Below, piece after piece: positions 1 to 64,000 of a DNA stretch of 64,000 nucleotides. Within the stretch, counting starts at the first letter, position 1. Every line of letters begins with the position of its first letter. The stretch covers positions 1 through 64,000 of the forward strand of contig NZ_JTFC01000042.1 of the NCBI RefSeq assembly GCF_003991225.1, read 5' to 3'. The position numbers were made by a program, and so were the translations under genes. This stretch comes from Candidatus Kurthia intestinigallinarum (GTDB taxonomy: Bacteria > Bacillota > Bacilli > Bacillales_A > Planococcaceae). The notes under the pieces are model-generated. The model made no database searches. It saw nothing but the letters and a program-made list of their open reading frames with translations, and was not told the DNA's origin.

Positions 1-217
1 GACAGGTGGTTCCACAACAGGCGGTTCCACGACAGGTGGTTCCACAACAGGCGGTTCCACGACAGGTGGTTCTACGACAGGCGGTTCTACGACAGGCGGT
101 TCCACGACAGGCGGTTCCACGACAGGCGGTTCTACGACAGGTGGTTCCACGACAGGCGGTTCCACGACAGGTGGTTTCCACAACAGGTGGTTCTACGACA
201 GGTGGTTCCACAACAGG
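1..217. repeat. 15-bp tandem repeat (about 14 units) encoding EPPVV
   Basis: The unit is gacaggtggttccac with third-position variants (ggt/ggc, cac/tac, gac/aac). On the minus strand it encodes EPPVV, a Pro-rich stalk typical of wall-spanning adhesins. One unit at 165-180 is 16 bp long because it has three T instead of two, which moves the frame. The array is open in all six frames, so long ORFs here are not evidence of coding on the plus strand. It continues beyond the window start. Confidence 0.9.
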
Positions 218-2782
218 ATTTTTCGTGTAGTAATACGTAATCGTTTGTTCACCAGCAGTGAATGAACCGGAAGGCGAGCCCACTGTATTAACTAATGTGT
301 AGCCTTCAATATCAGCTCCTGTTTGTGGGAATGACTCGCCCACTTTGCCTTTATGAGTAATAGAATCTTTTAGCGAAGTCGTTGTATCTTGGATGTAATA
401 ATGAACAGTTAAATTACCAATCATATCTGGATTCTTTGTGTAAATATAGATGACTGTTGTGTCTTCACGAGTATATTGACCTTGTGTTTCACCATTTACT
501 TCTTTAAATGTATAGCCTTCAATATCGCGCTGAGAAGTTGTGTAATCTGTACCAACCTTTTCTGTATTTGAGCTAGTTGATGAAATTTCGTTTCCAGATT
601 CATCTTGATACTTCACAATTAGATTTCCGGATGCTTTGTTGAAGATGTATTTTACAGAACCATCTTCTTTTAAATACGTAATTGTTTTTCCGTTTTCATC
701 AAACATATTATCTTGTGAAGTTGTAACGGCCTTAAAATCATACCCTTGGTTTTTAATAGCTTCTAAAATAGTACTTAGCTCGTCATTCACTGAATCAGAT
801 GTTTTTTCATCACCTGTTTTATCAAAGCTAGGCTTTAAAGAGGTATTCAAATCTTCCTCATCAAAGAATGAAAAAACAATTGTACTTTGCGCGATATATT
901 TATAAATAACAGTTAAATTATCTTCTACGCGAATTAATGTACCATTCGTTGCCGCACTGTTTTCATCCATTGTATCGAAGCGGTAACCATCGAAACTTAA
1001 TTTATTAGAGGTATAATTTTCGCCAAATTTTCCTGTTTTATCGATTTGTGAGCGTAACTCATTACCATCTTGGTCTACATATTTAATAACGACTTTACCT
1101 GGAGCACGGTCAAAGTAATAGATGACCTGACTAGGTGTATTATCAAATTTTACCGCGACATTCAGTGAATCATCTTTATTTTTGGATTCAGTATACTCGC
1201 CTTTATCTGTTTGTGTTGAATCTGTTCCGACAAAGTCATAGCCTTGTTTATAAATATCACTGAAGATGCTATTTATATCTGATGAATAATCAGCTGTCAC
1301 ACCTTGTTTATCGTATTTTGAGTAGGCTTCATTCAGCGTTTCATTTTCTTTACTTTTAAATAATGCTGTGAATTTTCCAGCTGCTGTATATGAAAAATCT
1401 TCAATTTTGAACTGTTGTAGGTTACTAGAACCACCAGTTGAACCAGTTACAATAAATGAGTAGGCGTCTACATCAGCATTTTTCCACTTTGTGATATCTG
1501 CTTCCCATACTTTTCCTTCATATGTGATTTTCATCATTTTCGTATCGCCATTATATTCAAATAAAATGTCTCTGAATGTATTATTATATGGGTTTGAGAT
1601 TTCTTTTACAGATGCTTCATCTGTATAGGCATAGTGTTTTGTTTTTCCAATTTCATCTTTATTTACATTTTCACCATATTTAGGTACAACGTTTGGGTCT
1701 GTATAAATGAACGCGCCATATGATGTATTATCTTTTTTATAAGGATCCCTCATAAAGTATTCACCTTTTGTGCCATTTGCACCTTCTCCATTAAAGAAAG
1801 TATCTAATTTGAATCCAAAAGCATCGACTAGGTTCCCGATGCCTAAAGCACCGCCACTCATACCGATTGTAGAAGGGTCACCATTATGGAATGCGAAACC
1901 AATACCATCTGCACCGCCTTGACTTTTAGATTTTGTTCCTAGATTAATTTTTCCTTTTAAGGTGAAGCTCTTTGATAAATCTATTTTTTCGTTTAATGCA
2001 AAGTTACCGGATTGATCTATTTTGTCAGGTGTAAGTGTTACAGTACCCGAATTTTTGTTGTATTGGTTTTTAGCTGAGCCATTTAACACGAAATGATCTT
2101 CAAAATTATCTTTAGTTACAGAAGTGATATTACTTTCTGTTGTAGCGGCTGCTGCTTTTGCAACAGCTTTTTTTGCTTTAGCTGATGTTTTAACAGTCGT
2201 TGTTGCATACTCTTTTGCCGCAGTTGTAACCGTTTTAGCTGCTTCTGTAGAAGAAGTAGTTGTTGTTACGGGTGCAGAAGCAGTTGCTTGTTTTGCCTCA
2301 GGATTTTCTTCAGTTTTAGGTTGAGAAGCCGCTTGCTCTTGCTGAACAGGAGCAGTTTCAGTTTTAGGCTGAGAAGCCACTTGCTCTTGCTGAACAGGAA
2401 CATTTTCGGTTTTAGGTTGAGAAACCGCTTGCTCTTGCTGAACAGGAGCAGTTTCAGTTTTAGGTTGAGAAACCGCTTGCTCTTGTTGAACAGGAGCAGT
2501 TTCAGTTTTAGGTTGAGAAACCGCTTGTTCTTGTTGAACAGGAGCATTTTCGGTTTTAGGCTGAGAAGCCACTTGCTCTTGTTGAACAGGAGCAGTTTCA
2601 GTTTTAGGCTGAGAAACCGTTTGTTCAGTAACAGTAGTGGATTCTTCTGCTGATGCTGATAATCCAGTCAATGTAAATGCGCCGATTGCGATAGTTGATG
2701 CAGTGATAGATGCGAATACCCAGTGCTTGCCTTTTTTATACATTTTGTAATGGATTTTTATATTTTGATTATTTTCTCTCAT
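1..2782 (-). CDS. Cell-surface L-type lectin / MucBP-repeat adhesin, 5' part, frameshifted near the window edge
   Basis: Reading the minus strand from the ATG at 2782 gives a continuous frame down to about position 176. Residues 1-47 form a KxYKxGKxW-type signal peptide (MYKKGKHW motif, hydrophobic core, ASAEE cleavage region). Next come seven copies of a 16-residue [12 protein letters not shown]-type repeat, then an Ala/Thr-rich stretch. About residues 222-460 match a bacterial L-type lectin fold: [10 protein letters not shown] start, [12 protein letters not shown] motif, [12 protein letters not shown] motif. About residues 461-855 hold MucBP-like repeats (GxxxTxxYxYxK endings), followed by EPPVV repeats. 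Such proteins bind host or environmental glycans and are usually wall-anchored by a C-terminal LPXTG; that end lies outside the window. An extra T at 175-177 shifts the EPPVV repeat out of frame, so the gene is frameshifted, phase-variable or misread here. Function is inferred from domains. Confidence 0.8.
2297..2614. repeat. 48-bp tandem repeat (7 copies) in the adhesin N-terminal region
   Basis: Seven near-identical 48-bp units encode a 16-residue Gln/Pro/Glu-rich motif ([16 protein letters not shown] and variants) just after the signal peptide. The variation is mostly single-base (A/V, T/N, A/V swaps). The array gives long spurious ORFs on the opposite strand and is a likely site of copy-number change. 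Confidence 0.9.
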
Positions 2783-3009
2783 ATTTATAATAACCACCGT
2801 TATTTTTTGTACTATATAGAATAATTTTACCTTTATAAGTATAATATTAACTAAAATAAAATAAACATTTAGTTCATATGTAATACTATTCAATTAAAAT
2901 GTTATTTTTTTAAATTAAATAGTTCTAATTTATTATATATGTGTATAAAGACATATAGATATATGTAATATGGTTTCCATTTATTTCTTAAAATAATTTA
3001 ATTTTAAAT

Positions 3010-3053
3010 AAAGAAAAGACATGATTACATCGATGTAATCATGTCTTTTCTTT
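3010..3053 (-). terminator. Perfect 44-bp palindromic terminator
   Basis: The sequence 3010-3053 is a perfect inverted repeat centred on 3031/3032 with A-rich and T-rich flanks, so it can stop transcription on either strand. It lies downstream of the minus-strand DHA2 pump gene and upstream of the adhesin gene, isolating the two. The rest of 2783-3126 is AT-rich; I see no gene in it and expect the adhesin promoter there. Confidence 0.85.
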
Positions 3054-3126
3054 TTAAGTCATAATGAGTGTTACTTACCTGCTTTACGTTTGCTTCGCAG
3101 CATGCTTGCTTATATGGATTTTAATG

Positions 3127-4527
3127 TTATTCTTTAAATTTTGCTGGTGTTACAAATAGCGTTAAAATAAATCCTACGATTGAAATCGCTAAGATGAAAA
3201 TAAAAGCGTATTGTGTACCAGAAGCCATAAGTGTAGCTTCTGTTTTTCCTTCAGCTTGCGTCATGCCGATATTCATTAATGTAATAGCAAGTGCTGTACC
3301 TGTAGCACCGGCAATTTGTTGCAATGTATTCATTGCAGCGGCACCATGTGGATAAAGCTGAGGAGGTAATTCGTTTAAACCATTTGTTTGTGCGGGCATT
3401 AATGACATTGCTAGTCCAAGGCATAATAAGGCGAATGCGACAATGATGATCCATTGTGGTGGATTGCTATTCATTGTGAAAACAAAGAGCACATTAGCAA
3501 CTACTGTAATTGCGAAGCCAATTATTAATAAGAAGCGTGGACCAATTTTATCAAAGATGCGACCAACAATCGGTGCTAAAATAGCATTTAAAATATTACC
3601 AGGCAACATCATTAACCCTGCAGTAACAGCAGTTAGTAGTAACGCACCTTTTAAATAAAGTGGTAATAAGATTGCTGATGATAAAATAAGTGAAAATCCG
3701 ATAAATAATAAGATGGTTCCGAGTAAAAAGTTTTTAAACTTGAAAACACGGAGATTAATCATCGGTTCATCCATTTTCAATTGGCGAATACTAAATAATA
3801 CAAGTGCAACGGCGCCAATAATAAGCGGAATAAACACAGCTGGTTCTGTAATTGCTGTACCTGCTAATGTTCCAAGACCATAAATCAATGTACCGAATCC
3901 AATTGTTGAATAGATAATAGAAAGAACATCGATTTTTGGTTTTGTGATATCTGAAACATTTTGAATGGTAGGTACCCATACGATAAATAAAATAATATAG
4001 AAGATTAAGCTAATCCAAAAAATGTAATGCCAGCTTAATGCGTCAACGATAATCCCTGATAATGTAGGACCGATAGCAGGAGCAAGTGTAATGACAAGCC
4101 CCATAATTCCCATCACTGAGCCACGTTTTTCAATAGGGAAGATGACTAAAATAACGTTCATTAATAGAGGAATTAGAATCCCTGTACCAGTTGCTTGTGC
4201 AATTCTTCCGAGCATTAAGAATGTAAAGTTTGGTGCAACGGCACAAATCACGGTCCCCACAATTGAAAAAAGAAGTGCAGCGACAGCGAGTTGTCTGGTC
4301 GTAAACCATTGTAATAATAGTGCAGAGACAGGAACTAAAATACCTAAAACAAGCAAGTAGCCAGTCGTTAGCCACTGTACCGTTCCTGTAGAGACAGAGA
4401 AGTCAGCCATAATATTTGTTAAAGCCATATTAAGTGCAGTCTCTCCAAATAATCCGATGAAGGCACTGAGCATGAGACCAGCTGCCATTAACTTCGGATT
4501 TTTAATTACTTTTAGCGTTGTTGTCAT
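3127..4527 (-). CDS. DHA2-family (14-TM) MFS multidrug efflux transporter
   Basis: This membrane protein of about 466 residues carries hydrophobic helices throughout and the drug:H+ antiporter signatures: an LGRIAQATGTG segment after TM4 and a GPTLSGIIVD antiporter motif after TM5. It resembles the EmrB/QacA/LmrB group, which exports drugs or metabolites using the proton gradient. The ATG at 4527 is chosen because GGAGG precedes it by about 5 bases; a TTG four codons upstream overlaps that site. It is a single-gene unit ended by the strong palindrome at 3010-3053. The substrate cannot be told from sequence. Confidence 0.88.
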   Translation of the reverse strand: MTTTLKVIKNPKLMAAGLMLSAFIGLFGETALNMALTNIMADFSVSTGTVQWLTTGYLLVLGILVPVSALLLQWFTTRQLAVAALLFSIVGTVICAVAPNFTFLMLGRIAQATGTGILIPLLMNVILVIFPIEKRGSVMGIMGLVITLAPAIGPTLSGIIVDALSWHYIFWISLIFYIILFIVWVPTIQNVSDITKPKIDVLSIIYSTIGFGTLIYGLGTLAGTAITEPAVFIPLIIGAVALVLFSIRQLKMDEPMINLRVFKFKNFLLGTILLFIGFSLILSSAILLPLYLKGALLLTAVTAGLMMLPGNILNAILAPIVGRIFDKIGPRFLLIIGFAITVVANVLFVFTMNSNPPQWIIIVAFALLCLGLAMSLMPAQTNGLNELPPQLYPHGAAAMNTLQQIAGATGTALAITLMNIGMTQAEGKTEATLMASGTQYAFIFILAISIVGFILTLFVTPAKFKE

Positions 4528-4654
4528 AAAATCCTCCAATATGATTTTGTCTATGTTAACGCTAATCTATTAGAAGCGATAAGGCAACCGCCATTTGACT
4601 GAACTATTTATTTTTTTGTCTATTTTCTCAAAAAATATACCTTCTTCAATGAAT

Positions 4655-4684
4655 ATAAAAAATAGGCGTCGTATATACGATGCC
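4655..4684 (-). terminator. Probable rho-independent terminator
   Basis: A 9-bp stem with one mismatch (arms 4665-4673 and 4676-4684) is followed on the minus strand by a T-rich run. It lies just past the stop of the small membrane gene at 4698. Confidence 0.5.
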
Positions 4685-4697
4685 CATTTCTCTACTT

Positions 4698-4973
4698 TTA
4701 TCCAAATGCAACGCTATAAATAAGTCGCGGTGTTAATGCGAGCATAAATAGTAATGTCGCGTAATACAGTACATAATTTTTATCTGATTTTTGACGATAG
4801 GCCATAACGAGGACAATGCACAGCATTACAAATGAAAAGAACGCTATTAAAAGTCGCCAAATAAATGGTGATAAAAACGTCCAATTGTAAAATAATGTAG
4901 CAATTGGTGTAATAAAGATCGCAAGTAATAAGGCGATGAGTAAAAGCGTGCCAATTTTCAATTGCTGATTCAT
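4698..4973 (-). CDS. Small membrane protein, unknown function
   Basis: The product is 91 residues with about three hydrophobic segments and a short charged loop (YRQKSDKN) between the second and third. I chose ATG 4973 because AGAGGTGA lies just upstream; the open frame extends further up but has no ribosome site there. I do not recognise a family. It is divergent from the ATP-grasp ligase gene at 5212, so the roughly 240 bp between them should hold both promoters. A terminator-like hairpin at 5019-5032 lies in its leader. Confidence 0.65.
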   Translation of the reverse strand: MNQQLKIGTLLLIALLLAIFITPIATLFYNWTFLSPFIWRLLIAFFSFVMLCIVLVMAYRQKSDKNYVLYYATLLFMLALTPRLIYSVAFG

Positions 4974-5010
4974 TAAAATCACCTCTTTCTTACTCTCTAC
5001 CCATTTATAT

Positions 5011-5040
5011 AAAAAAAACACGCAAACGCGTGAAAAAAAT
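5011..5040 (-). terminator. Terminator-like hairpin in the leader of the small membrane gene
   Basis: The arms CACGC (5019-5023) and GCGTG (5028-5032) are flanked by A7/A8 runs, giving a short GC stem followed by eight U on a minus-strand transcript. It sits about 40 bp upstream of the start at 4973 with no gene before it on that strand. It may be an attenuator or may catch stray transcription; no ligand-binding structure is evident. Confidence 0.4.
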
Positions 5041-5211
5041 GCAGTGTTTAGTTTACGAACTACCAAGATTAGTAATATAATAACAAGGTGTGTAGATTGT
5101 ACACAAATGCAGATAAAATGTGCTTTCATGTCAATTTTACTAAGTATATTATCATATAAAAGTAATATGAAAGCAATAACCATTTCTTATGGATAACTTA
5201 TGGAGGCTATC

Positions 5212-6432
5212 ATGTCAAAATTAAACTTTATTCCGATTATTGTCGGTACAGATATTAACGCATATAATATGTCAATTTCTTTCCACGAAGAATATGGTGT
5301 GAATCCTATTTTAGTGGGACGTGGTGAGTTGCCATTCACAAAATTTAGTACAATTCCTGGTAAAATTGAATACTTTCCAAAATTAGGTGAACCAGAAGAG
5401 TTCCCGAAAATCATGGAGAAAGTAGCGAAAAAATACGGTAAATCAGGTAAGAAATTAATGCTTGTTGGGACAAACGATATGTACGTTCGTTATATCGTTG
5501 AAAACGCGGAGTTCCTTAAAAAATATTTCGTATTCAACTATCCTTCAATCGAAGTAATGGATACCTTACAATATAAAGCAAATTTCTATCAGCTTTGTGA
5601 AGAATATGGCATCGATTACCCAACAACACGTTTTTATAACTGTGCATCAATCGAAAAACCATTCGATGATAAAAAAATTCTTTATCCATTAATTTTAAAA
5701 CCAAGTAATGTTATTTTATACTTAGATTTAAAATTTGAAGGAAAAGAAAAAGTATACAAAGCGGAAAATGAAGAAGAAGTAAACCGCATTTTACACTTAT
5801 TACACAATGCAGGCTATCACGATGAAATCATTATTCAAGAATTTATTCCTGGCGACGATACGTTAATGTGGGATGGTGTAGTTTATGCCGATCAGAACAA
5901 AAATGTTCAATTAGTAGCACTTGGCCAAGTTGTATTACAAGAACATACACCAACAGCTATTGGGAACTATACATCTATCATTAGCCGCTTCGATAAAGAT
6001 TTAATGCGTAAAATGCAGGATTTCATCGAATATATCGGGTACACAGGTTTTGCAAACTTTGACTTAAAATACGATACACGTGATGGTAAATTCAAAGTAT
6101 TTGAAATCAATATTCGTCAAGGTCGTTCAAGTTACTACGTTACACGTCTAGGTCACAACCTAGCGCGCTATCTTGTAGATGACTGTGTTGATAATAAGAA
6201 AAAAGATGTTGTCTATGCAAATGGGGAATTTTTATTCTCTGTTGTACCGAAAAAAGTATTACGTGACTTCGTTGAGAACAATGAAATCAATGCAGAGTGC
6301 CGTCGTCTTATTAAAGAAGGCAAATGGGCAAATCCATTATTCTATCCAAAAGATAAAAGCCTTAAACGTAAATTGTACATGGCAGCACGTCAATACAATT
6401 ACTATCAAAAATATAAAAACAACCAATGGTAA
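5212..6432 (+). CDS. ATP-grasp carboxylate-amine ligase, probable D-aspartate ligase of peptidoglycan
   Basis: This 406-residue protein has an N-terminal pre-ATP-grasp region (FIPIIVGTDINAYNMS), a central ATP-grasp domain (YPLILKPSN, IIQEFIPGDD) and a C-terminal Mg/phosphate region with the FEINIRQGRSS segment. It resembles the Aslfm-like ligases that join D-aspartate to the lysine side chain of cell-wall precursors. That fits the L-Lys-D-Asp cross-bridge known in Lysinibacillus-type walls; the substrate is inferred from that fit. ATG 5212 is chosen because GGAGG (5202-5206) precedes it; the ATG at 5200 overlaps that site. It is monocistronic, closed by the terminator at 6434. Confidence 0.75.
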   Translation: MSKLNFIPIIVGTDINAYNMSISFHEEYGVNPILVGRGELPFTKFSTIPGKIEYFPKLGEPEEFPKIMEKVAKKYGKSGKKLMLVGTNDMYVRYIVENAEFLKKYFVFNYPSIEVMDTLQYKANFYQLCEEYGIDYPTTRFYNCASIEKPFDDKKILYPLILKPSNVILYLDLKFEGKEKVYKAENEEEVNRILHLLHNAGYHDEIIIQEFIPGDDTLMWDGVVYADQNKNVQLVALGQVVLQEHTPTAIGNYTSIISRFDKDLMRKMQDFIEYIGYTGFANFDLKYDTRDGKFKVFEINIRQGRSSYYVTRLGHNLARYLVDDCVDNKKKDVVYANGEFLFSVVPKKVLRDFVENNEINAECRRLIKEGKWANPLFYPKDKSLKRKLYMAARQYNYYQKYKNNQW

Positions 6433-6433
6433 G

Positions 6434-6466
6434 AAAAAAGAGCTGGATATCCAGCTCTTTTTTTTA
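6434..6466. terminator. Bidirectional terminator between convergent genes
   Basis: A perfect 18-bp palindrome GAGCTGGATATCCAGCTC (6440-6457) is flanked by A-run and T-run. It serves the ligase gene on the plus strand and the PH-like gene on the minus strand, whose stop codon lies inside the T run. Confidence 0.9.
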
Positions 6467-7033
6467 TGTCGTCTGCGTATCCAAATAACGTAGTAATTCT
6501 GTAACGAATAATGACTGCTCATAAGGGGAAATTGTAATACGTTGTAAAATGCTTGGATCAAAGCCCTCTTTTAAATAGGTTGAACGTTTTGTAGGATCGG
6601 CAATAAAGCGCATTACATAGTTGTTGATACTCTCACCATGTTTTTGTGCGAGTATTTCTGCTTCTCTTAGTTGAGTAGGGCGGTCTGGTCGAATCGCATA
6701 GAGTGTTAGTGCCTTTTGTGCATTCGCAATACGATTATTGCCACGACGTCGCATCGTTTGATGAACGAATAAAATATGTTCATACGGCATAAAGCGTTTA
6801 AATGGCCCAGCTTGTGCTACTAAACCATGCGCTGTCAACGTATATTTAACAACAAGCAGATACCAAGCAATAAAGCTTACTATCATAAATCCGATACCTA
6901 AAATAAGAAATCGATCTATCAATTTGAGTTGTGGTATAAACAGGATGGGGAGGGCAACCGCTATTGCAAGACAGCTAATGAAGATAAGTGCAACTAACAG
7001 AAAGCGTTTATCAGGTTTTGAATGGAAAATCAT
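6464..7033 (-). CDS. Membrane protein with a bacterial PH-like (bPH) domain
   Basis: The product is 189 residues. Two hydrophobic segments (about 11-33 and 39-61) are followed by a soluble region starting VVKYTLTAHGLVAQAG and PYEHILFVHQ. This is the layout of bacterial PH-domain proteins, where the transmembrane pair precedes a small beta-barrel. The tail mentions no catalytic motif. AGGAGGTG lies about 10 bases before the ATG at 7033. It probably acts at the membrane as a scaffold; the role is unknown. Confidence 0.6.
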   Translation of the reverse strand: MIFHSKPDKRFLLVALIFISCLAIAVALPILFIPQLKLIDRFLILGIGFMIVSFIAWYLLVVKYTLTAHGLVAQAGPFKRFMPYEHILFVHQTMRRRGNNRIANAQKALTLYAIRPDRPTQLREAEILAQKHGESINNYVMRFIADPTKRSTYLKEGFDPSILQRITISPYEQSLFVTELLRYLDTQTT

Positions 7034-7173
7034 CGTTCATACACCTCCTAGTTTGTCCTTTCCCTGTTTTATGTATCGGAAACGATGGTCATTTATTTGA
7101 ATGAGATAATATGGAAAAAACTATTGCCAAGTAGTTTTAGGAGGCGTATTTTAAACGTAGAGGTGATGAAGAA

Positions 7174-8235
7174 ATGGAAACAAAACGTATCGCGGTCATT
7201 GCAGGAGATGGCATTGGACCAGAAGTAGTGACAGAAGGGATTAAGGTGATGAATCGTGCCGCGCAAATCGACGGTACGATTCAATTTGAGTATACATATT
7301 TCCCATGGGGCTGTGAGTATTATACAAAGCATGGAAAGATGCTACCAGATGAGGGGCTAGAGCAATTGCAAGTATTTGATGCCATTTATCTAGGTGCAGT
7401 AGGATTCCCAGGGGTGCCTGATTATATTTCATTACGTGAATTGCTATTAGTGATTCGTAAAAAATTCGACCAATATGTTAATATTCGTCCTGTAAAATTA
7501 TTAAAAGGTATAGAGTCGCCGCTACGTCATGGTACAGAGCAAACAATTGATATGCTCGTTATTCGTGAAAATAGTGAAGGTGAATATGCAGGTGTTGGGG
7601 AATGGCTTGAAAAAGGAACGCCTCAGGAGAAAGTACTGCAAACAGGTGTCTTTACACGCAAGGGAGTGGAACGGATTATTCGTTACGCTTTTGAAGAAGC
7701 GCGCCGTCAAGGTGGTAAGTCAGTCACAAGCATTAGTAAAGCCAATGCGCTTAATTACTCAATGGTCTTTTGGGATGAGGTATTTGAAGAGGTTTCACAA
7801 GAGTACCCAGACATTTCAACACATTCATATTTAGTCGATGCAGCGGCCATGTTTATGGTCATGGATCCAGGACGTTTTGAAATTGTTGTGACATCTAATT
7901 TGTTTGGCGATATTTTAACCGATTTAGGCGCAGCAATCGCAGGTGGTATGGGCATTGCTGCAGGTGCAAACGTTAATCCAGAACGCCTCTATCCGTCTAT
8001 GTTTGAGCCTATTCATGGCTCTGCACCAGATATAGCAGGACAAGGCATTGCCAATCCACTTGCCGCCATTTGGTCGGTTAGTCAAATGTTTGATTTCTTT
8101 GAACGACCAGAGATGGGGGCACATATTTTAACAACGATTGAAAAGTTACTCGCTGAAAAAACAACATTAACACCTGATTTTGGCGGGCATGCAACCACTG
8201 AAGCAGTAGGTATGCGTTTAGTTGAGCTGTTATAA
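7174..8235 (+). CDS. Tartrate / D-malate dehydrogenase (decarboxylating), isopropylmalate dehydrogenase superfamily
   Basis: This 353-residue enzyme begins with AVIAGDGIGPEV, the classic start of beta-decarboxylating dehydrogenases. It has RPVKLLKG, the VIRENSEGEYAGVG substrate/metal loop, a SVTSISKANALN segment with the catalytic Lys, DILTDLGAAIAGGMG with metal-binding Asp residues, and EPIHGSAPDIAGQGIANP near the NAD pocket. The family (TtuC/YcsA/DmlA) oxidises D-malate or tartrate with NAD and Mn/Mg. The GVG after the Glu-rich loop and lack of a leu operon point to D-malate/tartrate rather than leucine synthesis. AGAGGTG lies 8 bases before ATG 7174. Confidence 0.85.
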   Translation: METKRIAVIAGDGIGPEVVTEGIKVMNRAAQIDGTIQFEYTYFPWGCEYYTKHGKMLPDEGLEQLQVFDAIYLGAVGFPGVPDYISLRELLLVIRKKFDQYVNIRPVKLLKGIESPLRHGTEQTIDMLVIRENSEGEYAGVGEWLEKGTPQEKVLQTGVFTRKGVERIIRYAFEEARRQGGKSVTSISKANALNYSMVFWDEVFEEVSQEYPDISTHSYLVDAAAMFMVMDPGRFEIVVTSNLFGDILTDLGAAIAGGMGIAAGANVNPERLYPSMFEPIHGSAPDIAGQGIANPLAAIWSVSQMFDFFERPEMGAHILTTIEKLLAEKTTLTPDFGGHATTEAVGMRLVELL

Positions 8236-8237
8236 AG

Positions 8238-8381
8238 TATAAGCAGGAATGTCGTATCATCGGTCGTGCGAAGTACCCGTTTAGCCATACAGATATTAAA
8301 TTAATTAAGGGGCTTTTTGACAAAGCGGTGGCGTCAAAAGTTTTATATGAAAATGCGTTCAACTGGTATCGTCAGTCATAA
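8238..8381 (+). pseudogene. C-terminal remnant, amidohydrolase-like
   Basis: The frame TAT at 8238 through TAA at 8379-8381 reads YKQECRIIGRAKYPFSHTDI..., and ends KVLYENAFNWYRQS. The pattern of a YPF/H turn followed by a helix and YENAFNWY is like the tail of TIM-barrel amidohydrolases, where the last helix carries an ILYxNA motif. There is no start codon or upstream domain; the frame simply emerges from the end of the dehydrogenase gene. The 3' end overlaps the convergent signal peptidase gene by 10 bp. The family call is tentative. Confidence 0.4.
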
Positions 8382-8890
8382 TCCTGTCGAAATGGTTTAA
8401 TACGAAATAATACAACAGCTTTAACATCCTTACGCATATCAATGGCACTAAAAACGCGTGAATCTGTGGAGTGATTGCGGTTATCACCCATTACAAATAA
8501 ATGGTTTTCAGGTACTGTAATAGATAGATGTGTATCGATCATGCGTTCTTTAATATATGGCTCTTCAATACGCTGTTTGTTGCGATAAAGTTGATTGTTA
8601 CGAATAACGAGCACGTCACCAGGAAGGCCAATGACGCGCTTAATGTATAATTCATGTCCAGGAATTGTAGAGGCATCGAGAATGACAATATCATTATAGT
8701 GCGGGGCGTTCCATTTATAGGCCAGCTGACTCGTAATAAACTTATCGCCATCATGAATAGAGTTTTCCATACTCTTACCGTTTACAATAACAGAGCCAAT
8801 ACTATAATGAATAAAGAGCGTCAAAGAAATGAGCAATAGCATACTAAAAAAAAGAATATATAGCCAACGTTTTTCACGAATTATTTGCAT
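8372..8890 (-). CDS. Type I signal peptidase
   Basis: This 172-residue protein has one N-terminal membrane anchor (about 9-31). The catalytic Ser40 lies in NGKSMENS, the general-base Lys84 in YIKRVIGLPGD, and the conserved MGDNRNHSTDSR box follows. This is the Ser-Lys dyad of Bacillus SipS/SipT-type enzymes that cut signal peptides from secreted proteins at the outer membrane face. GGGAGG precedes ATG 8890. The 3' end overlaps the remnant at 8238-8381. Confidence 0.93.
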   Translation of the reverse strand: MQIIREKRWLYILFFSMLLLISLTLFIHYSIGSVIVNGKSMENSIHDGDKFITSQLAYKWNAPHYNDIVILDASTIPGHELYIKRVIGLPGDVLVIRNNQLYRNKQRIEEPYIKERMIDTHLSITVPENHLFVMGDNRNHSTDSRVFSAIDMRKDVKAVVLFRIKPFRQDYD

Positions 8891-8993
8891 AGGGTTGCCT
8901 CCCTTGTTCTCCGAAAATAGAGTATGGTATGGTTAATAGTACTTACTGTATACCACAAAATACAGAGGATTATGCGAACAGGGGGAATGAATG

Positions 8994-9851
8994 ATGGCAA
9001 AAGTGTTAGTAATCGGAGGAACGCGCTTTTTCGGCAAACATTTAGTCGAAAAGCTTGTACAACAAGGTCATGATGTGACAATTGCAACACGCGGACAGCA
9101 TGATAATCCATTTGATGAGCGTGTTCATCATACAATACTAGATCGAACAAATAGTAGTGAGTTACGCGAAGCTTTTGAAGAAACGGTGTATGATATTGTG
9201 TACGACAATATTTGTTATACGCCAAAAGAAGCAATGGAGCTTTGCGCTATTTTAAATGACCATACGACGCGTCTTATTTTCACATCAACGATGTCCGTTT
9301 ATGAAGCGGATGGTGTAGCGAAACGTGAAGAAGATTTTAATGCTATGAATTATATCTATGATTTAATTCCTTCACAGCAGCATAGTTATGCGGAAGGTAA
9401 ACGTCAGGCAGAGGCCGTATTTGAAGATTACGCTAATTTCCCAGTTGTCGCTGTCCGATTTCCAATTGTCATGGGCGATGATGATTATACAAGTCGTTTA
9501 AGTTATTACGTAGAGCATATTGAGCAGGGTGAAGCGATAGAATTTGTTAATCTTGATGCTGAAATGTCATTTATTTTGGCAGACGAGGCTGCAGAATTTC
9601 TTTACTGGGCAGGTTTTGCTAATATTGAAGGCCCCTATAATGCTACAGCAAATGGTAAAATTTCAATGCGTACATTAATACAAACTATTGAACAAGTAGT
9701 TGGCAAAAAAGCAATCATTGTTGAGGGGGCTTCTCCTTATAGCATTCCAGCATCTTGGTATATGACAAATGCTAAAGCGACAGAAGCAGGTTTTACGTTT
9801 ACACAATTAACAGATTGGTTAAAGCCATTAATCGAAAAAATTGCTAAATAA
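8994..9851 (+). CDS. NAD(P)-dependent epimerase/dehydratase, extended SDR fold
   Basis: The product is 285 residues. GGTRFFGKHLVEKL near the N-terminus is the glycine-rich nucleotide loop of extended short-chain dehydrogenases. Tyr-Lys spacing (YAEGKRQAE) with an upstream TSTMSVYE Ser/Thr gives the catalytic triad, and RFPIVMGDDD follows. Such proteins act on nucleotide sugars or serve as RNA-binding relatives (CSP41-like); the substrate is unknown. ATG 8994 is preferred over 8991 by its spacing from AGGGGGA (8980-8986), but either is possible. Confidence 0.8.
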   Translation: MAKVLVIGGTRFFGKHLVEKLVQQGHDVTIATRGQHDNPFDERVHHTILDRTNSSELREAFEETVYDIVYDNICYTPKEAMELCAILNDHTTRLIFTSTMSVYEADGVAKREEDFNAMNYIYDLIPSQQHSYAEGKRQAEAVFEDYANFPVVAVRFPIVMGDDDYTSRLSYYVEHIEQGEAIEFVNLDAEMSFILADEAAEFLYWAGFANIEGPYNATANGKISMRTLIQTIEQVVGKKAIIVEGASPYSIPASWYMTNAKATEAGFTFTQLTDWLKPLIEKIAK

Positions 9852-9852
9852 T

Positions 9853-9994
9853 AAAAAGAGACTGGGACATACGTGTAAAAACAACCGTTCCTATGAGCAA
9901 AAGAAAAACCGGAGCCGCGCCACAGCGCGGTTCCGGTTTTTCGTTGTGAACACTAAAAAAGGAAAATGACGTATTTTGCCCCAGTGTCTTTTTT
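9853..9994. repeat. Nested-hairpin intergenic element, copy A (full)
   Basis: An outer inverted repeat (9853-9869 with about 9975-9994, two mismatches) encloses a perfect 17-bp inner stem (9904-9920 with 9925-9941, one G:U) of GC core and A5/T5 ends. Two linkers of about 33-35 nt separate the stems. The same linkers and stems recur at 46317-46456 (inverted) and 35709-35797 (partial). It sits between convergent genes and can terminate transcription both ways, but the conserved linkers show it is a dispersed repeat family. Confidence 0.8.
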
Positions 9995-10313
9995 AAGCAT
10001 TTATTTTAGCTGCATAATATTTCTCGCCAGCTTGTTTAATATATTTATCGAAAATGAAATTTCCAAAGGGAATAAAGGCAACTACTCCTGCAATTAGGCT
10101 ATAAATAATATGCCAGCGAATACGTAATTGTACAATAGCAATTGCAATAACATAGGTTACAAAAATCGCGCCGTGAAGACTACCTACAATTGTTACAACA
10201 ATCGGTAATCCAGCAAAATATTTTAATGGCATCGCAATGAGCAATAGTACAAGAAGCGAAATACCATCTGCAATCCCCATTACACGTAGAAATCGGATTT
10301 CTTTTGGTTCCAA
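9993..10313 (-). CDS. DUF3817 (YdzA-like) membrane protein
   Basis: The product is 106 residues with three hydrophobic segments and the RVMGIADGISLLVLL start and GSLHGAIFVTYV segment I associate with DUF3817 proteins. The start is TTG at 10313, preceded by AGAGGGG at 8 bases. The stop lies in the T-run of the nested-hairpin element. Function is unknown; family members are small integral membrane proteins of Bacillales and Actinobacteria. Confidence 0.75.
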   Translation of the reverse strand: MEPKEIRFLRVMGIADGISLLVLLLIAMPLKYFAGLPIVVTIVGSLHGAIFVTYVIAIAIVQLRIRWHIIYSLIAGVVAFIPFGNFIFDKYIKQAGEKYYAAKINA

Positions 10314-10539
10314 GGAATAAACCCCTCTCTATTAAAAAACTAAATTTATTATAAAACCGTTATATGAACGGAATATGAACGCCATTGGAATTTACGTCAA
10401 AAGTCATATTATCATCAAAAAAATTCTATAAAATGGATGAAATGCAAGGAAAAACTTAAAACATATATCATCTTCCTGTTATTTTCTTTACAATAGGAAA
10501 AGGAGTGAAAACTACCAATATAATTATAGGGGGATTTAC

Positions 10540-13026
10540 ATGAAAAAAAGTAGTCTATGGTTAGCTATTTTAGTACTAATCATTAGTGTGCTTTTGCCAA
10601 CTGTGCGGGTTGCAAATGCAAGTGCCGTAACTGATGCAGATTTAGCAAATGCTATTAAGCTAGGCGATAATACCACAATTGATGAAACATTTAACGAAGC
10701 CGGAGTTAAATGGTTTAAATATAAACCAACGGCAAGTGATATTAAAAAGCATTCACACGTAAAATTAACACTGAAAAGTGATTATATTTTAAATGTCACA
10801 ATGTTTTCAAGTGCTGAGAAAGCACAAAATAATGAGGCATATGAACAATATGTAGCTGGAACTGTCGAAAACGGTAAAGCAATTATCAAATTTCCATATG
10901 CTTGGGATGAAACGTATTATATTAAAGTAGAGTACAGTGGCTTTATGGATGACGGATCGATGGCCGGTGAACCGGCAACAGAAGATGGTGTGACGGATGA
11001 AGAAATGCAAGTGCCGACAGTAGCATATACACTAACTGCACAACCTGTTACATTAGCGCCGGCAACCGAGTTATCAAGTGGCAATGCTTGCCCAGTAGAG
11101 CTTGGCGTTGACGGGAAAAAAGATGCGAAAACGATGCTATCAGATATTCGCGTTTTCCGTGATGGTATTTTATCAAAAACAGCAGATGGTCGCGAACTAT
11201 CAGCATTGTATTATAAAGCAGCGCCATTTTTAGCTGCAAAATTACTAACAGATAGCAGCTTAAAACAAACGGTATACAAACATTTAGTAACGATTCAACC
11301 GCTTGTGAAAGATATGAATAAAAACGGGGCAGCAAGTACGCGCGTGATTACGAAATCAGAGGCACAAGCGATTCAAGCATTATTTGATATCACATTTAAT
11401 AATGTTCCAGCAACATTACAACAAAAAATGACAACGGCAGCGAAGAAGGTTGGCTTAACAGATGGTTTAGCTGGTGAAGATTTAGCCGATGTTGTGAAGC
11501 AAGCAACAGGCGAATTAACGAAAAAATCGTCAAAAAATAAATTTATTGTAAAATTGAAAGATGGCTATTCATTTACTAAATTTAAACAGCAAGCAACGGG
11601 TAAAACGACAGCTTCTACATTAGCTGTAAAAAATGATGAAATTTTAGAAGATACGTACGTAATCGAACTAGAGCCTCAGGATACGTCAATGTCGATGAAG
11701 GCACAGCAAGCAACGACAGCGAAAACAGCCACACAAATTGAGAAGATGGCGGCTGTTGAATATGTAGAGCCGGTTACAACCTATCATGCACTTGCAGCAG
11801 ATATTCAATATCCATATCAATGGTCACTTCAAAACACAGGTTCTGAAGGAATTACTGGAGCAGATGTAAGCAATGTAAGATTACAAAAATTAGTCAATGC
11901 AACAGCTTTAAAAACGACAACAATTGCGGTTGTAGATACGGGTGTTGATAATACATTAGCGGATTTAAAAAATGTTGTGTTAATGAATAAAGGACGTAAC
12001 TATGTTGATCGCCAGCAAACAGCGCTTGACGATAATGGTCATGGTACACATGTATCGGGTATTATTGCTGCGCAAGCAACAAATGGTTACTCAATGCGTG
12101 GTATTAACCAACATACAAAAATCCTACCTGTAAAAGTGTTAGATGAATCAGGTAGTGGCTCACTTGAAAGTGTTGCGTTAGGTATTAAATATGCGGTTGA
12201 CCAAGGTGCTAAAGTAATCAACCTAAGCTTAGGTGGTTCTTACAGCCGTACCATTGAAGCAGCACTAAAATATGCACATGCTAAAAATGTGGCAATTATT
12301 GTTGCGAGCGGGAATGACGGTGCAGAAGGTATCTCATATCCAGGGTCATCACGTTATGTAATTTCAGTGGGTGCTACAAGCCCGCTTGATGTCGTATCCG
12401 ATTATTCAAATTATAGTCATAAATTAGATTTAGTAGCACCTGGCTCGAATATTCCAAGTCTTGTACCAAATGGTAATGTCACATATATGAGTGGGACATC
12501 GATGGCCACACCACATGTAGCAGCGGTTGTTGGACTATTAAAAAGTACTAATCCTTCTATGAAGATTGGTCAAATTCGTACGGTATTACATGAATCATCG
12601 AAAAATGTTGCCTTCGAAGAAAGAGACAATGATGGTACATCAAGTGATGATGATATTTTAAACCTTATTGGCGGCTCGGAGGATTATGATGATTATGAAG
12701 AAGAAGCTACTTATAAGTTAGCAGTAGGAAAAGACTTAGTGTCTGGTTATGGGCGTCTTAATGGATTCAATGCATTAAGTACAGCGGTATTAAAGACAGA
12801 CATTGCGAAAACAACTAAACCAACTGTTTTATCAGGTAAAGCTTTAGCTGGGTCAAAAATTGTTGTCAAAAAAGGTAGCAAAGTGTTAGCAACGAAGAAA
12901 GTTCCTTCAAATGGTAAATTCAATATCAAATTAGCAAAACAAAAAAATAAACAAAAGTTAACGGTTGTGGTTACAAATAAAGCAACAACTGCTAAAGCAG
13001 TATTAGCTGTTTATGTGAAAAAATAA
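10540..13026 (+). CDS. Secreted subtilisin-like serine protease (S8)
   Basis: This 828-residue preproprotein starts with a signal peptide cut near NASA/VTD (about 28). Residues 30-180 form a PPC-like beta region; about 334-420 is an I9-like propeptide (KFIVKLKDGYSFTKF). The catalytic domain carries Asp466 (VVDTGVD), His501 (NGHGTHVSG) and Ser654 (GTSMATPHVA). The C-terminal about 70 residues resemble a bacterial Ig-like repeat rich in Lys. It should be exported and mature outside the cell. AGGGGG precedes the ATG; the gene is monocistronic and closed by the terminator at 13032. Confidence 0.93.
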   Translation: MKKSSLWLAILVLIISVLLPTVRVANASAVTDADLANAIKLGDNTTIDETFNEAGVKWFKYKPTASDIKKHSHVKLTLKSDYILNVTMFSSAEKAQNNEAYEQYVAGTVENGKAIIKFPYAWDETYYIKVEYSGFMDDGSMAGEPATEDGVTDEEMQVPTVAYTLTAQPVTLAPATELSSGNACPVELGVDGKKDAKTMLSDIRVFRDGILSKTADGRELSALYYKAAPFLAAKLLTDSSLKQTVYKHLVTIQPLVKDMNKNGAASTRVITKSEAQAIQALFDITFNNVPATLQQKMTTAAKKVGLTDGLAGEDLADVVKQATGELTKKSSKNKFIVKLKDGYSFTKFKQQATGKTTASTLAVKNDEILEDTYVIELEPQDTSMSMKAQQATTAKTATQIEKMAAVEYVEPVTTYHALAADIQYPYQWSLQNTGSEGITGADVSNVRLQKLVNATALKTTTIAVVDTGVDNTLADLKNVVLMNKGRNYVDRQQTALDDNGHGTHVSGIIAAQATNGYSMRGINQHTKILPVKVLDESGSGSLESVALGIKYAVDQGAKVINLSLGGSYSRTIEAALKYAHAKNVAIIVASGNDGAEGISYPGSSRYVISVGATSPLDVVSDYSNYSHKLDLVAPGSNIPSLVPNGNVTYMSGTSMATPHVAAVVGLLKSTNPSMKIGQIRTVLHESSKNVAFEERDNDGTSSDDDILNLIGGSEDYDDYEEEATYKLAVGKDLVSGYGRLNGFNALSTAVLKTDIAKTTKPTVLSGKALAGSKIVVKKGSKVLATKKVPSNGKFNIKLAKQKNKQKLTVVVTNKATTAKAVLAVYVKK

Positions 13027-13031
13027 TAACG

Positions 13032-13071
13032 AAAAGCGATCATTCTCTTCTTAGAGAATGGTCGCTTTTTT
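13032..13071 (+). terminator. Terminator of the subtilase gene
   Basis: A 16-bp stem (AAAAGCGATCATTCTC with GAGAATGGTCGCTTTT, one G:U) closes on a 6-nt loop and ends in six T. Confidence 0.9.
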
Positions 13072-13129
13072 AATAGGTTCAAATGTAATAATTTGTTATA
13101 ATAGCGTAAATTGTACAGAGGTGAATGAG

Positions 13130-13423
13130 ATGACGTATCGAGAAATTCAGTTATTTAGTGTTCAAAAAATTTTAGATGAGCAAGCATCAAAGGCAGAAGT
13201 TTTTTTAGAATTGAAGGACCAGGGTGAGGAAATAAGTTATCGCCAAATTGAGCGTCTATTAGAAAGTGAGGGTATTGTTCTTCACGAAAAATCATCGCGC
13301 TGGATTCGCTGTAAACCTTATTATTCTGTTGAGTCAATTATTGAAGATACGGAGTCACTTGCGGCAGAACGGGATATGACGTTAGAGGAATATCTTGAAA
13401 AAGTGTTACAACATCGGAGGTAG
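13130..13423 (+). CDS. Small hypothetical protein with a charged, helical sequence
   Basis: The product is 97 residues. ATG 13130 is preceded by AGAGGTG and a TATAAT at 13096-13101, so the longer upstream frame is not needed. The sequence is acidic and looks helical, with IQLFSVQKILDEQ and SYRQIERLLESEG segments reminiscent of a winged-helix DNA-binding unit, but no family is certain. It ends 2 bp before the GrpB-family gene, so the two are co-transcribed. Confidence 0.6.
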   Translation: MTYREIQLFSVQKILDEQASKAEVFLELKDQGEEISYRQIERLLESEGIVLHEKSSRWIRCKPYYSVESIIEDTESLAAERDMTLEEYLEKVLQHRR

Positions 13424-13425
13424 CA

Positions 13426-13950
13426 ATGAGGAAAATTAATGTCGTACCCTATGATGAGCAGTGGCCGGTGTTATTTGAGTTAGAAAGTAAAAAAATAAAA
13501 AGCATTGTTTATGAAACGTACGTGAACATTTTGCATATTGGCAGTACATCTGTACCGAAGCTAAGTGCGAAGCCGGTTATTGATATGCTATTAATTGTTG
13601 AGGATTTAGAGAAACTTAATCAACTAGATGATGATTTTAAGCAATTAGGATATGAGGCACTTGGTGAATATGGCATTATAGGTCGTCGCTTCTATCGAAA
13701 GGGCGGCGATATGCGTACGCATCATATCCATGCGTTTCATTATTCAAATATTGTTGAAATCGAGCGGCATATTGCTTTTCGTGATTATTTACGTAGACAT
13801 CCTGAGCAGAGCCAGCTGTATGAGGCGTTGAAAAGTCAATTGGCTGCACGTTTTCCTTATGATAATAACGCCTATTGTGATGGAAAAAATGATTTTATTA
13901 AACAATTAGAGCAACAAGCACTTAAATGGATGATGGCACAGAAAACATGA
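13426..13950 (+). CDS. GrpB family protein (UPF0157, nucleotidyltransferase fold)
   Basis: This 174-residue protein has the family hallmarks: NVVPYDEQWP at the start, HIGSTSVPKLSAKPVID in the middle (nucleotidyltransferase-like G-S turn and Asp), then RTHHIHAFHY and a FRDYLRRHPE helix. GrpB proteins are often annotated as dephospho-CoA kinase related or as adaptors; their chemistry is not established. It follows the small gene at 13130 by 2 bp. Confidence 0.85.
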   Translation: MRKINVVPYDEQWPVLFELESKKIKSIVYETYVNILHIGSTSVPKLSAKPVIDMLLIVEDLEKLNQLDDDFKQLGYEALGEYGIIGRRFYRKGGDMRTHHIHAFHYSNIVEIERHIAFRDYLRRHPEQSQLYEALKSQLAARFPYDNNAYCDGKNDFIKQLEQQALKWMMAQKT

Positions 13951-13975
13951 AAAACCCCTCTTAGGTAGAGGGGGG
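13950..13975 (-). terminator. Terminator for the NlpC/P60 gene
   Basis: A 7-bp stem CCCCTCT/AGAGGGG (13955-13961 and 13967-13973) is followed by five T on the minus strand. Confidence 0.65.
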
Positions 13976-14009
13976 TCTATACAGTGTTTAGAATAGGTGA
14001 TTGCTAAGA

Positions 14010-14774
14010 TTACATGCGTTTGTAGCCGACGAAGTGATCGCCCCAGTATGCGCCGTGAATATCATCCACTTGTACGCCGCCTGAAGCAGCACTTACCATT
14101 TGACCGTTACCTACATAGATACCTACGTGAGAAATGCCGGCTTTATACGTGTCTTTAAAGAATACTAAATCGCCAACTTGAGGTGTTGACACAGATGTAC
14201 CCATGCTATAGTAGCCAGCTGAAGTAGCATAGCCGATATTTGCGCCAGCTTGTTGTGCTGCATAGTAAACTAAACCAGAACAGTCAAAGCCACCTGGAGC
14301 TTTACCAGCCCATTTATAAGGTGTGCCAACTTGTGCTAATGCTACTTTTGCTGCACCTGCCATACCTGTTGCAGAAGCTTGTGTAGTTGTAGAAGCTTGT
14401 GTTGAACGTTTATATTGTGGTGTTGAAGCTGTGCTATTTGATGTTTTTGTCACAGCTTGTGTTGATGCTTTTACAGTACCTTTTACTTTTAATGTTTGAC
14501 CTGTATAAATCGTTGTAGAAGATAAGCCATTTAATGCCATAATATTTTTGTAAGATGTGCCAAATTTAGAGGCAATTGCACCTAGAGTATCACCTTGTTT
14601 TACAGTGTATGTATTTGAAGATGAAGTTGTTGTTTTATATGAAGTTGTTTTATACGTTGTTTTTGGGGCAGCACCACCGTCATTTGCCATAGCTGATGCA
14701 TTAAAACCACCTGTTGCTGAGAATAACATACCCGTTAATGCTAATGAAGAAAAGATTTTTGCTTTTGTATTCAT
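14010..14774 (-). CDS. Secreted LysM - NlpC/P60 peptidoglycan hydrolase
   Basis: The product is 254 residues: signal peptide (1-29), a Thr/Ser/Lys linker, one LysM domain (about 55-97, YTVKQGDTLGAIASKFGTS), a second linker, and an NlpC/P60 domain (about 139-254). Cys165 (FDCSG) is the nucleophile and His216 (SHVGIYVG) the base. Where most relatives have a third His/Asn (MIHA, MINA) this protein has Ser228 (MVSA). The family cuts gamma-D-Glu-diamino acid bonds in stem peptides. It acts in the cell wall, anchored by LysM, and is monocistronic. Confidence 0.92.
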   Translation of the reverse strand: MNTKAKIFSSLALTGMLFSATGGFNASAMANDGGAAPKTTYKTTSYKTTTSSSNTYTVKQGDTLGAIASKFGTSYKNIMALNGLSSTTIYTGQTLKVKGTVKASTQAVTKTSNSTASTPQYKRSTQASTTTQASATGMAGAAKVALAQVGTPYKWAGKAPGGFDCSGLVYYAAQQAGANIGYATSAGYYSMGTSVSTPQVGDLVFFKDTYKAGISHVGIYVGNGQMVSAASGGVQVDDIHGAYWGDHFVGYKRM

Positions 14775-15027
14775 GAATCAATGAACTCCTTTTTCGTACT
14801 TGTTTTTTGTTACAAACACATCATATATCGAATTCATAACAATACTATTATGTGAATATGTTAAAAATATGACAAAAAGCTATCATTTTAATCTGACTGT
14901 TAAAATTGACATATCGTCATCGTTTTGTAATGAAAATGCGACTGTTTTGTTATTGTATGAAACTATTTGGATATGTTATGTGTTTTGTTAGAAAAATAGT
15001 TTTAGCATCATAAGAAAAAGAATTGCA
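14775..15027 (-). other. AT-rich leader / promoter region of the NlpC/P60 gene
   Basis: About 250 bp upstream of the LysM-P60 gene hold no convincing gene. I looked for the conserved core of the c-di-AMP (ydaO) riboswitch that often precedes wall hydrolases and do not see it. A 63-codon open frame at 14800-14991 on the plus strand has no ribosome site and looks random. Confidence 0.4.
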
Positions 15028-15079
15028 TAAAAAAAGGTTCTCTTCAAAGACGTGAGATCTTTAGAAGAGAACCTTTTTA
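15028..15079. terminator. Strong hairpin terminator of the aldehyde dehydrogenase gene
   Basis: Outer arms AAAAAGGTTCTCTTC and GAAGAGAACCTTTTT (15031-15045 and 15064-15078) pair perfectly, and the loop has its own AAAGA/TCTTT stem. It can work on both strands. Confidence 0.85.
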
Positions 15080-15089
15080 TACGTAGTAA

Positions 15090-16535
15090 TTAGTCATGAA
15101 TACAAACAGATTTAGCATAAACATACTCATGAATACCTTCTGTACCATTTTCGCGACCAAAGCCAGAATGTTTTACGCCGCCAAATGGTGTTTCAGCTTG
15201 TGAAATCGCCATTGTATTAACACCGACCATTCCGTATTCAAGTGCACTTGAAAAGCGTGAAATACGTGCGATATTTTTTGAGAAAAAGTAAGAAGCTAAA
15301 CCAAATTCAGAATCATTTGCTGCTTCTGCTACTTCATCATCTGTTTCAAATTCGATTAATGGAATGACTGGACCAAATGTTTCTACATAGTAGATATCCA
15401 TATCTTTTGTAATACCATCAATGACAGTAGGTTCAATAAATGGACCATTTGCAAATTTTTCATCTTCAGGACGTTTACCACCATGTAAAATCGTCGCGCC
15501 TTTATCAGTCGCATCTTTTAACTGTGCTTCTACATGTTCGCGTGCTTCTTCATTAATTAATGGACCCACTGTTTTATCTTCGATGCCTAAGCCAACTTCA
15601 ACCGTTTTCATAGCTTCTAATAATTTTTCAGTAAATTCTTTTTTCACGGATTTTTGAACGTAAATACGGTTTGGTGAGACACATACTTGACCATTATTAC
15701 GGAATTTCGCTGTCACAAGGCTTGTTGCAGCTTGATCTAAATCTGCATCATCAAAGACGATAAATGGTGCATGTCCACCAAGTTCCATAGATACTTTTTT
15801 CAATGTACTAGCAGACTGTTCATTTAATAATTGGCCAACTTCTGTTGAACCTGTGAACGTAATTTTCTTCACTGTGTCATTCGTTGTTAATTCTTTACCG
15901 ATATCACTTGATTTACCCATCACAACGTTTGCAACACCTTTTGGTAATCCTGCTTCAACGAATAATTCAGCAAGAGCAAGTGCAGAAAATGGTGTCGCGC
16001 TCGCAGGTTTAATAACAACCGTACAACCAGCTGCCAGTGCAGGAGCAATTTTACGTGCAATCATGTTTGAAGGGAAGTTCCATGGCGTAATTGCGCCAAC
16101 AACGCCAAGCGGTTGATAAACGGTTAAGAAATGATGTTCACTTGGAGCGGGAATCGCACGACCATATAAGCGACGAGCTTCTTCTGCGTTCCAATGGAAA
16201 GAATCTGCAGAGGTTTGAACTTCTACTTTTGATTGAGAGAGTGGTTTTCCTTGTTCCAGTGTCATGATAAGCGCAAGGCGATCGAGGTTTTCTTCTATTA
16301 AAGAGCCAATTTTGTGTAAAATACGCGCGCGCTCTTTAGGATCCGTTGCAGCCCAGCCAGCAAAAGCTCCCTCTGCATAGGCAATAGCCTCAGCTGTCTC
16401 TTTTGTGCCACCTTGTGCAATATCAGCAATTTTTTCACCTGTAGATGGATTGTACACAGCAACAGCATCTTCGCTACCATCCACCCATTCGCCATTGATA
16501 AATAGTTGATTGTTTACTTCTGGAAATTTCATCAT
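15090..16535 (-). CDS. gabD: Succinate-semialdehyde dehydrogenase-type aldehyde dehydrogenase
   Basis: The 481-residue enzyme has PWNFPSNMIARKIAPALAAG, the FTGSTEVG nucleotide turn, catalytic Glu in MELGGHAPFIVF, catalytic Cys in NNGQVCVSPNR, and the ETFGPVIPLI and TPFGGVKHSGFGRENG motifs. The last motif and ELGGHAPFIVFDDADLD pattern are typical of GabD-type enzymes, which oxidise succinate semialdehyde to succinate with NAD(P). No gabT lies beside it, so the physiological aldehyde is inferred. AAGGAGGAG precedes the tandem ATG start. Confidence 0.85.
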   Translation of the reverse strand: MMKFPEVNNQLFINGEWVDGSEDAVAVYNPSTGEKIADIAQGGTKETAEAIAYAEGAFAGWAATDPKERARILHKIGSLIEENLDRLALIMTLEQGKPLSQSKVEVQTSADSFHWNAEEARRLYGRAIPAPSEHHFLTVYQPLGVVGAITPWNFPSNMIARKIAPALAAGCTVVIKPASATPFSALALAELFVEAGLPKGVANVVMGKSSDIGKELTTNDTVKKITFTGSTEVGQLLNEQSASTLKKVSMELGGHAPFIVFDDADLDQAATSLVTAKFRNNGQVCVSPNRIYVQKSVKKEFTEKLLEAMKTVEVGLGIEDKTVGPLINEEAREHVEAQLKDATDKGATILHGGKRPEDEKFANGPFIEPTVIDGITKDMDIYYVETFGPVIPLIEFETDDEVAEAANDSEFGLASYFFSKNIARISRFSSALEYGMVGVNTMAISQAETPFGGVKHSGFGRENGTEGIHEYVYAKSVCIHD

Positions 16536-16625
16536 TTCTCCTCCTTAAAAACATTTTATATTATAGGTCTACCACAAAATGGATGAAATAACCACTCTAA
16601 TGCTTTTTAAAATATATTTATATAA

Positions 16626-16662
16626 TAAAAAGCCTTTCCTATAATGGAAAAGGCTTTTTATT
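16626..16662 (-). terminator. Terminator of the GlsB/YeaQ gene
   Basis: AAAAAGCCTTTCC and GGAAAAGGCTTTTT pair with one bulge around a short loop, with A/T tails on both sides. Confidence 0.75.
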
Positions 16663-16670
16663 ATGAGCGA

Positions 16671-16928
16671 TTATTTTTTACCGCCAATAGCTTTCATAAT
16701 AAAGCTTACAATTAAAATTAGTACAATTGTTCCTAATAAAGTTGGTAAAATGTAGAAGTCGCTAACTTTAGGACCCCAGTCACCAAGAATTAGGCTACCT
16801 AGCCAAGCACCAATAATACCAGCAATGATATTACCAATAACGCCGCCAGGAATGTCTTTACCAAGAATAAGTCCTGCTAACCATCCTAGAATACCACCAA
16901 TAATAATGAACCAGATAAATGAAAACAT
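16671..16928 (-). CDS. GlsB/YeaQ/YmgE-family stress-response membrane protein
   Basis: The product is 85 residues with three hydrophobic segments and the family pattern IGGILGWLAGLIL, GGVIGNIIAGIIGAWLG and a Lys-rich end. These proteins are transglycosylase-associated or stress-induced in other bacteria, with no proven biochemical role. AAGGAGG precedes ATG 16928. It stands alone between the aldehyde dehydrogenase and the peptidase gene. Confidence 0.88.
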   Translation of the reverse strand: MFSFIWFIIIGGILGWLAGLILGKDIPGGVIGNIIAGIIGAWLGSLILGDWGPKVSDFYILPTLLGTIVLILIVSFIMKAIGGKK

Positions 16929-17103
16929 GGTAAAACCTCCTTTTTGCTGTTATGTAATATATATTCCCAGTGAAATAATAAATAAACGTTTTTTTTTAAA
17001 TTTCTTCGTTCATCGAATTATATTACTATTATAAATAAGTATATATTTGTAAACGAATCGACGTTGATACTATAATAAAAGAAATAAGTGAGGAGGGATT
17101 TCG

Positions 17104-17949
17104 ATGGCAGAAAAGCAATGGATGCCTATCGCTGCCGCACTTGGGTTAGCAGCGGTATCGTACCAATTTAAAACGGGACAGAAAAAAGCATTGTATACAA
17201 AAGAAGAAACCAAATTAAAAAGTGTTCCTTATGAAGGAACTACGTTGGCCAATATACCAGCTTATACACTCCTACAAGCAACAAATTATGAAGGTGCTCA
17301 TTATTATGTAACCTATGGTAATTTTGTTGGGTGGGTAGCAAAAGTGGATGTTGCAGATGCTCCGAAGGGATATCAATATACAGCGCTAAATGTTCCATAT
17401 ATTAGTCAGTATCGGCCACTTGATGCGCCATTTGGTTGTGAAGGGACATCTCTATTAATGGCCTTACGTTATAAAGGCTACAATGATGATGTCTCCCTAA
17501 AAACAATTCTTGATAATATGCCAAAAGCAGATCGTAATCCAAATAAAGGCTTTGTTGGGTCACCTTATTATGCAATGGAGGGTTATTTCCAAACGATTTT
17601 CCCAAAACCACTTACATCCTATGCACGTGAAGCCTATAGTAAAATGATTGTTGATATTTCAGGTGCTTCGCCAAAACAATTACAACAAGAATTAGCTCAT
17701 GGAAATCCTGTAGTGGTATGGGTGACGTTTCGTTTTGAACCTCCGCGCGAAGGGGAATGGGATATTGGTAAAAAACATTCTGCAACATTTGTAAGTAATC
17801 TACATGTCATGCTTTTAACAGGCTATAATAGTGTCACACAAAAATATCGTGTTCATGATCCAGCAGATGAAAAAGAGATTTATTGGGTACCAAAAGAGCA
17901 ATTTGAAGCAGCTTATTTAGCAAGAAAGCAAGCTGTTGTGGTTCGATAA
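17104..17949 (+). CDS. C39-like cysteine peptidase with an SH3-like N-terminal region
   Basis: This 281-residue protein has a short N-terminal hydrophobic stretch (7-20), an SH3-like segment (about 45-85, YVTYGNFVGWV) and a papain-like C39 domain: Cys112 (PFGCEGTSLLMAL), His234 (NLHVMLLTGYN) and Asp252 (VHDPAD). The group (peptidase C39_2/YvpB-like) is found at Bacillus cell surfaces; the substrate is unknown. GAGGAGGG lies before ATG 17104. A hairpin terminator at 17962 closes the gene. Confidence 0.82.
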   Translation: MAEKQWMPIAAALGLAAVSYQFKTGQKKALYTKEETKLKSVPYEGTTLANIPAYTLLQATNYEGAHYYVTYGNFVGWVAKVDVADAPKGYQYTALNVPYISQYRPLDAPFGCEGTSLLMALRYKGYNDDVSLKTILDNMPKADRNPNKGFVGSPYYAMEGYFQTIFPKPLTSYAREAYSKMIVDISGASPKQLQQELAHGNPVVVWVTFRFEPPREGEWDIGKKHSATFVSNLHVMLLTGYNSVTQKYRVHDPADEKEIYWVPKEQFEAAYLARKQAVVVR

Positions 17950-17961
17950 TAGAGGTAAAAG

Positions 17962-17997
17962 AAAGAGGTATTGTTTACTAAAAAATGCCTCTTTTTC
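17962..17997 (+). terminator. Probable terminator of the C39 peptidase gene
   Basis: AAAGAGGTATT and AATGCCTCTTT arms with one G:U pair are followed by T5. The remaining DNA to 18222 shows no gene. Confidence 0.65.
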
Positions 17998-18222
17998 TTA
18001 TGCAGATTTTCTAATAGACAATGAGTGTTATCATCTATTTGTATAAAAGTAGCAATAACTATCAGATAGAATAAGCATGTATTAAAAAACATTCATTTTC
18101 TCGCCCTAAATGACCTAAAAAAAGGTACAATAGAACAAAGACTTAAAAAGTTGGCATATTAGTTACATGTCATTATTTGCAAGTGTTCCCACCTAATAAG
18201 TTACAGAAAGTGAGGGACTTTT

Positions 18223-18732
18223 ATGTTCCATCTACAAACAAAGCGCTTACGTTTTCGCAATTACACGAATGCGGATTTTTATTTTTTAAAGGGTCTATTA
18301 CAATCAAAGGATATGATGCGCTATATCGGTGACGGTCAAACTCGTAATGATGCGGAAGTTGAGCAATTTTTATCGTGGATTTATACGCATTATCGTGAAG
18401 ACGAACATACCGGATTAAAAATTATTGAAAACCGCAAAACAGGTGAGCCAATGGGGCATGCGGGCATCGTACCACAAGTGATGAATGGTCAAAAACAATT
18501 TGAAATCGGCTATTGGGTTGCGAAAGCTTACTGGGGTCAAGGCTTTGCGACAGAAGCAGCAGAAGCAATGAAAGACTATGCCGAGCAAGAAATGCACTTA
18601 ACAAATTTAATTGCGCTAATTCAACCAGGTAACAAAGCTTCGATGCGCATTGCAGAAACAATTGGTATGCATTTGGATAAGACAGAAATGTTGAATGGAC
18701 AAGAAGTACATGTTTTTACAACAAAAGCCTAA
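18223..18732 (+). CDS. GNAT N-acetyltransferase (RimJ/RimL type)
   Basis: The product is 169 residues. It starts FHLQTKRLRFRNYTNADF, and has FEIGYWVAKAYWGQGFATEAAEAM, the acetyl-CoA pyrophosphate loop of RimJ/RimL-type GNATs, then NKASMRIAETIGM. Such enzymes acetylate protein N-termini, amino acids or drugs; the target here is unknown. It is single and is closed by a terminator at its stop codon. Confidence 0.82.
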   Translation: MFHLQTKRLRFRNYTNADFYFLKGLLQSKDMMRYIGDGQTRNDAEVEQFLSWIYTHYREDEHTGLKIIENRKTGEPMGHAGIVPQVMNGQKQFEIGYWVAKAYWGQGFATEAAEAMKDYAEQEMHLTNLIALIQPGNKASMRIAETIGMHLDKTEMLNGQEVHVFTTKA

Positions 18733-18761
18733 AAACCATGTGATTGCATGGTTTTTTTTGT
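18732..18761 (+). terminator. Terminator of the GNAT gene
   Basis: AAAACCATG and CATGGTTTT arms with a 6-nt loop, ending in eight T. Confidence 0.85.
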
Positions 18762-18842
18762 GTGAAAAAAGCTGTTTTTTGAAGGTATTTAATGCTTAAA
18801 TGTCGAATTATTGTTAGTGATAAGAAAAATAGGGGGTCAATT

Positions 18843-20711
18843 ATGTCGATGTCACATCTCTCGTTATCGCTAAGTCAATCCTCGGAAATGTTTAGGCAAG
18901 AAATGATTAAATTATGTGCACGAATCCAGCCTTTTTATGTACTTTTTATGTTTGAACAAGATGAGCAACCTTACGATTATGTGAAGCTTTTTGAAACCTA
19001 TCAATCCATGGGAACCATTTTAAAATTAGAAAAAGAGAAAATTTTCCACACATCTGAAGTGTTTATTGTAAAAGAATCGGCTTATTTAGAAAATCAAGCA
19101 TTGTTTTTTCAGTTACGCGTCCGTGCACGGGAACGTTTAATTGAAAAGCTCGCAAAATCTGTTATTTTTTATGTTGTTAGTCAGCAACAGCATTTAAATT
19201 TAACATTGTTACAAGATCAGCACTTACTAGACGATTCATTAACGATTACAAAAAATGTCCTTAAAAAATGGACCTTTATCGGTGAGGAAAAAACATGGGA
19301 TGCATTCACTACATGGTATAGCGATACTTTGACGATGGCAATTTTAGAAGATATTGTCGTTGTAGAAGGGCTTAATTCGTTGAAAAAATTACCTGATAAA
19401 GCATTGAATGCATTATTTTTCGCTCACATGAACGATGTCGCGAATGATGAGACTTTTATTGATAAAATTTCACTTGTAGTTGACGACTATATTAAAGAGT
19501 GGCAGGAGCAAGTAATTCTTCTTTTAAAGAAGGATTTAGAAGTATATATTGAGGTCGAAAAAAGCGTAACACAAACAATGCAAAATGCACGCGATTTTTC
19601 ACAACTTGCAACAGTGCCTCATTATATGTATGTGATGAATAATACACTTTATCAAGTAATTCGAGAAGTGCTTTATCAATTAAACTCTTCCCAAACAGTC
19701 TATTCATTTCAAAAAGGAAAAACAAAAGGAACTTTATTTTTAAAAGAAGGACAAATAATTGATGCTACGATGGCTGTATTAGCGGTAGATGTTTTAGATA
19801 TTTTATGTGGTTTTTTCCTTCACCAGTCAGAAAACATGCAGAATATAGTCGAAATTCGTTTAACAGATATTTTAATGATGCGTGATATTAAGCAGAAATT
19901 AGGTGGAGAAGGACGACGAGGAGGCTACGAGGCAAAGCAAAAGCAACAAGTTCTAGCTGTTTTAGCATTGCTAAAAAATATCCATGTGGAGATTGAGCAA
20001 ATGGTCAGTTATCATACAAATCAACCGACGCCTTTAAAGTTGAAAGGACCATTACTCGTTTTTGAACAAGAATATTGCTATAAATTAGGTCCTATTTTTA
20101 CACCGTACTTGAGTGGTTCTCAGCGACAATTGGCATTATTACCATTTCGTGCATTTCATTATCATGTATATCGTTTTCGCCATGAAAAACAATTATGTCG
20201 ATATTTAAGTTGGCGCTGGCGTACACAAGCTTCGCAAGCAAAGTATTGGCAAGCGAATAAGGTGTCGACGCTACTAAAAGCTATTGGGGAAACCTTAAAT
20301 CAACGTTCACCTTCTCGAACACGTGAGCGTTTTGAAAAGGCACTCGATCAATTAACGACAGATGGTGTGATTGCAGGCTGGCATTATGTCAATTGGGATG
20401 AAGCTGTAGCGGTAGGCAAAGGCTGGGGGAATTATTGGCTCAATGCGGCAGTTATTATTGAACCGCCACAAGCGGTACTCGAAACATATCATTCACTTGA
20501 GAAAAAAAGAGTACCTATGACGACAACAAAAAAAGAGAATGAAGAATTTGCAAAGCAACTTGCCAATTTTCGTAAAAGCCAGCATCTGACGTTATCACAG
20601 GCAGGTGAGATGTTGCATGTGTCAGCTGCTTATATGAGTCAATTAGAGCGAAATATCGTTAGACCATCACTAAAATTACGCAAACGTTTAGAACGTTGGT
20701 TATTATCTTGA
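18843..20711 (+). CDS. Large protein with a C-terminal XRE helix-turn-helix, possible regulator of the acyl-CoA operon
   Basis: The 622-residue product starts at ATG 18843 (AGGGGG six bases before it; an earlier frame extension has no ribosome site). About residues 1-340 form no family I recognise. Around 354-395 a GGEGRRGGYEAKQKQQV segment followed by a hydrophobic helix looks like a winged-helix unit of some plasmid replication initiators; that is only a resemblance. The last 60 residues are an XRE domain (LTLSQAGEMLHVSAAYMSQLE). No signal peptide or membrane segment. It is separated by a terminator from the acyl-CoA operon and may regulate it, but no binding site is proven. Confidence 0.7.
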   Translation: MSMSHLSLSLSQSSEMFRQEMIKLCARIQPFYVLFMFEQDEQPYDYVKLFETYQSMGTILKLEKEKIFHTSEVFIVKESAYLENQALFFQLRVRARERLIEKLAKSVIFYVVSQQQHLNLTLLQDQHLLDDSLTITKNVLKKWTFIGEEKTWDAFTTWYSDTLTMAILEDIVVVEGLNSLKKLPDKALNALFFAHMNDVANDETFIDKISLVVDDYIKEWQEQVILLLKKDLEVYIEVEKSVTQTMQNARDFSQLATVPHYMYVMNNTLYQVIREVLYQLNSSQTVYSFQKGKTKGTLFLKEGQIIDATMAVLAVDVLDILCGFFLHQSENMQNIVEIRLTDILMMRDIKQKLGGEGRRGGYEAKQKQQVLAVLALLKNIHVEIEQMVSYHTNQPTPLKLKGPLLVFEQEYCYKLGPIFTPYLSGSQRQLALLPFRAFHYHVYRFRHEKQLCRYLSWRWRTQASQAKYWQANKVSTLLKAIGETLNQRSPSRTRERFEKALDQLTTDGVIAGWHYVNWDEAVAVGKGWGNYWLNAAVIIEPPQAVLETYHSLEKKRVPMTTTKKENEEFAKQLANFRKSQHLTLSQAGEMLHVSAAYMSQLERNIVRPSLKLRKRLERWLLS

Positions 20712-20748
20712 AACAGTACTTGTCTTATATGACGCGTACTGTTTTTTT
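20711..20748 (+). terminator. Terminator of the HTH gene
   Basis: AACAGTAC (20713-20720) and GTACTGTT (20736-20743) pair across a 15-nt loop and are followed by seven T. Confidence 0.75.
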
Positions 20749-20755
20749 GTTGGAA

Positions 20756-20769
20756 TAAAAGCGCTTACA
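20756..20769 (+). promoter_or_regulatory. Possible CcpA catabolite-response element
   Basis: TAAAAGCGCTTACA differs at one position from the Bacillus cre pattern TGAAAGCGCTTACA. It lies about 240 bp upstream of the acyl-CoA operon start. Catabolite repression would suit a degradation pathway, but the distance is large, so this is tentative. The rest of 20770-21006 holds a TATGAT -10-like element near 20950 and no gene. Confidence 0.4.
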
Positions 20770-21006
20770 TTGTTAAAAAGTCGTGCTTACAAGTTGCAAA
20801 GTCGGGGTTAAGTTGTGCATAAAAAAATACCGCTTTTTTTGAAAGTCTATTATATCAAGCTTTTGAAGTGATTAATAGGGACGTTAAATTCCTTATTAGT
20901 TTATTATTTTAGCTAACTTTAATTTTCATTATTTTCAGAATACTAAAGGTATGATAGATACACAGATAACGAATCTGCGAACGAATGATATAAGGGGGAT
21001 AAGTTG

Positions 21007-23175
21007 ATGACACAAAATTTACAAAATTATGAATCATTGAAGCCGTTGTTTAACCCACAGTCTATTGCGATTTTAGGTGCCTCTGAGAGCCCCTATAAAA
21101 TCGGCCATCTTCAAATTCGCGCATTAATTGATGGTAAATTTAAAGGCGATATTATTCCAATCCATCGTACGGCAAAAGAAATTGCGGGCTTAACATGTTA
21201 CCCATCATTAGCAGATGTACCAGGTGAAGTGGATCTTGTTATTTTCTGCCTTGGTCTAGAACAAATTAAAGAAGGTCTTGAAGCGTGTGCAGCAAAAAAT
21301 GTAAAAGCGGCGATTATTTTTGCTTCAGGTTTTTCAGAAGCAGGGGCATATGGTGAGCAACTGCAGCAAGAACTTGGTCAATTCGCAAAAACACACGGCA
21401 TTCGTATCGTAGGACCAAACTGTGTAGGCTTAGTGAACACAGAGAATGGCTTGATTGGCACATTTACGCCATCATTTTTAACTGTACCACTCGATGGTCA
21501 GCGAGGCGTCGGTTATATTTCGCAAAGTGGCGCTTTTGGTGTATTAACGTATATGGCAGCCGCACAGCATGGTATTAACTTTAACTATTTTGTTAGTACA
21601 GGGAATGAAATGGAGTCCAGCTTTGAAGATTTCATGGAATATATGGTACATGATCCGCAAACGAATATTATTAGTGGTTACTTAGAAGGTGCTAAAAATC
21701 CAGAAAAATTGAAAGCGTTATCAAAAGAGTCTCTTCAAAAAAATAAGCCAATTTTATTGATGAAAACAGGTAAGAGCTCGGCTGGTAGTCGTGCAGCTGC
21801 ATCTCATACAGGTTCACTTGCAGGCTCAGATAAAATCTATGATGCCTTTTTTAAACAGCATGGCATTATTCGTGCAGAGGATTTTGATGATGTTATCGGT
21901 TTTACGAAATTATTTAATCCCAATAAATTACCTAAAGGAAATAATACAGTCATTATTACAAGTTCAGGTGGTCGTGGCATTAATGAGGCGGACCGTTGTG
22001 AAGCACATGGTTTAAACATTGTGGAGCTATCTGCTGAAACACAGGCGGCTATTCAAAAGAGCTTGCCGGACTATGCGAGCACAACGAACCCAGTTGATTT
22101 AACAGCTGCCGCAATGGTATCGAACCCGGAGTTTTATTTGGAGCCATTAAAAGTACTTGTAAATGATCCGGAAGTTCATAATATTATCTTTACTGATTTC
22201 CCATATGCTTGGGATGAAAATTCACCGCAGCTACAAGAATTTATTGAATTAAGTAAGGCGAGTGACAAAGTCATTGGGTTATTCCCATTCCCACTCGATG
22301 GTATGACCTATCCAAAAGCGACAAAAGCTTTAGTAGAAAACGGTATTGCGGTTGTACCATGTAATCTAAATCCAGTGCGCGCACTGAAGAAGCTAGTGGA
22401 ATATAGTGAGGCATATCGACAATCTTCGATTACTTCACTAGCAGATTATCGTCAACCACATGCGGTATTAGATGATTTATTAGTATCAGGTGAAACGTTG
22501 AGTGAAGCACAGGCAAGTGAAGTGCTGGCACGCTATGATATTCCAACAACAGAGCGTCGTATTGCGACATCACTTGAGGAAGCGGTAGAGCATGCAACAG
22601 CGATAGGATACCCAGTCGTGCTAAAAATTGATTCACCAGATATTCCACACAAGACAGAAGCAGACGCAATTCGGTTAAATGTACAAACACCAGAAGAAGT
22701 GAGTCAAGCGTATGTGGAAATTGTGAAAAATGCGCGAAGCTACAACCCAGAGGCACGTGTCCATGGCGTTTCTGTACAGGAGATGTTGGGTGAAGGTGTT
22801 GAAATAATTATCGGTGCACATAATGACAGCACATTTGGGCCAGTAATTATGGTGGGACTTGGTGGTATTTTCGTTGAAGTATTCCAAGATATCGCTTTTA
22901 AAGTAGCACCAATCAATCGTCAAGATGCATTGAATTTACTTGATGAATTAAAAGGAAAATCAATTTTACATGGTGCGCGTGGAAAAACGCCAATAGATAC
23001 AGAGGCAATTGTCGATGTTCTGTTAAAAGTATCGGCACTCATGATAGACCATGGAGAGCAGATTCAAGAGCTTGATATTAATCCACTTGTTGTATACGAA
23101 AAAGGTATTAGGGCAGCGGATGCGATGCTTGTTGTGAAAGAGCAACAAGTGATTCGACAAGCGATGGAGGGATAG
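21007..23175 (+). CDS. Acyl-CoA synthetase, NDP-forming (ATP-grasp)
   Basis: This 722-residue protein has a CoA-binding domain (SIAILGASESPYKIGHLQIRAL), a succinyl-CoA ligase-like domain with the phospho-His candidate His267 (ASHTGSLAG), and a C-terminal ATP-grasp domain (YPVVLKIDSPDIPHKTE, GLGGIFVEVFQD). It matches ADP-forming acetyl/acyl-CoA synthetases, which activate an acid or regain ATP from an acyl-CoA. ATG 21007 is chosen over the TTG at 21004 by spacing from AGGGGG. It is the first gene of a seven-gene unit, 2 bp before the next. Its position suggests it activates the substrate or recovers energy from a product. Confidence 0.85.
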   Translation: MTQNLQNYESLKPLFNPQSIAILGASESPYKIGHLQIRALIDGKFKGDIIPIHRTAKEIAGLTCYPSLADVPGEVDLVIFCLGLEQIKEGLEACAAKNVKAAIIFASGFSEAGAYGEQLQQELGQFAKTHGIRIVGPNCVGLVNTENGLIGTFTPSFLTVPLDGQRGVGYISQSGAFGVLTYMAAAQHGINFNYFVSTGNEMESSFEDFMEYMVHDPQTNIISGYLEGAKNPEKLKALSKESLQKNKPILLMKTGKSSAGSRAAASHTGSLAGSDKIYDAFFKQHGIIRAEDFDDVIGFTKLFNPNKLPKGNNTVIITSSGGRGINEADRCEAHGLNIVELSAETQAAIQKSLPDYASTTNPVDLTAAAMVSNPEFYLEPLKVLVNDPEVHNIIFTDFPYAWDENSPQLQEFIELSKASDKVIGLFPFPLDGMTYPKATKALVENGIAVVPCNLNPVRALKKLVEYSEAYRQSSITSLADYRQPHAVLDDLLVSGETLSEAQASEVLARYDIPTTERRIATSLEEAVEHATAIGYPVVLKIDSPDIPHKTEADAIRLNVQTPEEVSQAYVEIVKNARSYNPEARVHGVSVQEMLGEGVEIIIGAHNDSTFGPVIMVGLGGIFVEVFQDIAFKVAPINRQDALNLLDELKGKSILHGARGKTPIDTEAIVDVLLKVSALMIDHGEQIQELDINPLVVYEKGIRAADAMLVVKEQQVIRQAMEG

Positions 23176-23177
23176 TA

Positions 23178-23627
23178 ATGAGTTTAGCACATTTAATTGG
23201 AAAAACAGGAAAACCTTATACAGTAGAAATTGAAAAACGTCATATTCGTCAGTTTGCAGAGGCAATCGGGGATACAAACCCGCTTTATCGTGATGAGGAA
23301 TTTGCAAAAACAACGGTACATGGTGGTATTATTGCACCGCCAACATTCCCAATTGCGATGTCAGAAGAAAGTGAAGAGGAGTTAGATTTAGGATTAGATT
23401 ATAGCCGTATGTTACACGGGGAGCAGCGCTTTATTTATACGCGTGCAATCCGCCCAGGGGATGTATTAACATGCCAATTAAAAGTGACGGATGTATATGA
23501 ACGTGACGGTAAAAATGGAACGATGGAATTTATTGTGATGGATACGGAAATGACAGACGAGGCGGGACAGCATGTTGTCACAAGTCGTACAAATATTATT
23601 TATCGTCCGATTTCGGCGAATGCATAA
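23178..23627 (+). CDS. MaoC-like dehydratase subunit, N-terminal type, lacking the catalytic His
   Basis: The product is 149 residues with the FAS1-like dehydratase/MaoC N-terminal fold (YTVEIEKRHIRQFAEAIGD, VHGGIIAPPTFPIAM). In active hydratases the motif reads GD.NPLHxD; here it is GDTNPLYRD with Tyr37 in the His place while Asp32 remains. That is expected for the structural half of a heteromeric enoyl-CoA hydratase whose partner carries the active site. The partner would be the next gene, 12 bp downstream. In the mycobacterial ChsH1-ChsH2 pair this half belongs to ChsH2. Confidence 0.75.
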   Translation: MSLAHLIGKTGKPYTVEIEKRHIRQFAEAIGDTNPLYRDEEFAKTTVHGGIIAPPTFPIAMSEESEEELDLGLDYSRMLHGEQRFIYTRAIRPGDVLTCQLKVTDVYERDGKNGTMEFIVMDTEMTDEAGQHVVTSRTNIIYRPISANA

Positions 23628-23639
23628 GGAGGAATGACG

Positions 23640-24053
23640 ATGCTAGAACTAGCACAGTTAACAACAGGGCAGGAACTTCCTGCTTATATAAAGGAGCCTG
23701 TGACAAAAGTACAGCTCGTAAAATATGCGGGAGCCTCAGGAGATTTTAACCCGCTTCATACAGATGATGCATTTGCACAAAAAATTGGGATGCCTGGTGT
23801 TATTGCACATGGCATGCTCATCATGGGTTTCTTAGGAGAATACGTCAATCATCTTGCAGGAACTCTTGCAACGGTAAAAGATTTTAGTATGCGTTTTGGT
23901 GCGATGACATTTCCGAAAGATACGATCACATGTCGAGGCGTGATTAAAGAAACGTATGAAAAAGACGGTTCACGCTTTGCGGTGCTGACATTATATGCAG
24001 AAAAAGGTCCAGAAAAAATCGTTGGTTCAGGAGAGGCAACGCTACAATTTTAA
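23640..24053 (+). CDS. MaoC-like (R)-specific enoyl-CoA hydratase subunit with intact catalytic Asp-His
   Basis: ATG 23640 is chosen because AAGGAGG (23626-23632) lies 7 bases before it; an ATG at 23634 is too close. The 137-residue protein has the hotdog-fold motif ASGDFNPLHTDD with Asp35 and His40, then PGVIAHGMLIMGFLGEYV. These residues activate water to hydrate a 2-enoyl-CoA. It follows the His-lacking partner directly, so the two likely form one active heteromer. Confidence 0.82.
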   Translation: MLELAQLTTGQELPAYIKEPVTKVQLVKYAGASGDFNPLHTDDAFAQKIGMPGVIAHGMLIMGFLGEYVNHLAGTLATVKDFSMRFGAMTFPKDTITCRGVIKETYEKDGSRFAVLTLYAEKGPEKIVGSGEATLQF

Positions 24054-24071
24054 GTCGAAGGAGTGTTATGG

Positions 24072-25235
24072 ATGAATCAAATTCGAGATAAATACGCCAT
24101 CGTAGGTGTTGGTGAAAGTAAACGTTCAAAAAATTCAGGAACGACACCGTTACATTTAGCATTAGATGCGGCTCGTGCAGCTATTGCAGATGCAGGAATT
24201 GAAGCAAAAGAAATCGATGGCTTTATGAGCTATTGTGAAAATGATTCTTGCTCACCGCATCAATTAGCAACCTATTTAGGTGTACGACCAAACTATGTTA
24301 AAGAAATTTTGGGGGGCGGTAGTAGTACGGAAATGCTAATTGCAGATGCTGTTGCTTTAATTGAAACAGGCCAGGCGAATACAGTGCTCATTTATCGCTC
24401 GATGAATGGACGCTCTGGTATGCGTATGGGAGGCGGTGGCTGGAGTAGTGATTTATTGCAATCAGCCTTTGATGGCGGCAGCTACATCATTCCATATGGC
24501 GCGGCAAGTCCAGGGCAATGGTTTGGTTTATTCGCTACGCGTCATATGAAGCAAAATGGCTTAACACAAGAGCATTTAGGTCATGTATGTACAAGCTTCT
24601 ATGAACATGCACAGCGTAATCCAAATGCCTTCTTCTATGGTAAACCATTAACAATGGAAGAATATCTACAAACGGCGCAGCTAAGCTCACCGTTTACAAA
24701 ACATGATTTTTGCTTAGAGTCGGACGAAGCGAATGCGATTATCGTCACAAGTGCTGAACGTGCAAAAGATTGCCAGTCAAAACCCGCTTATATTATGGGG
24801 ATGGCTGCTCGTCGCGCGGTATCTCATGCACATTACTGGAAAAACATTGATGAAGTGGCGTCTGATTATGTCGCACAGCCGTTATACGAAGCGGCAGGTG
24901 TCGGGCCAAAAGACATTGATATTGCATCGATTTACGATTGCTTTAGCTGGGTGGTATTACGCCAATTAGAAGCATATGGTCTTGCTCCCAAAGGCGAATT
25001 AGGGGACTTTGTCGCTGCAGGAAACTTGAAAATTGATGGACAACTTCCGACAAACTTAGCGGGCGGAATGCTGTCAGAAGGTTATACACATGGTATGAAT
25101 AATGTATTAGAAATTGTCCGCCAAGTGCGCGGTGAATATGAAGGAACAGAACGTCAGGCGAAAAAACATGATATCGCGATTTGTACAGGCTGGGCAGGTC
25201 CGGATATGGCTGGCGCAATGATTTTACGAAAATAG
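24072..25235 (+). CDS. Thiolase-fold protein lacking the thiolase cysteine, Ltp2-like retro-aldolase candidate
   Basis: This 387-residue protein has the SCP2-thiolase fold (YAIVGVGES start, GGMLSEGYTHGMNN near the end). The segment that should carry the nucleophilic Cys reads EILGGGSSTEML, without Cys. It keeps two Tyr, Tyr288 in SIYDCFSW and Tyr338 in SEGYTHGMNN, spaced 50 apart, as I recall for the catalytic Tyr pair of actinobacterial Ltp2 aldolases. Those split a beta-hydroxyacyl-CoA by retro-aldol cleavage with a DUF35 partner, encoded here by the next gene. ATG 24072 fits AAGGAG at 24058-24063. Confidence 0.8.
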   Translation: MNQIRDKYAIVGVGESKRSKNSGTTPLHLALDAARAAIADAGIEAKEIDGFMSYCENDSCSPHQLATYLGVRPNYVKEILGGGSSTEMLIADAVALIETGQANTVLIYRSMNGRSGMRMGGGGWSSDLLQSAFDGGSYIIPYGAASPGQWFGLFATRHMKQNGLTQEHLGHVCTSFYEHAQRNPNAFFYGKPLTMEEYLQTAQLSSPFTKHDFCLESDEANAIIVTSAERAKDCQSKPAYIMGMAARRAVSHAHYWKNIDEVASDYVAQPLYEAAGVGPKDIDIASIYDCFSWVVLRQLEAYGLAPKGELGDFVAAGNLKIDGQLPTNLAGGMLSEGYTHGMNNVLEIVRQVRGEYEGTERQAKKHDIAICTGWAGPDMAGAMILRK

Positions 25236-25246
25236 GGGGAGTTCAC

Positions 25247-25681
25247 ATGATTGAAGAAACAAAAGTAGAATACGCGAAACCAATTCCATTAAAAACAATC
25301 GACAATGCACCGTACTGGGATGCGGCGGATCGTCATGAGCTTGTACTTCAAAAATGTACGAGCTGTAATACCTATGCACATCCACCAGGCCCAGCATGTG
25401 CTCATTGTGGAAGCCAGGAGCTTGTGTGGGAAAACCGAGGAACGGAAATTAGTGGCACAATTTATACGTATGTCGTTTCTTATCGTCCATTTTTACCAGG
25501 CTTTGAAAATGATATGCCGTTAGTGATTGCGGTTGTTGAACTCGATGAATTACCAGAAGTCAAAATTATTGGCAATGTCTTAGAGGCAACAGTCGAGCAA
25601 ATTGATATTGGAACACCAGTAAAAATGGTGTGGCAAGACATTACAGAGGATCGTGCGTTGCCACAATGGACGCTCGCATAA
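25247..25681 (+). CDS. DUF35 OB-fold / Zn-ribbon protein, partner of the thiolase-fold protein
   Basis: The product is 144 residues. The rubredoxin-like Zn ribbon is formed by Cys37, Cys40, Cys51 and Cys54 (KCTSCN and CAHCG), followed by an OB fold (SGTIYTYVVSYRPFLPGFE). DUF35 proteins bind acyl-CoA and hold thiolases in an active state; in Mycobacterium the same domain is fused to the hydratase as the ChsH2 C-terminus. ATG 25247 follows AGGGGGA; it starts 11 bp after the thiolase gene ends. Confidence 0.88.
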   Translation: MIEETKVEYAKPIPLKTIDNAPYWDAADRHELVLQKCTSCNTYAHPPGPACAHCGSQELVWENRGTEISGTIYTYVVSYRPFLPGFENDMPLVIAVVELDELPEVKIIGNVLEATVEQIDIGTPVKMVWQDITEDRALPQWTLA

Positions 25682-25699
25682 GGTTGAGGAGGAAACGCG

Positions 25700-26893
25700 A
25701 TGGATTTTTCATATACAGCACAGGAAGAACAATTTCGACAGGAGTTACGTACATGGCTTGAAGAAAACCTTCCAGAGGGATGGCTAGCGTCGCAACAACT
25801 ACCGTCAGAGGAAGCAGAGCTAGGTCAATTTTTACGTAAGTGGCAAAAAACATTAGCCGATAGCCGCTGGGCAGCGATTGCATGGCCTGAGAAACATGGT
25901 GGACGTAATGCGACACTGATGGAGGAAATTATTTACCATCAAGAAATGGTTCGTGTGAAAGCGCCACCACTTGTAAACTATGTGGGGCTTCATATGGTTG
26001 GACCAACCTTGATGCAAATCGGAACACCTGAACAACAGGAAAAATACATCCCGAAAATTTTAACAGGAGAAGAAGTGTGGTGCCAAGGCTATTCAGAGCC
26101 AAATGCAGGTTCGGATTTAGCAGCTGTACAAACGACGGCCGTTAAAAAAGGGGACAAGTGGGTGATTAATGGTCAAAAAATTTGGACAAGCTTTGCTCAC
26201 TTTGCAGACCGGTGCTTCCTTGTTGCACGTACGAGTAAAGGGGAGAAAAAGCATCATGGCATTACATGCTTCTTACTGGATATGAATCAACCTGGTGTAG
26301 AAGTACGCCCGATTATTCAAATGAATGGTGAGCATGATTTTAATGAAGTGTATTTAACGGATGCAGTAGCCTATGACAGCGAAATTATCGGACAAGTAGA
26401 TGATGGTTGGCGTGTGACGATTGCGTTATTAATGCATGAACGTACAGGCATTGGTGCTCAAGTATTTTCACTTGAACAGCAATTTGCAGAGCTTGTGAAT
26501 GTAGCTCAAACGGTTACAGAGGATGACCAACCATTGATTGCGAAACCAGAAGTACGTAAGCGTCTACTTGACTTATATATGAATCAACGTGGCTCGTTAT
26601 TAAATTATTATCGCAATTTAACAAAGCAGCTAAAAGTGGGACATCCGGGTGTAGAAGGCTCGATGGATAAATTATTCGTTAGTGAAATGACGAAAAAATT
26701 ATTCTCAGAAGCTATTTCAATTCAAGGTCACGCGGGAATGCTGTGGGAAGAAGATGCTGTACAAGACCAGGGTTATTGGCAGAAAAATTATTTGTATTCA
26801 TTTGGTCAAACAATCGGTGGTGGTACGAGCGAGATTCAAAAAAATACGATTGCGGAGCGCATCTTAGGCTTACCAAAAGATGTCGGTCGCTAG
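25700..26893 (+). CDS. Acyl-CoA dehydrogenase, subunit A of a probable heteromer
   Basis: This 397-residue flavoprotein has YSEPNAGSDLAAVQT, the ADxQ-like FAD/substrate segment IWTSFAHFADRCFLVARTS, and the C-terminal GGGTSEIQKNTIAERILGLP. The C-terminal catalytic Glu of MCAD-type enzymes (E before GTSxIQ) is Gly here. A Glu in LLMHERTGIG sits where isovaleryl-type enzymes keep theirs. With the adjacent unlike paralogue it resembles the FadE28/FadE29-type heterotetramers of steroid-catabolising actinobacteria, each subunit holding part of the site. Starts 18 bp after the DUF35 gene. Confidence 0.85.
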   Translation: MDFSYTAQEEQFRQELRTWLEENLPEGWLASQQLPSEEAELGQFLRKWQKTLADSRWAAIAWPEKHGGRNATLMEEIIYHQEMVRVKAPPLVNYVGLHMVGPTLMQIGTPEQQEKYIPKILTGEEVWCQGYSEPNAGSDLAAVQTTAVKKGDKWVINGQKIWTSFAHFADRCFLVARTSKGEKKHHGITCFLLDMNQPGVEVRPIIQMNGEHDFNEVYLTDAVAYDSEIIGQVDDGWRVTIALLMHERTGIGAQVFSLEQQFAELVNVAQTVTEDDQPLIAKPEVRKRLLDLYMNQRGSLLNYYRNLTKQLKVGHPGVEGSMDKLFVSEMTKKLFSEAISIQGHAGMLWEEDAVQDQGYWQKNYLYSFGQTIGGGTSEIQKNTIAERILGLPKDVGR

Positions 26894-26911
26894 AAGGGTT
26901 GGTGAAGGTCG

Positions 26912-28078
26912 ATGGATTTTTCATTAAACGAAGATCAAGAGTTATTTCGAAAATTTGTACGTAAATATCTTAATGACCAAGAGCAAACGAAAGTAGCGCG
27001 CGATTATATTGCAGGAAATGTCGAAGCAGTGAAGCAAGCAATTACAGGTGTTAATGAGCTTGGCTGTATGATGGTAAATATTCCAGATGATTATGATGGC
27101 ATGGGTTTAGGTAAACTTGATCTTGTGCCAATTATGGAAGAGTTTGGCCGCACATTAATGCCAGGTGTCTTTTTAGAGACAAGTGCCTTTGCTGTGCCAA
27201 TTATTAATCAGTTTGCGACAACGGAGCAAAAGCAACAGTATTTATCAGAAGTCGCAAGTGGTGAAAAAGCGTTCACCATTGCCTGGCTAGAGCCTAGTAG
27301 AAGTTATACAGAAAAAGGCATTCAATTAGAAGCTATACTTGAGCAAGAACAATTTACGCTAAATGGTATGAAGACGCAAGTAGCCGATGTGGCATTTGCA
27401 CAGTACCTTATTGTACCGGTACGTGTTAACGGTGAAGTGAGTATTATTGTGGTAGATAAGGAGACGCCAGGCCTTACAATCACAGCGCAAAAAGGCTTTG
27501 ATGAAACACGTCAGCTATCAAGTATTTATTTTGATAATGTGACGGTGCCAATTAGTGCGTTAATCGGACCACTTGGAGATGGTTGGGGAATCCTTCAAGA
27601 AGGTTTGTTATCGTATAATGCGGCTGTATCATCCGTTTGCGTCGGTGCGATGGAAAAAATTATTGAAGTGGCGAGTGAATATGCATGTATTCGTGAACAG
27701 TTTGGGCAAGCAATTGGGCGCTACCAAGCCATTAAGCATCGTCTAGCAGATATGAAGCTGTCACTTGAAACAGCACGTTCACTCTCTTATTATGCAAACT
27801 GGGCACTTGAAACAACATCGGAGGATCGTGTAGAAGCTATTTGTAGTGCACGTATTTTTGCGACGCAAGCCTTTGTTGAAATTGCCGCGCATAATATTCA
27901 AATTCATGGTGGTATCGGCTTCACTGAAGAAATTGATTGCCACTTATTTGTGAAGCGTTCACGTTTCTACGAAAATTACTTAGGTACACAAGCGCAGTAC
28001 TATGACCAAGCCATTTCGGCACTTGGTTGGGATGCAGCAACTAAAGCCAAAGAACATGAAAATTTACTGATTTCTTAA
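26912..28078 (+). CDS. Acyl-CoA dehydrogenase, divergent subunit B of a probable heteromer
   Basis: The 388-residue protein has the acyl-CoA dehydrogenase fold (FSLNEDQELFRKFVRKYL, FTIAWLEPS) but lacks the EPNAGSD form and the C-terminal GGGTSEIQ box; the equivalent end reads RSRFYENYLGTQAQYYD. IREQFGQAIGRYQAIKHRLADM is the conserved FAD-binding helix, and HGGIGFTEEIDCHLF follows. Such divergent members pair with an ordinary subunit to share FAD sites. It is the last gene of the operon, 18 bp after subunit A; a terminator follows at 28104. Confidence 0.83.
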   Translation: MDFSLNEDQELFRKFVRKYLNDQEQTKVARDYIAGNVEAVKQAITGVNELGCMMVNIPDDYDGMGLGKLDLVPIMEEFGRTLMPGVFLETSAFAVPIINQFATTEQKQQYLSEVASGEKAFTIAWLEPSRSYTEKGIQLEAILEQEQFTLNGMKTQVADVAFAQYLIVPVRVNGEVSIIVVDKETPGLTITAQKGFDETRQLSSIYFDNVTVPISALIGPLGDGWGILQEGLLSYNAAVSSVCVGAMEKIIEVASEYACIREQFGQAIGRYQAIKHRLADMKLSLETARSLSYYANWALETTSEDRVEAICSARIFATQAFVEIAAHNIQIHGGIGFTEEIDCHLFVKRSRFYENYLGTQAQYYDQAISALGWDAATKAKEHENLLIS

Positions 28079-28103
28079 AAGATAGTTGGTTACTATTTGG
28101 AAT

Positions 28104-28161
28104 GGGACTTCTTGAAGCATTTGTTAATGTATAGAACATTTGCTAATGGAAGTCTTTTTTT
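28104..28161 (+). terminator. Probable terminator of the acyl-CoA operon
   Basis: GACTTC and GAAGTC arms enclose a longer, partly paired CATTTG-rich stem and are followed by seven T. It lies 26 bp after the last stop codon. Confidence 0.55.
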
Positions 28162-28190
28162 GTTGAAAATTTTATTTCGAGGTGAAGTCG

Positions 28191-29603
28191 ATGTTTAAAA
28201 CAAATCGTACAGTTGAATCGATGTCCTATAAACAAAAAGCTCTGCTTGTCGCTGGAATTTTCTTATGTATGGAATTAGGACTCATGGTGTCTATGGAGTT
28301 TTCAATTGCTCTGCCTAGCATTATTACAGACATTGGCGGAGCGGAGTTTTATGCGCTTATTTTCACGGTTAATCTTGCTGTATCTGCAATTGTTACACCC
28401 TTTGTTGGTAAATTGAGTGATATTTATGGACGACGTCAAATTTTAATTATTGGTATTTTAATTATTTTAGTATCGGAAGTGATTACACCACTACTCGTTT
28501 CAAACGTCTATCATCTGATGATTTTTAGAGGTATTCAAGGAATCGGTGGTGCCACGACGGCTGTTGTCGCATTAATTGTCATTAGCGATATTTTTGACAT
28601 CGAAAATCGTGCGAAATTTTTAGGCTTCTATGGATCATTAAATGCACTGACAGCTATTATTGCGCCTACAGTAGGTGGAATTTTTGTACAATACTTCTCA
28701 TGGCATTGGGTATTTTATTCAATCGCACCGGTAGGCCTTATTGGCTTAATTATTATTTTGAAATTAATGCCAAATATTCCGAAAGTAGAACGTGCCAAGA
28801 TGGATTATCTAGGAGCAAGTATTCTATCCGTTTCTATTTTATCATTGGTGGGCTTAACATCTTTTGGAAGTCCAACCGTTACGCCTGTACTACTTGTTGT
28901 ATTAGCAGTTAGTTTAGTTGCATTTATTATTCGTCAAAAGAAAAGTGCAGATCCATTAATTCCATTACGCTTATTTAAGCATCGTATTTTTACAATTTGT
29001 ATCTTAGCGAGTATGGCATGCATGTTTGCGGCAACAGGAATGATTTATTTCTTACCACTGTTTTTACAAAATATTCATGGTTTCTCACCGACAGAAACCG
29101 GTATTTTTATGACAGAAAGAGGCATTACATCGTTTATTTTCGCAGCAATAAGCGGTTTTATTGTAGCAAAATTGAAGGATTTTAAGCTTGTTGCGATTGT
29201 GGCAATGTGTATTTTTGCAAGTATGATTTTTGTATTAACATTCTTTACAGTATCAGCACCAACGATTATAATCACCGCTATTTTTCTTGTGTGGGGGAGT
29301 TCAAGTGGGGTATTAATTTCTATTTTCCATACAGGTATTCAAATGAATTTACCTACAAAAGAAATTAGTGTAGCGATGAGTGTTATGCAATTAGCGGTTA
29401 GTATGGGTGCCTTACTAGCAACGTCTTTACTAGGCATGTTCGTGCAAACTGAAAATTTAAGCCAAGGATTTAGCTACTTACTGTATACTTGTTTAGCGGT
29501 TGTAATTGTGACGTTAGTTGCTTTTGTAATTGTCGTACCAAAAAAGAAGCAAGTTGTTGCGCCAATTCCCGCAGAACTAGAGAAAAGTATTCCAGAAAGC
29601 TAA
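28191..29603 (+). CDS. MFS multidrug-type transporter (14 TM)
   Basis: The product is about 470 residues, hydrophobic throughout. GKLSDIYGRRQILIIGI is MFS motif A, FRGIQGIGGATTAVVALIV and APTVGGIFVQYFSWHW are motifs B and C of drug:H+ antiporters. The start is ATG 28191 with GAGGTG six bases before it. It follows the acyl-CoA operon in the same direction but is separated by a terminator, so co-regulation is uncertain. The substrate is unknown. Confidence 0.86.
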   Translation: MFKTNRTVESMSYKQKALLVAGIFLCMELGLMVSMEFSIALPSIITDIGGAEFYALIFTVNLAVSAIVTPFVGKLSDIYGRRQILIIGILIILVSEVITPLLVSNVYHLMIFRGIQGIGGATTAVVALIVISDIFDIENRAKFLGFYGSLNALTAIIAPTVGGIFVQYFSWHWVFYSIAPVGLIGLIIILKLMPNIPKVERAKMDYLGASILSVSILSLVGLTSFGSPTVTPVLLVVLAVSLVAFIIRQKKSADPLIPLRLFKHRIFTICILASMACMFAATGMIYFLPLFLQNIHGFSPTETGIFMTERGITSFIFAAISGFIVAKLKDFKLVAIVAMCIFASMIFVLTFFTVSAPTIIITAIFLVWGSSSGVLISIFHTGIQMNLPTKEISVAMSVMQLAVSMGALLATSLLGMFVQTENLSQGFSYLLYTCLAVVIVTLVAFVIVVPKKKQVVAPIPAELEKSIPES

Positions 29604-29646
29604 AAATGCCAAGAGGATAGAACTTGTCTTACAGTTTGGAACAAAT

Positions 29647-29678
29647 AAAGGCATCGCGCCAACGCGCGATGCCTTTTT
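29647..29678. terminator. Terminator between MFS gene and chemoreceptor gene
   Basis: AAAGGCATCGCGC/GCGCGATGCCTTT forms a 13-bp perfect stem with a CAAC loop and T5. It serves both convergent genes. Confidence 0.88.
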
Positions 29679-29701
29679 CTGATGTTCTATTTTTTTATTA
29701 T

Positions 29702-31324
29702 TTATACGTTGAATTTTGAATTTTCTTCGTTTAAATTATTTGCTAGCTGCGTCAGCATATTTGCGGCGGCTGTGATTTCTTCCATTGATGCATATTGTTC
29801 CTCAACGAGTGCTACAGAGCCCTGAGCATTTGTTGCAGATTCCACGGCTGTGATTTCCAATTGCTCAGATGTGGCATTGGTTTGCGTGGCGCTGCTTGTC
29901 ATTTGATTTGTAATAGAGGCCACACTTTTAATTTGTTCCGCCACAATAGAAGTTGCTTGTTGAATGTCATTAAATGTCTTACCCGTTAAATTGACCGTTT
30001 GTACACCATTTTTTACTTGTGTCGTTACTTTTTCCATTTGTGTTGCTGTTTCGCGCATTTCCTTTTGAAGCGCATCAATAATTAAAGTAATTTTATTTGC
30101 AGATTCATTCGATTGTTCCGCTAATTGTCTAACTTCATCCGCTACTACTGCAAACCCTTTACCTACTTCACCTGCACGTGCTGCCTCAATCGCTGCGTTA
30201 AGTGCAAGTAGATTTGTTTGATCAGATATATCTGTAATGGCTGAAACGAATGTTTCAATATTTGTAGAATGCTCACTCAAGGATTTAATAGATACAAGCA
30301 TATCATCTACTGATTTTTCGATTTCTTGCATATATAAAACCGTATTTTGAACATCTTTTTGATCAGATTTAGCCTGCTTATGTGCATCTGTTGATATAGT
30401 AGAAACATTTTCCGCTGCTGCCGCTACTTGCTGAATGCTTGCTGTAACATTCGATAAAGAGGTGCCACTTTGTTGGATATTTGTTTGTTCTGCATTCGCT
30501 AATAGTTCTTCTGAAGCGGCTGCTACTTCATTACTTATTTTAGAGACAGTAGTTAGCACATTTCGTAAACTTTGTGTCATTAAATTGAAGGCCTTTGCTA
30601 AAATCGTAATCTCGTCTTTTGACTTGTCATTAATGGCTAAATCTTCGACTGTTAGGTCACCCTCAGTTACTTTCTGTGCTTGATTTGTCATTTTAAATAA
30701 TGGTTTCATTTTATTTCTAAGCAGGATGAATGTTCCTAAAATAAAGAGAATATATATAATAAATATACCCATAATCATTAAGCTAGTGAAAGCGGTTGTT
30801 TCAGCCTTTGAAGATTTTTCTTGAATAAACCTATCCAAGTCACTTTCAAAGGTTTTAAATAAACCTTCGATTTCTGTGAATTTTTGCTCGTATTCATTTG
30901 AAAATAATAATGTAGAAGCTTGTTTTTGATCACCTTTCGTGTGAAAATCAGAAGCTTGAATTTCAATATCCGCTAATTCATTTGATTTTTATTGGATGGT
31001 TGTCAGCTGAGAAGTAATTGTAGTAGGTACATTTAATTTACTAAGTTCTTTTTCAACTTTACCAAATAAATTTGCTTCTAGGGCTTTTTCATACTTATCG
31101 TTAAATTGTTTATTTCCTGTTTACACATATAAGCGTATTTGAGAAGATAAGTATTCATTTTCAGATTCTAGCGATGTTTCGAGCACTTCAATTTCTGCTT
31201 TATTAAGTGATGTGTTTCGCATTTCTATATTATTTTTTACAAAGATACTACCAAAAATAGCTAAAATAAGAGCTAAAATAATAGTTCTAATTAAACCAAT
31301 ATTTAAATATTTTTTTAATGTCAT
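29702..31324 (-). pseudogene. Methyl-accepting chemotaxis protein gene broken by two in-frame nonsense codons
   Basis: A 541-codon frame runs from ATG 31324 (GGAGG before it) to 29702. It encodes an N-terminal membrane helix (LIRTIILALILAIFGSIF), a periplasm-type four-helix sensor, a second helix, HAMP ([20 protein letters not shown]) and a methyl-accepting signalling domain with the hairpin core [21 protein letters not shown]. Two TAA codons interrupt the sensor, at 31121-31123 and 30989-30991, 44 codons apart, with no other damage. A C-terminal piece from about 30838 retains the signalling part, but without an obvious start. Both stops could come from Gln (CAA) to TAA. Likely non-functional; a homologous chemoreceptor must be elsewhere. 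Confidence 0.85.
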
Positions 31325-31571
31325 AAAAATGCCTCCTAACTATATAGTCTTTTTAACCTAAAAATCCCATTTTAATAAAAATTTAATCCTATTTTTATTT
31401 ATTAAAAATGATTCTTAAGGCTAATTAAATGCGATTTAAATAATAAAAAAATGTATTTCACAAAAATAAAATATGTTGTTTTATAGGTCAAAATGATTTA
31501 AAAAATAAAGGGTAAAAGCAAGTTTTTAACACTGAAAATAAGACCTTAATTTTCTGAATTTTTATTTTTAG

Positions 31572-31600
31572 TAGTCAAATGAAAAAATTAGTGCTACAAT
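31572..31600 (+). promoter_or_regulatory. Candidate sigma-A promoter of the riboflavin operon
   Basis: TAGTCA (31572-31577, 4/6 of the -35 consensus) and TACAAT (31595-31600, 5/6 of -10) are separated by 17 bp and lie about 20 bp before the first FMN riboswitch. Confidence 0.45.
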
Positions 31601-31620
31601 CAATCCCATAAATGAATAAC

Positions 31621-31730
31621 TTCCTTCGGGGTAGGGTGCAATTCCCAATCGGCGGTTATAGCCCGCGAGCTTTCGAGCAGGATTCGGTGAAATTCCGGAG
31701 CCGACAGTATAGTCTGGATGAGAGAAGGAA
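31621..31730 (+). promoter_or_regulatory. FMN riboswitch (RFN element), first of two in tandem
   Basis: The conserved RFN features are all present: a P1 pair TTCCTTC/GAAGGAA (31621-31627 and 31724-31730), GGGGTAGGGTGCAATTCCC, GGCGG, GCCCGCGAGC, GGTGAAATTCCGG, GCCGACAGT and GTCTGGATGAGAG. It binds FMN and turns off downstream rib genes. A terminator follows at 31797-31830. A second near-identical aptamer starts exactly 230 bp further on. Confidence 0.93.
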
Positions 31731-31796
31731 TCGATGTATGACGATGGTGCGCAGCAGCGTTTCACTATGGTTTATTTGAGCATCGTAAAATGTAAA

Positions 31797-31830
31797 CCCC
31801 GCTTGGTTAGAATACCAGACGGGATTTTTT
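31797..31830 (+). terminator. Expression-platform terminator of the first FMN riboswitch
   Basis: CCCG..TTGGT (from 31798) pairs with ACCAG..CGGG (to 31823), followed by six T. FMN binding to the first aptamer would favour this hairpin. Confidence 0.75.
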
Positions 31831-31850
31831 AATTTTAAAACTACATAGCA

Positions 31851-31960
31851 ATTCTTCGGGGTAGGGTGCAATTCCCAATCGGCGGTTATAGCCCGCGAGC
31901 TTTCGAGCAGGATCTGGTGAAACTCCAGGGCCGACAGTATAGTCTGGATGAGAGAAGAAT
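31851..31960 (+). promoter_or_regulatory. FMN riboswitch (RFN element), second of two in tandem
   Basis: This copy matches the first along its 110 nt except at the ends of P1 (ATTCTTC/GAAGAAT) and in one internal helix. There a C-G pair becomes T-A on both sides (TCGG/CCGG in the first, CTGG/CCAG in this one), keeping the pairing. It is followed by its own terminator at 32009 and then by ribE. Confidence 0.93.
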
Positions 31961-32008
31961 GCGCAGAAAAAGTGTACAATTGTACGCTTGTTTGTCGACG
32001 CATAAATC

Positions 32009-32043
32009 AAGGAACCCCGCTATTACGTGAGGTTCCTTTTTTA
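32009..32043 (+). terminator. Expression-platform terminator of the second FMN riboswitch
   Basis: AAGGAACC (32009-32016) pairs with GGTTCCTT (32031-32038), with T6 after it. It would stop transcription before ribE when FMN is bound. No gene lies between the two switches or up to 32127. Confidence 0.8.
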
Positions 32044-32127
32044 AATGCCCAAAAGTTTGTTCGTAGTACCCCTCTATTCATTTATCCGATAAAACCAATT
32101 TATTTGGTTTAGAAAGGAGAATGAGCG

Positions 32128-32757
32128 ATGTTTACAGGAATTATCGAAGAAGTTGGGACCGTGCAAAAAGTTTCTAGACAGCAACAAGCATTAGTATTAA
32201 CGATTTCGGCAAAGATAGTGTTAGAGGATGTGCATATTGGCGATAGTATTGCAGTCAATGGTGTATGTCTAACGGTGACAGCTTTTACATCAATAGCCTT
32301 TACAGCAGATGTCATGCCGGAAACCTTTCATGCAACAAGTCTTGCAAAGCTAGCATCGGGTGATGGTGTTAACTTAGAACGTGCCATGCAGGCAAATGGT
32401 CGATTTGGTGGTCATATTGTCTCGGGTCATGTTGATGGTACCGCAACCATTGCGAAGAAACGTACAGTATCAAATGCCGTTTATATTGATTTACGAATGG
32501 ATGCTGAACTGACACATTACTGTATTCCAAAGGGCTCGATTACAATCGATGGTACAAGTCTAACGGTTTTTGATGTTCGTGAAAACGGAATTACGGTATC
32601 ACTTATTCCTCACACCTATGCGGAAACGATTTTTAGCAAAAAGCGAGAAGGTGCTATTGTTAATGTTGAAAATGATGTAATTGCAAAATACGTCGAAAAA
32701 CTGACAGCTAAACAGAAGCCATTAACACGCGATTTTTTAGCGCATCATGGCTATTAG
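32128..32757 (+). CDS. ribE: Riboflavin synthase, alpha chain
   Basis: This 209-residue protein starts [12 protein letters not shown], the nearly invariant start of riboflavin synthase. It has two repeated beta-barrel lumazine-binding halves: [16 protein letters not shown] in the first, [15 protein letters not shown] in the second. It dismutates two 6,7-dimethyl-8-ribityllumazine into riboflavin plus a pyrimidine. GAAAGGAG lies before ATG 32128. First gene after the tandem FMN riboswitches; ribB starts 11 bp later. Confidence 0.96.
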
Positions 32758-32768
32758 GAGGGAACGAC

Positions 32769-33389
32769 ATGCTACATACAATTGATGAGGCACTTGAACA
32801 ATTACTAAAAGGTAACATGATTATTGTTGTTGATGATGAGGATCGTGAAAATGAAGGCGATTTTGTTGCATTGGCAGACTATGTGACTCCAGATACAATC
32901 AATGCGATGGCTACATACGGTAAAGGCTTGATTTGTACGCCAATTTCGACATCGATTGCTCAAAAACTAAAACTTACACCAATGGTTACGAATAATACAG
33001 ACAATCATGGTACTGCTTTTACAGTAAGTATTGATTATAAAGAAACCGAAACAGGGATTAGTGCATTTGAACGTGCGCTAACAATTGAAAAAATGATTAG
33101 TAGTGATGAGCCAACAGATTTCCGTCGTCCTGGCCATATTTTTCCGCTCATTGCAAAAGATGGTGGAGTGTTAGAACGCCGCGGTCATACTGAAGCAGCC
33201 GTTGAATTAGCGAAGCTTGCAGGTGTGAAGGAAGCCGGCATTATTTGTGAAATCATGAGTGCAGATGGTCATATGGCACGCCTGCCAGAGCTTGAACGCA
33301 TTTCAAGAATGATGAACTGTCCATTAATTTCTATTGAGCAATTAGTCGAATATGTAAAACAACAAAAGGAGCTGGTTACACATGGGTAA
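32769..33389 (+). CDS. ribB: 3,4-dihydroxy-2-butanone-4-phosphate synthase, stand-alone RibB
   Basis: The 206-residue enzyme has [11 protein letters not shown] (Mg and substrate), [11 protein letters not shown] and [16 protein letters not shown]. It makes the four-carbon unit of riboflavin from ribulose 5-phosphate. In many Bacillales this domain is fused to GTP cyclohydrolase II as RibBA of about 400 residues; here the protein ends where the second domain would start. The 3' end overlaps ribH by 8 bp, so no gene is missing between them by mutation of a stop. Confidence 0.95.
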
Positions 33390-33849
33390 AACAATCGAAG
33401 CACAATTAGTAGGTACAGGATTAAAAATCGGAATCGTTGTTGGTCGTTTCAACGAATTTATTAATTCAAAATTAGTTGATGGGGCAATGGACGGGCTTTT
33501 ACGTCATGGTGTTGAAGATAAAGATATTGACGCGGTATGGGTGCCAGGAGCATTTGAAGTGCCGTTTATTGCAAAAAAATTAGCAGAAAAAGGCGAGTAT
33601 GATGCAGTAATTGGCTTAGGTACGGTTATTCGTGGCTCTACAACACATTATGATTATGTATGTAATGAAGCAGCAAAAGGTATTGCGCAAGTTGGATTAC
33701 AAACTGGTATACCCGTTATTTTTGGTATTGTGACAACAGAATCGATTGAACAAGCAATTGAACGTTCGGGCACAAAAGCTGGTAATAAGGGATATGATGC
33801 GGCAATATCTGCAATTGAAATGGCAAACTTAACAACATTATTAAAATAA
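33382..33849 (+). CDS. ribH: 6,7-dimethyl-8-ribityllumazine synthase
   Basis: The product is 155 residues, with [26 protein letters not shown], and the [14 protein letters not shown] segment that carries the catalytic His. It condenses the RibB product with the ribityl-aminouracil, then forms capsids with riboflavin synthase in Bacilli. It starts inside the end of ribB (overlap 8 bp), consistent with translational coupling. Last gene of the operon; a terminator follows at 33955. Confidence 0.96.
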
Positions 33850-33954
33850 TATAATTCTTGTTACGTTTAATAGCTAATTAAAGATATACGTCAAAAGAAT
33901 GGATGCAATAATCTAAGTTTAGAAAATTGACTATATAATATAATAGAAGAAACA

Positions 33955-33991
33955 CAAAAAACGGGCATTGTAATATGAATGTCCGTTTTTG
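33955..33991 (+). terminator. Terminator of the riboflavin operon
   Basis: AAAAACGGGCATT and AATGTCCGTTTTT arms with one G:U close an 8-nt loop and end in T5. The following DNA to 34205 is AT-rich; I see no gene in it. Confidence 0.85.
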
Positions 33992-34205
33992 TCTTCTTTG
34001 TATTCCTTTAAAATCTCTTAGGACTTAGTAAGCGAATAAAAAATAAAAGCTAGTAATAGTTTTGCTGTGAAGAATTATTATATGAAAGAAAATAAAGGAA
34101 AGAGCTCTAAAGACAAGACTAGAGACATATTGAAGTGTTCTATTATGTAAAAAAATTTCCATCATGTATAATGAAAACAATATCAAATGAATTGGAGGTA
34201 GTCAT

Positions 34206-34577
34206 ATGGAATATTATTCATTACAACATTTACTAGAGAATACGGAAGTTTGCTTGATGAACCGAGAAACCGGGGACAAGTACGATACGTGGTCGACAGA
34301 AGTTGAAATTGATTTAACGAGTTTAGGTATCCGAGCGGAGCATTTTGAAATTACACAGTTTGATATCGACATCGTACATAATAAGGAGCGTGATACAACG
34401 TTTTTTATTAATGCGACGCCATATGGCACCGATGATTATGAAATCTACTTGTGGTTTAATGATATATTAGGTCCACGCCTCATGGATATGTTTTTACGGA
34501 CCATTCATGAGTTTGTACGAGAAAAACAAAGTTTAGCCGAGTCATTTATGAGCGATGATGACTGGACAAATGACTAA
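34206..34577 (+). CDS. Small acidic hypothetical protein
   Basis: The product is 123 residues, acidic at the C-terminus (ESFMSDDDWTND), with a mixed alpha-beta look (FEITQFDIDIVHNKERDTTFF, YEIYLWFNDILGP). I do not recognise a family. GGAGG lies 7 bases before ATG 34206. It is followed directly by a terminator and then by the leader of the EF-G-binding gene, so it is monocistronic. Confidence 0.7.
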   Translation: MEYYSLQHLLENTEVCLMNRETGDKYDTWSTEVEIDLTSLGIRAEHFEITQFDIDIVHNKERDTTFFINATPYGTDDYEIYLWFNDILGPRLMDMFLRTIHEFVREKQSLAESFMSDDDWTND

Positions 34578-34578
34578 T

Positions 34579-34606
34579 GGAGGGTGGCTTTGGCCACTCT
34601 TTTTTG
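34579..34606 (+). terminator. Terminator after the 34206 gene
   Basis: GGGTGGC and GCCACTC (34582-34588 and 34593-34599, one G:U) around TTTG, followed by T6. It overlaps the -35 region of the downstream promoter. Confidence 0.8.
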
Positions 34607-34609
34607 TGC

Positions 34610-34615
34610 TATAAT
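34610..34615 (+). promoter_or_regulatory. -10 box of the EF-G-binding gene leader
   Basis: A perfect TATAAT lies 31 bp upstream of the leader peptide ATG at 34647. No clear -35 is seen because the terminator occupies that region. Confidence 0.45.
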
Positions 34616-34646
34616 GAGGCTAATGAAAGTGTAGGAGGGATCTGAC

Positions 34647-34685
34647 ATGGCTTGTACAATACATGCCTGCTCTCAAGTGGGCTAA
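34647..34685 (+). CDS. 12-residue leader peptide upstream of the EF-G-binding protein gene
   Basis: An ATG with a strong AGGAGGG seven bases before it opens MACTIHACSQVG followed by TAA. The product is too short to be functional except as a regulatory leader. Its 3' half (34665-34682) can fold into a stem, and the SD of the next gene can pair with bases 34695-34702. This is the layout of translational attenuators such as those ahead of fusB- and erm-type resistance genes. Confidence 0.6.
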   Translation: MACTIHACSQVG

Positions 34686-34746
34686 TGCGGTCCAATTCCG
34701 TTCGGCTTTGGACCATAAACCAATTGCCTAGACAAACGGAGGAATA
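34665..34746 (+). promoter_or_regulatory. Structured leader, candidate translational attenuator
   Basis: Three elements are visible. GCCTGCT/AGTGGGC (34665-34682) forms a stem inside the leader ORF. GGTCCAA/TTGGACC (34689-34695 and 34708-34714) forms a second. The loop of the latter contains ATTCCGTT (34695-34702), which can pair with AACGGA and GGAAT (34735-34745) around the SD GGAGG of the EF-G-binding gene. Ribosome stalling in the leader could free the SD. Confidence 0.45.
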
Positions 34747-34749
34747 ATG

Positions 34750-35382
34750 ATGATAAATCCAATTTTAACAGTAGCTAATGTACGCTTGATTGAGCAACAA
34801 GTAAATAAAATTTTAAACTCGAAATCGTTATCAAAAGACCCGGAAATACTAAGTGCAGTAAAAGGTATTGCAGTTGCTGAACTAAAAGAAAAACTCCCTG
34901 TAGCGACAGAAGAAATTTTGCGTGCTGTTACCCAAATTTCTGATCGTACGGATGCTGAGCTTTTTATTGAGAGCTTAAAAATTTATACGATTCCATTTAA
35001 AGCAATTTCTGAAAAAGGACTGCAAAAACTATTTCGTAAAGATAAAAAATTAAAATTGCCGAAACTTGAAACAATTGATTGGCACGGTATTAGTTACTTA
35101 TCTTGGGCAGACCAAGGCACACATCGCCAATATATTGTCATTGAAAAAGATGGCACATTTATAGCGTTGCGTGGTATATCGCAGCCACAATATTATACGA
35201 AAGGCATTTGTGCAATTTGTAATCAGCATGGACCAGTTCATTTATTTACGGCAACAGTAAAAGGAAATGAAGATCGGTACACATCTTATAGTAATTATAT
35301 TTGTGATGACCCTGAAAAATGCAATGCACATGTGACCGATTATAAGGTGCTAGAAGACTTTGTTACGCGTAATTTAGTATAG
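34750..35382 (+). CDS. FusB-type elongation factor G-binding protein
   Basis: This 210-residue protein has an N-terminal helical bundle and a C-terminal treble-clef Zn finger with Cys154, Cys157, Cys185 and Cys191 (GICAICNQHGPVHLFT and YICDDPEKCN). The pattern is very close to Staphylococcus FusB/FusC, which bind EF-G and release it from fusidic-acid-stalled ribosomes, giving resistance. Chromosomal relatives occur in Bacillales; whether this one gives resistance is not known. ATG 34750 is preferred over 34747 by spacing from GGAGG 34738-34742. A leader peptide and hairpins precede it. Confidence 0.85.
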   Translation: MINPILTVANVRLIEQQVNKILNSKSLSKDPEILSAVKGIAVAELKEKLPVATEEILRAVTQISDRTDAELFIESLKIYTIPFKAISEKGLQKLFRKDKKLKLPKLETIDWHGISYLSWADQGTHRQYIVIEKDGTFIALRGISQPQYYTKGICAICNQHGPVHLFTATVKGNEDRYTSYSNYICDDPEKCNAHVTDYKVLEDFVTRNLV

Positions 35383-35408
35383 TCTATAGCAGAAAGTAGG
35401 AAGTTTTT

Positions 35409-35696
35409 ATGAAAGAAAATACTACATGGTTGCATATTCGTGCGACAATTACATTTGTCTCGCTCATCTGCTTAACTCTTTTTATCGCAATGGTTGCGAT
35501 TTCAAAGGAACCTGTTGTGATTGATGTCAGTACCGCAAAATATATTTTCTTTGGTGCATTATTTTTATTTTTAATTGAATGTATTCGATTTGCACTACGA
35601 TTTTATTATAATGTGCGCTATAAATGGCTAATGATACTAGGCGGTATTTTCTTTGCTGCATGGGTCGTTGTGACATTTATTTGGGCAATTTTATGA
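35409..35696 (+). CDS. Small membrane protein, unknown
   Basis: The product is 95 residues with three hydrophobic segments (about 13-30, 44-62, 72-94) separated by short charged loops. I recognise no family. It follows the EF-G-binding gene by 26 bp in the same direction and may be co-transcribed. Confidence 0.65.
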   Translation: MKENTTWLHIRATITFVSLICLTLFIAMVAISKEPVVIDVSTAKYIFFGALFLFLIECIRFALRFYYNVRYKWLMILGGIFFAAWVVVTFIWAIL

Positions 35697-35708
35697 GTCA
35701 TTAACCTA

Positions 35709-35797
35709 AGAAGAGGCTTTGACATACGAGTAACAACAACCGCTCCTTTGAGCATAAGAAAAACCGGAATCGTGCTGTGACGCGGTTCCGCTTTTTT
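35709..35797. repeat. Nested-hairpin intergenic element, copy B (3' half missing)
   Basis: It has the left outer arm (AAGAGGC, GACATACG), the conserved linker (CTCCTTTGAGCATAAG) and the inner stem (AAAAACCGGAATCG with CGCGGTTCCG and T6). The right linker and outer arm present in copies at 9853 and 46317 are absent. It may act as a simple terminator. The rest of 35798-36077 is AT-rich; no gene seen. Confidence 0.65.
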
Positions 35798-36077
35798 GTA
35801 TGCTAGATTTCTAAATTAAATAGACCGTAATATAAAGGTGAAAATATGAAATAAAAATTACGATTATGAATAAAGGAACAGGGAATATAGTGTTGTCAAT
35901 AGAGAGTATAAGTTTTTAAATAAAAAGGCTTATTATTAATATATTCCTATATTGAAAAAGTTATTTAGTACTATAACCTGCTCCTAATTACTTATTCTAA
36001 TTTACAAACAAATAACATAAAATGAATAATATAGGGATGTTTGGATAAGTAATTTTGAGTGAAAAAGGAATGATAGT

Positions 36078-36461
36078 TTGTTTAAAATCGAGTTTATTGA
36101 AGAAGGTATCTCCATTCGAAAAATTATTTTGAAAAACTTAAAAACATGTACAGAAGAAATTTGTTTTGATCATACAATGCTATTGAGTTTTCGTAACTTT
36201 CGTTTTATGGAGATTGGAGAGACATATTGTTGTAAATTATTTTTATCAGGAAAAGTAACAGCTGATGGAGAAACGTATCGTTTTAATCGTTATGTTTCAA
36301 TAGGTACACAACATTTTTGTGAAATTGTTAATTTTAAGGGAGATATCTATTACATAGAAGATTTTCACATGAAGAATCATTGTAAATTTATACGCTTTCA
36401 TGTTGAACGGAAAGATTTAATTCAAGTAGGAGAAATTATACACCCTATTTTAAGTGAATAG
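36078..36461 (+). CDS. Hypothetical protein, beta-rich
   Basis: The product is 127 residues starting at TTG 36078 with AAAAGGA eight bases before it. It is rich in beta-strand-like alternation (YRFNRYVSIGTQHFCEIVNF) and has five Cys, with no recognised domain. It ends 15 bp before kptA, so the two may be in one transcript. Confidence 0.55.
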   Translation: MFKIEFIEEGISIRKIILKNLKTCTEEICFDHTMLLSFRNFRFMEIGETYCCKLFLSGKVTADGETYRFNRYVSIGTQHFCEIVNFKGDIYYIEDFHMKNHCKFIRFHVERKDLIQVGEIIHPILSE

Positions 36462-36476
36462 TGAGGGGGGATATAA

Positions 36477-37022
36477 ATGAGTGGAGCTCGTTTTTATGAA
36501 AAATTGAGTCGGGAATTATCGCGCGTCCTTAGACATATGCCAGAAAAATATAACTTAGTTCTAGATGATGGGGGATGGGTGTCACTGGAACAATTAGTAG
36601 CAGCATTGCATCAAATGGATAAATGGCGTTTTGTAACGATTCAAGATATTGAGAATATGATGAAACAGGCCACTAAACAGCGACACGAAATAAAAGATGG
36701 ACGAATTCGTGCGTATTATGGGCACTCATTTAAGGGGAAAATTAGAAAAGAAATTGCTATACCACCGCGTTATTTGTATCATGGCACAACACCAGAGGCA
36801 GCGGAACAGATTGTACAACAAGGTCTTAAGCCTATGTCACGTCAATATGTGCATCTATCAACAAATATTAAAACGGCACGTCTTGTAGCCGAACGTCGTA
36901 CAGCAACTCCTGTATTATTTCGTATTGATACACAGCAAGTGAAGGAGCCATTCTATTTTGGAAATGAAGATATTTGGCTTGTTGACGCTATTATGCCTGA
37001 AAATTTGGAAATAATGCTATAG
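36477..37022 (+). CDS. kptA: RNA 2'-phosphotransferase Tpt1/KptA
   Basis: This 181-residue protein has the two-lobed Tpt1 fold. The N-terminal lobe carries the conserved Arg19-His20 (LRHMP) and Arg78 in RIRAYYGHS; the C-terminal ADP-ribosyltransferase-like lobe carries LYHGTT and LSTN motifs and Arg140/141. The enzyme removes an internal 2'-phosphate from RNA using NAD+, giving ADP-ribose 1'',2''-cyclic phosphate. In bacteria the source of 2'-phosphate RNA is not clear. GGGGGG precedes ATG 36477; a LURP-one gene follows 24 bp later. Confidence 0.92.
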   Translation: MSGARFYEKLSRELSRVLRHMPEKYNLVLDDGGWVSLEQLVAALHQMDKWRFVTIQDIENMMKQATKQRHEIKDGRIRAYYGHSFKGKIRKEIAIPPRYLYHGTTPEAAEQIVQQGLKPMSRQYVHLSTNIKTARLVAERRTATPVLFRIDTQQVKEPFYFGNEDIWLVDAIMPENLEIML

Positions 37023-37046
37023 TGTAGAAAAGGAGGCGTTTATATT

Positions 37047-37535
37047 ATGAAACAACTCTATATGAAACAAAAAATATTTAGCTTAAGTGGTAAGTTTTCA
37101 GTAACTGATTCGGGACAACAGGACCAATACTTTGTTGAAGGGAGCTTTATGCAAATACCTAAAACATTTACGATTTTGGATAAACAGCGTAATGAAGTAG
37201 CGCATATTACGAAAAAAGTATTTAGCTTTTTACCGAAGTTTTTTGTAGAAGTTGATGGACGTGAAATTTTAACAATTAAAAAAGAACTATCTTTTTTTAA
37301 AGGTCGTTATACCATTGAAGATGCTGCAATCGAAATGCGCGGTGATTGGTGGGACATGGATTTTTCTGTCTACCACGACGGCCAGTTAATTGGAGATGTG
37401 CATAAAAAGTGGTTGAGTTGGGGCGACCAGTATGAAATAACCATTAACGATGAAGCATTTGAAACGATTTTAATTTCATTAGTTGTTGCGATTGATTGTG
37501 TCAAAGCATCTGAAGCAGCAGCTGCAAGTTCATAG
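37047..37535 (+). CDS. LURP-one-related / YxjI-type protein
   Basis: The product is 162 residues starting MKQLYMKQKIFSLSGKFSV. The motif set YMKQKxFSL, FKGRYTIEDAA, WDMDFSVYHDG and a twelve-strand tubby-like barrel with a C-terminal hydrophobic helix (ILISLVVAID) fits LURP-one/YxjI proteins. Plant and bacterial members have no known enzyme activity. AAGGAGG lies before ATG. It closes the small cluster that includes kptA. Confidence 0.8.
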   Translation: MKQLYMKQKIFSLSGKFSVTDSGQQDQYFVEGSFMQIPKTFTILDKQRNEVAHITKKVFSFLPKFFVEVDGREILTIKKELSFFKGRYTIEDAAIEMRGDWWDMDFSVYHDGQLIGDVHKKWLSWGDQYEITINDEAFETILISLVVAIDCVKASEAAAASS

Positions 37536-37687
37536 TGAAAAATAGAAAGTGGGAATCATAAATAATATGATTCCTATTTTTGTGCTCTAAAATGGATTTT
37601 TTAATAAAAATTTACAAAAAATGAATAAAGTATTAAAGAATAAACTTTATACTAGAGTGCAATTGAGTATAAGAGGAGTGTTTTAAT

Positions 37688-40600
37688 GTGAAAAGAACAT
37701 GGATGTCTAACGTAGTTGTCGCAACATTACTTGCTACAACAATCGTACCTTATTCACCTATCTACGGAGTGGCAACGGCGTCAGAAGCTAAAATAAATAA
37801 AAATTTAATGATTAAACATCAAGCAATTTCAACTGCGGATGCTAAAAAAGAGTTGTCAATTACAGCTGATTTTAAAGGAGATGTTCCACTTCAAAAAATG
37901 ACTCTATTATATAAAGCGCAGAAGGGAGCAGAAGCGTGGAGTGAAAAGCCGATGCAATTAAAGGAAGGGCAGTATCATACAAGTCTAGCCCCATATGAAT
38001 TGCAGGAAAATTTTACATATATGATTTCAGCAACAGATGGTGAAATCATAGAGGAAACGGTACCACAAGATGTTACGGTGGAATTACCCAAATACGAATC
38101 AAAACACTTACCACCGCTATTATTGACAGAAGTTGTACCTGACTCAACAAATGTAGACGGTTCAGATGGTTATGAATTTATTGAGGTGTACAATAATTCA
38201 AACCAAACAATTGATTTAAAAGATTATAAAATTCATTATCGTTATCCAACAAAGGGGCCAAAAGCTGATTTATTTTGGGGAGATGAGAATGAAAATCGTA
38301 ATTTACCATTAGCTCCAGGTGAAACGATGATTTACTGGATTATGAATGGGAAAAATAATCATAAAAAACTTGCGGACTTTAACAAAAATTATGACTCTAA
38401 TGTGGATGAGAATCATTTAGTGCGCGTGTATCATTCTGGCATGACGAATTCAGAATACCGTCAATTGACAATCTCTACAAATGCAAATGAAGATATTGTT
38501 ATTGCATCTTATAATGAAAAATTAACAAACAATACACAAGATCCAACTGAGATAAATGATGTTGCGAAGGATATGGGAATTCAGTATCAATATCCAGAAG
38601 AAGGTTTGGTTATGCGTAAGCATAGCGCAAAGACAGTGAAAGGAAATCCAGGTAAAGTAAGTGATTTTCAAGTTCCGACTGAAAAAGTCGATTTATCAGG
38701 AGATACTAAAGCACCGGTTGTAAAAGATATATCAGGATTGACGGAAGTAACAGATCAGAAGGATATTCAGCTAAAATTTGATATACAAGATGAGCGACAA
38801 CTACGCTCGGCACGTTTATACTATCGGATGAATGATGGTAACTATCATTCTGTAAATTTAAAACGAGGTGCAGATGGTTATTTTAGTCATACAATTTATG
38901 CAGTTGATTTAATTCAAAAAGAAAAAGTAGAATACTATATTGATGCAACAGATGGGTTTAATCCAATACAAACTTCTACACGTACAATTATAAATCAATT
39001 ACCAAAAGAAAAAGAAGGGCTATCATTAAATGTTGAAAATCAATCGCTCCTATCAAAGGAAGTACTATTAAAAGCATTTCATTCAAAAGACAATGAACCA
39101 ACGACGCTATCATTTGACGGACAAGATGTAACAACTAAAGTAGAACGAGTATTGCCGAATCAAGCTTATTTTGCGTTAGATGTCAATCAAACAAATTTAT
39201 ACTTTAAAAATGCAGTGACAATTGGTAGAGAAGTATTACGTATTTATGATGATACTATCAATGAATACGCAACGATTACTGTACCAGTGGATCCCTCATA
39301 TTTTAATCTTGGAGAGACCACAACCATTTCAATTCATGCGGGGGACAAAGTATCGCCATTTGGCGAAGCAGGTGAAAATCGAGATGATTATACAGTTAAA
39401 AATATTCGTTTAGTTATGCCCGATGGTGAGATTTTACGTGATGAGAAGTATACAGATCCGAAAAGAGAAATAAAAGTAGGAGATAGTTCAGGGATGGAAC
39501 CAGATGTTGATTTCAACTTTACTATTCCAAAAAGTCAATTTAGTGGGAAAGCTTACCGTTTAGATACGACAGCAGTAAAAGATGGAGAACATGTATTCGA
39601 AGCAAAAAATAATAAAGACAATGAAAAAGCCACTGTGCTTGTAGATAATACATCGCCTATCATTACAACTTCGTTAAATGAAGGTGAACTATACAAGGGG
39701 CTTATCACGATTGATGCAGAAATAGAAGATGCTAATATTGGTACAGAAGTTCCTGAAGCTACATTAGATGGAGAAAAAATTACGCTTCCATACGATACAT
39801 CTTCTGCAAAATTAAAGAGTGGAAAGCATCAATTAATTATTAAAGCGACAGATGCTGTAGGAAATGTTGCTACTAAGAAAATCAATTTTAACACAGTAGA
39901 AGAACACCCATTTTCACCTGAAAATTTATCACATGAATTACGAGGAAAATCTGCAAAATTAAGTGTAGAGGTAGCAGATCCAACAAAAGATAGATTACGA
40001 GTAGATTTTAAGCGAGGCTATGTATATAAACCAACGGACGAAGGAGTAGAGGCGTTTGAACATAATGCAGATAAGGAACCGCCTGAGACAATCACTACAG
40101 CACAGGAAAAAACAATTGAAAATGTAGAGGCCCTTGCGAAAGCGGATGGACAATATATAACAACGAAAAGCACAGAAAAGTATCCATATCATCGGTTTAG
40201 TGTAAATTTGGATAGAAACATTACTGCAGAAGATTCAATTGATATTCACTGGGAAGGGAAATCACTTCTGGGACGAAAAGTATCAATCTATGTATGGAAT
40301 TATGAAACATCAAAATGGGAAATAAAACAATGGAAGATTGCTAATGACGAGAAAAATTTTCCTCTTAATGCAACTGTAAAAGGGAACGAATATATTCGAA
40401 ATCATCAACTTGAAGTAATGGTACAGGATGAAATCGCATCAACGAATCAATTTGATTATTCCTTTGTGTGGATGAGTGATACACAGTATTATTCTCAAAG
40501 CTATCCACAAATTTTTGATACGATGACGAAATGGATTGTGAATAATCGTCAAGCTATGAATATACGTTATGTGTTTCACACAGGTGATTTAGTTGATAAA

Positions 40601-41548
40601 TCTTATGAACCTTATCAATGGTTAAATGCAGATAAATTTATGAACACGTTAGATGATGCGGATATGCCATATGGTGTATTAGCAGGGAATCATGATGTAA
40701 ATCATAAAGATGAGGATTATAGTGAATATAGTCGATATTTCGGTGCTGCTCGATTTGAAGATAATGCGTCTTACGGTGAATCCTACAAAGATAATCGAGG
40801 GCATTATGATTTAATTAGCGAAAAGGGACAGGATTTTATCATGCTGTATATGGGATGGGGCATCACACAGGAAGATATCGCTTGGATGAATAAAATACTC
40901 GCAAAATATCCAGAGCGTAAGGCAATTTTAAACTTCCACGAATACTTACTTGTATCTGGACAGCGTAGTCCTATTGGAAATGATATTTTTGAAGAGGTTG
41001 TTAAACCAAATAAAAATGTACTAGCTGTATTATCAGGACATTATCATGATGCAGAAACGTTAACAGATGCCATAGACGATGATGGAGATGGAAAACCCGA
41101 TAGACGGGTGCATCAAATGCTTGCAGATTATCAAGGTGGTCCAGAAGGTGGACAAGGATATATGCGCCTTATGCAGATGAATCCTATTAATAATCAAATT
41201 CAAATGAAAACATACTCACCTTATTTAGATAAATATAATTTCTATGACCCAACAGAATATCCAGCAAAAGATGAATTTGTGATAGATGCAGACATTGCAC
41301 CGAAAGAAAAAGAAGTATCAACAGATGCAATATCTGTAGAAGTGTATACGAATGACTCAATTGGGCATGTAGATGATGTTAAAAGTGGTGAAACAGCAAA
41401 TGTTTTATGGGATAAGTTAGAAATGAAGTCTACTTACAGTTGGTATGCGGTTGTACGGGATGAATTTGAAGGCACAACACGCTCCCCATTATGGACATTT
41501 ACAACACCTAAAGATAATGGCAAACATAATGGAAATAAGAAGAAATAA
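37688..41548 (+). CDS. yvnB: Large exported calcineurin-like phosphoesterase with a lamin-tail domain, YvnB-like
   Basis: This 1286-residue protein starts at GTG 37688 (AGAGGAG before it) with a signal peptide (AIAYA-like, cut near 31). About 130-290 is a lamin-tail domain (EFIEVYNNSNQTIDLKDYKI), about 335-750 Ig-like domains, about 925-1130 a metallophosphoesterase with ligands Asp931 (SDTQ), Asp967 (HTGDLVD), Asn1001-His1002 (GNHD), His1084 and His1118/His1120 (SGHYH). A final FN3-like domain and a Lys-rich tail follow. The first motif is DxQ rather than the common DxH. Bacillus subtilis YvnB has the same layout and length as I recall. No LPXTG is present, so it is secreted or held by charge. 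Confidence 0.85.
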   Translation: MKRTWMSNVVVATLLATTIVPYSPIYGVATASEAKINKNLMIKHQAISTADAKKELSITADFKGDVPLQKMTLLYKAQKGAEAWSEKPMQLKEGQYHTSLAPYELQENFTYMISATDGEIIEETVPQDVTVELPKYESKHLPPLLLTEVVPDSTNVDGSDGYEFIEVYNNSNQTIDLKDYKIHYRYPTKGPKADLFWGDENENRNLPLAPGETMIYWIMNGKNNHKKLADFNKNYDSNVDENHLVRVYHSGMTNSEYRQLTISTNANEDIVIASYNEKLTNNTQDPTEINDVAKDMGIQYQYPEEGLVMRKHSAKTVKGNPGKVSDFQVPTEKVDLSGDTKAPVVKDISGLTEVTDQKDIQLKFDIQDERQLRSARLYYRMNDGNYHSVNLKRGADGYFSHTIYAVDLIQKEKVEYYIDATDGFNPIQTSTRTIINQLPKEKEGLSLNVENQSLLSKEVLLKAFHSKDNEPTTLSFDGQDVTTKVERVLPNQAYFALDVNQTNLYFKNAVTIGREVLRIYDDTINEYATITVPVDPSYFNLGETTTISIHAGDKVSPFGEAGENRDDYTVKNIRLVMPDGEILRDEKYTDPKREIKVGDSSGMEPDVDFNFTIPKSQFSGKAYRLDTTAVKDGEHVFEAKNNKDNEKATVLVDNTSPIITTSLNEGELYKGLITIDAEIEDANIGTEVPEATLDGEKITLPYDTSSAKLKSGKHQLIIKATDAVGNVATKKINFNTVEEHPFSPENLSHELRGKSAKLSVEVADPTKDRLRVDFKRGYVYKPTDEGVEAFEHNADKEPPETITTAQEKTIENVEALAKADGQYITTKSTEKYPYHRFSVNLDRNITAEDSIDIHWEGKSLLGRKVSIYVWNYETSKWEIKQWKIANDEKNFPLNATVKGNEYIRNHQLEVMVQDEIASTNQFDYSFVWMSDTQYYSQSYPQIFDTMTKWIVNNRQAMNIRYVFHTGDLVDKSYEPYQWLNADKFMNTLDDADMPYGVLAGNHDVNHKDEDYSEYSRYFGAARFEDNASYGESYKDNRGHYDLISEKGQDFIMLYMGWGITQEDIAWMNKILAKYPERKAILNFHEYLLVSGQRSPIGNDIFEEVVKPNKNVLAVLSGHYHDAETLTDAIDDDGDGKPDRRVHQMLADYQGGPEGGQGYMRLMQMNPINNQIQMKTYSPYLDKYNFYDPTEYPAKDEFVIDADIAPKEKEVSTDAISVEVYTNDSIGHVDDVKSGETANVLWDKLEMKSTYSWYAVVRDEFEGTTRSPLWTFTTPKDNGKHNGNKKK

Positions 41549-41590
41549 AAAAGGAGGTTTCTCGCTTCAAGCGAGGCCTCCTTTTTTTAG
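41549..41590. terminator. Bidirectional terminator
   Basis: AAAAAGGAGG..CTCGC and GCGAG..CCTCCTTTTTTT form a GC-rich stem with an internal mismatch and a 5-nt loop. It separates the convergent YvnB-like and GNAT genes. Confidence 0.85.
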
Positions 41591-42090
41591 ACAAATTTAT
41601 ACATCAAAATATCATCAATATACTGATCATCGTCAATTTTGAACTCTTTTACTTTACGACCTTCTACGACAAAGCCAGCTTTTTTATACAGTTCAATAGC
41701 TGGTTCATTGATTGAAAATACACTAAGTGAAACTTTTTCAATTAATGGATTTTCTCTTGCCCATTTGAGTAATTGCTTTAATAGTTTTGAACCGATTCCT
41801 TGTTGGCGATAGTCTTCATCAACCATCATAAAAAAGGTGCCGGTATGTTGGAGTAGTACGCGGCGTGGTGATTGGAAATACAACCAGCCGACCACTTTTT
41901 CATTTTCTTCTGCGACAAAAATAACTTCTCGTTCATTTGTTTGTTTATCTTCAATCCACAAAATTTGTTGCTCAAGTGAACGATTAAATTCCTCTAATCG
42001 TGTGACAAAATAATATGGCTCTTCTAATATTTTTCGGTGTAGCGCGAGCATTTCAGGTGCATCGCCTACCGTAGCTAAACGAATAGTCAT
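41587..42090 (-). CDS. GNAT N-acetyltransferase
   Basis: This 167-residue product has MVDEDYRQQGIGSKLLKQLLKWA, the acetyl-CoA pyrophosphate loop, and NEPAIELYKKAGFVVEGR of the last GNAT segment. ATG 42090 is chosen because AGGGGG lies 9 bases upstream; the frame extends nine codons further. The acceptor is unknown. Confidence 0.82.
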   Translation of the reverse strand: MTIRLATVGDAPEMLALHRKILEEPYYFVTRLEEFNRSLEQQILWIEDKQTNEREVIFVAEENEKVVGWLYFQSPRRVLLQHTGTFFMMVDEDYRQQGIGSKLLKQLLKWARENPLIEKVSLSVFSINEPAIELYKKAGFVVEGRKVKEFKIDDDQYIDDILMYKFV

Positions 42091-42196
42091 TCTAAACAAC
42101 CCCCTTATTGGCTTCATTATACAGAGAAATACATCGAATAACTAATAGAATATTCGGGTAAATAATAGCATACCGGCTTAAAAGGAGAGGATATTT

Positions 42197-43693
42197 GTGA
42201 ATACTTCGGAACTTTTAGCACGAAATGCGAGAAAATTTGCGACGCGAGAAGCGATTGTCTGCGAGGAGCATCGCCTCACGTATGCCGAATTAAACGGCTA
42301 TGTAGAAAATTTAGCACATAGTTTACATGAATTAGAAATCCGCTATCGTGATCCTGTTGTCCTGTTAATGCCAAATTCAATTGAATTTGCGATAAGTTAT
42401 TTTGCGATTCAACGCGTTGGAGGTATTGTCATACCAGTCAGTGCCCATTCAACGAAATATGAAATCGAGCATATTTTGGCGCATAGTAAAGCAAAAGCTC
42501 TTATCGTTCATGATGTACTATACCCAATTGTGGGAGAGATTAATAATGTCATTTGTTTAAAAACAGGAGATGAGGCAGGGAATTTTTTGAGTATGCGTTA
42601 TTTAATGTCTCATCATAAAGAAAAAACACCGTTTGAACTATCGCTAAAAGAAGATGATTTAGCAGCAATTATGTACACATCTGGTACAACAAGTGAACCA
42701 AAGGGTGTGCTTTTTAACTATCGTAATATTTTATCTGTTGCTAATATGGCAGCAATTGAATTTGAGTTAAAGCCTGAGAGTAAGGTACTTGTTTTATTAT
42801 CAATGAGTCACTCGGCACCGCTGCATATGTTTTTCCTTGGCGCAATACTAGTTGGTGCTACGGTTGTAACAGCACTAGAGTATTCAAATGATTCGATGCT
42901 TGAAATGATCCAGCATGAGCGGACAACTCATTTCTTTGGGACACCGCTGACCTATCATGTCTTAGCCCGTTCTGAGCAACTAAGCTATACAGATATTTCG
43001 ACGATGATTTGGTGGGCGTATGGCGGAGCACCGATGTCAAAAGCAGAAGTGGAGCTCGTTTCAGAGGCACTTGGCACACAACGGTTAGTTTGTGTATATG
43101 GTTTGACAGAAACAGGACCTAGTGGTTCCATTCTATTACCTGAAGAGCATGATAAAGGAGCTGGAAGTATTGGGAAGCGGGCGATGTTTGGTACAGAAAT
43201 GCGCATTGTAAATAATCTTGGGGAAGAAGCGGCTACGGATGAGATTGGTGAAATTTGGGTTGCTGGTGAAGGTGTGATGCAAGGGTATATTGATAATCCA
43301 TTAGAGACACAAGCAGTATTGCAACAAGGGTGGGTGCGTACGGGTGACCTAGCGAAGGGCGATGAGAATGGTTTTATATGGCTCGTTGATCGTACGAAAG
43401 ACATTATTATTACAGGTGGACAAATTGTTTATCCTCGCGAAACGGAGGAATTATTAAATCGTATTGATGGTGTTCATGAAACAGCTGTCATAGGTGTGCC
43501 ACATCCTGAATTTGGTGAGATTGTGAAAGCCTATTATGTAAGTAATGAAGGCATTGACGGCGAAACATTAGGAAATTTTGCGAATGAATTTTTAGCAACC
43601 TATAAAGTGCCTCGCCGTTATGAGCGCATTGATATTTTACCGCGCAATGCATCTGGTAAAATTTTAAAGCAAGCACTGCGTGAACGACAATAG
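42197..43693 (+). CDS. Acyl-CoA synthetase, AMP-forming
   Basis: The product is 498 residues in the ANL superfamily: A3 loop MYTSGTTSEPKG, A5 YGLTETGPS, A7-A8 RTGDLAKGDENGFIWLVDRTKDII, and the A10 Lys in NASGKILK near the C-terminus. It activates a carboxylic acid with ATP and CoA via an acyl-adenylate. The acid is unknown; medium or long chain is suggested by overall shape but not proven. The start is GTG 42197 with AGGAGAGG upstream. A 65-residue membrane protein follows 15 bp later. Confidence 0.88.
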   Translation: MNTSELLARNARKFATREAIVCEEHRLTYAELNGYVENLAHSLHELEIRYRDPVVLLMPNSIEFAISYFAIQRVGGIVIPVSAHSTKYEIEHILAHSKAKALIVHDVLYPIVGEINNVICLKTGDEAGNFLSMRYLMSHHKEKTPFELSLKEDDLAAIMYTSGTTSEPKGVLFNYRNILSVANMAAIEFELKPESKVLVLLSMSHSAPLHMFFLGAILVGATVVTALEYSNDSMLEMIQHERTTHFFGTPLTYHVLARSEQLSYTDISTMIWWAYGGAPMSKAEVELVSEALGTQRLVCVYGLTETGPSGSILLPEEHDKGAGSIGKRAMFGTEMRIVNNLGEEAATDEIGEIWVAGEGVMQGYIDNPLETQAVLQQGWVRTGDLAKGDENGFIWLVDRTKDIIITGGQIVYPRETEELLNRIDGVHETAVIGVPHPEFGEIVKAYYVSNEGIDGETLGNFANEFLATYKVPRRYERIDILPRNASGKILKQALRERQ

Positions 43694-43708
43694 AAGGAAG
43701 GTTTTGCA

Positions 43709-43906
43709 ATGAAAGGATGGCTTGCTTCGATTTTGATGTATGCTTTAATTTGTGTCATAGGGCTAGCACTACTAACAATTCAAGGATATTCAATATGGTC
43801 GTGGAAGTTTTTTGTCGTACAACTATACGCCATCCCTATGTCACTTCTTGTATTAGGCTTTAATTATTGGCAATATAAAAAGGAGCTTAATAAACAAGCA
43901 CTGTAA
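43709..43906 (+). CDS. Small membrane protein next to the acyl-CoA synthetase
   Basis: The product is 65 residues with two hydrophobic segments (about 4-24 and 31-51) and a charged C-terminus. GAAGGA lies before the ATG. No family is recognised. It probably shares a transcript with the acyl-CoA synthetase gene. Confidence 0.65.
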   Translation: MKGWLASILMYALICVIGLALLTIQGYSIWSWKFFVVQLYAIPMSLLVLGFNYWQYKKELNKQAL

Positions 43907-43945
43907 TAAAAAGCATGTTTTTACTAAAATATCTTAAAAAATTGA

Positions 43946-43985
43946 GACACTTTCAAGGAGATAAATGCTTTGAAAGTGTTTTTTA
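43946..43985 (+). terminator. Terminator of the acyl-CoA synthetase unit
   Basis: ACACTTTCAA (43947-43956) and TTGAAAGTGT (43970-43979) pair perfectly around a 13-nt loop, followed by T6. Confidence 0.88.
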
Positions 43986-44090
43986 ATAGGAATAGAAAGT
44001 ATTTGGCTTAAAAAGCATGAACATTAATAAAGAAACCACCTTTCTCCAGTTGTATACCGGAAAAAGATGGTTGAGTAAACATATGCAAGT

Positions 44091-44830
44091 TTAAACTTTA
44101 AAAATTATTTTCCCACTATTACGTGTACCTTCAAGTAAGCGATGTGCCTCTTTTACACCATCAACTGTAAATGGAAGTGTGTATGCAATTTGGTCAGCTA
44201 AACCATGTTTTTCATAGAAATCAAATAAATAAGGAATGACAATATCATTTGTCATCGCTGGTGTACGTGATAGGAAAACACGTTTTACATCTGGGCGGTA
44301 TGAATTGTCTGGTAAAGTCGTCATGCCAACATAGGTCGCATTTTCTTTCGCTAATATTAATGCAGCATGCTCACCAGCGTTAAATAATGAAGCATCTAAT
44401 ACGAAATCTGCCGTTTTTCCATGTTGCTCAATAGCTTCAGGGTCACGATAATCGACGAACATATCCGCACCAAGCTCTTTTAAGCGTGCTTCATTTTTTT
44501 TACTAGCTACAGCAATGATCTTAACATCCCATTCTTGTGCAAGTTGAACTAAGAAGCTACCAACGCTACCAGAGGCACCAACAATAGCAATTGTATCGCC
44601 ATCTTTTAGTGGATAAAAACCACCATGTAAGCCCCAATAAGCAGTTGAGGCTGTAGCTGAAAAGCTTCCTGCGAAGTCCAGTGGCATATCTTCAGGGATT
44701 TTAAAGACATTTTTATTATTAGCTGCTATATGCGTAGCATAGCCACCACCACTTGAACGAACGATAACCTTGTCACCAATTGCAAAGCCATCAAGTGGTT
44801 CATATAGTTCGACAATTTCTCCTTGTAGTT
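44091..44830 (-). pseudogene. 5'-truncated NADPH:quinone-type oxidoreductase (zinc-type alcohol dehydrogenase family)
   Basis: The frame from about 44830 reads ELQGEIVELYEPLDGFAIGD, then GGGYATHIA, then the Rossmann turn AIVGASGSVGSFLVQLAQ, ending SGKIIFKV. That is the GroES-like plus NAD(P) domain of MDR oxidoreductases, but the first roughly 55 residues are missing. The upstream DNA instead codes, in another frame, for the start of an MFS transporter. An internal ATG (44687) has no ribosome site. It is a deletion product. Confidence 0.8.
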
Positions 44831-44956
44831 CATTTCAAGCGCCGCAAATCCTAAATTAACACGGTCGAGATATGAAATAATATACAGCAGTAAAATATAG
44901 GGTAATATATGCCACATTGTTTTAGTAGTTGTTATTTTTTCGATTGTTTGTTGCAT
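44831..44956 (-). pseudogene. N-terminal fragment of an MFS anion symporter gene
   Basis: ATG 44956, with GGAGGCG upstream, opens a frame giving KTMWHILPYILLLYIISYLD and RVNLGFAALEMN, the first transmembrane helix and following loop of tartrate/phthalate-type MFS permeases. The frame then leaves homology at about 44830 and reads into the shifted oxidoreductase gene until a stop near 44726. The junction marks one deletion joining two genes. Confidence 0.7.
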
Positions 44957-45200
44957 CTACTTCGCCTCCATCATAGTTTTAATACAGTATACGAGTTATG
45001 GAGACGAGAATAGACCAATGATTATCACGGTTTTTTAAGTGTAAATTCATAAAAAAATAATGATTTTTAATGTTAGTAAAAGAATTGTTATACGGTATGT
45101 ATACTTGCTATGGTATTTTTATCAAAATAGAAATAGGACTGTATAATAAAAAGAACATCCCTAATGTCCCAGCTGTTTACGGGCAATAGAGATGTGGCTA

Positions 45201-46196
45201 CTATAAAATTTGTAGAGAAGACATAATTTCTTGGATGCTACCTTCTCTTGCTTGATGGCTATGCTCACCCATTAAATAAAAAAAATAATCATGATTTTTC
45301 AATGTCTGATTTGCTTTTAAAATGTCTCGCGTTAGTAAATATTGATAAGGGTAAGGTGCAATACAGTTTTCTGCTATACGATTTGTGAATGCGGTAGGTA
45401 GCCCACGCGCTGGTTTTCCTGTATACGCTGTAATAAATGTTGTGCTATGCTCTGTGGAATTCAAAATGGCTTGTTTATAAGCGATTGGAATTTCACATTC
45501 TTTAGCAACAAGTAGTGCAGTTCCTATTTGTACGGTATCTGCACCGATGTTTAATACTTCTTGAATTTGAGTTGCTGTCATTAAGCCGCCAGCAGCAATG
45601 AGTGGAAGTGTTACTAATGGCCGTGTTTCTCTGATAAGTTGATGTAGAGGAACATAATCAAAAGGCATTTGGAAAGTACCTCTATGCCCACCTGCTTCAC
45701 TACCTTGTAAAACAATCGCATCAAAGCCAGCTTGCGCAATGGCTAGCGCTTCATTTTTGGTTGTAGCCGTACCAATTAAAAATACATGCTGTTTTTTTAA
45801 TTTATCAATGATAGTTTGATTTGGCAGACCAAAAGTAAAGGAAATAATTTTCACATCTTCTTCTATGACAGCTTGAATTTGTTCATTGAAGTGATTTTCA
45901 AAATGTAAATTAGGGGAAGCAGTAAGATTTAGTTTAGTATAATCAGGTTGCAAAGCTTCGCAGGCATTTGTGAATACTTCTTTAGATAATAAAGGGGGAT
46001 TTTGTACAAATAAATTAACGCCAAAAGGTTTGACTGTTTTCATACGTATCTCTTGAATAGCTAGTTTTAACTCGGATTTTGTAGCATATCCTCCGGCAAT
46101 AAAACCTAAAGCCCCTGCCTCACATGAAGCAGCAACAAAATTTGGTGTTGTAACCCCAGACATAGGAGCTTGAATAATTTTTACTTTGTCTAACAT
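45201..46196 (-). CDS. Nitronate monooxygenase-like FMN enzyme
   Basis: This 331-residue TIM-barrel protein has IIQAPMSGVTTPNFVAA at the start, the FMN-binding GSEAGGHRG motif with its catalytic His, PLIAAGGLM and IGTALLVAKE. These are signatures of class I nitronate monooxygenases (2-nitropropane dioxygenase family), which oxidise toxic alkyl nitronates. Some family members are enoyl reductases (FabK); the GGHRG motif favours NMO. GAGGTGAG lies before ATG 46196. Confidence 0.87.
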   Translation of the reverse strand: MLDKVKIIQAPMSGVTTPNFVAASCEAGALGFIAGGYATKSELKLAIQEIRMKTVKPFGVNLFVQNPPLLSKEVFTNACEALQPDYTKLNLTASPNLHFENHFNEQIQAVIEEDVKIISFTFGLPNQTIIDKLKKQHVFLIGTATTKNEALAIAQAGFDAIVLQGSEAGGHRGTFQMPFDYVPLHQLIRETRPLVTLPLIAAGGLMTATQIQEVLNIGADTVQIGTALLVAKECEIPIAYKQAILNSTEHSTTFITAYTGKPARGLPTAFTNRIAENCIAPYPYQYLLTRDILKANQTLKNHDYFFYLMGEHSHQAREGSIQEIMSSLQIL

Positions 46197-46316
46197 ATGC
46201 GCTCACCTCATTAAAATAGATTATCTAATCTTATTACCCGATGACTTTATAAAATATACTTAGATCGTCAATCCCTTACAAGATATAGTAGAATTTTAAT
46301 AAAGATAGATAATATG

Positions 46317-46456
46317 AAAAAGAGGTTGGGACAAAACACGTTATTTTCTTTTTTAGCGTTCGCAACGAAAAACCGGAACCGCGCCACCGCGCGATTCCGG
46401 TTTTTCTTATGCTCATAGGAGAGGTTGTTTTTATACGTATGTCCCAGCCTCTTTTT
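46317..46456. repeat. Nested-hairpin intergenic element, copy C (full, inverted)
   Basis: A perfect outer stem AAAAAGAGGTTGGGAC/GTCCCAGCCTCTTTTT (46317-46332 and 46441-46456, one G:U) encloses an inner stem (46368-46384 with 46389-46405, one mismatch). Its reverse complement shares both linkers with the copy at 9853. It lies between the nitronate monooxygenase and MFS genes, both minus strand, and can terminate the upstream one. Confidence 0.82.
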
Positions 46457-46472
46457 ATTTTGATATGTTTAG

Positions 46473-47675
46473 TTAATGTGCTTGTGCTATTAATTCTTTA
46501 TCTTTGCGACCATGCAGCAACATATACAGCACAAGTGTAACGAGAATTAATACTGCTAAGCCAATATACAATGTACCAAAGCCAACGATTGGTTCGACAA
46601 AACCAAGAATGTATGGTCCAAAGCCAAGGCCGGCATCGAGTGCGATAAAGAATGTTGAAGTTGCAAGTCCAGCGCGTGCACCTGGTGTTACTTTAAGTGC
46701 AATCGCCTGTGCACCAGACTGTAAGTTACCATAACCAGCCCCAATAATAACGGCGGCTAATAATAATAGAAATCCAGAATGTGTCACACTAAGAATGGCA
46801 AGTCCTGCTGCAAATAAAATGAAGCAAGGAACCATAATAGCATTTGAGCCTTTGGTGTCCATCAGGCGACCGCTAAATGGACGTGTAACTAAAATAGCTA
46901 CAGCATAAACTAAGAAGAAGAAACTTGCCGCTGCTACTAAGTCACGCTCTTCTGCAAAGAAACTAATAAAGGATAAAATGGCGGCGTATCCAAGCGACAT
47001 TAAAAACGTAATAATGGCAATTGGAATCGCATTAGGTTCAATATATTGTTTTAAACTGAATTTCACTTTAGGTGCATCAGCAGCTGATTGTAATACCGAT
47101 GCTTTTTGTACACGAACTGTTAAACCAATAATAAAAGCAAGAGCTGCTAAAATAACGCAGAATAAGAAAATCGTATTATAGGACACAAGGCGCCCAAGCA
47201 TAATGCCTAAAAAAGGACCGATAGCTGTACCAAGTGTTGTACTCATACTAAAGTAGCCAATGCCCTCCGCTTTACGTGCAGAAGGAATAATTTGTGCAAT
47301 GATTGTGCTTGTGGCAGTAGAGGCAACACCCGCGGCAACGCCGTTTACTAAACGGAAAATAAGAAGCATCGTAATACCACCACTATGAACGAAATAAAGT
47401 GCTGTAGTGATAATAAATGCTGCTAAGCCAATCATCATAATTTTTCGTGCACCGACATTGTTAATGACGCGTCCTGCAAACAAACGGCCGACTAATGTCC
47501 CGACAATATAAATTCCTGTAGCAAGACCTGCTTGACTTGTGGTGGCATCATATTCATTTTTAGCGAATGATGCAATGGTCACCATTAGTAAATAGAAAAT
47601 TAAAATGACGATGAAATTCATTAGTGAAACGATAATAAAATCCTTCGTCCATAGCTTGTCTTTTGTATGACTCAC
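46473..47675 (-). CDS. MFS transporter (12 TM), MarR-linked efflux pump
   Basis: The product is 400 residues with 12 predicted helices, the motif A-like GRLFAGRVINNVGARKIMM and a second-half VTRPFSGRLMDTKGSNAIM. It resembles YwoG/tetracycline-type pumps of Bacilli. Its start overlaps the marR stop by one base (ATGA-type coupling), so it is in a MarR-controlled operon. The substrate is probably a drug or phenolic compound. Confidence 0.88.
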   Translation of the reverse strand: MSHTKDKLWTKDFIIVSLMNFIVILIFYLLMVTIASFAKNEYDATTSQAGLATGIYIVGTLVGRLFAGRVINNVGARKIMMIGLAAFIITTALYFVHSGGITMLLIFRLVNGVAAGVASTATSTIIAQIIPSARKAEGIGYFSMSTTLGTAIGPFLGIMLGRLVSYNTIFLFCVILAALAFIIGLTVRVQKASVLQSAADAPKVKFSLKQYIEPNAIPIAIITFLMSLGYAAILSFISFFAEERDLVAAASFFFLVYAVAILVTRPFSGRLMDTKGSNAIMVPCFILFAAGLAILSVTHSGFLLLLAAVIIGAGYGNLQSGAQAIALKVTPGARAGLATSTFFIALDAGLGFGPYILGFVEPIVGFGTLYIGLAVLILVTLVLYMLLHGRKDKELIAQAH

Positions 47676-48112
47676 TATTTATCCCCGGCTCTCTTTATTA
47701 AATTTTGTTGAATTTGATTTAATGTCTCAATAAACATTTGTTGCTGTTCAGCATCAATACCTGTCATTGATTCCATTTCAAATCGGTCGACATATGTACG
47801 AACTTCAGCATACATCTTGCGCCCTTCATCTGTGATGAGTAATCGCTTTTTGCGCTTATCTTCATGAGAAGGCTCAACACGTGCATAGCCTATCGACACT
47901 AAGTTTTTCATAATACGTGTCACATTTGGTTTTTCAATCCCTAATAATTTAGCGATTTCGACGGATGTTAATTGATCATCCAGAATTAAATAATAAAGAA
48001 CGGACCAATCTGAGCGATGAATGCCTTGTTGTTGTAAAATAGCATTTAATTGTGCCTCAAATGTGCGGTTCGTTAAAACAAGCTCATGATAGAGCGTCTG
48101 AAACATATGCAT
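47675..48112 (-). CDS. MarR-family transcriptional repressor
   Basis: This 145-residue protein has the winged helix-turn-helix QLTSVEIAKLLGIEKPNVTRIMKNLVSIGYARVEPS followed by the wing DKRKKRLLITDEG. MarR proteins bind DNA as dimers and release it when they bind small phenolics or drugs. It is the first gene of a two-gene operon with the MFS pump. A palindrome 48133-48151 about 20 bp before its start is a likely operator, so it should repress itself. Confidence 0.9.
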   Translation of the reverse strand: MHMFQTLYHELVLTNRTFEAQLNAILQQQGIHRSDWSVLYYLILDDQLTSVEIAKLLGIEKPNVTRIMKNLVSIGYARVEPSHEDKRKKRLLITDEGRKMYAEVRTYVDRFEMESMTGIDAEQQQMFIETLNQIQQNLIKRAGDK

Positions 48113-48132
48113 ATTGTCACCTCATAAAAAAG

Positions 48133-48151
48133 TAGTTAACAAGATTAACTA
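48133..48151. promoter_or_regulatory. Palindromic operator for the MarR repressor
   Basis: TAGTTAA-caaga-TTAACTA is a perfect 7-bp inverted repeat with a 5-bp spacer, centred 30 bp before the marR start and about 85 bp before the divergent transglutaminase-like gene. The form fits MarR-family half-sites. Confidence 0.7.
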
Positions 48152-48229
48152 TTTTGTAGAACGTTTTTAATCATAAGAGATAAACCAATGTTTGTCAATA
48201 CGCTATACTGACAAAAAGGGGGAAGTGAA

Positions 48230-48805
48230 ATGAAAGAATTTTTAGAGGCAACAGCCATTATTGATTATGATGCACCTGTAATTCAGCAACTTGTAGCACA
48301 GTTATTTCATCAAGAGGATAGTGATGTTCAAAAAGCACAGAAGGCCTTTGTATATGTACGTGATAGCATTGCGCATACATGGGATATTCAATCGAATCGT
48401 GTCACTTGCTGCGCATCAGATGTTTTCATTTATAAGAAAGGCTTTTGCTATGCAAAATCACATTTACTAGCAGCGATACTACGTTCGCAAGGAATACCCA
48501 CAGGCTTTTGCTATCAAAAATTACTGCTATTTGAAACACCGGAGCAGGGCTATTGTTTACATGGCCTAAATGCAATTTATTTAGAAAATCGCTGGATACG
48601 AGTTGATGCACGGGGGAATAAACAAGGTGTTGATGCACAGTTTTCACTTAAACGTGAGCAGTTGGCTTTTACTGTGAATTCAGCGCTTGGTGAATGGGAT
48701 GATAAAACAGTTTATGCAGAGCCAAATGAGGGAGTAATTCGAGCATTAAGTAAAAACAAGGATGCTAAAAAATTGTATGTATCTGGATTACCGGTGAATT
48801 TATAA
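48230..48805 (+). CDS. Transglutaminase-like cysteine peptidase family protein
   Basis: The product is 191 residues with the Cys-His-Asp triad of the transglutaminase core: Cys73 (GFCYAKSHLLAA), His111 (LHGLNAIYLE) and Asp126 (RVDARGNK). Such bacterial proteins are often peptidases or amidases with unknown targets. It is divergent from marR, and the shared intergenic palindrome may also affect it. AGGGGGA lies before ATG 48230. Confidence 0.82.
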   Translation: MKEFLEATAIIDYDAPVIQQLVAQLFHQEDSDVQKAQKAFVYVRDSIAHTWDIQSNRVTCCASDVFIYKKGFCYAKSHLLAAILRSQGIPTGFCYQKLLLFETPEQGYCLHGLNAIYLENRWIRVDARGNKQGVDAQFSLKREQLAFTVNSALGEWDDKTVYAEPNEGVIRALSKNKDAKKLYVSGLPVNL

Positions 48806-48972
48806 ATACTATACAGGGGTATATAAAGTAATAATTATAAAAATATAAAGTTATAAAAAATTGTTTTTTTAGCATTTATATTATTTTTTATAGATAAATT
48901 ATAATATTTTTTAATATACCTATATAAGGTATAGATATATTGATTGAAAAATTATAAAATCTTAATAATTTA

Positions 48973-48991
48973 CATACCCCCTTTAGGTATG
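48973..48991. promoter_or_regulatory. CsoR operator upstream of csoR-copZ
   Basis: CATACC-ccctttA-GGTATG, a 6-bp inverted repeat with a 7-bp G/C-rich centre, is the known Bacillales CsoR target form. It lies about 40 bp before csoR. A second, near-identical site is at 49602. Confidence 0.82.
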
Positions 48992-49031
48992 GTAGACTGA
49001 AGGTGTAAATAACAGAAGGAGGATGAGGCGC

Positions 49032-49334
49032 ATGGAACCTGAAATGATATCATGTCGAAAAAGCCACCATCCGGAAAAAGTAAAAAAAGATTTAACGGTC
49101 CGCTTGAATCGTGCGGAAGGTCAAATCAGAGGAATCAAACGCATGATTGAAGAAGATACGTATTGTGATGATGTAATAACACAACTTGCAGCAACCCAAT
49201 CAGCTTTAAACAGTGTGGCTAAAATTTTACTCGAAGGTCATTTAAAAGGTTGTGTGGTTGATCGCTTAAATGAAGGCGATGACGAAGTATTGGATGAGTT
49301 ACTCGTAACATTCCAAAAATTAATGCGAAAATAG
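49032..49334 (+). CDS. csoR: Copper-sensing repressor CsoR
   Basis: ATG 49032 is used because AAGGAGG (49016-49022) lies 9 bases upstream; the ATG at 49023 touches it. The 100-residue helical protein keeps the Cu(I) ligands Cys45, His70 and Cys74 at the same numbers as B. subtilis CsoR. Cu(I) binding releases DNA and turns on copZ and copA. It is first in the copper module; copZ starts 12 bp later. Confidence 0.95.
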   Translation: MEPEMISCRKSHHPEKVKKDLTVRLNRAEGQIRGIKRMIEEDTYCDDVITQLAATQSALNSVAKILLEGHLKGCVVDRLNEGDDEVLDELLVTFQKLMRK

Positions 49335-49346
49335 GAGGCAATTCAA

Positions 49347-49553
49347 ATGGAAAATGTAACATTAAATGTACAAGGTATGTCATGTGGACATTGCGTGAAA
49401 GCAGTAGAAAGTAGCGTAGGGGAATTAAACGGTGTAGATTCAGTAAACGTTAATTTAGAAGCGGGTCAAGTAGCTATCGCATTTGATTCAGCAACCGTTA
49501 CATTAGATACAATTAAAGAAACAATCGACGACCAAGGTTATGATGTTGTTTAA
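49347..49553 (+). CDS. copZ: Copper chaperone CopZ
   Basis: The product is 68 residues, one HMA domain with GMSCGHC (MxCxxC) that binds Cu(I). It delivers copper to the N-terminal domains of CopA. GGAGG lies before ATG. A terminator-like hairpin directly follows at 49561, then a second CsoR operator, so copZ and copA are only partly co-transcribed. Confidence 0.95.
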   Translation: MENVTLNVQGMSCGHCVKAVESSVGELNGVDSVNVNLEAGQVAIAFDSATVTLDTIKETIDDQGYDVV

Positions 49554-49560
49554 ATAAGAT

Positions 49561-49587
49561 AGGAGAGTGGAATGTCCTCTCCTTTTT
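49561..49587 (+). terminator. Hairpin terminator between copZ and copA
   Basis: AGGAGAG (49561-49567) and CTCTCCT (49577-49583) pair with an intervening 9-nt loop and are followed by T5. It would stop or weaken read-through from csoR-copZ into copA. Confidence 0.65.
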
Positions 49588-49601
49588 ATTTTCAAAATTA
49601 T

Positions 49602-49618
49602 ATACCCCTTATAGGTAT
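49602..49618. promoter_or_regulatory. Second CsoR-type operator, upstream of copA
   Basis: ATACC-ccttatA-GGTAT has the same half-sites and 7-bp spacing as the site at 48973. It sits 17 bp before the copA start, where it would block a copA-specific promoter. Confidence 0.75.
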
Positions 49619-49634
49619 GAGGAAGGTGGAAGAA

Positions 49635-52037
49635 ATGACACAACAACTAAAAGAAAGTAATCTTCAAATATCAGGTATGACGTGTGCAGCCTGTGCTACG
49701 CGGATTGAAAAAGGTTTAAAAAAATTAGATGGTGTGGAAGATGCAAATGTAAATCTAGCGATTGAACGTTCAACCGTCCATTATGATCCAGAGAAAATAA
49801 CAGAAGAAGATTTTGAAAAGAAAATTGAAGCGCTTGGCTATGGTGTTGTTAAAGAAAAACAAGAGTTTGATATTACCGGCATGACATGTGCAGCTTGCTC
49901 GGCACGTATCGAAAAGGTACTAAATAAAATGGATGGTATATCAGTAGCAAATGCCAATTTGGCACTTGAACGGGCAACGGTAGAGTTTAATCCAAGTAAA
50001 GTGTCTACTGCAGATATTATTGCGCGCGTTGAAAAAATTGGTTACGGTGCGCATAAACACCAAGATGAGGCAGCTGTTGATTACCGAGAGCAAGCAATTA
50101 AAAAGCAACAATGGAAATTTATCGCGGCAGCAATACTATCATTACCACTTCTTTGGACGATGGTAGGGCATTTCTCCTTTACACAATGGATGTACGTACC
50201 TGATTTATTTATGAATCCGTGGTTTCAATTTGCGTTAGCAACCATTGTTCAATTTGCGATAGGCTATCAATTTTATGTAGGGGCATATAAAGCACTTCGA
50301 AATGGTAGTGCGAATATGGATGTCTTAGTTGTACTTGGGACATCTGCTGCATATTTCTATAGTGTTTATGAGGTGTTAACGATGCATGGAAATCATATGC
50401 CGCATTTGTATTTTGAAACGAGTGCAGTATTAATTACATTAATTCTGCTTGGTAAATTATTTGAAGCAAAGGCAAAAGGTCGCTCATCTGAAGCAATCAA
50501 AAAATTGATGGGACTACAAGCGAAAACAGCGATTGTTGTCCGACAAGGCGAAGAACTTGAGATTCCATTAGAAGAAGTTGTTGTTGGCGATACAATTATC
50601 GTGCGACCAGGTGAAAAAATTCCTGTAGATGGGCAGGTGCTCGAGGGACATACAACGATTGATGAATCGATGTTAACAGGTGAAAGTATGCCAGTTGATA
50701 AAACACAGGGCGACGAGTTATTTGGCGCCACAATTAATAAAAATGGTGCGATTAAAATGACCGCAACGAAAGTTGGACGTGATACAGCACTCGCACAAAT
50801 TATTAAAGTCGTTGAAGATGCACAAGGTACAAAAGCACCAATCCAACGTCTAGCTGATAAAATTTCAGGTATTTTTGTACCGATTGTTGTCGGCATTGCG
50901 ATTATCACCTTTATCGTATGGTATTTCTTTGTACAGCCAGGTGATTTTGTGCAAGCATTAGAAGTATTAATTGCGGTACTTGTTATTGCTTGTCCATGTG
51001 CACTCGGTCTAGCAACACCAACATCGATTATGGCTGGTTCTGGACGTGCTGCTGAATATGGTATTTTATTCAAAGGTGGCGAATATCTCGAGCAAACGGG
51101 AGCGATTGATACGGTCGTCGTTGATAAAACGGGTACTGTCACAAATGGGGAGCCAGTTTTAACAGATGTGGTGACAACATTACCTGAAGCAGAATTTTTA
51201 GCATATGTGGCAAGTGCCGAACGAAAGTCAGAGCATCCTTTAGCACAAGCCATTGTGAATGGTGTGAAGGAGCGCGGCATCTCGTTATATGAGCCGCAAT
51301 ATTTTGAAGCGGTACCAGGATACGGTGTGCAATCAACAATTAATGCGAAAGCGACGGTTGTTGGGACAGTTAAATTAATGGAGCAGTACGGCATTGATGT
51401 ATCATTCGCACTTTCGCAAAAGCAAGCGTTTGAAAAGCAAGGGAAGACGGCTATGCTTGTGGCAATTGATGGTGAATATGCTGGCTTAATTGCTGTAGCA
51501 GATACTATAAAAGATACGTCAAAAGAAGCAGTAGCGCGATTACATCAAATGGGTCTTGATGTGATTATGATGACAGGTGATAATGAAGCAACTGCACAAG
51601 CGATTGCGGGTGAGGTTGGTATTAAGCAAGTAATTGCAGGTATTTTACCAGAAGGCAAAGCAAATGAAATTGAAAAATTACAACAGCAAGGCAAAAAAGT
51701 AGCGATGGTAGGCGATGGTATCAATGACGCGCCGGCCCTTGCAACGGCAACGATTGGTATGGCGATTGGTACAGGAACAGATATTGCAATGGAAGCGGCC
51801 GATATTACATTAATTCGCGGGGATCTAAATAGTATTGCAGATGCCATCTTGATGAGTAAAAAAACAATGACAAACATCAAACAAAATTTATTTTGGGCAT
51901 TTGGCTATAATACATTAGGTATTCCAATTGCGGCACTTGGATTATTAGCACCATGGGTAGCAGGTGCGGCAATGGCATTTAGTTCTGTATCGGTTGTATT
52001 AAATGCACTGAGATTACAGCGTGTGAAATTAAAATAA
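49635..52037 (+). CDS. copA: Cu(I)-exporting P1B-type ATPase
   Basis: This 800-residue protein starts at ATG 49635 (AAGGTGG before it; an earlier frame extension overlaps the operator and is not used). It has two N-terminal HMA domains (Cys17/Cys20 and Cys85/Cys88 in GMTCAAC), eight membrane segments with the Cu motif Cys453-Pro-Cys455, TGE in the actuator, the phosphorylated Asp497 in DKTGT, SEHPLA and GDGINDAP. It pumps Cu(I) out of the cytoplasm. It is the last gene of the module, closed by a terminator at 52043. Confidence 0.95.
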
Positions 52038-52042
52038 TGAAA

Positions 52043-52080
52043 TAAAAACAGAAATTGTGTTGACGATTTCTGTTTTTTTT
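52043..52080 (+). terminator. Terminator of copA
   Basis: AAACAGAAAT (52046-52055) and ATTTCTGTTT (52066-52075) enclose a 10-nt loop and end in T8. Confidence 0.9.
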
Positions 52081-52133
52081 GCATGGCTTTTTATTTTTGT
52101 GAAATAATGCTATAATAGAAGACGTAATTTTAC

Positions 52134-52207
52134 GTCCTTGTAGCTCAGTAGGATAGAGCAACTCCCTCCTAAGGAGTAGGTCGCAAGTTCGATTCTTGTC
52201 AAGGACA
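52134..52207 (+). tRNA. tRNA-Arg (anticodon CCU)
   Basis: A 74-nt cloverleaf: acceptor GTCCTTG/CAAGGAC with discriminator A, D-arm GCTC/GAGC, anticodon stem ACTCC/GGAGT with loop CTCCTAA giving CCU for AGG codons, and T-arm GCAAG/CTTGT with TTCGATT. The 3' CCA is not encoded. TATAAT at 52111-52116 is a likely -10. A minus-strand open frame across it (51979-52248) is a shadow. Confidence 0.93.
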
Positions 52208-52410
52208 TTCCAAATCAAATAAGACATTACTATATGAAGCACTTTCAATTTTTTCTATATTACAGGTTGTGTACCGTAATAATGAATAGAATGAGTTGAA
52301 GGTGTTTTTTTGACGAGGAAAAAGAGTAGGCTGATAGTAAAGAAGTTAGGTAGCTTATATCTTTTAAATGTTTTTTGCTAGTAGTACTATATTTCACGAT
52401 AAAGTTATAT

Positions 52411-52441
52411 AAAAAAAGCACCCTGTAAACAGGATGCTTTT
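52411..52441 (-). terminator. Terminator of the cold-shock gene
   Basis: On the minus strand AAGCATCCTG and CAGGGTGCTT pair (one G:U) around a TTTA loop, followed by T7. The 52208-52410 stretch holds no gene I can see. Confidence 0.8.
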
Positions 52442-52459
52442 GAAATCGTTAACTAAAAA

Positions 52460-52660
52460 TTAAAGTTTTACGATGTTAGCAGCTTGAGGTCCGCGTTGGC
52501 CTTCTTCTACTTCGAATTCTACTTTTTGACCTTCTTCTAAAGATTTGAAACCTTCGCCTTGGATAGCTGAGAAGTGAGCGAATACGTCAGAACCGCCTTC
52601 AACTTCGATGAAACCGAAACCTTTGTCTGCGTTAAACCATTTTACTGTACCTTGTGTCAT
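52460..52660 (-). CDS. csp: Cold-shock protein (CspA/B family)
   Basis: The 66-residue protein has the RNA-binding motifs RNP1 (KGFGFIEV) and RNP2 (VFAHFSAI) on the five-strand OB fold, with [17 protein letters not shown] at the start. It melts RNA structure at low temperature. The leader of about 100-200 nt upstream is AT-rich and probably contains the usual long 5' UTR, though no cold box is certain. Confidence 0.95.
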
Positions 52661-52867
52661 TTAAATGACCTCCATTTAATTATATTTAATAAGATTATAA
52701 TTCCTCAAAAAGAAAAAATTCACATATTACAAAAAATACTAAATCAATCACTAGTACGCTTTGTAATAGGTGAATTAATTATTATCTTGTAAATTTCTTA
52801 TTAAATATAGTATAAAGGAAAATATTACATTTGTCTACTATATTAATACATCTATAAAAAAATTAAA

Positions 52868-53329
52868 TTAACTAAAAATATTTAGTTGATCTTCTGTAAT
52901 GCCTTTGATTAATTTTAGTTCACTACGTAAAAATTTCTGTGCATGATCTAGCATTTCTTTTTCACTTGTATTTAATGCTTTTTCTTTTTTTAAACGGCTT
53001 AAGTCGCGTACAACTTCAGCACAATCTTGCATACTACCAGTTTTTACTTTAGTTGTATTTAATGTATAGCGTTGTTTCCATGGTAGTACTTCTTCAGACT
53101 GCTCGTGCTGAAATACTTGGATAATATGATTTAATTCTACAATATCTGTAACGGGACGGATATTTGAACTTAGTATTTTATCTTTAGGTATTGTAATTTG
53201 CATATTACTGATAGCCATTTCAATAACATAATATAATTGTTTTTGTCCTGATATTTCTTTTTCTTCTACTGCTTTTATTGTACCCGCACCTTGCATTGGA
53301 TAAATGATGTTTTCACCAATTTGAAACAT
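52868..53329 (-). CDS. CarD/TRCF-RID domain transcription factor
   Basis: The 153-residue protein starts MFQIGENIIYPMQGAGTIKAVEEKEI, the CarD N-terminal RNA-polymerase-interacting domain, and has a C-terminal helical part (RDLSRLKKEKALNTSEKEMLDHAQKFL). CarD proteins stabilise open complexes. ATG 53329 is chosen because GGAGGTG lies just upstream; the GTG at 53338 is part of that site. Confidence 0.85.
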   Translation of the reverse strand: MFQIGENIIYPMQGAGTIKAVEEKEISGQKQLYYVIEMAISNMQITIPKDKILSSNIRPVTDIVELNHIIQVFQHEQSEEVLPWKQRYTLNTTKVKTGSMQDCAEVVRDLSRLKKEKALNTSEKEMLDHAQKFLRSELKLIKGITEDQLNIFS

Positions 53330-53692
53330 CGAATCCACCTCCGTTTATAGTCATCTATTTCATAATAACATTTAAACGTAACTTTATCAAATTTTTAATG
53401 ATAGCATAAAGTTATTTTTCGTGTCAAATTATTTCTATTAAAAAATCATTGATAATAATATGGATAGAAAAAATAAGACAATTATAATAATAATTTATTA
53501 AAAATAACCTCTTATATTTTAAAATAATGCGACTTTAGAATGTATGTTCAGCGTTGTACAAATGACAGGAATTTGTTATATTCAATACAAAGTGAATACG
53601 TTGGTTTTAAAAAATATTGAATTTAGTTTATAGGTAAGTAAATAGGGTATATGGGATTGTTGGAATAGAGAAAATCAGAGGGTGAAGCTACG
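53330..53692. other. AT-rich intergenic region
   Basis: These 360 bp between divergent genes (CarD-like minus, coiled-coil gene plus) hold no gene or stable hairpin that I can see; both promoters must lie here. Confidence 0.5.
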
Positions 53693-53977
53693 ATGGAATT
53701 TAGTGCAAATGATGTTTATTTAACGTGCGTATTACAAAATTATGAAAATGCAATCAATCTACATATGAAGCGCTTGTCTGATTATGAGCAAAGCATTGCA
53801 GGCTATGAGCAAGATTTAAAAGAATTTAGTCTTGAAGAGCAACAAATGAATGCGGAAGCAAAAACCATTTATATTGAGTTGCAACTGTTATTAGAAGAGA
53901 TGCGTGTAGATGCGGCGACATTAAAGCGTCATATTAATGAATGCCAGCAAAAGATTGAGCGTTTGAAACAAATATAA
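53693..53977 (+). CDS. Small coiled-coil hypothetical protein
   Basis: The product is 94 residues, almost all helix-forming (Glu, Gln, Lys, Leu), with heptad-like spacing. GAGGGTG precedes ATG 53693. No family is recognised. A terminator follows at 53984. Confidence 0.65.
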   Translation: MEFSANDVYLTCVLQNYENAINLHMKRLSDYEQSIAGYEQDLKEFSLEEQQMNAEAKTIYIELQLLLEEMRVDAATLKRHINECQQKIERLKQI

Positions 53978-53983
53978 TGATGA

Positions 53984-54021
53984 AAAGCAGGTAACATGTG
54001 GGGGCATGTTACTTGCTTTTT
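53984..54021. terminator. Terminator between convergent small genes
   Basis: AGCAGGTAACATG and CATGTTACTTGCT pair (one mismatch-free G:U) around TGGGGG, then T6. Confidence 0.85.
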
Positions 54022-54029
54022 TCATACGA

Positions 54030-54284
54030 TTAAATCGAACCGATAGATAAACCAATAATGAAATACAATGTTGTAATAAATCCAGCAAAGAGTAACCATA
54101 AAACTAAAAACGAACGCTTGCCTTTAATAAATACGTAAAGACTAATGCCGAAAGCTAAAAATGAAGCAGTAATACCCCAAAAATCCCACATATAGCCATT
54201 CGGTATGAGATAAAGGCTTTGTGTTAAAAAGAATAGTAGAAATAAGCTATGATAACAAAAAATACCCCATAGTAATCCATTCAT
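54030..54284 (-). CDS. Small membrane protein, unknown
   Basis: The product is 84 residues with about three hydrophobic segments (FLAFGISLYVFI, LVLWLLFAGFITTLY). ATG 54284 is chosen because AGGGG and CAGGGT lie upstream; the longer frame upstream has no ribosome site. No family recognised. Confidence 0.6.
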   Translation of the reverse strand: MNGLLWGIFCYHSLFLLFFLTQSLYLIPNGYMWDFWGITASFLAFGISLYVFIKGKRSFLVLWLLFAGFITTLYFIIGLSIGSI

Positions 54285-54450
54285 AGACCCTGCCCCTTCT
54301 GTTTTCACTATATAAAAGAAGCATAAATGTGTCAAAAATGTGTACATATTGGTTTTAGATTTATTTGTTTTGGGAAAAGATAAACAAAGCCGAGATATGA
54401 AATGATTCGTATACCCGACTTAAATGAGTAATTGGTATGGAGGGATTTTT

Positions 54451-54738
54451 ATGAATTTAGAACGTTTACAATATAGTTTTATTAAAGAATTAGAGCGCAA
54501 AAACACAAAAATTTGTGCTGCTGATTATGGTGTTGACGTTGCAAAATTTCAACATTTTGTATATCAGCTACAAAAAGATGGCTATATTAGCAACGTACAT
54601 TTAGCTCCAGAGGGTGGCTTAGATTTGAAAAAAGCAGAAATTACTTATACGGGAATGAAATACTTAGCAGAGCATTTTGAGTGGATTATGCCGTATCGTG
54701 ATGCGGTTGACCGAAAAGTTTGGATTGCACAATCATAA
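54451..54738 (+). CDS. YjcQ-like winged-helix protein
   Basis: The 95-residue protein begins MNLERLQYSFIKELERK and has KFQHFVYQLQKDGYISNVHL and TYTGMKYLAEH, the pattern of YjcQ (a small winged-helix protein of Bacilli and phages). ATG 54451 has GGAGGG upstream. Function unknown; possibly DNA-binding. Confidence 0.65.
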   Translation: MNLERLQYSFIKELERKNTKICAADYGVDVAKFQHFVYQLQKDGYISNVHLAPEGGLDLKKAEITYTGMKYLAEHFEWIMPYRDAVDRKVWIAQS

Positions 54739-54750
54739 TTATAGATTATT

Positions 54751-54781
54751 CACGCGGTGCAACGAGCATCGCGTTTTTTTT
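54751..54781 (+). terminator. Terminator of the YjcQ-like gene
   Basis: CGCGGTGC and GCATCGCG arms (one G:U) around AACGA, then T8. Confidence 0.8.
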
Positions 54782-54821
54782 AGTTTCACCGTATAATGAA
54801 TGGACGAAGGAGAGATGAACG

Positions 54822-55511
54822 ATGTCGATTCATGAACGTCTAAAGGCAGTGCAAGAGCCATCTTACCGAGAATTTACAAAAAAATTAATTCCGAATGAGC
54901 CAGATATTTTAGGCGTGCGTATTCCTGTGCTTCGCCAGCTAGCAAAAGAAATTATAAAAGATGAGCCACTTACTTTTTTAGCAGAAGTAGAAAATCGCTA
55001 TTTTGAAGAAACACAGCTAGAAGGCTTTGTTATTGGCATGATGAAAATGCCTGCAGAGGAACGTATTCCTTATGTGGAGGCATTTATTCCAAAAATCCGC
55101 AATTGGTCGGTATGTGATGGCTTTTGCTCGGCACTAAAAGATGCAAAAAAAAATCAAGCGCTTTACTGGCCACTTGTGGAAAAGTATGCCGCAAGTGATA
55201 AAGCGTATGATCAACGTTTTGCAGCGGTGATGATGCTCAACTATTATATTAATGACGACTACACCGAAAAAAGTTTAGCACTATTAGATACGCTGAAGCA
55301 TGATGATTATTATGTTCGTATGGGTGTCGCATGGTCAGTGTCCATGTTCTTTATTCGAAAACCGATTGAAACGATGCCATATTTACAGCAGAATACATTG
55401 GATGACTGGACGTATAATAAGGCTTTATCGAAAATTACAGAGTCGCTTCGTGTATCGAAGGAAACGAAAGATCGTATTCGCGCAATGAAGCGTAAAAAGA
55501 AAGTGTATTAA
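54822..55511 (+). CDS. DNA alkylation repair protein (AlkD-like HEAT-repeat glycosylase)
   Basis: This 229-residue helical-repeat protein has the family pattern: GVRIPVLRQLAKEI near the start, NWSVCDGFCSALK with the Asp/Trp/Cys that line the DNA pocket, YDQRFAAVMMLNYYI and YYVRMGVAWSVSMFFIRKP. Members excise alkylated bases by trapping DNA in a curved helical scaffold. GAAGGAGAG lies before ATG 54822. Monocistronic, closed by a terminator. Confidence 0.88.
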   Translation: MSIHERLKAVQEPSYREFTKKLIPNEPDILGVRIPVLRQLAKEIIKDEPLTFLAEVENRYFEETQLEGFVIGMMKMPAEERIPYVEAFIPKIRNWSVCDGFCSALKDAKKNQALYWPLVEKYAASDKAYDQRFAAVMMLNYYINDDYTEKSLALLDTLKHDDYYVRMGVAWSVSMFFIRKPIETMPYLQQNTLDDWTYNKALSKITESLRVSKETKDRIRAMKRKKKVY

Positions 55512-55550
55512 AAAGAACCTCTTCTGTGTAATGGAAGAGGTTCTTTTTTA
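55510..55550. terminator. Bidirectional terminator after the AlkD-like gene
   Basis: AAAAAGAACCTCTTC and GAAGAGGTTCTTTTT pair perfectly around a 9-nt loop. It also serves the minus-strand gene at 55552. Confidence 0.88.
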
Positions 55551-55551
55551 G

Positions 55552-55809
55552 TTAAAAATCAATCGTCATATGGACACGAACAACTGATAAAATACCACAT
55601 ACTGCGACTGGAAATCCACAAAATAAAAGCGGAAATAGCGAGGGAATAAAAAAGCTAAGAAGCATACAGACAATCCCTGCTGTAAAATAGCTAATCGCAA
55701 TACCCATTGTCATACGCTTGTTCATACGGTTCTGTAGGCGTCGTCCGATATAAAGAAAAAATGCGATACCGATGAAGAGACCAATCATCGTAAGAAAAAA
55801 TTCAACCAA
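55552..55809 (-). CDS. Small membrane protein, unknown
   Basis: The product is 85 residues with three hydrophobic segments and an Arg-rich loop (YIGRRLQNRMNKRMT). The start is TTG 55809 because AAAGGAGGCG lies just upstream; the open frame continues upstream without a ribosome site. No family recognised. Confidence 0.6.
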   Translation of the reverse strand: MVEFFLTMIGLFIGIAFFLYIGRRLQNRMNKRMTMGIAISYFTAGIVCMLLSFFIPSLFPLLFCGFPVAVCGILSVVRVHMTIDF

Positions 55810-55958
55810 GATGTCGCCTCCTTTGCAGCATATTCCTTCTAAGTCTATCATGTTAGAAATGGTGATGCTTACTGATAAAGAAATTCTTTTAAAGAATAGT
55901 ATGAAAAGGATTACAAATGGTAGAAAACGGTTATTTATTATGAAAGGGGTGATGTTCA

Positions 55959-56216
55959 ATGAATATGCAAGAGCTTGATGTGCAATTAAAGCGAGGTCGC
56001 GAAATTGGCTTCATATTCCAAAATGCACATTATTATATTGCGCAGCGGAATGGTGGCTTTGTACTTGTAGAAATCGTTGGCACACAGGAAATTGACCGTT
56101 CGATGCGCACGTCGAATTGTGAAGCGTTTATACGCGATACCGAAATTATGGGCTTACCATTATCGACTATTTTTTCAAGTTGTCATGAGGATGTAAAACA
56201 GCTGACGATTTATTAG
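55959..56216 (+). CDS. Small hypothetical protein
   Basis: The product is 85 residues with mixed alpha-beta look and no hydrophobic segments (REIGFIFQNAHYYIAQRNGG). AAAGGGG lies before ATG 55959. I do not recognise a family. It is followed about 100 bp later by another small gene. Confidence 0.6.
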   Translation: MNMQELDVQLKRGREIGFIFQNAHYYIAQRNGGFVLVEIVGTQEIDRSMRTSNCEAFIRDTEIMGLPLSTIFSSCHEDVKQLTIY

Positions 56217-56316
56217 CCAGCTGCTTTTTTAGGTCCATTGCTCGGTAGTTTTTCGCTGTATAATATTTTATAATTGTAATTATTAAAATTTTCAGTCAAG
56301 TGGAAGGGTGAATAAC

Positions 56317-56763
56317 ATGGAATTTGAATTGCATAATGATGTGACGGGTGACGCATATCAATCATTTATTGAAGCGGCATGTAAAAAAAGTGCGAAATTT
56401 CACTTAGTCATTCGTAAAGAAGTTGCGGTAGCGCAGTCTGCTAAAGCAATTTTAAAAAAATTAGAGCCATCATTGATTCAGAAAGTCGAAAAATCAGAAT
56501 GGGCGAGCACTATTCTAGATGGCGAAACAGCATATGTATATTATTATCATACTGATGATGCCGCGAAGAAAGTGTTACAGCAAGCCGTATCCTCACTTTA
56601 TGCATGGCAGCAACCAAACTTTCCTGAAGATTTATCTTTTTTCCGTGACAACGGGGCAGACTGGCTTGCAACATCAAGTCGTGAACAGAATTGTCATTTG
56701 ACGTTAGAACCGCAAGAAGCAAAAGAATTGCTAGATAAGGTAGCAACATTGCAATTCGATTAG
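56317..56763 (+). CDS. Hypothetical protein, soluble
   Basis: The product is 148 residues, soluble, with a helix-rich middle (DDAAKKVLQQAVSSLYAWQQ) and no motif I can name. ATG 56317 lies about 8 bases after GAAGGG; a GTG at 56308 is an alternative. A hairpin terminator follows at 56768. Confidence 0.6.
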   Translation: MEFELHNDVTGDAYQSFIEAACKKSAKFHLVIRKEVAVAQSAKAILKKLEPSLIQKVEKSEWASTILDGETAYVYYYHTDDAAKKVLQQAVSSLYAWQQPNFPEDLSFFRDNGADWLATSSREQNCHLTLEPQEAKELLDKVATLQFD

Positions 56764-56767
56764 GGAG

Positions 56768-56796
56768 CAGTCACGCATTGGCGTGGCTTTTTTTAG
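56768..56796 (+). terminator. Terminator of the 56317 gene
   Basis: AGTCACGC and GCGTGGCT pair with one G:U around ATTG, followed by seven T. Confidence 0.8.
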
Positions 56797-56820
56797 TGGT
56801 GAAAAGCGGGTAAAAAAGTA

Positions 56821-57102
56821 GTGACGTATCAAGTTGCAAAAGGCGAAGAGAACGATACATTTACATTATATGTTGACAAGAGTTTAATTCATATTCAAAT
56901 TGAACAAGAAAATCGAACAATAGGGTCATTTGAATTTAAATAAATTCAACGTTTTATTATTTTAGATAATGAAATCAACAAAAAGCGTTTTGCATTCGAA
57001 GTTATTCATGGAGACCCTGTGCAATTACTAGAATTAAAATGGAAACCATATTTCAGTGTTATTTTAAAAGAAAAATTGCCTATCGAATCGTTTGTGGTAT
57101 AG
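56821..57102 (+). pseudogene. Small gene with one in-frame nonsense codon
   Basis: A frame of 93 codons runs GTG 56821 (VTYQVAKGEENDTFTLYVDK) to TAG 57100. It has a TAA at 56941-56943 (codon 41) with clear continuation in the same frame afterwards (IQRFIILDNEINKKRFAFEV). The two halves match in composition and read as one beta-rich protein. No family is recognised; the upstream start lacks a good ribosome site. Confidence 0.6.
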
Positions 57103-57185
57103 AAGTTTACGGCAAGGAGGAAAATAGTGTGCCATGCAATACCTAACAGCGTCGACCGTATGGGAGGAGCGTTGTTTTGGGGTGC

Positions 57186-57401
57186 TTAAAAATCTGTGTC
57201 GTCTGGTACATAGTGTAATAAATCACCTGGCTGACAGTCGAGTGCCTGACAGAGTGCGATTAATGTTGAAAAACGAATCGCTTTCGCTTTACCTGTTTTT
57301 AAATGGGATAGATTAGCGTTTGTCATGCCGATAATTTGTGCTAAATCTTGTGATTTCAATTGTTTTTTTGCTAACTGTTTTTCGAGTTCTATGTGAATCA
57401 T
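57186..57401 (-). CDS. XRE/Cro-CI-type transcriptional regulator (short)
   Basis: The 71-residue protein is one helix-turn-helix domain (LKSQDLAQIIGMTNANLSHLKTGKAKAIRFSTLIALCQALD), the size and shape of YozG-type regulators. It is divergent from two small membrane genes at 57499 and 57822, so it may regulate them. A weak ribosome site (ATGGTATC) precedes ATG 57401. Confidence 0.82.
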   Translation of the reverse strand: MIHIELEKQLAKKQLKSQDLAQIIGMTNANLSHLKTGKAKAIRFSTLIALCQALDCQPGDLLHYVPDDTDF

Positions 57402-57498
57402 ATGATACCATCCTTATATAGGGGAAGCCCGTTTATTTCTTTTAATCCCATTATTTTCTAACTTTGTTTTATAATAAGTGTAACAGTGAGGTGAGGAT

Positions 57499-57777
57499 AT
57501 GACAATTGAGTTACTCGTATTTGGTGTAGTAATGATTGTGTGTGGCTATTTAATCGGTGTGAAAAAGCTTTGGCAGCTACTAGCAGGTGTGCAAGTTAAG
57601 CGCGCAAAGAATCCAGAAAAGACAGCTAACTTTCTAGCAACGCTGATGTTAATTGTCGGTGCTTTCGTCGTTACAATGGGGGTAGTTGGTATTACACCTG
57701 CAGAGATGGTTTTGACACCAGTCGTTTTTGTGCTATTACTTGCGGTGCTTTACGTCAATGTGAAGATGATGCGTTGA
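57499..57777 (+). CDS. Small membrane protein, DUF3784-like
   Basis: The product is 92 residues with three hydrophobic segments (3-20, 46-64, 70-88) and a basic loop (QVKRAKNPEKT). The layout resembles DUF3784-type proteins, but the match is weak. GTGAGGTGAGG lies before ATG 57499. The next membrane gene starts 45 bp later. Confidence 0.6.
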   Translation: MTIELLVFGVVMIVCGYLIGVKKLWQLLAGVQVKRAKNPEKTANFLATLMLIVGAFVVTMGVVGITPAEMVLTPVVFVLLLAVLYVNVKMMR

Positions 57778-57821
57778 ACAAATTTAAATGGGGTATCAAA
57801 TAGCAAAGGGGGCGATGCTTT

Positions 57822-58103
57822 GTGGCAAATGGGCTCTATGTCTATACACTTAGCGTGCTTGGCTTAATGTTCGCGTTTACAAATATGTATTTGATGAATA
57901 AGATGACAGGCTCCTCAGCAGAGATCGTAACGTCGATGCTAACTTTGCTAACCTTTGCGACGTTTATCGGTGTTTGTGGACTACTCATTTATTGTCGTGC
58001 GAAACAGTTGATGACTACGGGAGAAATGATTGGCTACTCGGTGCTGACACTTGTGACGGGCGTAATATCTGGTTTTATTACATTGTTTGCGCAACTTTAC
58101 TAA
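57822..58103 (+). CDS. Small membrane protein
   Basis: The product is 93 residues with three hydrophobic segments and Met-rich loops (NKMTGSSAEIVTSM). It starts at GTG 57822 with AAAGGGGG about 9 bases upstream. It shares orientation with the 57499 gene, so both may form one small operon behind the XRE regulator. No family recognised. Confidence 0.6.
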   Translation: MANGLYVYTLSVLGLMFAFTNMYLMNKMTGSSAEIVTSMLTLLTFATFIGVCGLLIYCRAKQLMTTGEMIGYSVLTLVTGVISGFITLFAQLY

Positions 58104-58121
58104 ATAAGGTTGCGTTTTTTT
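58090..58121 (+). terminator. Terminator overlapping the 57822 stop codon
   Basis: CGCAAC (58090-58095) and GTTGCG (58109-58114) enclose a 13-nt loop, followed by T7. Confidence 0.7.
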
Positions 58122-58230
58122 GTGCCACTTAATTAAAAAAAGTGACGTGTTAGGTTAGAAAAACGACCACATACAATGGATTTTAGAAATAGGAGAAAGA
58201 AGGGAGTTATAGTAGATGCAGGAGGATGAT

Positions 58231-58683
58231 ATGAACATTCATTTACACATTGAACCCGCGCACGAGGGGTTAGATGTCCATGTTTATACCGCGCAATATG
58301 ACGAGCGTGTCGAAATGTTAATGAAGGGCTTAAAGCAACAGCGTGCGACGACTGTTGTTGGGTATATAGAGGAGGATATTCACCTCATTAAAATTGAGGA
58401 GGTATTTTCTATCTTTGTAGAAGAAGCGAAAGTTTTTATTCAAACAGAGGAAGAAGAATATCGTGCGAAGCTGAAATTGTATGAGCTAGAGGAGCAATTT
58501 GAAAAACAATTGATTCGTGTGAATAAATCGACACTTGTTCAAATTAATCATATTCAATCACTGCAGTTAAAAGCATTAGGGACGACGCAAGTAGTGTTAT
58601 CAAATGGTGTGGAAATTCCGATTAGTCGCAAATTTCTAAAGCCGCTCAAGGAAAAACTAGGTATAGGGAGGGGCGCACAATGA
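58231..58683 (+). CDS. LytTR-type DNA-binding regulator
   Basis: The product is 150 residues. A short N-terminal beta part leads into a LytTR domain (about 50-148: EDIHLIKIEEVFSIFVEE, LIRVNKSTLVQINHIQSL, LSNGVEIPISRKFLKPLKE). LytTR proteins bind direct repeats and often control a neighbouring DUF3021 and ABC transporter. ATG 58231 follows CAGGAGG closely. It overlaps the DUF3021 gene by 4 bp (ATGA). Confidence 0.88.
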   Translation: MNIHLHIEPAHEGLDVHVYTAQYDERVEMLMKGLKQQRATTVVGYIEEDIHLIKIEEVFSIFVEEAKVFIQTEEEEYRAKLKLYELEEQFEKQLIRVNKSTLVQINHIQSLQLKALGTTQVVLSNGVEIPISRKFLKPLKEKLGIGRGAQ

Positions 58684-59075
58684 GATTTTTATTAAATGCG
58701 ATTACAGGTGCAATGATTGGCATGACGATTTGTACGATTATTATCGCGCTAACGACAACTGGGAGTATCTCTATTGAAAATTTACGTCAACAATTACTCA
58801 TCTCCTCGATGATGGGTGCCTTTATTGGCTTGTTTACACATATTTTTACGATGGAACGTTTCCCAATGATTGTTGCACTAATCCTTCATTTTATAGCGAC
58901 CTATATGAGCGTATTAGTTGCTGGTTATATTGGTCATTGGTATGTGTTTACTTGGCTATCTTTCGGCTTTTTAACATTCTATTTTGTCGTTATTTATAGC
59001 TTGATTTGGCTATTCCAATATCAATCCTTGAAGCGACAAGTGTATGAGGTGAATGAATTCATCCGTAAAAAATAG
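58680..59075 (+). CDS. DUF3021 membrane protein
   Basis: The product is 131 residues with four hydrophobic segments, the usual DUF3021 layout (FLLNAITGAMIGMTICTIII, MERFPMIVALILHFIATYM). It starts inside the end of the LytTR gene, as in the known pairing, and probably senses a membrane signal for that regulator. The ABC gene starts 11 bp later. Confidence 0.85.
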   Translation: MRFLLNAITGAMIGMTICTIIIALTTTGSISIENLRQQLLISSMMGAFIGLFTHIFTMERFPMIVALILHFIATYMSVLVAGYIGHWYVFTWLSFGFLTFYFVVIYSLIWLFQYQSLKRQVYEVNEFIRKK

Positions 59076-59086
59076 GAGGTATGTTT

Positions 59087-59986
59087 ATGAATGCGATTGA
59101 AGTGACGAATTTAGTGAAAACGTACAACGACAAAGTCGCGGTTAACGATATTTCATTTACGGTAGAAGAAGGCTCTTTTTTCGCTTTTTTAGGAGCAAAT
59201 GGTGCGGGAAAATCGACGACAATTGAAATTTTATGTACATTACGCCAGGCGACAACTGGTGAAGTAATGGTTGCAGGTCAATCTCTTGGTACATTGAAAG
59301 GAAATGAGCATATTCGCCGTTCTATTGGCATTGTGTTTCAACAAAATTTGCTGGATGACTATTTAACAGTATATGAAAACATTCGTCACCGAGGTCGCTT
59401 TTATCAACAATCGAAAAAGGAATTTGAAGCAAATTATGCATTCGTGAATCATTATTTAAAGCTAGATGATATTGCACATAAGCGTTATGAGAAGTTATCA
59501 GGTGGGCAACGTCGTCGTGCAGATATTGCGCGTGCATTGATTCATCGACCACATATTTTATTTTTAGATGAGCCAACAACCGGCTTAGATCCGCAAACGC
59601 GTCGCTTCGTTTGGAATGCGGTACGAACACTTTGTCAGGAAACGAATATGACGATTTTTTTAACGACACATTATATGGAAGAAGCGGCGGTGGCTGATAA
59701 AATTATCATTATGAAAGAAGGCACTATTGTTGCAGAGGGCTCACCAGAAAGCTTAAAGGCAGCCTATGCAGCGGATGAATTAATTATTGTATTAAAAGAG
59801 GATGCCGAACTGCCCGCAGAGCTACATGCTACAAAAATAGGAGAACGCTATCATTTTCAACTTGAGGATACACGAGATGCCCTGCCACTGCTACTGAAGT
59901 TGCGCCCATATATCGCATCTTTTGAGGTTATTAAAGGATCGCTTGACGATGTCTTTATTCGCCTGAATGAGGAGAGACGCGTATGA
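59087..59986 (+). CDS. ABC transporter ATP-binding protein (DrrA-like)
   Basis: The 299-residue protein has Walker A GANGAGKSTT, Q-loop FQQNLLDDYLT, signature LSGGQRRRADIARAL, Walker B ILFLDEPTTGLD and the switch LTTHYMEEA. The long C-terminal part (about 220-299) is typical of DrrA-type export ATPases. ATG 59087 is 6 bases from AGGAGG. It overlaps the permease gene by 4 bp (ATGA). Forms one operon with the LytTR-DUF3021 pair. Confidence 0.92.
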   Translation: MNAIEVTNLVKTYNDKVAVNDISFTVEEGSFFAFLGANGAGKSTTIEILCTLRQATTGEVMVAGQSLGTLKGNEHIRRSIGIVFQQNLLDDYLTVYENIRHRGRFYQQSKKEFEANYAFVNHYLKLDDIAHKRYEKLSGGQRRRADIARALIHRPHILFLDEPTTGLDPQTRRFVWNAVRTLCQETNMTIFLTTHYMEEAAVADKIIIMKEGTIVAEGSPESLKAAYAADELIIVLKEDAELPAELHATKIGERYHFQLEDTRDALPLLLKLRPYIASFEVIKGSLDDVFIRLNEERRV

Positions 59987-60855
59987 GTGCTTTAGCAAAC
60001 TTTGTTATTCGTAACAATAAGATGTTTTTCCGCAACCGGATGCAAGTTTTTTTCTCTGTGCTATCGATTATTATTTTAATTGGACTGTATGCGATTTTTT
60101 TGCAGAAGCTACAAGTAGATTCTATTGCTGAAATGGCGAAGCAAAATGCGGCGATTAAAACACTTGTGAATGAATGGATGATTGCGGGCGTATTATCGAT
60201 TATTCCTGTCACATCGACACTTGGGGCATATAGTTTATATGTTCAAGATAACGAGCGCAAAATATTATATGATTTTTTGACGACGCCGATGTCACGTCAT
60301 ACGATTCAGTTTAGCTATATGTTAAGTGCTTTCCAAATTGGACTGTTCATGACATTGATTGCTTTTATTGGCTGTGAAATTTTTCTCGTAGCTACTGGTG
60401 GTGAATGGCTAAGTTTCACGAGCTTGTTAAAAGTATTAGGTGTTCTTGTATTAGCAGTCTTTTTGAGCAGTGTTATGATGTTTTTCTTCACATTAATTAT
60501 TAAAAATTCGGGTACATTTTCGGCCTTTACATCAATTGTTAGTACAATGATTGGCTTTTTGTGTGGCGTGTATGTGCCAATGGGTGTGCTACCCGTCTTT
60601 GTACAAAAAGTGGTTGAAATTTTCCCGATTAGTCATACGACAGTGTTACTGCGTCAATTGTTTATGGAGCCAACATTGCCAACGGTCTTTGGTAATATGA
60701 CGGCGAACAAGGAGTCGTATATGCTCGCCTTTGGTGGACAATATAAGGTCAATGGCGCTATTCTAACAATGGCACAAAGTACAGGGTATGTCATCTTCGC
60801 AATCGTCGTTTTTACGCTCATTTCCCTCGTGATTTATCGCTTGAAAAACAAATAG
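59983..60855 (+). CDS. ABC-2 type transporter permease
   Basis: The product is 290 residues with six hydrophobic segments and an ABC-2 export pattern (RNRMQVFFSVLSIIILIGL, LTTPMSRHTIQFSYMLSAF, FLCGVYVPMGVLP, FPISHTTVLLRQLF). With the ATPase it would export a drug, lipid or peptide; the substrate is unknown. It is the last gene of the operon; a terminator follows at 60927. Confidence 0.9.
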   Translation: MSALANFVIRNNKMFFRNRMQVFFSVLSIIILIGLYAIFLQKLQVDSIAEMAKQNAAIKTLVNEWMIAGVLSIIPVTSTLGAYSLYVQDNERKILYDFLTTPMSRHTIQFSYMLSAFQIGLFMTLIAFIGCEIFLVATGGEWLSFTSLLKVLGVLVLAVFLSSVMMFFFTLIIKNSGTFSAFTSIVSTMIGFLCGVYVPMGVLPVFVQKVVEIFPISHTTVLLRQLFMEPTLPTVFGNMTANKESYMLAFGGQYKVNGAILTMAQSTGYVIFAIVVFTLISLVIYRLKNK

Positions 60856-60926
60856 CATTGCAACAACAGCTTTCATCACGTATAATGAAGGCAATTCTAT
60901 AAAATGTTCTTATATACCAGACATTT

Positions 60927-60960
60927 AAAACGACTTCTCAAAAGAGAAGTCGTTTTTTTG
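60927..60960. terminator. Bidirectional terminator
   Basis: AAAACGACTTCTC and GAGAAGTCGTTTT (60927-60939 and 60944-60956) pair perfectly around AAAA, then T7. It separates the convergent ABC permease and nucleotide-sugar dehydrogenase genes. Confidence 0.92.
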
Positions 60961-60961
60961 T

Positions 60962-62248
60962 TTATAAGCTCCAAACATCAAAATCTTGGACAGTTAAATC
61001 GTGCCGATTATATAAATGTTTTAAATCAAATAAGAGCTTACTGTCTGCTGAAAAATGGGTGTGTAATGTCTCTACTGGGAAGGCTTCTAAGAACACATCA
61101 TGTTTCACCGCAACGATAAGCGCATCTAATTTTTGGAGGTCGTCGAATGAACAAAGCTCAATGCCGTATTCACATACGGTTTCTTTTGCATCGGCATACG
61201 GATCATAAATGTGTAAATCGAAACCATATTGCTGTAGCTCTGTAATAATATCGATGACTTTCGAATTGCGCGTATCGGGACAATTTTCTTTAAACGTAAC
61301 GCCCAGTACCCCCACCTTACGCGTCGTTTTTTGCGGGTATTTTGTGAAGAATTGCTTGGTGAAATTTTCGACAATGTAATGGGCGAGGCCGTCGTTGACT
61401 TGACGTCCTGCGGCGATAATTTTTGATTTGCATCCGAGTACTTCTGCTTTGTAGAGAAAATAATATGGATCGACACCGATGCAGTGCCCTCCTACAAGCC
61501 CTGGTGTAAAGGGCAGGAAATTCCACTTCGTTCCAGCCGCTTCGAGCACTTCATTTGTATCGATATTCATTTTATTGAAAATCATCGATAATTCATTCAT
61601 AAAAGCGATGTTAATATCACGCTGTGCATTTTCAATGATTTTGGCTGCCTCTGCTACACGAATCGACGGCGCAATATGAAGACCTGCATCAATAATGGAA
61701 CCGTAAATCTCTTGTAACACAGTGAGTGCTGCTTCATCAGAAGCGGAAACAATTTTTAAAATGGTTCGTAAGCTATTATTTTTGTCACCAGGATTGATAC
61801 GTTCTGGCGAATAACCAACTGCAAAGTCCTGTTCAAACTGTAAATTTGATTGTGCTTCTAAAATAGGTACACAAATTTCTTCTGTTGTACCAGGGTAAAC
61901 CGTCGATTCAAAAACGACAATATCCCCCTTACATAAGTGACGACTAATGATTTCACAAGCGCCAATGAGTGGCTCAAGATTAGGTGTTTTATCTAAATGA
62001 ATCGGTGTAGGAACCGTCACGATATACATATTACAAGAAGTTAATAATGTTTCGTCATATGTGAATTGTACAGCAGCTGCTTGAAGTTTTTCATTCCCGA
62101 TTTCTTTTGTAGGATCGATGCCTTCTTTGTAAAGAGCGATTTTTTCACGTTGGATATCAAAGCCTATTACATCATAAGCATGTGATAATTCAACAGCCAG
62201 TGGCAATCCGACATATCCTAAACCAACTATGGCAATTTTGTGTGGCAT
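60962..62248 (-). CDS. Nucleotide-sugar 6-dehydrogenase, UDP-GlcNAc/GalNAc type (WbpA/TviB-like)
   Basis: This 428-residue enzyme has the Rossmann turn GLGYVGLPLAVELS, ESTVYPGTTEE, the active-site Lys204 in EAAKIIENAQRD, and catalytic Cys256 in GGHCIGVDPYYF. It oxidises C6 of an N-acetylated UDP-sugar to the uronate for surface polysaccharide. The PYYF after the Cys motif and the NAQRD motif point to the WbpA/TviB branch rather than UDP-glucose dehydrogenase. Genes upstream (GH18-like, partial 64 kb gene) lie in the same direction, so it may belong to an exopolysaccharide locus. Confidence 0.9.
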   Translation of the reverse strand: MPHKIAIVGLGYVGLPLAVELSHAYDVIGFDIQREKIALYKEGIDPTKEIGNEKLQAAAVQFTYDETLLTSCNMYIVTVPTPIHLDKTPNLEPLIGACEIISRHLCKGDIVVFESTVYPGTTEEICVPILEAQSNLQFEQDFAVGYSPERINPGDKNNSLRTILKIVSASDEAALTVLQEIYGSIIDAGLHIAPSIRVAEAAKIIENAQRDINIAFMNELSMIFNKMNIDTNEVLEAAGTKWNFLPFTPGLVGGHCIGVDPYYFLYKAEVLGCKSKIIAAGRQVNDGLAHYIVENFTKQFFTKYPQKTTRKVGVLGVTFKENCPDTRNSKVIDIITELQQYGFDLHIYDPYADAKETVCEYGIELCSFDDLQKLDALIVAVKHDVFLEAFPVETLHTHFSADSKLLFDLKHLYNRHDLTVQDFDVWSL

Positions 62249-62269
62249 TCTCTACACCTCCATTAATAA

Positions 62270-63229
62270 TTAGTCGTCTTTGAGCATTGTTAGCGTTTTT
62301 TCAGCTATACCGCCTGCACGCCAATAGGCAAAATACGTATAGTTCTTTTTCTGCATATAATCACGCCATTGTTTAAGTGTTTCTGTGTCGCTGTACCATA
62401 CTTCACTACCATCTTCATTTGTAAATGACATGGCGGCACTCGCTGAATCACGTTTTGCTTTAGATGTATCAAGTGCTGCGATCTCTTTATCCGTTAAACT
62501 TTTTACACCATCTTGTGTGAAAAGGAAGCCACCAAGTGAAAAGGCGATGGTGATGTTTTTTGCGTCATTTGGAAACCGTTTTGCGAGTGTATCTAAAAAC
62601 TCAAAATTTGCTTTTGGACCGGCATCATTATGCGGACCATGAAGATTATAGGCCATAATAATAAATTGGGTATTGGCCGGTAGAGGCGCCTTAAATGTTG
62701 GCTCAATGACGACACGTAAGGCTATTTCTTCATCATCTAGTTGCTGCTGTAAGTCTTTTATAAATTGAAGATACTGTGCTTCTTTGTCGGCTGGAATATT
62801 TTCATAATCTAGTTCGAGCCCATCGACCTGTGCTTGTTTTGTTAGATGAATGAGCTGTTGCTGATGCCTTTTTGGGTTATCCAAAATGCTATTGATGACT
62901 GCAATGGATTTTAATTTTTTTTTGCCTTGAATTTGATCATTCACAACGGTTAAATAACGTTTTGCATGTAAATGCTTTGAATCCATAATTAATTTTTTAG
63001 AAGAAGCCGGTAGGAAACTAGTATGTTCTTTATTGTAATAGATACCGAATAATGACACGCTGCCGAGCGCATCTCCTAGCTTTTGTGCATCTTGAAGTCC
63101 GGCTTCTGGCTGCCAATCAACAAGCCACATACTAGAAGAAGCTGTTGACTTAGTGGCTTTGTTTTGGCTATAAAGATAGAAGCCTAGCAGCATGATGATA
63201 ATTAAAGTGGCTACAAATAATTTCTTCAT
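62270..63229 (-). CDS. Membrane-anchored GH18-like glycosidase
   Basis: The product is 319 residues with an N-terminal membrane anchor (about 4-20) and a TIM-barrel. The GH18 signature DGLELDYE gives Asp136, Asp141 and the acid Glu143; the first Asp-x-x-Asp is replaced by Glu139. MAYNLHG and YFAYWRAGG are the later barrel motifs. It should act outside the membrane on a GlcNAc-type glycan. The neighbouring nucleotide-sugar gene supports a role with a polysaccharide. Confidence 0.82.
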   Translation of the reverse strand: MKKLFVATLIIIMLLGFYLYSQNKATKSTASSSMWLVDWQPEAGLQDAQKLGDALGSVSLFGIYYNKEHTSFLPASSKKLIMDSKHLHAKRYLTVVNDQIQGKKKLKSIAVINSILDNPKRHQQQLIHLTKQAQVDGLELDYENIPADKEAQYLQFIKDLQQQLDDEEIALRVVIEPTFKAPLPANTQFIIMAYNLHGPHNDAGPKANFEFLDTLAKRFPNDAKNITIAFSLGGFLFTQDGVKSLTDKEIAALDTSKAKRDSASAAMSFTNEDGSEVWYSDTETLKQWRDYMQKKNYTYFAYWRAGGIAEKTLTMLKDD

Positions 63230-63247
63230 CCTGTTGCTACACCTCCA

Positions 63248-64000
63248 TTAAAATGTTTGAATAAAGAAATCGACAACATTATCATATTGTTTTTTCGTAC
63301 TATCACGAACACGTTCAGCGACAGAAGCGCGTGTTGAGTATAAAATTTCACGGTTTTTGGAAACGATTACATCTTCAAAAAAGGCATCGTAGCGTGTATC
63401 TGTATATTGTTCTTTCTCGCTATCACTTGTTAAGTGCTCTCCAGATAATGTGAGCGCAAAATCAGCTAATTCTTTTGGTAACTTAGCTTCGTAATGTTTG
63501 CCATCGACCGTAATTAAAAGCTTGTTTTTCACTGCCTGAACGCGTACATAGCGATCATTCATTATATTATTTGGATACGTCTCGGAATTGACACGAGAAC
63601 CTTGCTGCGTTTCAAGATACGTATAATTGGTTGCTTTACCAAAGGCGTAATTTTCATTTTTCCAATCAATTTCTGGTAAGTTGATTTTTTGAAGCTGGCT
63701 TTTTTTGTAGCCATTTTCTGTTGCAATGAGTAGTTTATTTTTTTGTAAGCTAATTTTAGCTTTTACTACACCGTCGGATAATGTCATGCTTTGTGTGCCC
63801 ATAATAGCCCCATTAAAATCTGCTTCGACAATCGACTGTGCGGGCCATTTTTTCGTTAATGTTGCGGAAACTTCTTTACTCGCCTCAGAGGTTAAAATAA
63901 TTTGTTGTTTTGTAAATTCACCATAACCTTGTTCGACAATCCAATCATTTGCAAGCTTTTTGTTCCCAGTGACCATTTTAATGTCCAAATCAGATTCATC
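63248..64000 (-). CDS. Hypothetical protein of the surface-polysaccharide locus, C-terminal part
   Basis: The frame is open to the window edge; at least 250 residues are visible. It contains Thr/Lys-rich beta-strand segments (TLTKKWPAQSIVEADFNGAI, SSYTRLGH-free) and ends VVDFFIQTF. No family is recognised; it may be a periplasmic or exported protein of the same locus, whose N-terminus lies outside the window. AGGTG lies before the following GH18 gene start. Confidence 0.55.
   Translation of the reverse strand, partial: DESDLDIKMVTGNKKLANDWIVEQGYGEFTKQQIILTSEASKEVSATLTKKWPAQSIVEADFNGAIMGTQSMTLSDGVVKAKISLQKNKLLIATENGYKKSQLQKINLPEIDWKNENYAFGKATNYTYLETQQGSRVNSETYPNNIMNDRYVRVQAVKNKLLITVDGKHYEAKLPKELADFALTLSGEHLTSDSEKEQYTDTRYDAFFEDVIVSKNREILYSTRASVAERVRDSTKKQYDNVVDFFIQTF

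Follow-up and report, generated by a model that had tools for sequence, protein, structure and literature searches.

A conserved Bacillales operon predicted to shorten a carboxylic acid by retro-aldol cleavage

The papers that we found characterise the retro-aldol route of acyl-CoA shortening with steroids as substrates, in Actinobacteria and Proteobacteria. An operon of Candidatus Kurthia intestinigallinarum, located in the 64,000-nucleotide stretch analysed here (the window; contig NZ_JTFC01000042.1, positions 1 to 64,000), encodes a similar set of proteins and raises the question of what reaction they carry out, and on what kind of substrate. We propose that the proteins of this operon shorten the chain of a carboxylic acid in a retro-aldol ('aldolytic') cycle, a reading to which we assign a probability of roughly 0.7.

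A seven-gene operon conserved across Bacillales

The first-pass annotation described seven genes in the same direction with gaps of 2–18 bp. We verified the open reading frames and measured gaps of 2, 6, 18, 11, 18 and 18 bp between these plus-strand genes. A transporter gene, which may close the operon, starts 103 bp after the seventh.

21007–23175, plus strand: NDP(ADP)-forming acyl-CoA synthetase (Pfam, NCBIfam and PDB matches)
23178–23627, plus strand: MaoC subunit A, Tyr37 in place of His (Pfam, PDB match, tree, residue check)
23634–24053, plus strand: MaoC subunit B, Asp37/His42 (Pfam, PDB match, tree, residue check)
24072–25235, plus strand: thiolase-fold predicted retro-aldolase, Ltp2/Sal-like (structure matches, alignment, tree, residues, AlphaFold model)
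25247–25681, plus strand: DUF35 partner, zinc ribbon and OB fold (Pfam, PDB match, residues)
25700–26893, plus strand: acyl-CoA dehydrogenase alpha subunit (ACAD1), Glu247 (Pfam, PDB match, tree, residues)
26912–28078, plus strand: acyl-CoA dehydrogenase beta subunit (ACAD2), catalytic Glu positions empty (Pfam, PDB match, tree, residues)
28182–29603, plus strand: DHA2/EmrB-type MFS transporter (Pfam and NCBIfam matches)

The enzyme classes named at first pass agreed with structure matches and Pfam families: ATP-grasp_5 and Succ_CoA_lig in the ligase, FAS1_DH_region/MaoC_dehydratas in two proteins, Thiolase_C_1 in the aldolase, zf-ChsH2 and OB_ChsH2_C in the DUF35 protein, plus two acyl-CoA dehydrogenases. 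Downstream of the MFS gene lies a hairpin (29647–29676) for which the terminator score is on the minus strand. The MFS gene also adjoins the module in Solibacillus merdavium and in Kurthia huakuii, the closest named match.

The order of six core genes is the same in 30 of the 31 named Bacillales loci, and the gene set is therefore not a chance arrangement; a shared seven-gene order, raised at first pass, holds for these six but for all seven in only 20 of 31. A CoA-ligase-like gene adjoins the module in 30/31 loci and ETF genes do so in 8/31 relatives. Among 398 genomes drawn class-wide, E ≤ 1e-60 was reached by a match in only 9, all of this family, which we counted against the retro-aldol explanation. 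Searches of open-licence PMC papers returned no description of the module, in keeping with the earlier suggestion that it is an undescribed one.

A thiolase-fold protein with retro-aldolase residues

The nucleophilic Cys of thiolases is missing from all 31 orthologs of the thiolase-fold protein, which aligns GGGSS with EAACAS at the same site of two true thiolases. The protein had been called Cys-less; this is incorrect, since Cys290 is retained in 31/31 orthologs, within a YDCF/YDCY motif. Tyr288 and Tyr338 are each kept in 31/31 as well. The three residues are equivalents of Tyr294 and Tyr344 of TcLtp2 and of Tyr302 and Cys304 of CtSal, and the predicted active site is a mix of Sal (Cys) and Ltp2 (Tyr) residues. 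The Tyr of the YDxF motif is catalytic in Ltp2/Sal-type retro-aldolases, according to an excerpt of PMC12329534; the papers that we used describe no experimental test of the Cys290–Tyr338 combination.

Single-sequence searches with the aldolase and the DUF35 protein gave as best solved relatives the two chains of 6ok1, an Ltp2–ChsH2(DUF35) aldolase. An AlphaFold model of the aldolase (pLDDT 86) had 6ok1 as its closest structure (TM 0.89/0.90), followed by Sal (9myr). With the aldolase profile A1, the top solved match was 4u4e, which carries only the name 'Thiolase', and 6ok1 came after it; PhlC, benzoylsuccinyl-CoA thiolase and acetoacetyl-CoA thiolase were among the PDB names matched. The DUF35 protein keeps four Cys in 31/31 orthologs (CxxC-x10-CxxC, a C4 finger). 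The pair probably has retro-aldol activity on a 3-hydroxyacyl-CoA. In the tree, the aldolase belongs to a separate 18-row clade (100/100), beside and outside the clade that holds TcLtp2 and the Ltp2-like protein of N. farcinica. The stem of this clade is long (0.85) and, to our knowledge, no member has been characterised; the reaction could therefore have changed.

Predicted heteromeric hydratase and dehydrogenase pairs

The His-less MaoC subunit of the first-pass annotation (subunit A) has Tyr at the His position in 30 of 31 orthologs and Phe in one, and the subunit described as active (B) keeps Asp and His in 31/31, with a YAGxSGDxNPxH motif. Tyr takes the place of His in ChsH2 too, as stated in part of PMC11321319, and by analogy subunit A would be of the inert, substrate-holding type. 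In a small tree with long branches, the pair fell outside the clades holding ChsH1 and ChsH2; the best matches were Had-type proteins, and the nearest solved relatives were mycobacterial Had-type dehydratases and the MaoC proteins 4v12 and 5i7n. Judged from these relationships, the pair is not of ChsH descent. The MaoC and DUF35 parts are two genes here (23178–23627 and 25247–25681), unlike the fused ChsH2. A splitting of ChsH2, as had been proposed, is not supported, because MaoC and DUF35 are also encoded separately in Rhodococcus rhodochrous, in Dehalococcoidia/Chloroflexi MAGs and in a second Bacillales module.

ACAD1 has Glu247 in 31/31 orthologs; ACAD2 is without Glu at position 357 and at position 235 (the column of ACAD1 Glu247), again in 31/31 each. 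Glu at the 247 position is also present in two other ACADs of this genome and is not special to the igr type. ChsE-type alpha2beta2 ACADs are described, in the excerpt of PMC11153573 that we used, as having an alpha subunit with the catalytic Glu and a beta subunit without it, and from the residues we infer an alpha2beta2-type enzyme in which ACAD1 would be catalytic and ACAD2 structural. In a tree with several long branches, ACAD1 grouped in the igr-type/ChsE alpha clade (100/100) and ACAD2 in the beta clade (100/99), as sub-clades of their own. Seven of the eight other ACADs of this genome lay outside both clades; one, L171, lay inside the alpha clade. Taken singly, ACAD2 matched ordinary short-chain ACADs in the PDB better than ChsE-type chains.

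This last match, together with the presence of ACADs, a hydratase and a thiolase-fold protein, would suit ordinary thiolytic beta-oxidation, as for fatty acids or branched-chain amino acids, in which the thiolase has degenerated. We consider this very improbable: the nucleophile is gone from every ortholog, 3-hydroxyacyl-CoA dehydrogenase is not among the seven genes, and the ACAD pair groups with heteromeric ACADs, apart from most others of the genome. What stands of the igr-like set seen at first pass is the enzyme classes, the split of active-site residues between subunits and the placement of both ACADs in the ChsE clades; the aldolase and the MaoC pair group outside the TcLtp2 and ChsH clades, respectively.

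A linked aldehyde dehydrogenase suggests an aldehyde product

An aldehyde dehydrogenase (ALDH) gene lies on the same strand, no more than 8.5 kb away, in 25 of 31 named loci. The other six relatives have none in that range, and none is adjacent in the window. The linked ALDHs are of two different types, ALDH-A and ALDH-B. In another genome of the same genus (L033), the second type is divergent and beside the regulator, and this genome has a 71% relative of that protein on another contig (C186). Such linkage suggests that an aldehyde is released, as happens in the aldolytic step known for bile acids, in which Sal is followed by the aldehyde dehydrogenase Sad (PMC8399759, in part). Because ALDH is linked, we prefer an aldehyde-yielding, Sal/Sad-like cut to the ketone-yielding igr-type cut.

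ALDH could instead act before the ligase, supplying its acid. The position of the gene is silent on the order of steps, and related thiolase-fold proteins such as PhlC and the two CoA thiolases named above serve several reactions; the thiolase-fold/DUF35 pair might thus catalyse another C–C reaction (decarboxylation or biosynthetic aldol condensation), with ALDH acting on an aldehyde substrate upstream. This is unlikely, given that the Tyr/Cys/Tyr set matches two known retro-aldolases, the acyl-carrying Cys is gone, and the CoA ligase and ACADs point to breakdown.

Two substrate ideas were dropped. ALDH-B scored best against a benzaldehyde dehydrogenase model, below the cut-off (324 and 318 of 550); we could establish no link to a phenylpropanoid substrate and rejected it because of this score, because the four aromatic families searched (those listed below other than KshA_C) had no match and because the phd pathway of C. 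glutamicum is, in the excerpted text of PMC5479773, beta-oxidative and not retro-aldol. Betaine aldehyde had no support beyond a BADH-like score of ALDH-A, also under the cut-off (411 of 669).

A steroid substrate is improbable

Steroid ring genes had been reported absent, and family searches of this genome agreed for KshA_C (PF19298), Ring_hydroxyl_A (PF00848), Dioxygenase_C (PF00775), LigB (PF02900) and PaaA_PaaC (PF05138), with 0/1 for each; only PF19298 is steroid-specific among the five. KshA_C had no match in 35 of 42 module genomes, and in the other seven it exceeded the curated cut-off over only the first 62–79 of 207 positions.

On these grounds it is quite improbable that the module is a genuine igr or Sal/Shy system for steroid or bile-acid side chains in Bacillales; further grounds are the position of the aldolase outside the TcLtp2 clade and a C4 finger in DUF35, against Cys3His1 in Shy. 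In favour of such a system, two of the three nearest solved structures (6ok1 and 9myr) are steroid aldolases, the residue patterns follow the same subunit logic, and the partial KshA_C matches exist; one linked OFA-type MFS protein scored 212.7 of 400 on a bile-salt transporter model, far under the cut-off.

Upstream region

Two features precede the operon.

18843–20711, plus strand (ORF open from 18792): probable regulator with C-terminal XRE-type HTH (HTH_3/HTH_31 scan)
20756–20769, no strand: palindromic cre-like site TAAAAGCGCTTACA, 1 mismatch (consensus comparison)

HTH_3/HTH_31 was found in 17/17 scanned members of the regulator family, at E values up to 1. The family is represented at 21 of the 31 named loci of the module (19 reg40-type and 2 reg18792-type); in Sporosarcina, its gene is downstream of the module. 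The structure model (pLDDT 80, pTM 0.54) had as its top fold match RctB domains 2–3, which is weak (E 1.0e-3) and therefore gives no clue to the substrate. The palindrome was called with the cre consensus and is no more than suggestive. The window holds eight cre-like matches, a number reached in 7 of 100 shuffles and thus not clearly beyond chance. A similar palindrome lies near −250 in two loci (L078 and L079); 9 of 16 upstream regions scanned had no match with up to two mismatches, so the site is not general.

Proposed pathway

Residue patterns and gene linkage are what we observed; all catalytic steps of the retro-aldol cycle are inferred. The single-chain NDP-forming ligase would, as its family implies, yield an acyl-CoA, which the alpha2beta2-type ACAD would convert to a 2-enoyl-CoA, passing electrons to ETF. 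A heteromeric MaoC hydratase, with B catalytic and A holding the substrate, would form the 3-hydroxyacyl-CoA. The Ltp2/Sal-like aldolase with DUF35 would cleave this to acetyl-CoA (propionyl-CoA from a 2-methyl-branched substrate) plus a carbonyl compound, which is most likely an aldehyde. ALDH, whose gene adjoins the module in most relatives and lies on a separate contig in this genome, would oxidise the aldehyde to the shortened acid.

The second Bacillales module has 12 genes: FadD, ACAD, two MaoC, an Ltp2-like YDAF aldolase, DUF35, ACAD, three CaiB-type and two enoyl-CoA hydratases. Every genome in which we have so far seen it also has the first module. A tentative and rather doubtful extension is a two-stage, non-steroid aldolytic pathway for an isoprenoid or otherwise branched acid, in which the present module (aldolase with Sal Cys and Ltp2 Tyr; aldehyde to ALDH) would act before the 12-gene module, paralleling the Sal-then-igr order of bile-acid breakdown.

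The conservation of the module in several Bacillales genera, including at least one genome in which none of the five ring families searched was found, suggests that this chemistry may serve other acids. Its small protein set, including the Tyr/Cys/Tyr active site, is useful for substrate finding.

Comparison with known systems

With igr (ChsE1–ChsE2, ChsH1–ChsH2 and Ltp2; Actinobacteria, and Comamonas ORF40–44) the module shares a heteromeric-type ACAD pair, a MaoC pair with one His-to-Tyr subunit, and an Ltp2-like aldolase with a C4 DUF35 protein and the Tyr344 equivalent (Tyr338). It differs in its own aldolase clade with YDC[FY], as against YDHF in steroid Ltp2, in the separate ancestry of its MaoC pair, in a DUF35 gene of its own, in a ligase inside the operon, in the ALDH linked in relatives and in that KshA_C was not found in this genome.

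The mycobacterial Had-type dehydratases, whose role is in mycolate synthesis, share the YAGxSGDxNPxH motif with subunit B; here the pair sits in a CoA-catabolism operon and its A subunit has Tyr. The ibuprofen thiolase IpfDE, whose pathway has ipfA and other genes, is likened by description only; IpfE is presumably a DUF35 protein. The ipfDE genes are assigned to propionyl-CoA release in an excerpt of PMC9195938.

Sal/Shy/Sad (Proteobacteria; CtSal, 9myr) has in common with the module the YDCF/YDCY Cys, a retro-aldol step, probably to an aldehyde, and the ALDH found in relatives. The module has Tyr338 where CtSal has Gln352, a C4 rather than a Cys3His1 finger, and a MaoC pair where Shy is homomeric.

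A conserved seven-gene operon in Bacillales

Seven + strand open reading frames span 21007-28078, with intergenic gaps of 2, 6, 18, 11, 18 and 18 bp, and these coordinates confirm the run of co-directional genes with gaps of 2-18 bp claimed in the first-pass annotation. In order they encode a ligase, two MaoC-fold proteins (MaoA and MaoB), a putative aldolase, a DUF35 protein and two acyl-CoA dehydrogenases (ACAD1 and ACAD2). The window covers bases 1-64000 of contig C187 in a 3.93 Mb genome; among the matches listed, the nearest named match to the aldolase is from Kurthia huakuii (97%). The operon and its surroundings are as follows.

18792-20711: ORF of 639 codons ending in an XRE-type HTH domain, preceding the operon
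21007-28078, + strand: seven-gene operon
28182-29603: MFS gene, DHA2/EmrB type, 103 bp after the seventh gene
29647-29676: hairpin after the MFS gene, scored as a terminator on the - strand

Because the MFS gene follows at 103 bp and is itself followed by a hairpin, the operon may count eight genes. Besides its C-terminal HTH, the regulator-like protein at 18792-20711 gave only weak, scattered Pfam matches, and the best fold match to its predicted model was RctB domains 2-3, which is weak (E 1.0e-3).

We define as listed loci those in named genomes found among the best 80 matches at 66% identity or more, of which there are at least 31, from Kurthia, Solibacillus, Lysinibacillus, Sporosarcina, Bhargavaea, Bacillus, Neobacillus, Peribacillus, Cytobacillus, Mesobacillus, Oceanobacillus and Virgibacillus. 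By tblastn, 30 of the 31 listed loci keep the order of the core six genes (all except the NDP-forming ligase), and 20 of the 31 keep that of all seven. Lysinibacillus odysseyi places the MaoC pair after the ACADs. Some type of CoA-ligase-like gene lies within 8.5 kb in 30/31 loci; the 18792-20711 family accompanies the module in 21, and a PucR-type regulator takes its place in 8 others. The module is thus real and conserved in Bacillales. Among 250 genomes drawn from the family, 101 match at E<=0.001, and 42 of these (the window genome counted) at 67% identity or more. Its distribution is patchy, since a class-wide draw gave matches at E<=1e-60 in 9 of 398 genomes, every one from this family. 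We also observed a betaproteobacterial MAG (L107:6765-11598) with a 55% aldolase relative, an NDP-forming ligase (37%) and a DUF35 gene (40%) within 5 kb; the rest of the module genes were not found in the 15.5 kb examined.

Structural matches and catalytic residues

From its sequence, the first protein reads as a single-chain NDP-forming acyl-CoA synthetase; among solved structures it is closest to 4-hydroxybutyrate-CoA ligase (ADP-forming), at 382 bits, and every NCBIfam match falls below cut-off. MaoA and MaoB have the MaoC fold, with 4v12/5i7n and Had-type proteins as top solved matches and weaker matches to ChsH1/ChsH2 chains. The aldolase matches the Ltp2 chain 6ok1_A best as a single sequence (243.6 bits), and through the A1 profile it finds 4u4e ('Thiolase') first, followed by 6ok1 and Sal 9myr. 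The best match of the DUF35 protein is 6ok1_B (89.5 bits), and that of ACAD1 is 4x28_A (168.9 bits), which we take to be ChsE4-ChsE5. An igr-type reading of ACAD2 is disfavoured for the protein taken singly, as ordinary short-chain-type ACADs (1ukw, 141.7 bits) outscore 6wy8_A (77.9 bits), presumably FadE28-FadE29-like.

Aldolase catalysis has been assigned to Tyr294/Tyr344 in TcLtp2 and to Tyr302/Cys304 in CtSal (PMC12329534, in excerpt). In a 52-sequence alignment, the window aldolase carries counterparts of both sets: Tyr288 and Tyr338 correspond to TcLtp2 Tyr294 and Tyr344, and Cys290 to CtSal Cys304; glycine occupies the position at which two true thiolases carry cysteine. This glycine, Tyr288, Asp289, Cys290 and Tyr338 are each present in 31/31 listed loci. 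In the remaining proteins, MaoB keeps both Asp and His and DUF35 its four Cys in all 31, and MaoA keeps Asp in all 31 with His replaced by Tyr in 30 and Phe in one. The excerpted text of PMC11321319 describes the corresponding Tyr in ChsH2. ACAD1 Glu247 is invariant (31/31), and ACAD2 lacks Glu both at 357 and at 235, the column of Glu247, in every listed locus. Glu in this column is shared with 4x28_A and absent from igr-type beta rows; it also occurs in two other ACADs of the window genome and is therefore not diagnostic alone.

Phylogeny

The alpha and beta roles of the ACADs follow PMC11153573 (in excerpt). In a 40-row tree with several long branches, the alpha clade (17 rows, 100/100) takes in ACAD1 and the beta clade (15 rows, 100/99) takes in ACAD2, which supports the proposed ChsE-type pair. 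Both clades also hold igr-like enzymes from N. farcinica, whose locus reads from its ORFs as an igr locus, and Vibrio; seven of eight other ACADs of the window genome lie outside both, and one (L171) lies inside the alpha clade.

The groupings with Ltp2 and ChsH proposed initially were not recovered. The Bacillales aldolases and L107 form their own clade (100/100, stem 0.85) in the 52-row tree, outside the TcLtp2 clade (100/99), which contains N. farcinica, Vibrio alfacsensis, R. rhodochrous and an Erythrobacteraceae MAG; the two join within a 36-row clade (99/97). The MaoC pair is excluded from the ChsH1 and ChsH2 clades in a short, weakly resolved 32-row tree.

Separate MaoC and DUF35 genes

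The first-pass annotation viewed ChsH2 as split into two genes. The genes are indeed separate, but a split in this lineage is not supported, as MaoA, MaoB and DUF35 are likewise separate in R. rhodochrous pGD02.2.1, in Dehalococcoidia/Chloroflexi MAGs and in a second Bacillales module, so that separateness is no rarity. MaoC and DUF35 can work as separate proteins (PMC12502768, in excerpt). In the N. farcinica locus, MaoC and DUF35 are fused in one gene, and a 323-codon OB-fold protein of V. alfacsensis matches a fused gene in length. The V. alfacsensis protein belongs to an igr-like set on plasmid pVa1 (L160:7500-14710) with MaoC, a lipid-transfer protein and several ACADs. Two Dehalococcoidia/Chloroflexi MAGs (L113, L115) show the order ACAD-MaoC-MaoC-aldolase-DUF35 and, after it, another aldolase gene; L113 also has additional DUF35 and ACAD genes, and the L115 sequence ends earlier.

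A second module

Five of 250 family genomes (G133, G181, G230, G165 and G155) encode a second aldolase, roughly 40% identical (E<1e-60), with a YDAF motif and the Tyr344 equivalent. Its gene set comprises FadD, ACAD, two MaoC, aldolase, DUF35, ACAD, three CaiB-type genes and two enoyl-CoA hydratases.

L057-L060, L155: second module
L089, L104: starts of the second module

All five genomes also carry the first module; the probability of this by chance is 1.1e-4 if genomes were independent, which they are not, as the five fall in two genera, and the test is post hoc. In Neobacillus citreus and Mesobacillus persicus, some 4 kb separate the first module from the start of the second, which lies downstream of it beyond a ligase-like gene and an MFS gene, and N. 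kokaensis has both modules. These arrangements lend weak support to a two-stage pathway.

Linked aldehyde dehydrogenases and the substrate

In 25 of 31 listed loci, an aldehyde dehydrogenase (ALDH) gene shares the strand of the aldolase and sits no more than 8.5 kb from it (24 type A, one type B; both Aldedh); such a gene is absent from that interval in L078, L080, L087, L089, L099 and L104; L080 has a type-A gene farther downstream. Same-strand type-A genes (25, L080 included) share 56-69% identity with the reference copy. The window genome has a type-B gene on another contig (C186), 68% identical to a copy standing inside the module of a same-family relative (L035) and 71% to one in another genome of the genus (L033), where it is divergent and adjoins the regulator. 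Another ALDH, at 15090-16535 on the - strand, shares only 28% with the module-type ALDH-B. ETF genes adjoin the module in 8/31 loci. By analogy with Sal/Sad, the aldehyde step of bile-acid breakdown (PMC8399759, in excerpt), this layout suggests, short of proof, that the module product is an aldehyde. The linked ALDH could also act earlier, making the acid that enters the pathway.

Family searches of the window genome gave no match to KshA_C, Ring_hydroxyl_A, Dioxygenase_C, LigB or PaaA_PaaC. Judging from the steroid enzymes, a MaoC subunit that is inert and an ACAD of heteromeric type would suit an acyl group that is bulky or branched.

Comparison with known systems

Searches of open-licence PMC papers listed no description of the module. 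We infer that it works in an igr/Sal-like way. By residue and tree tests, it is neither igr nor Sal, and it fits best as a new form of aldolytic acyl-CoA shortening.
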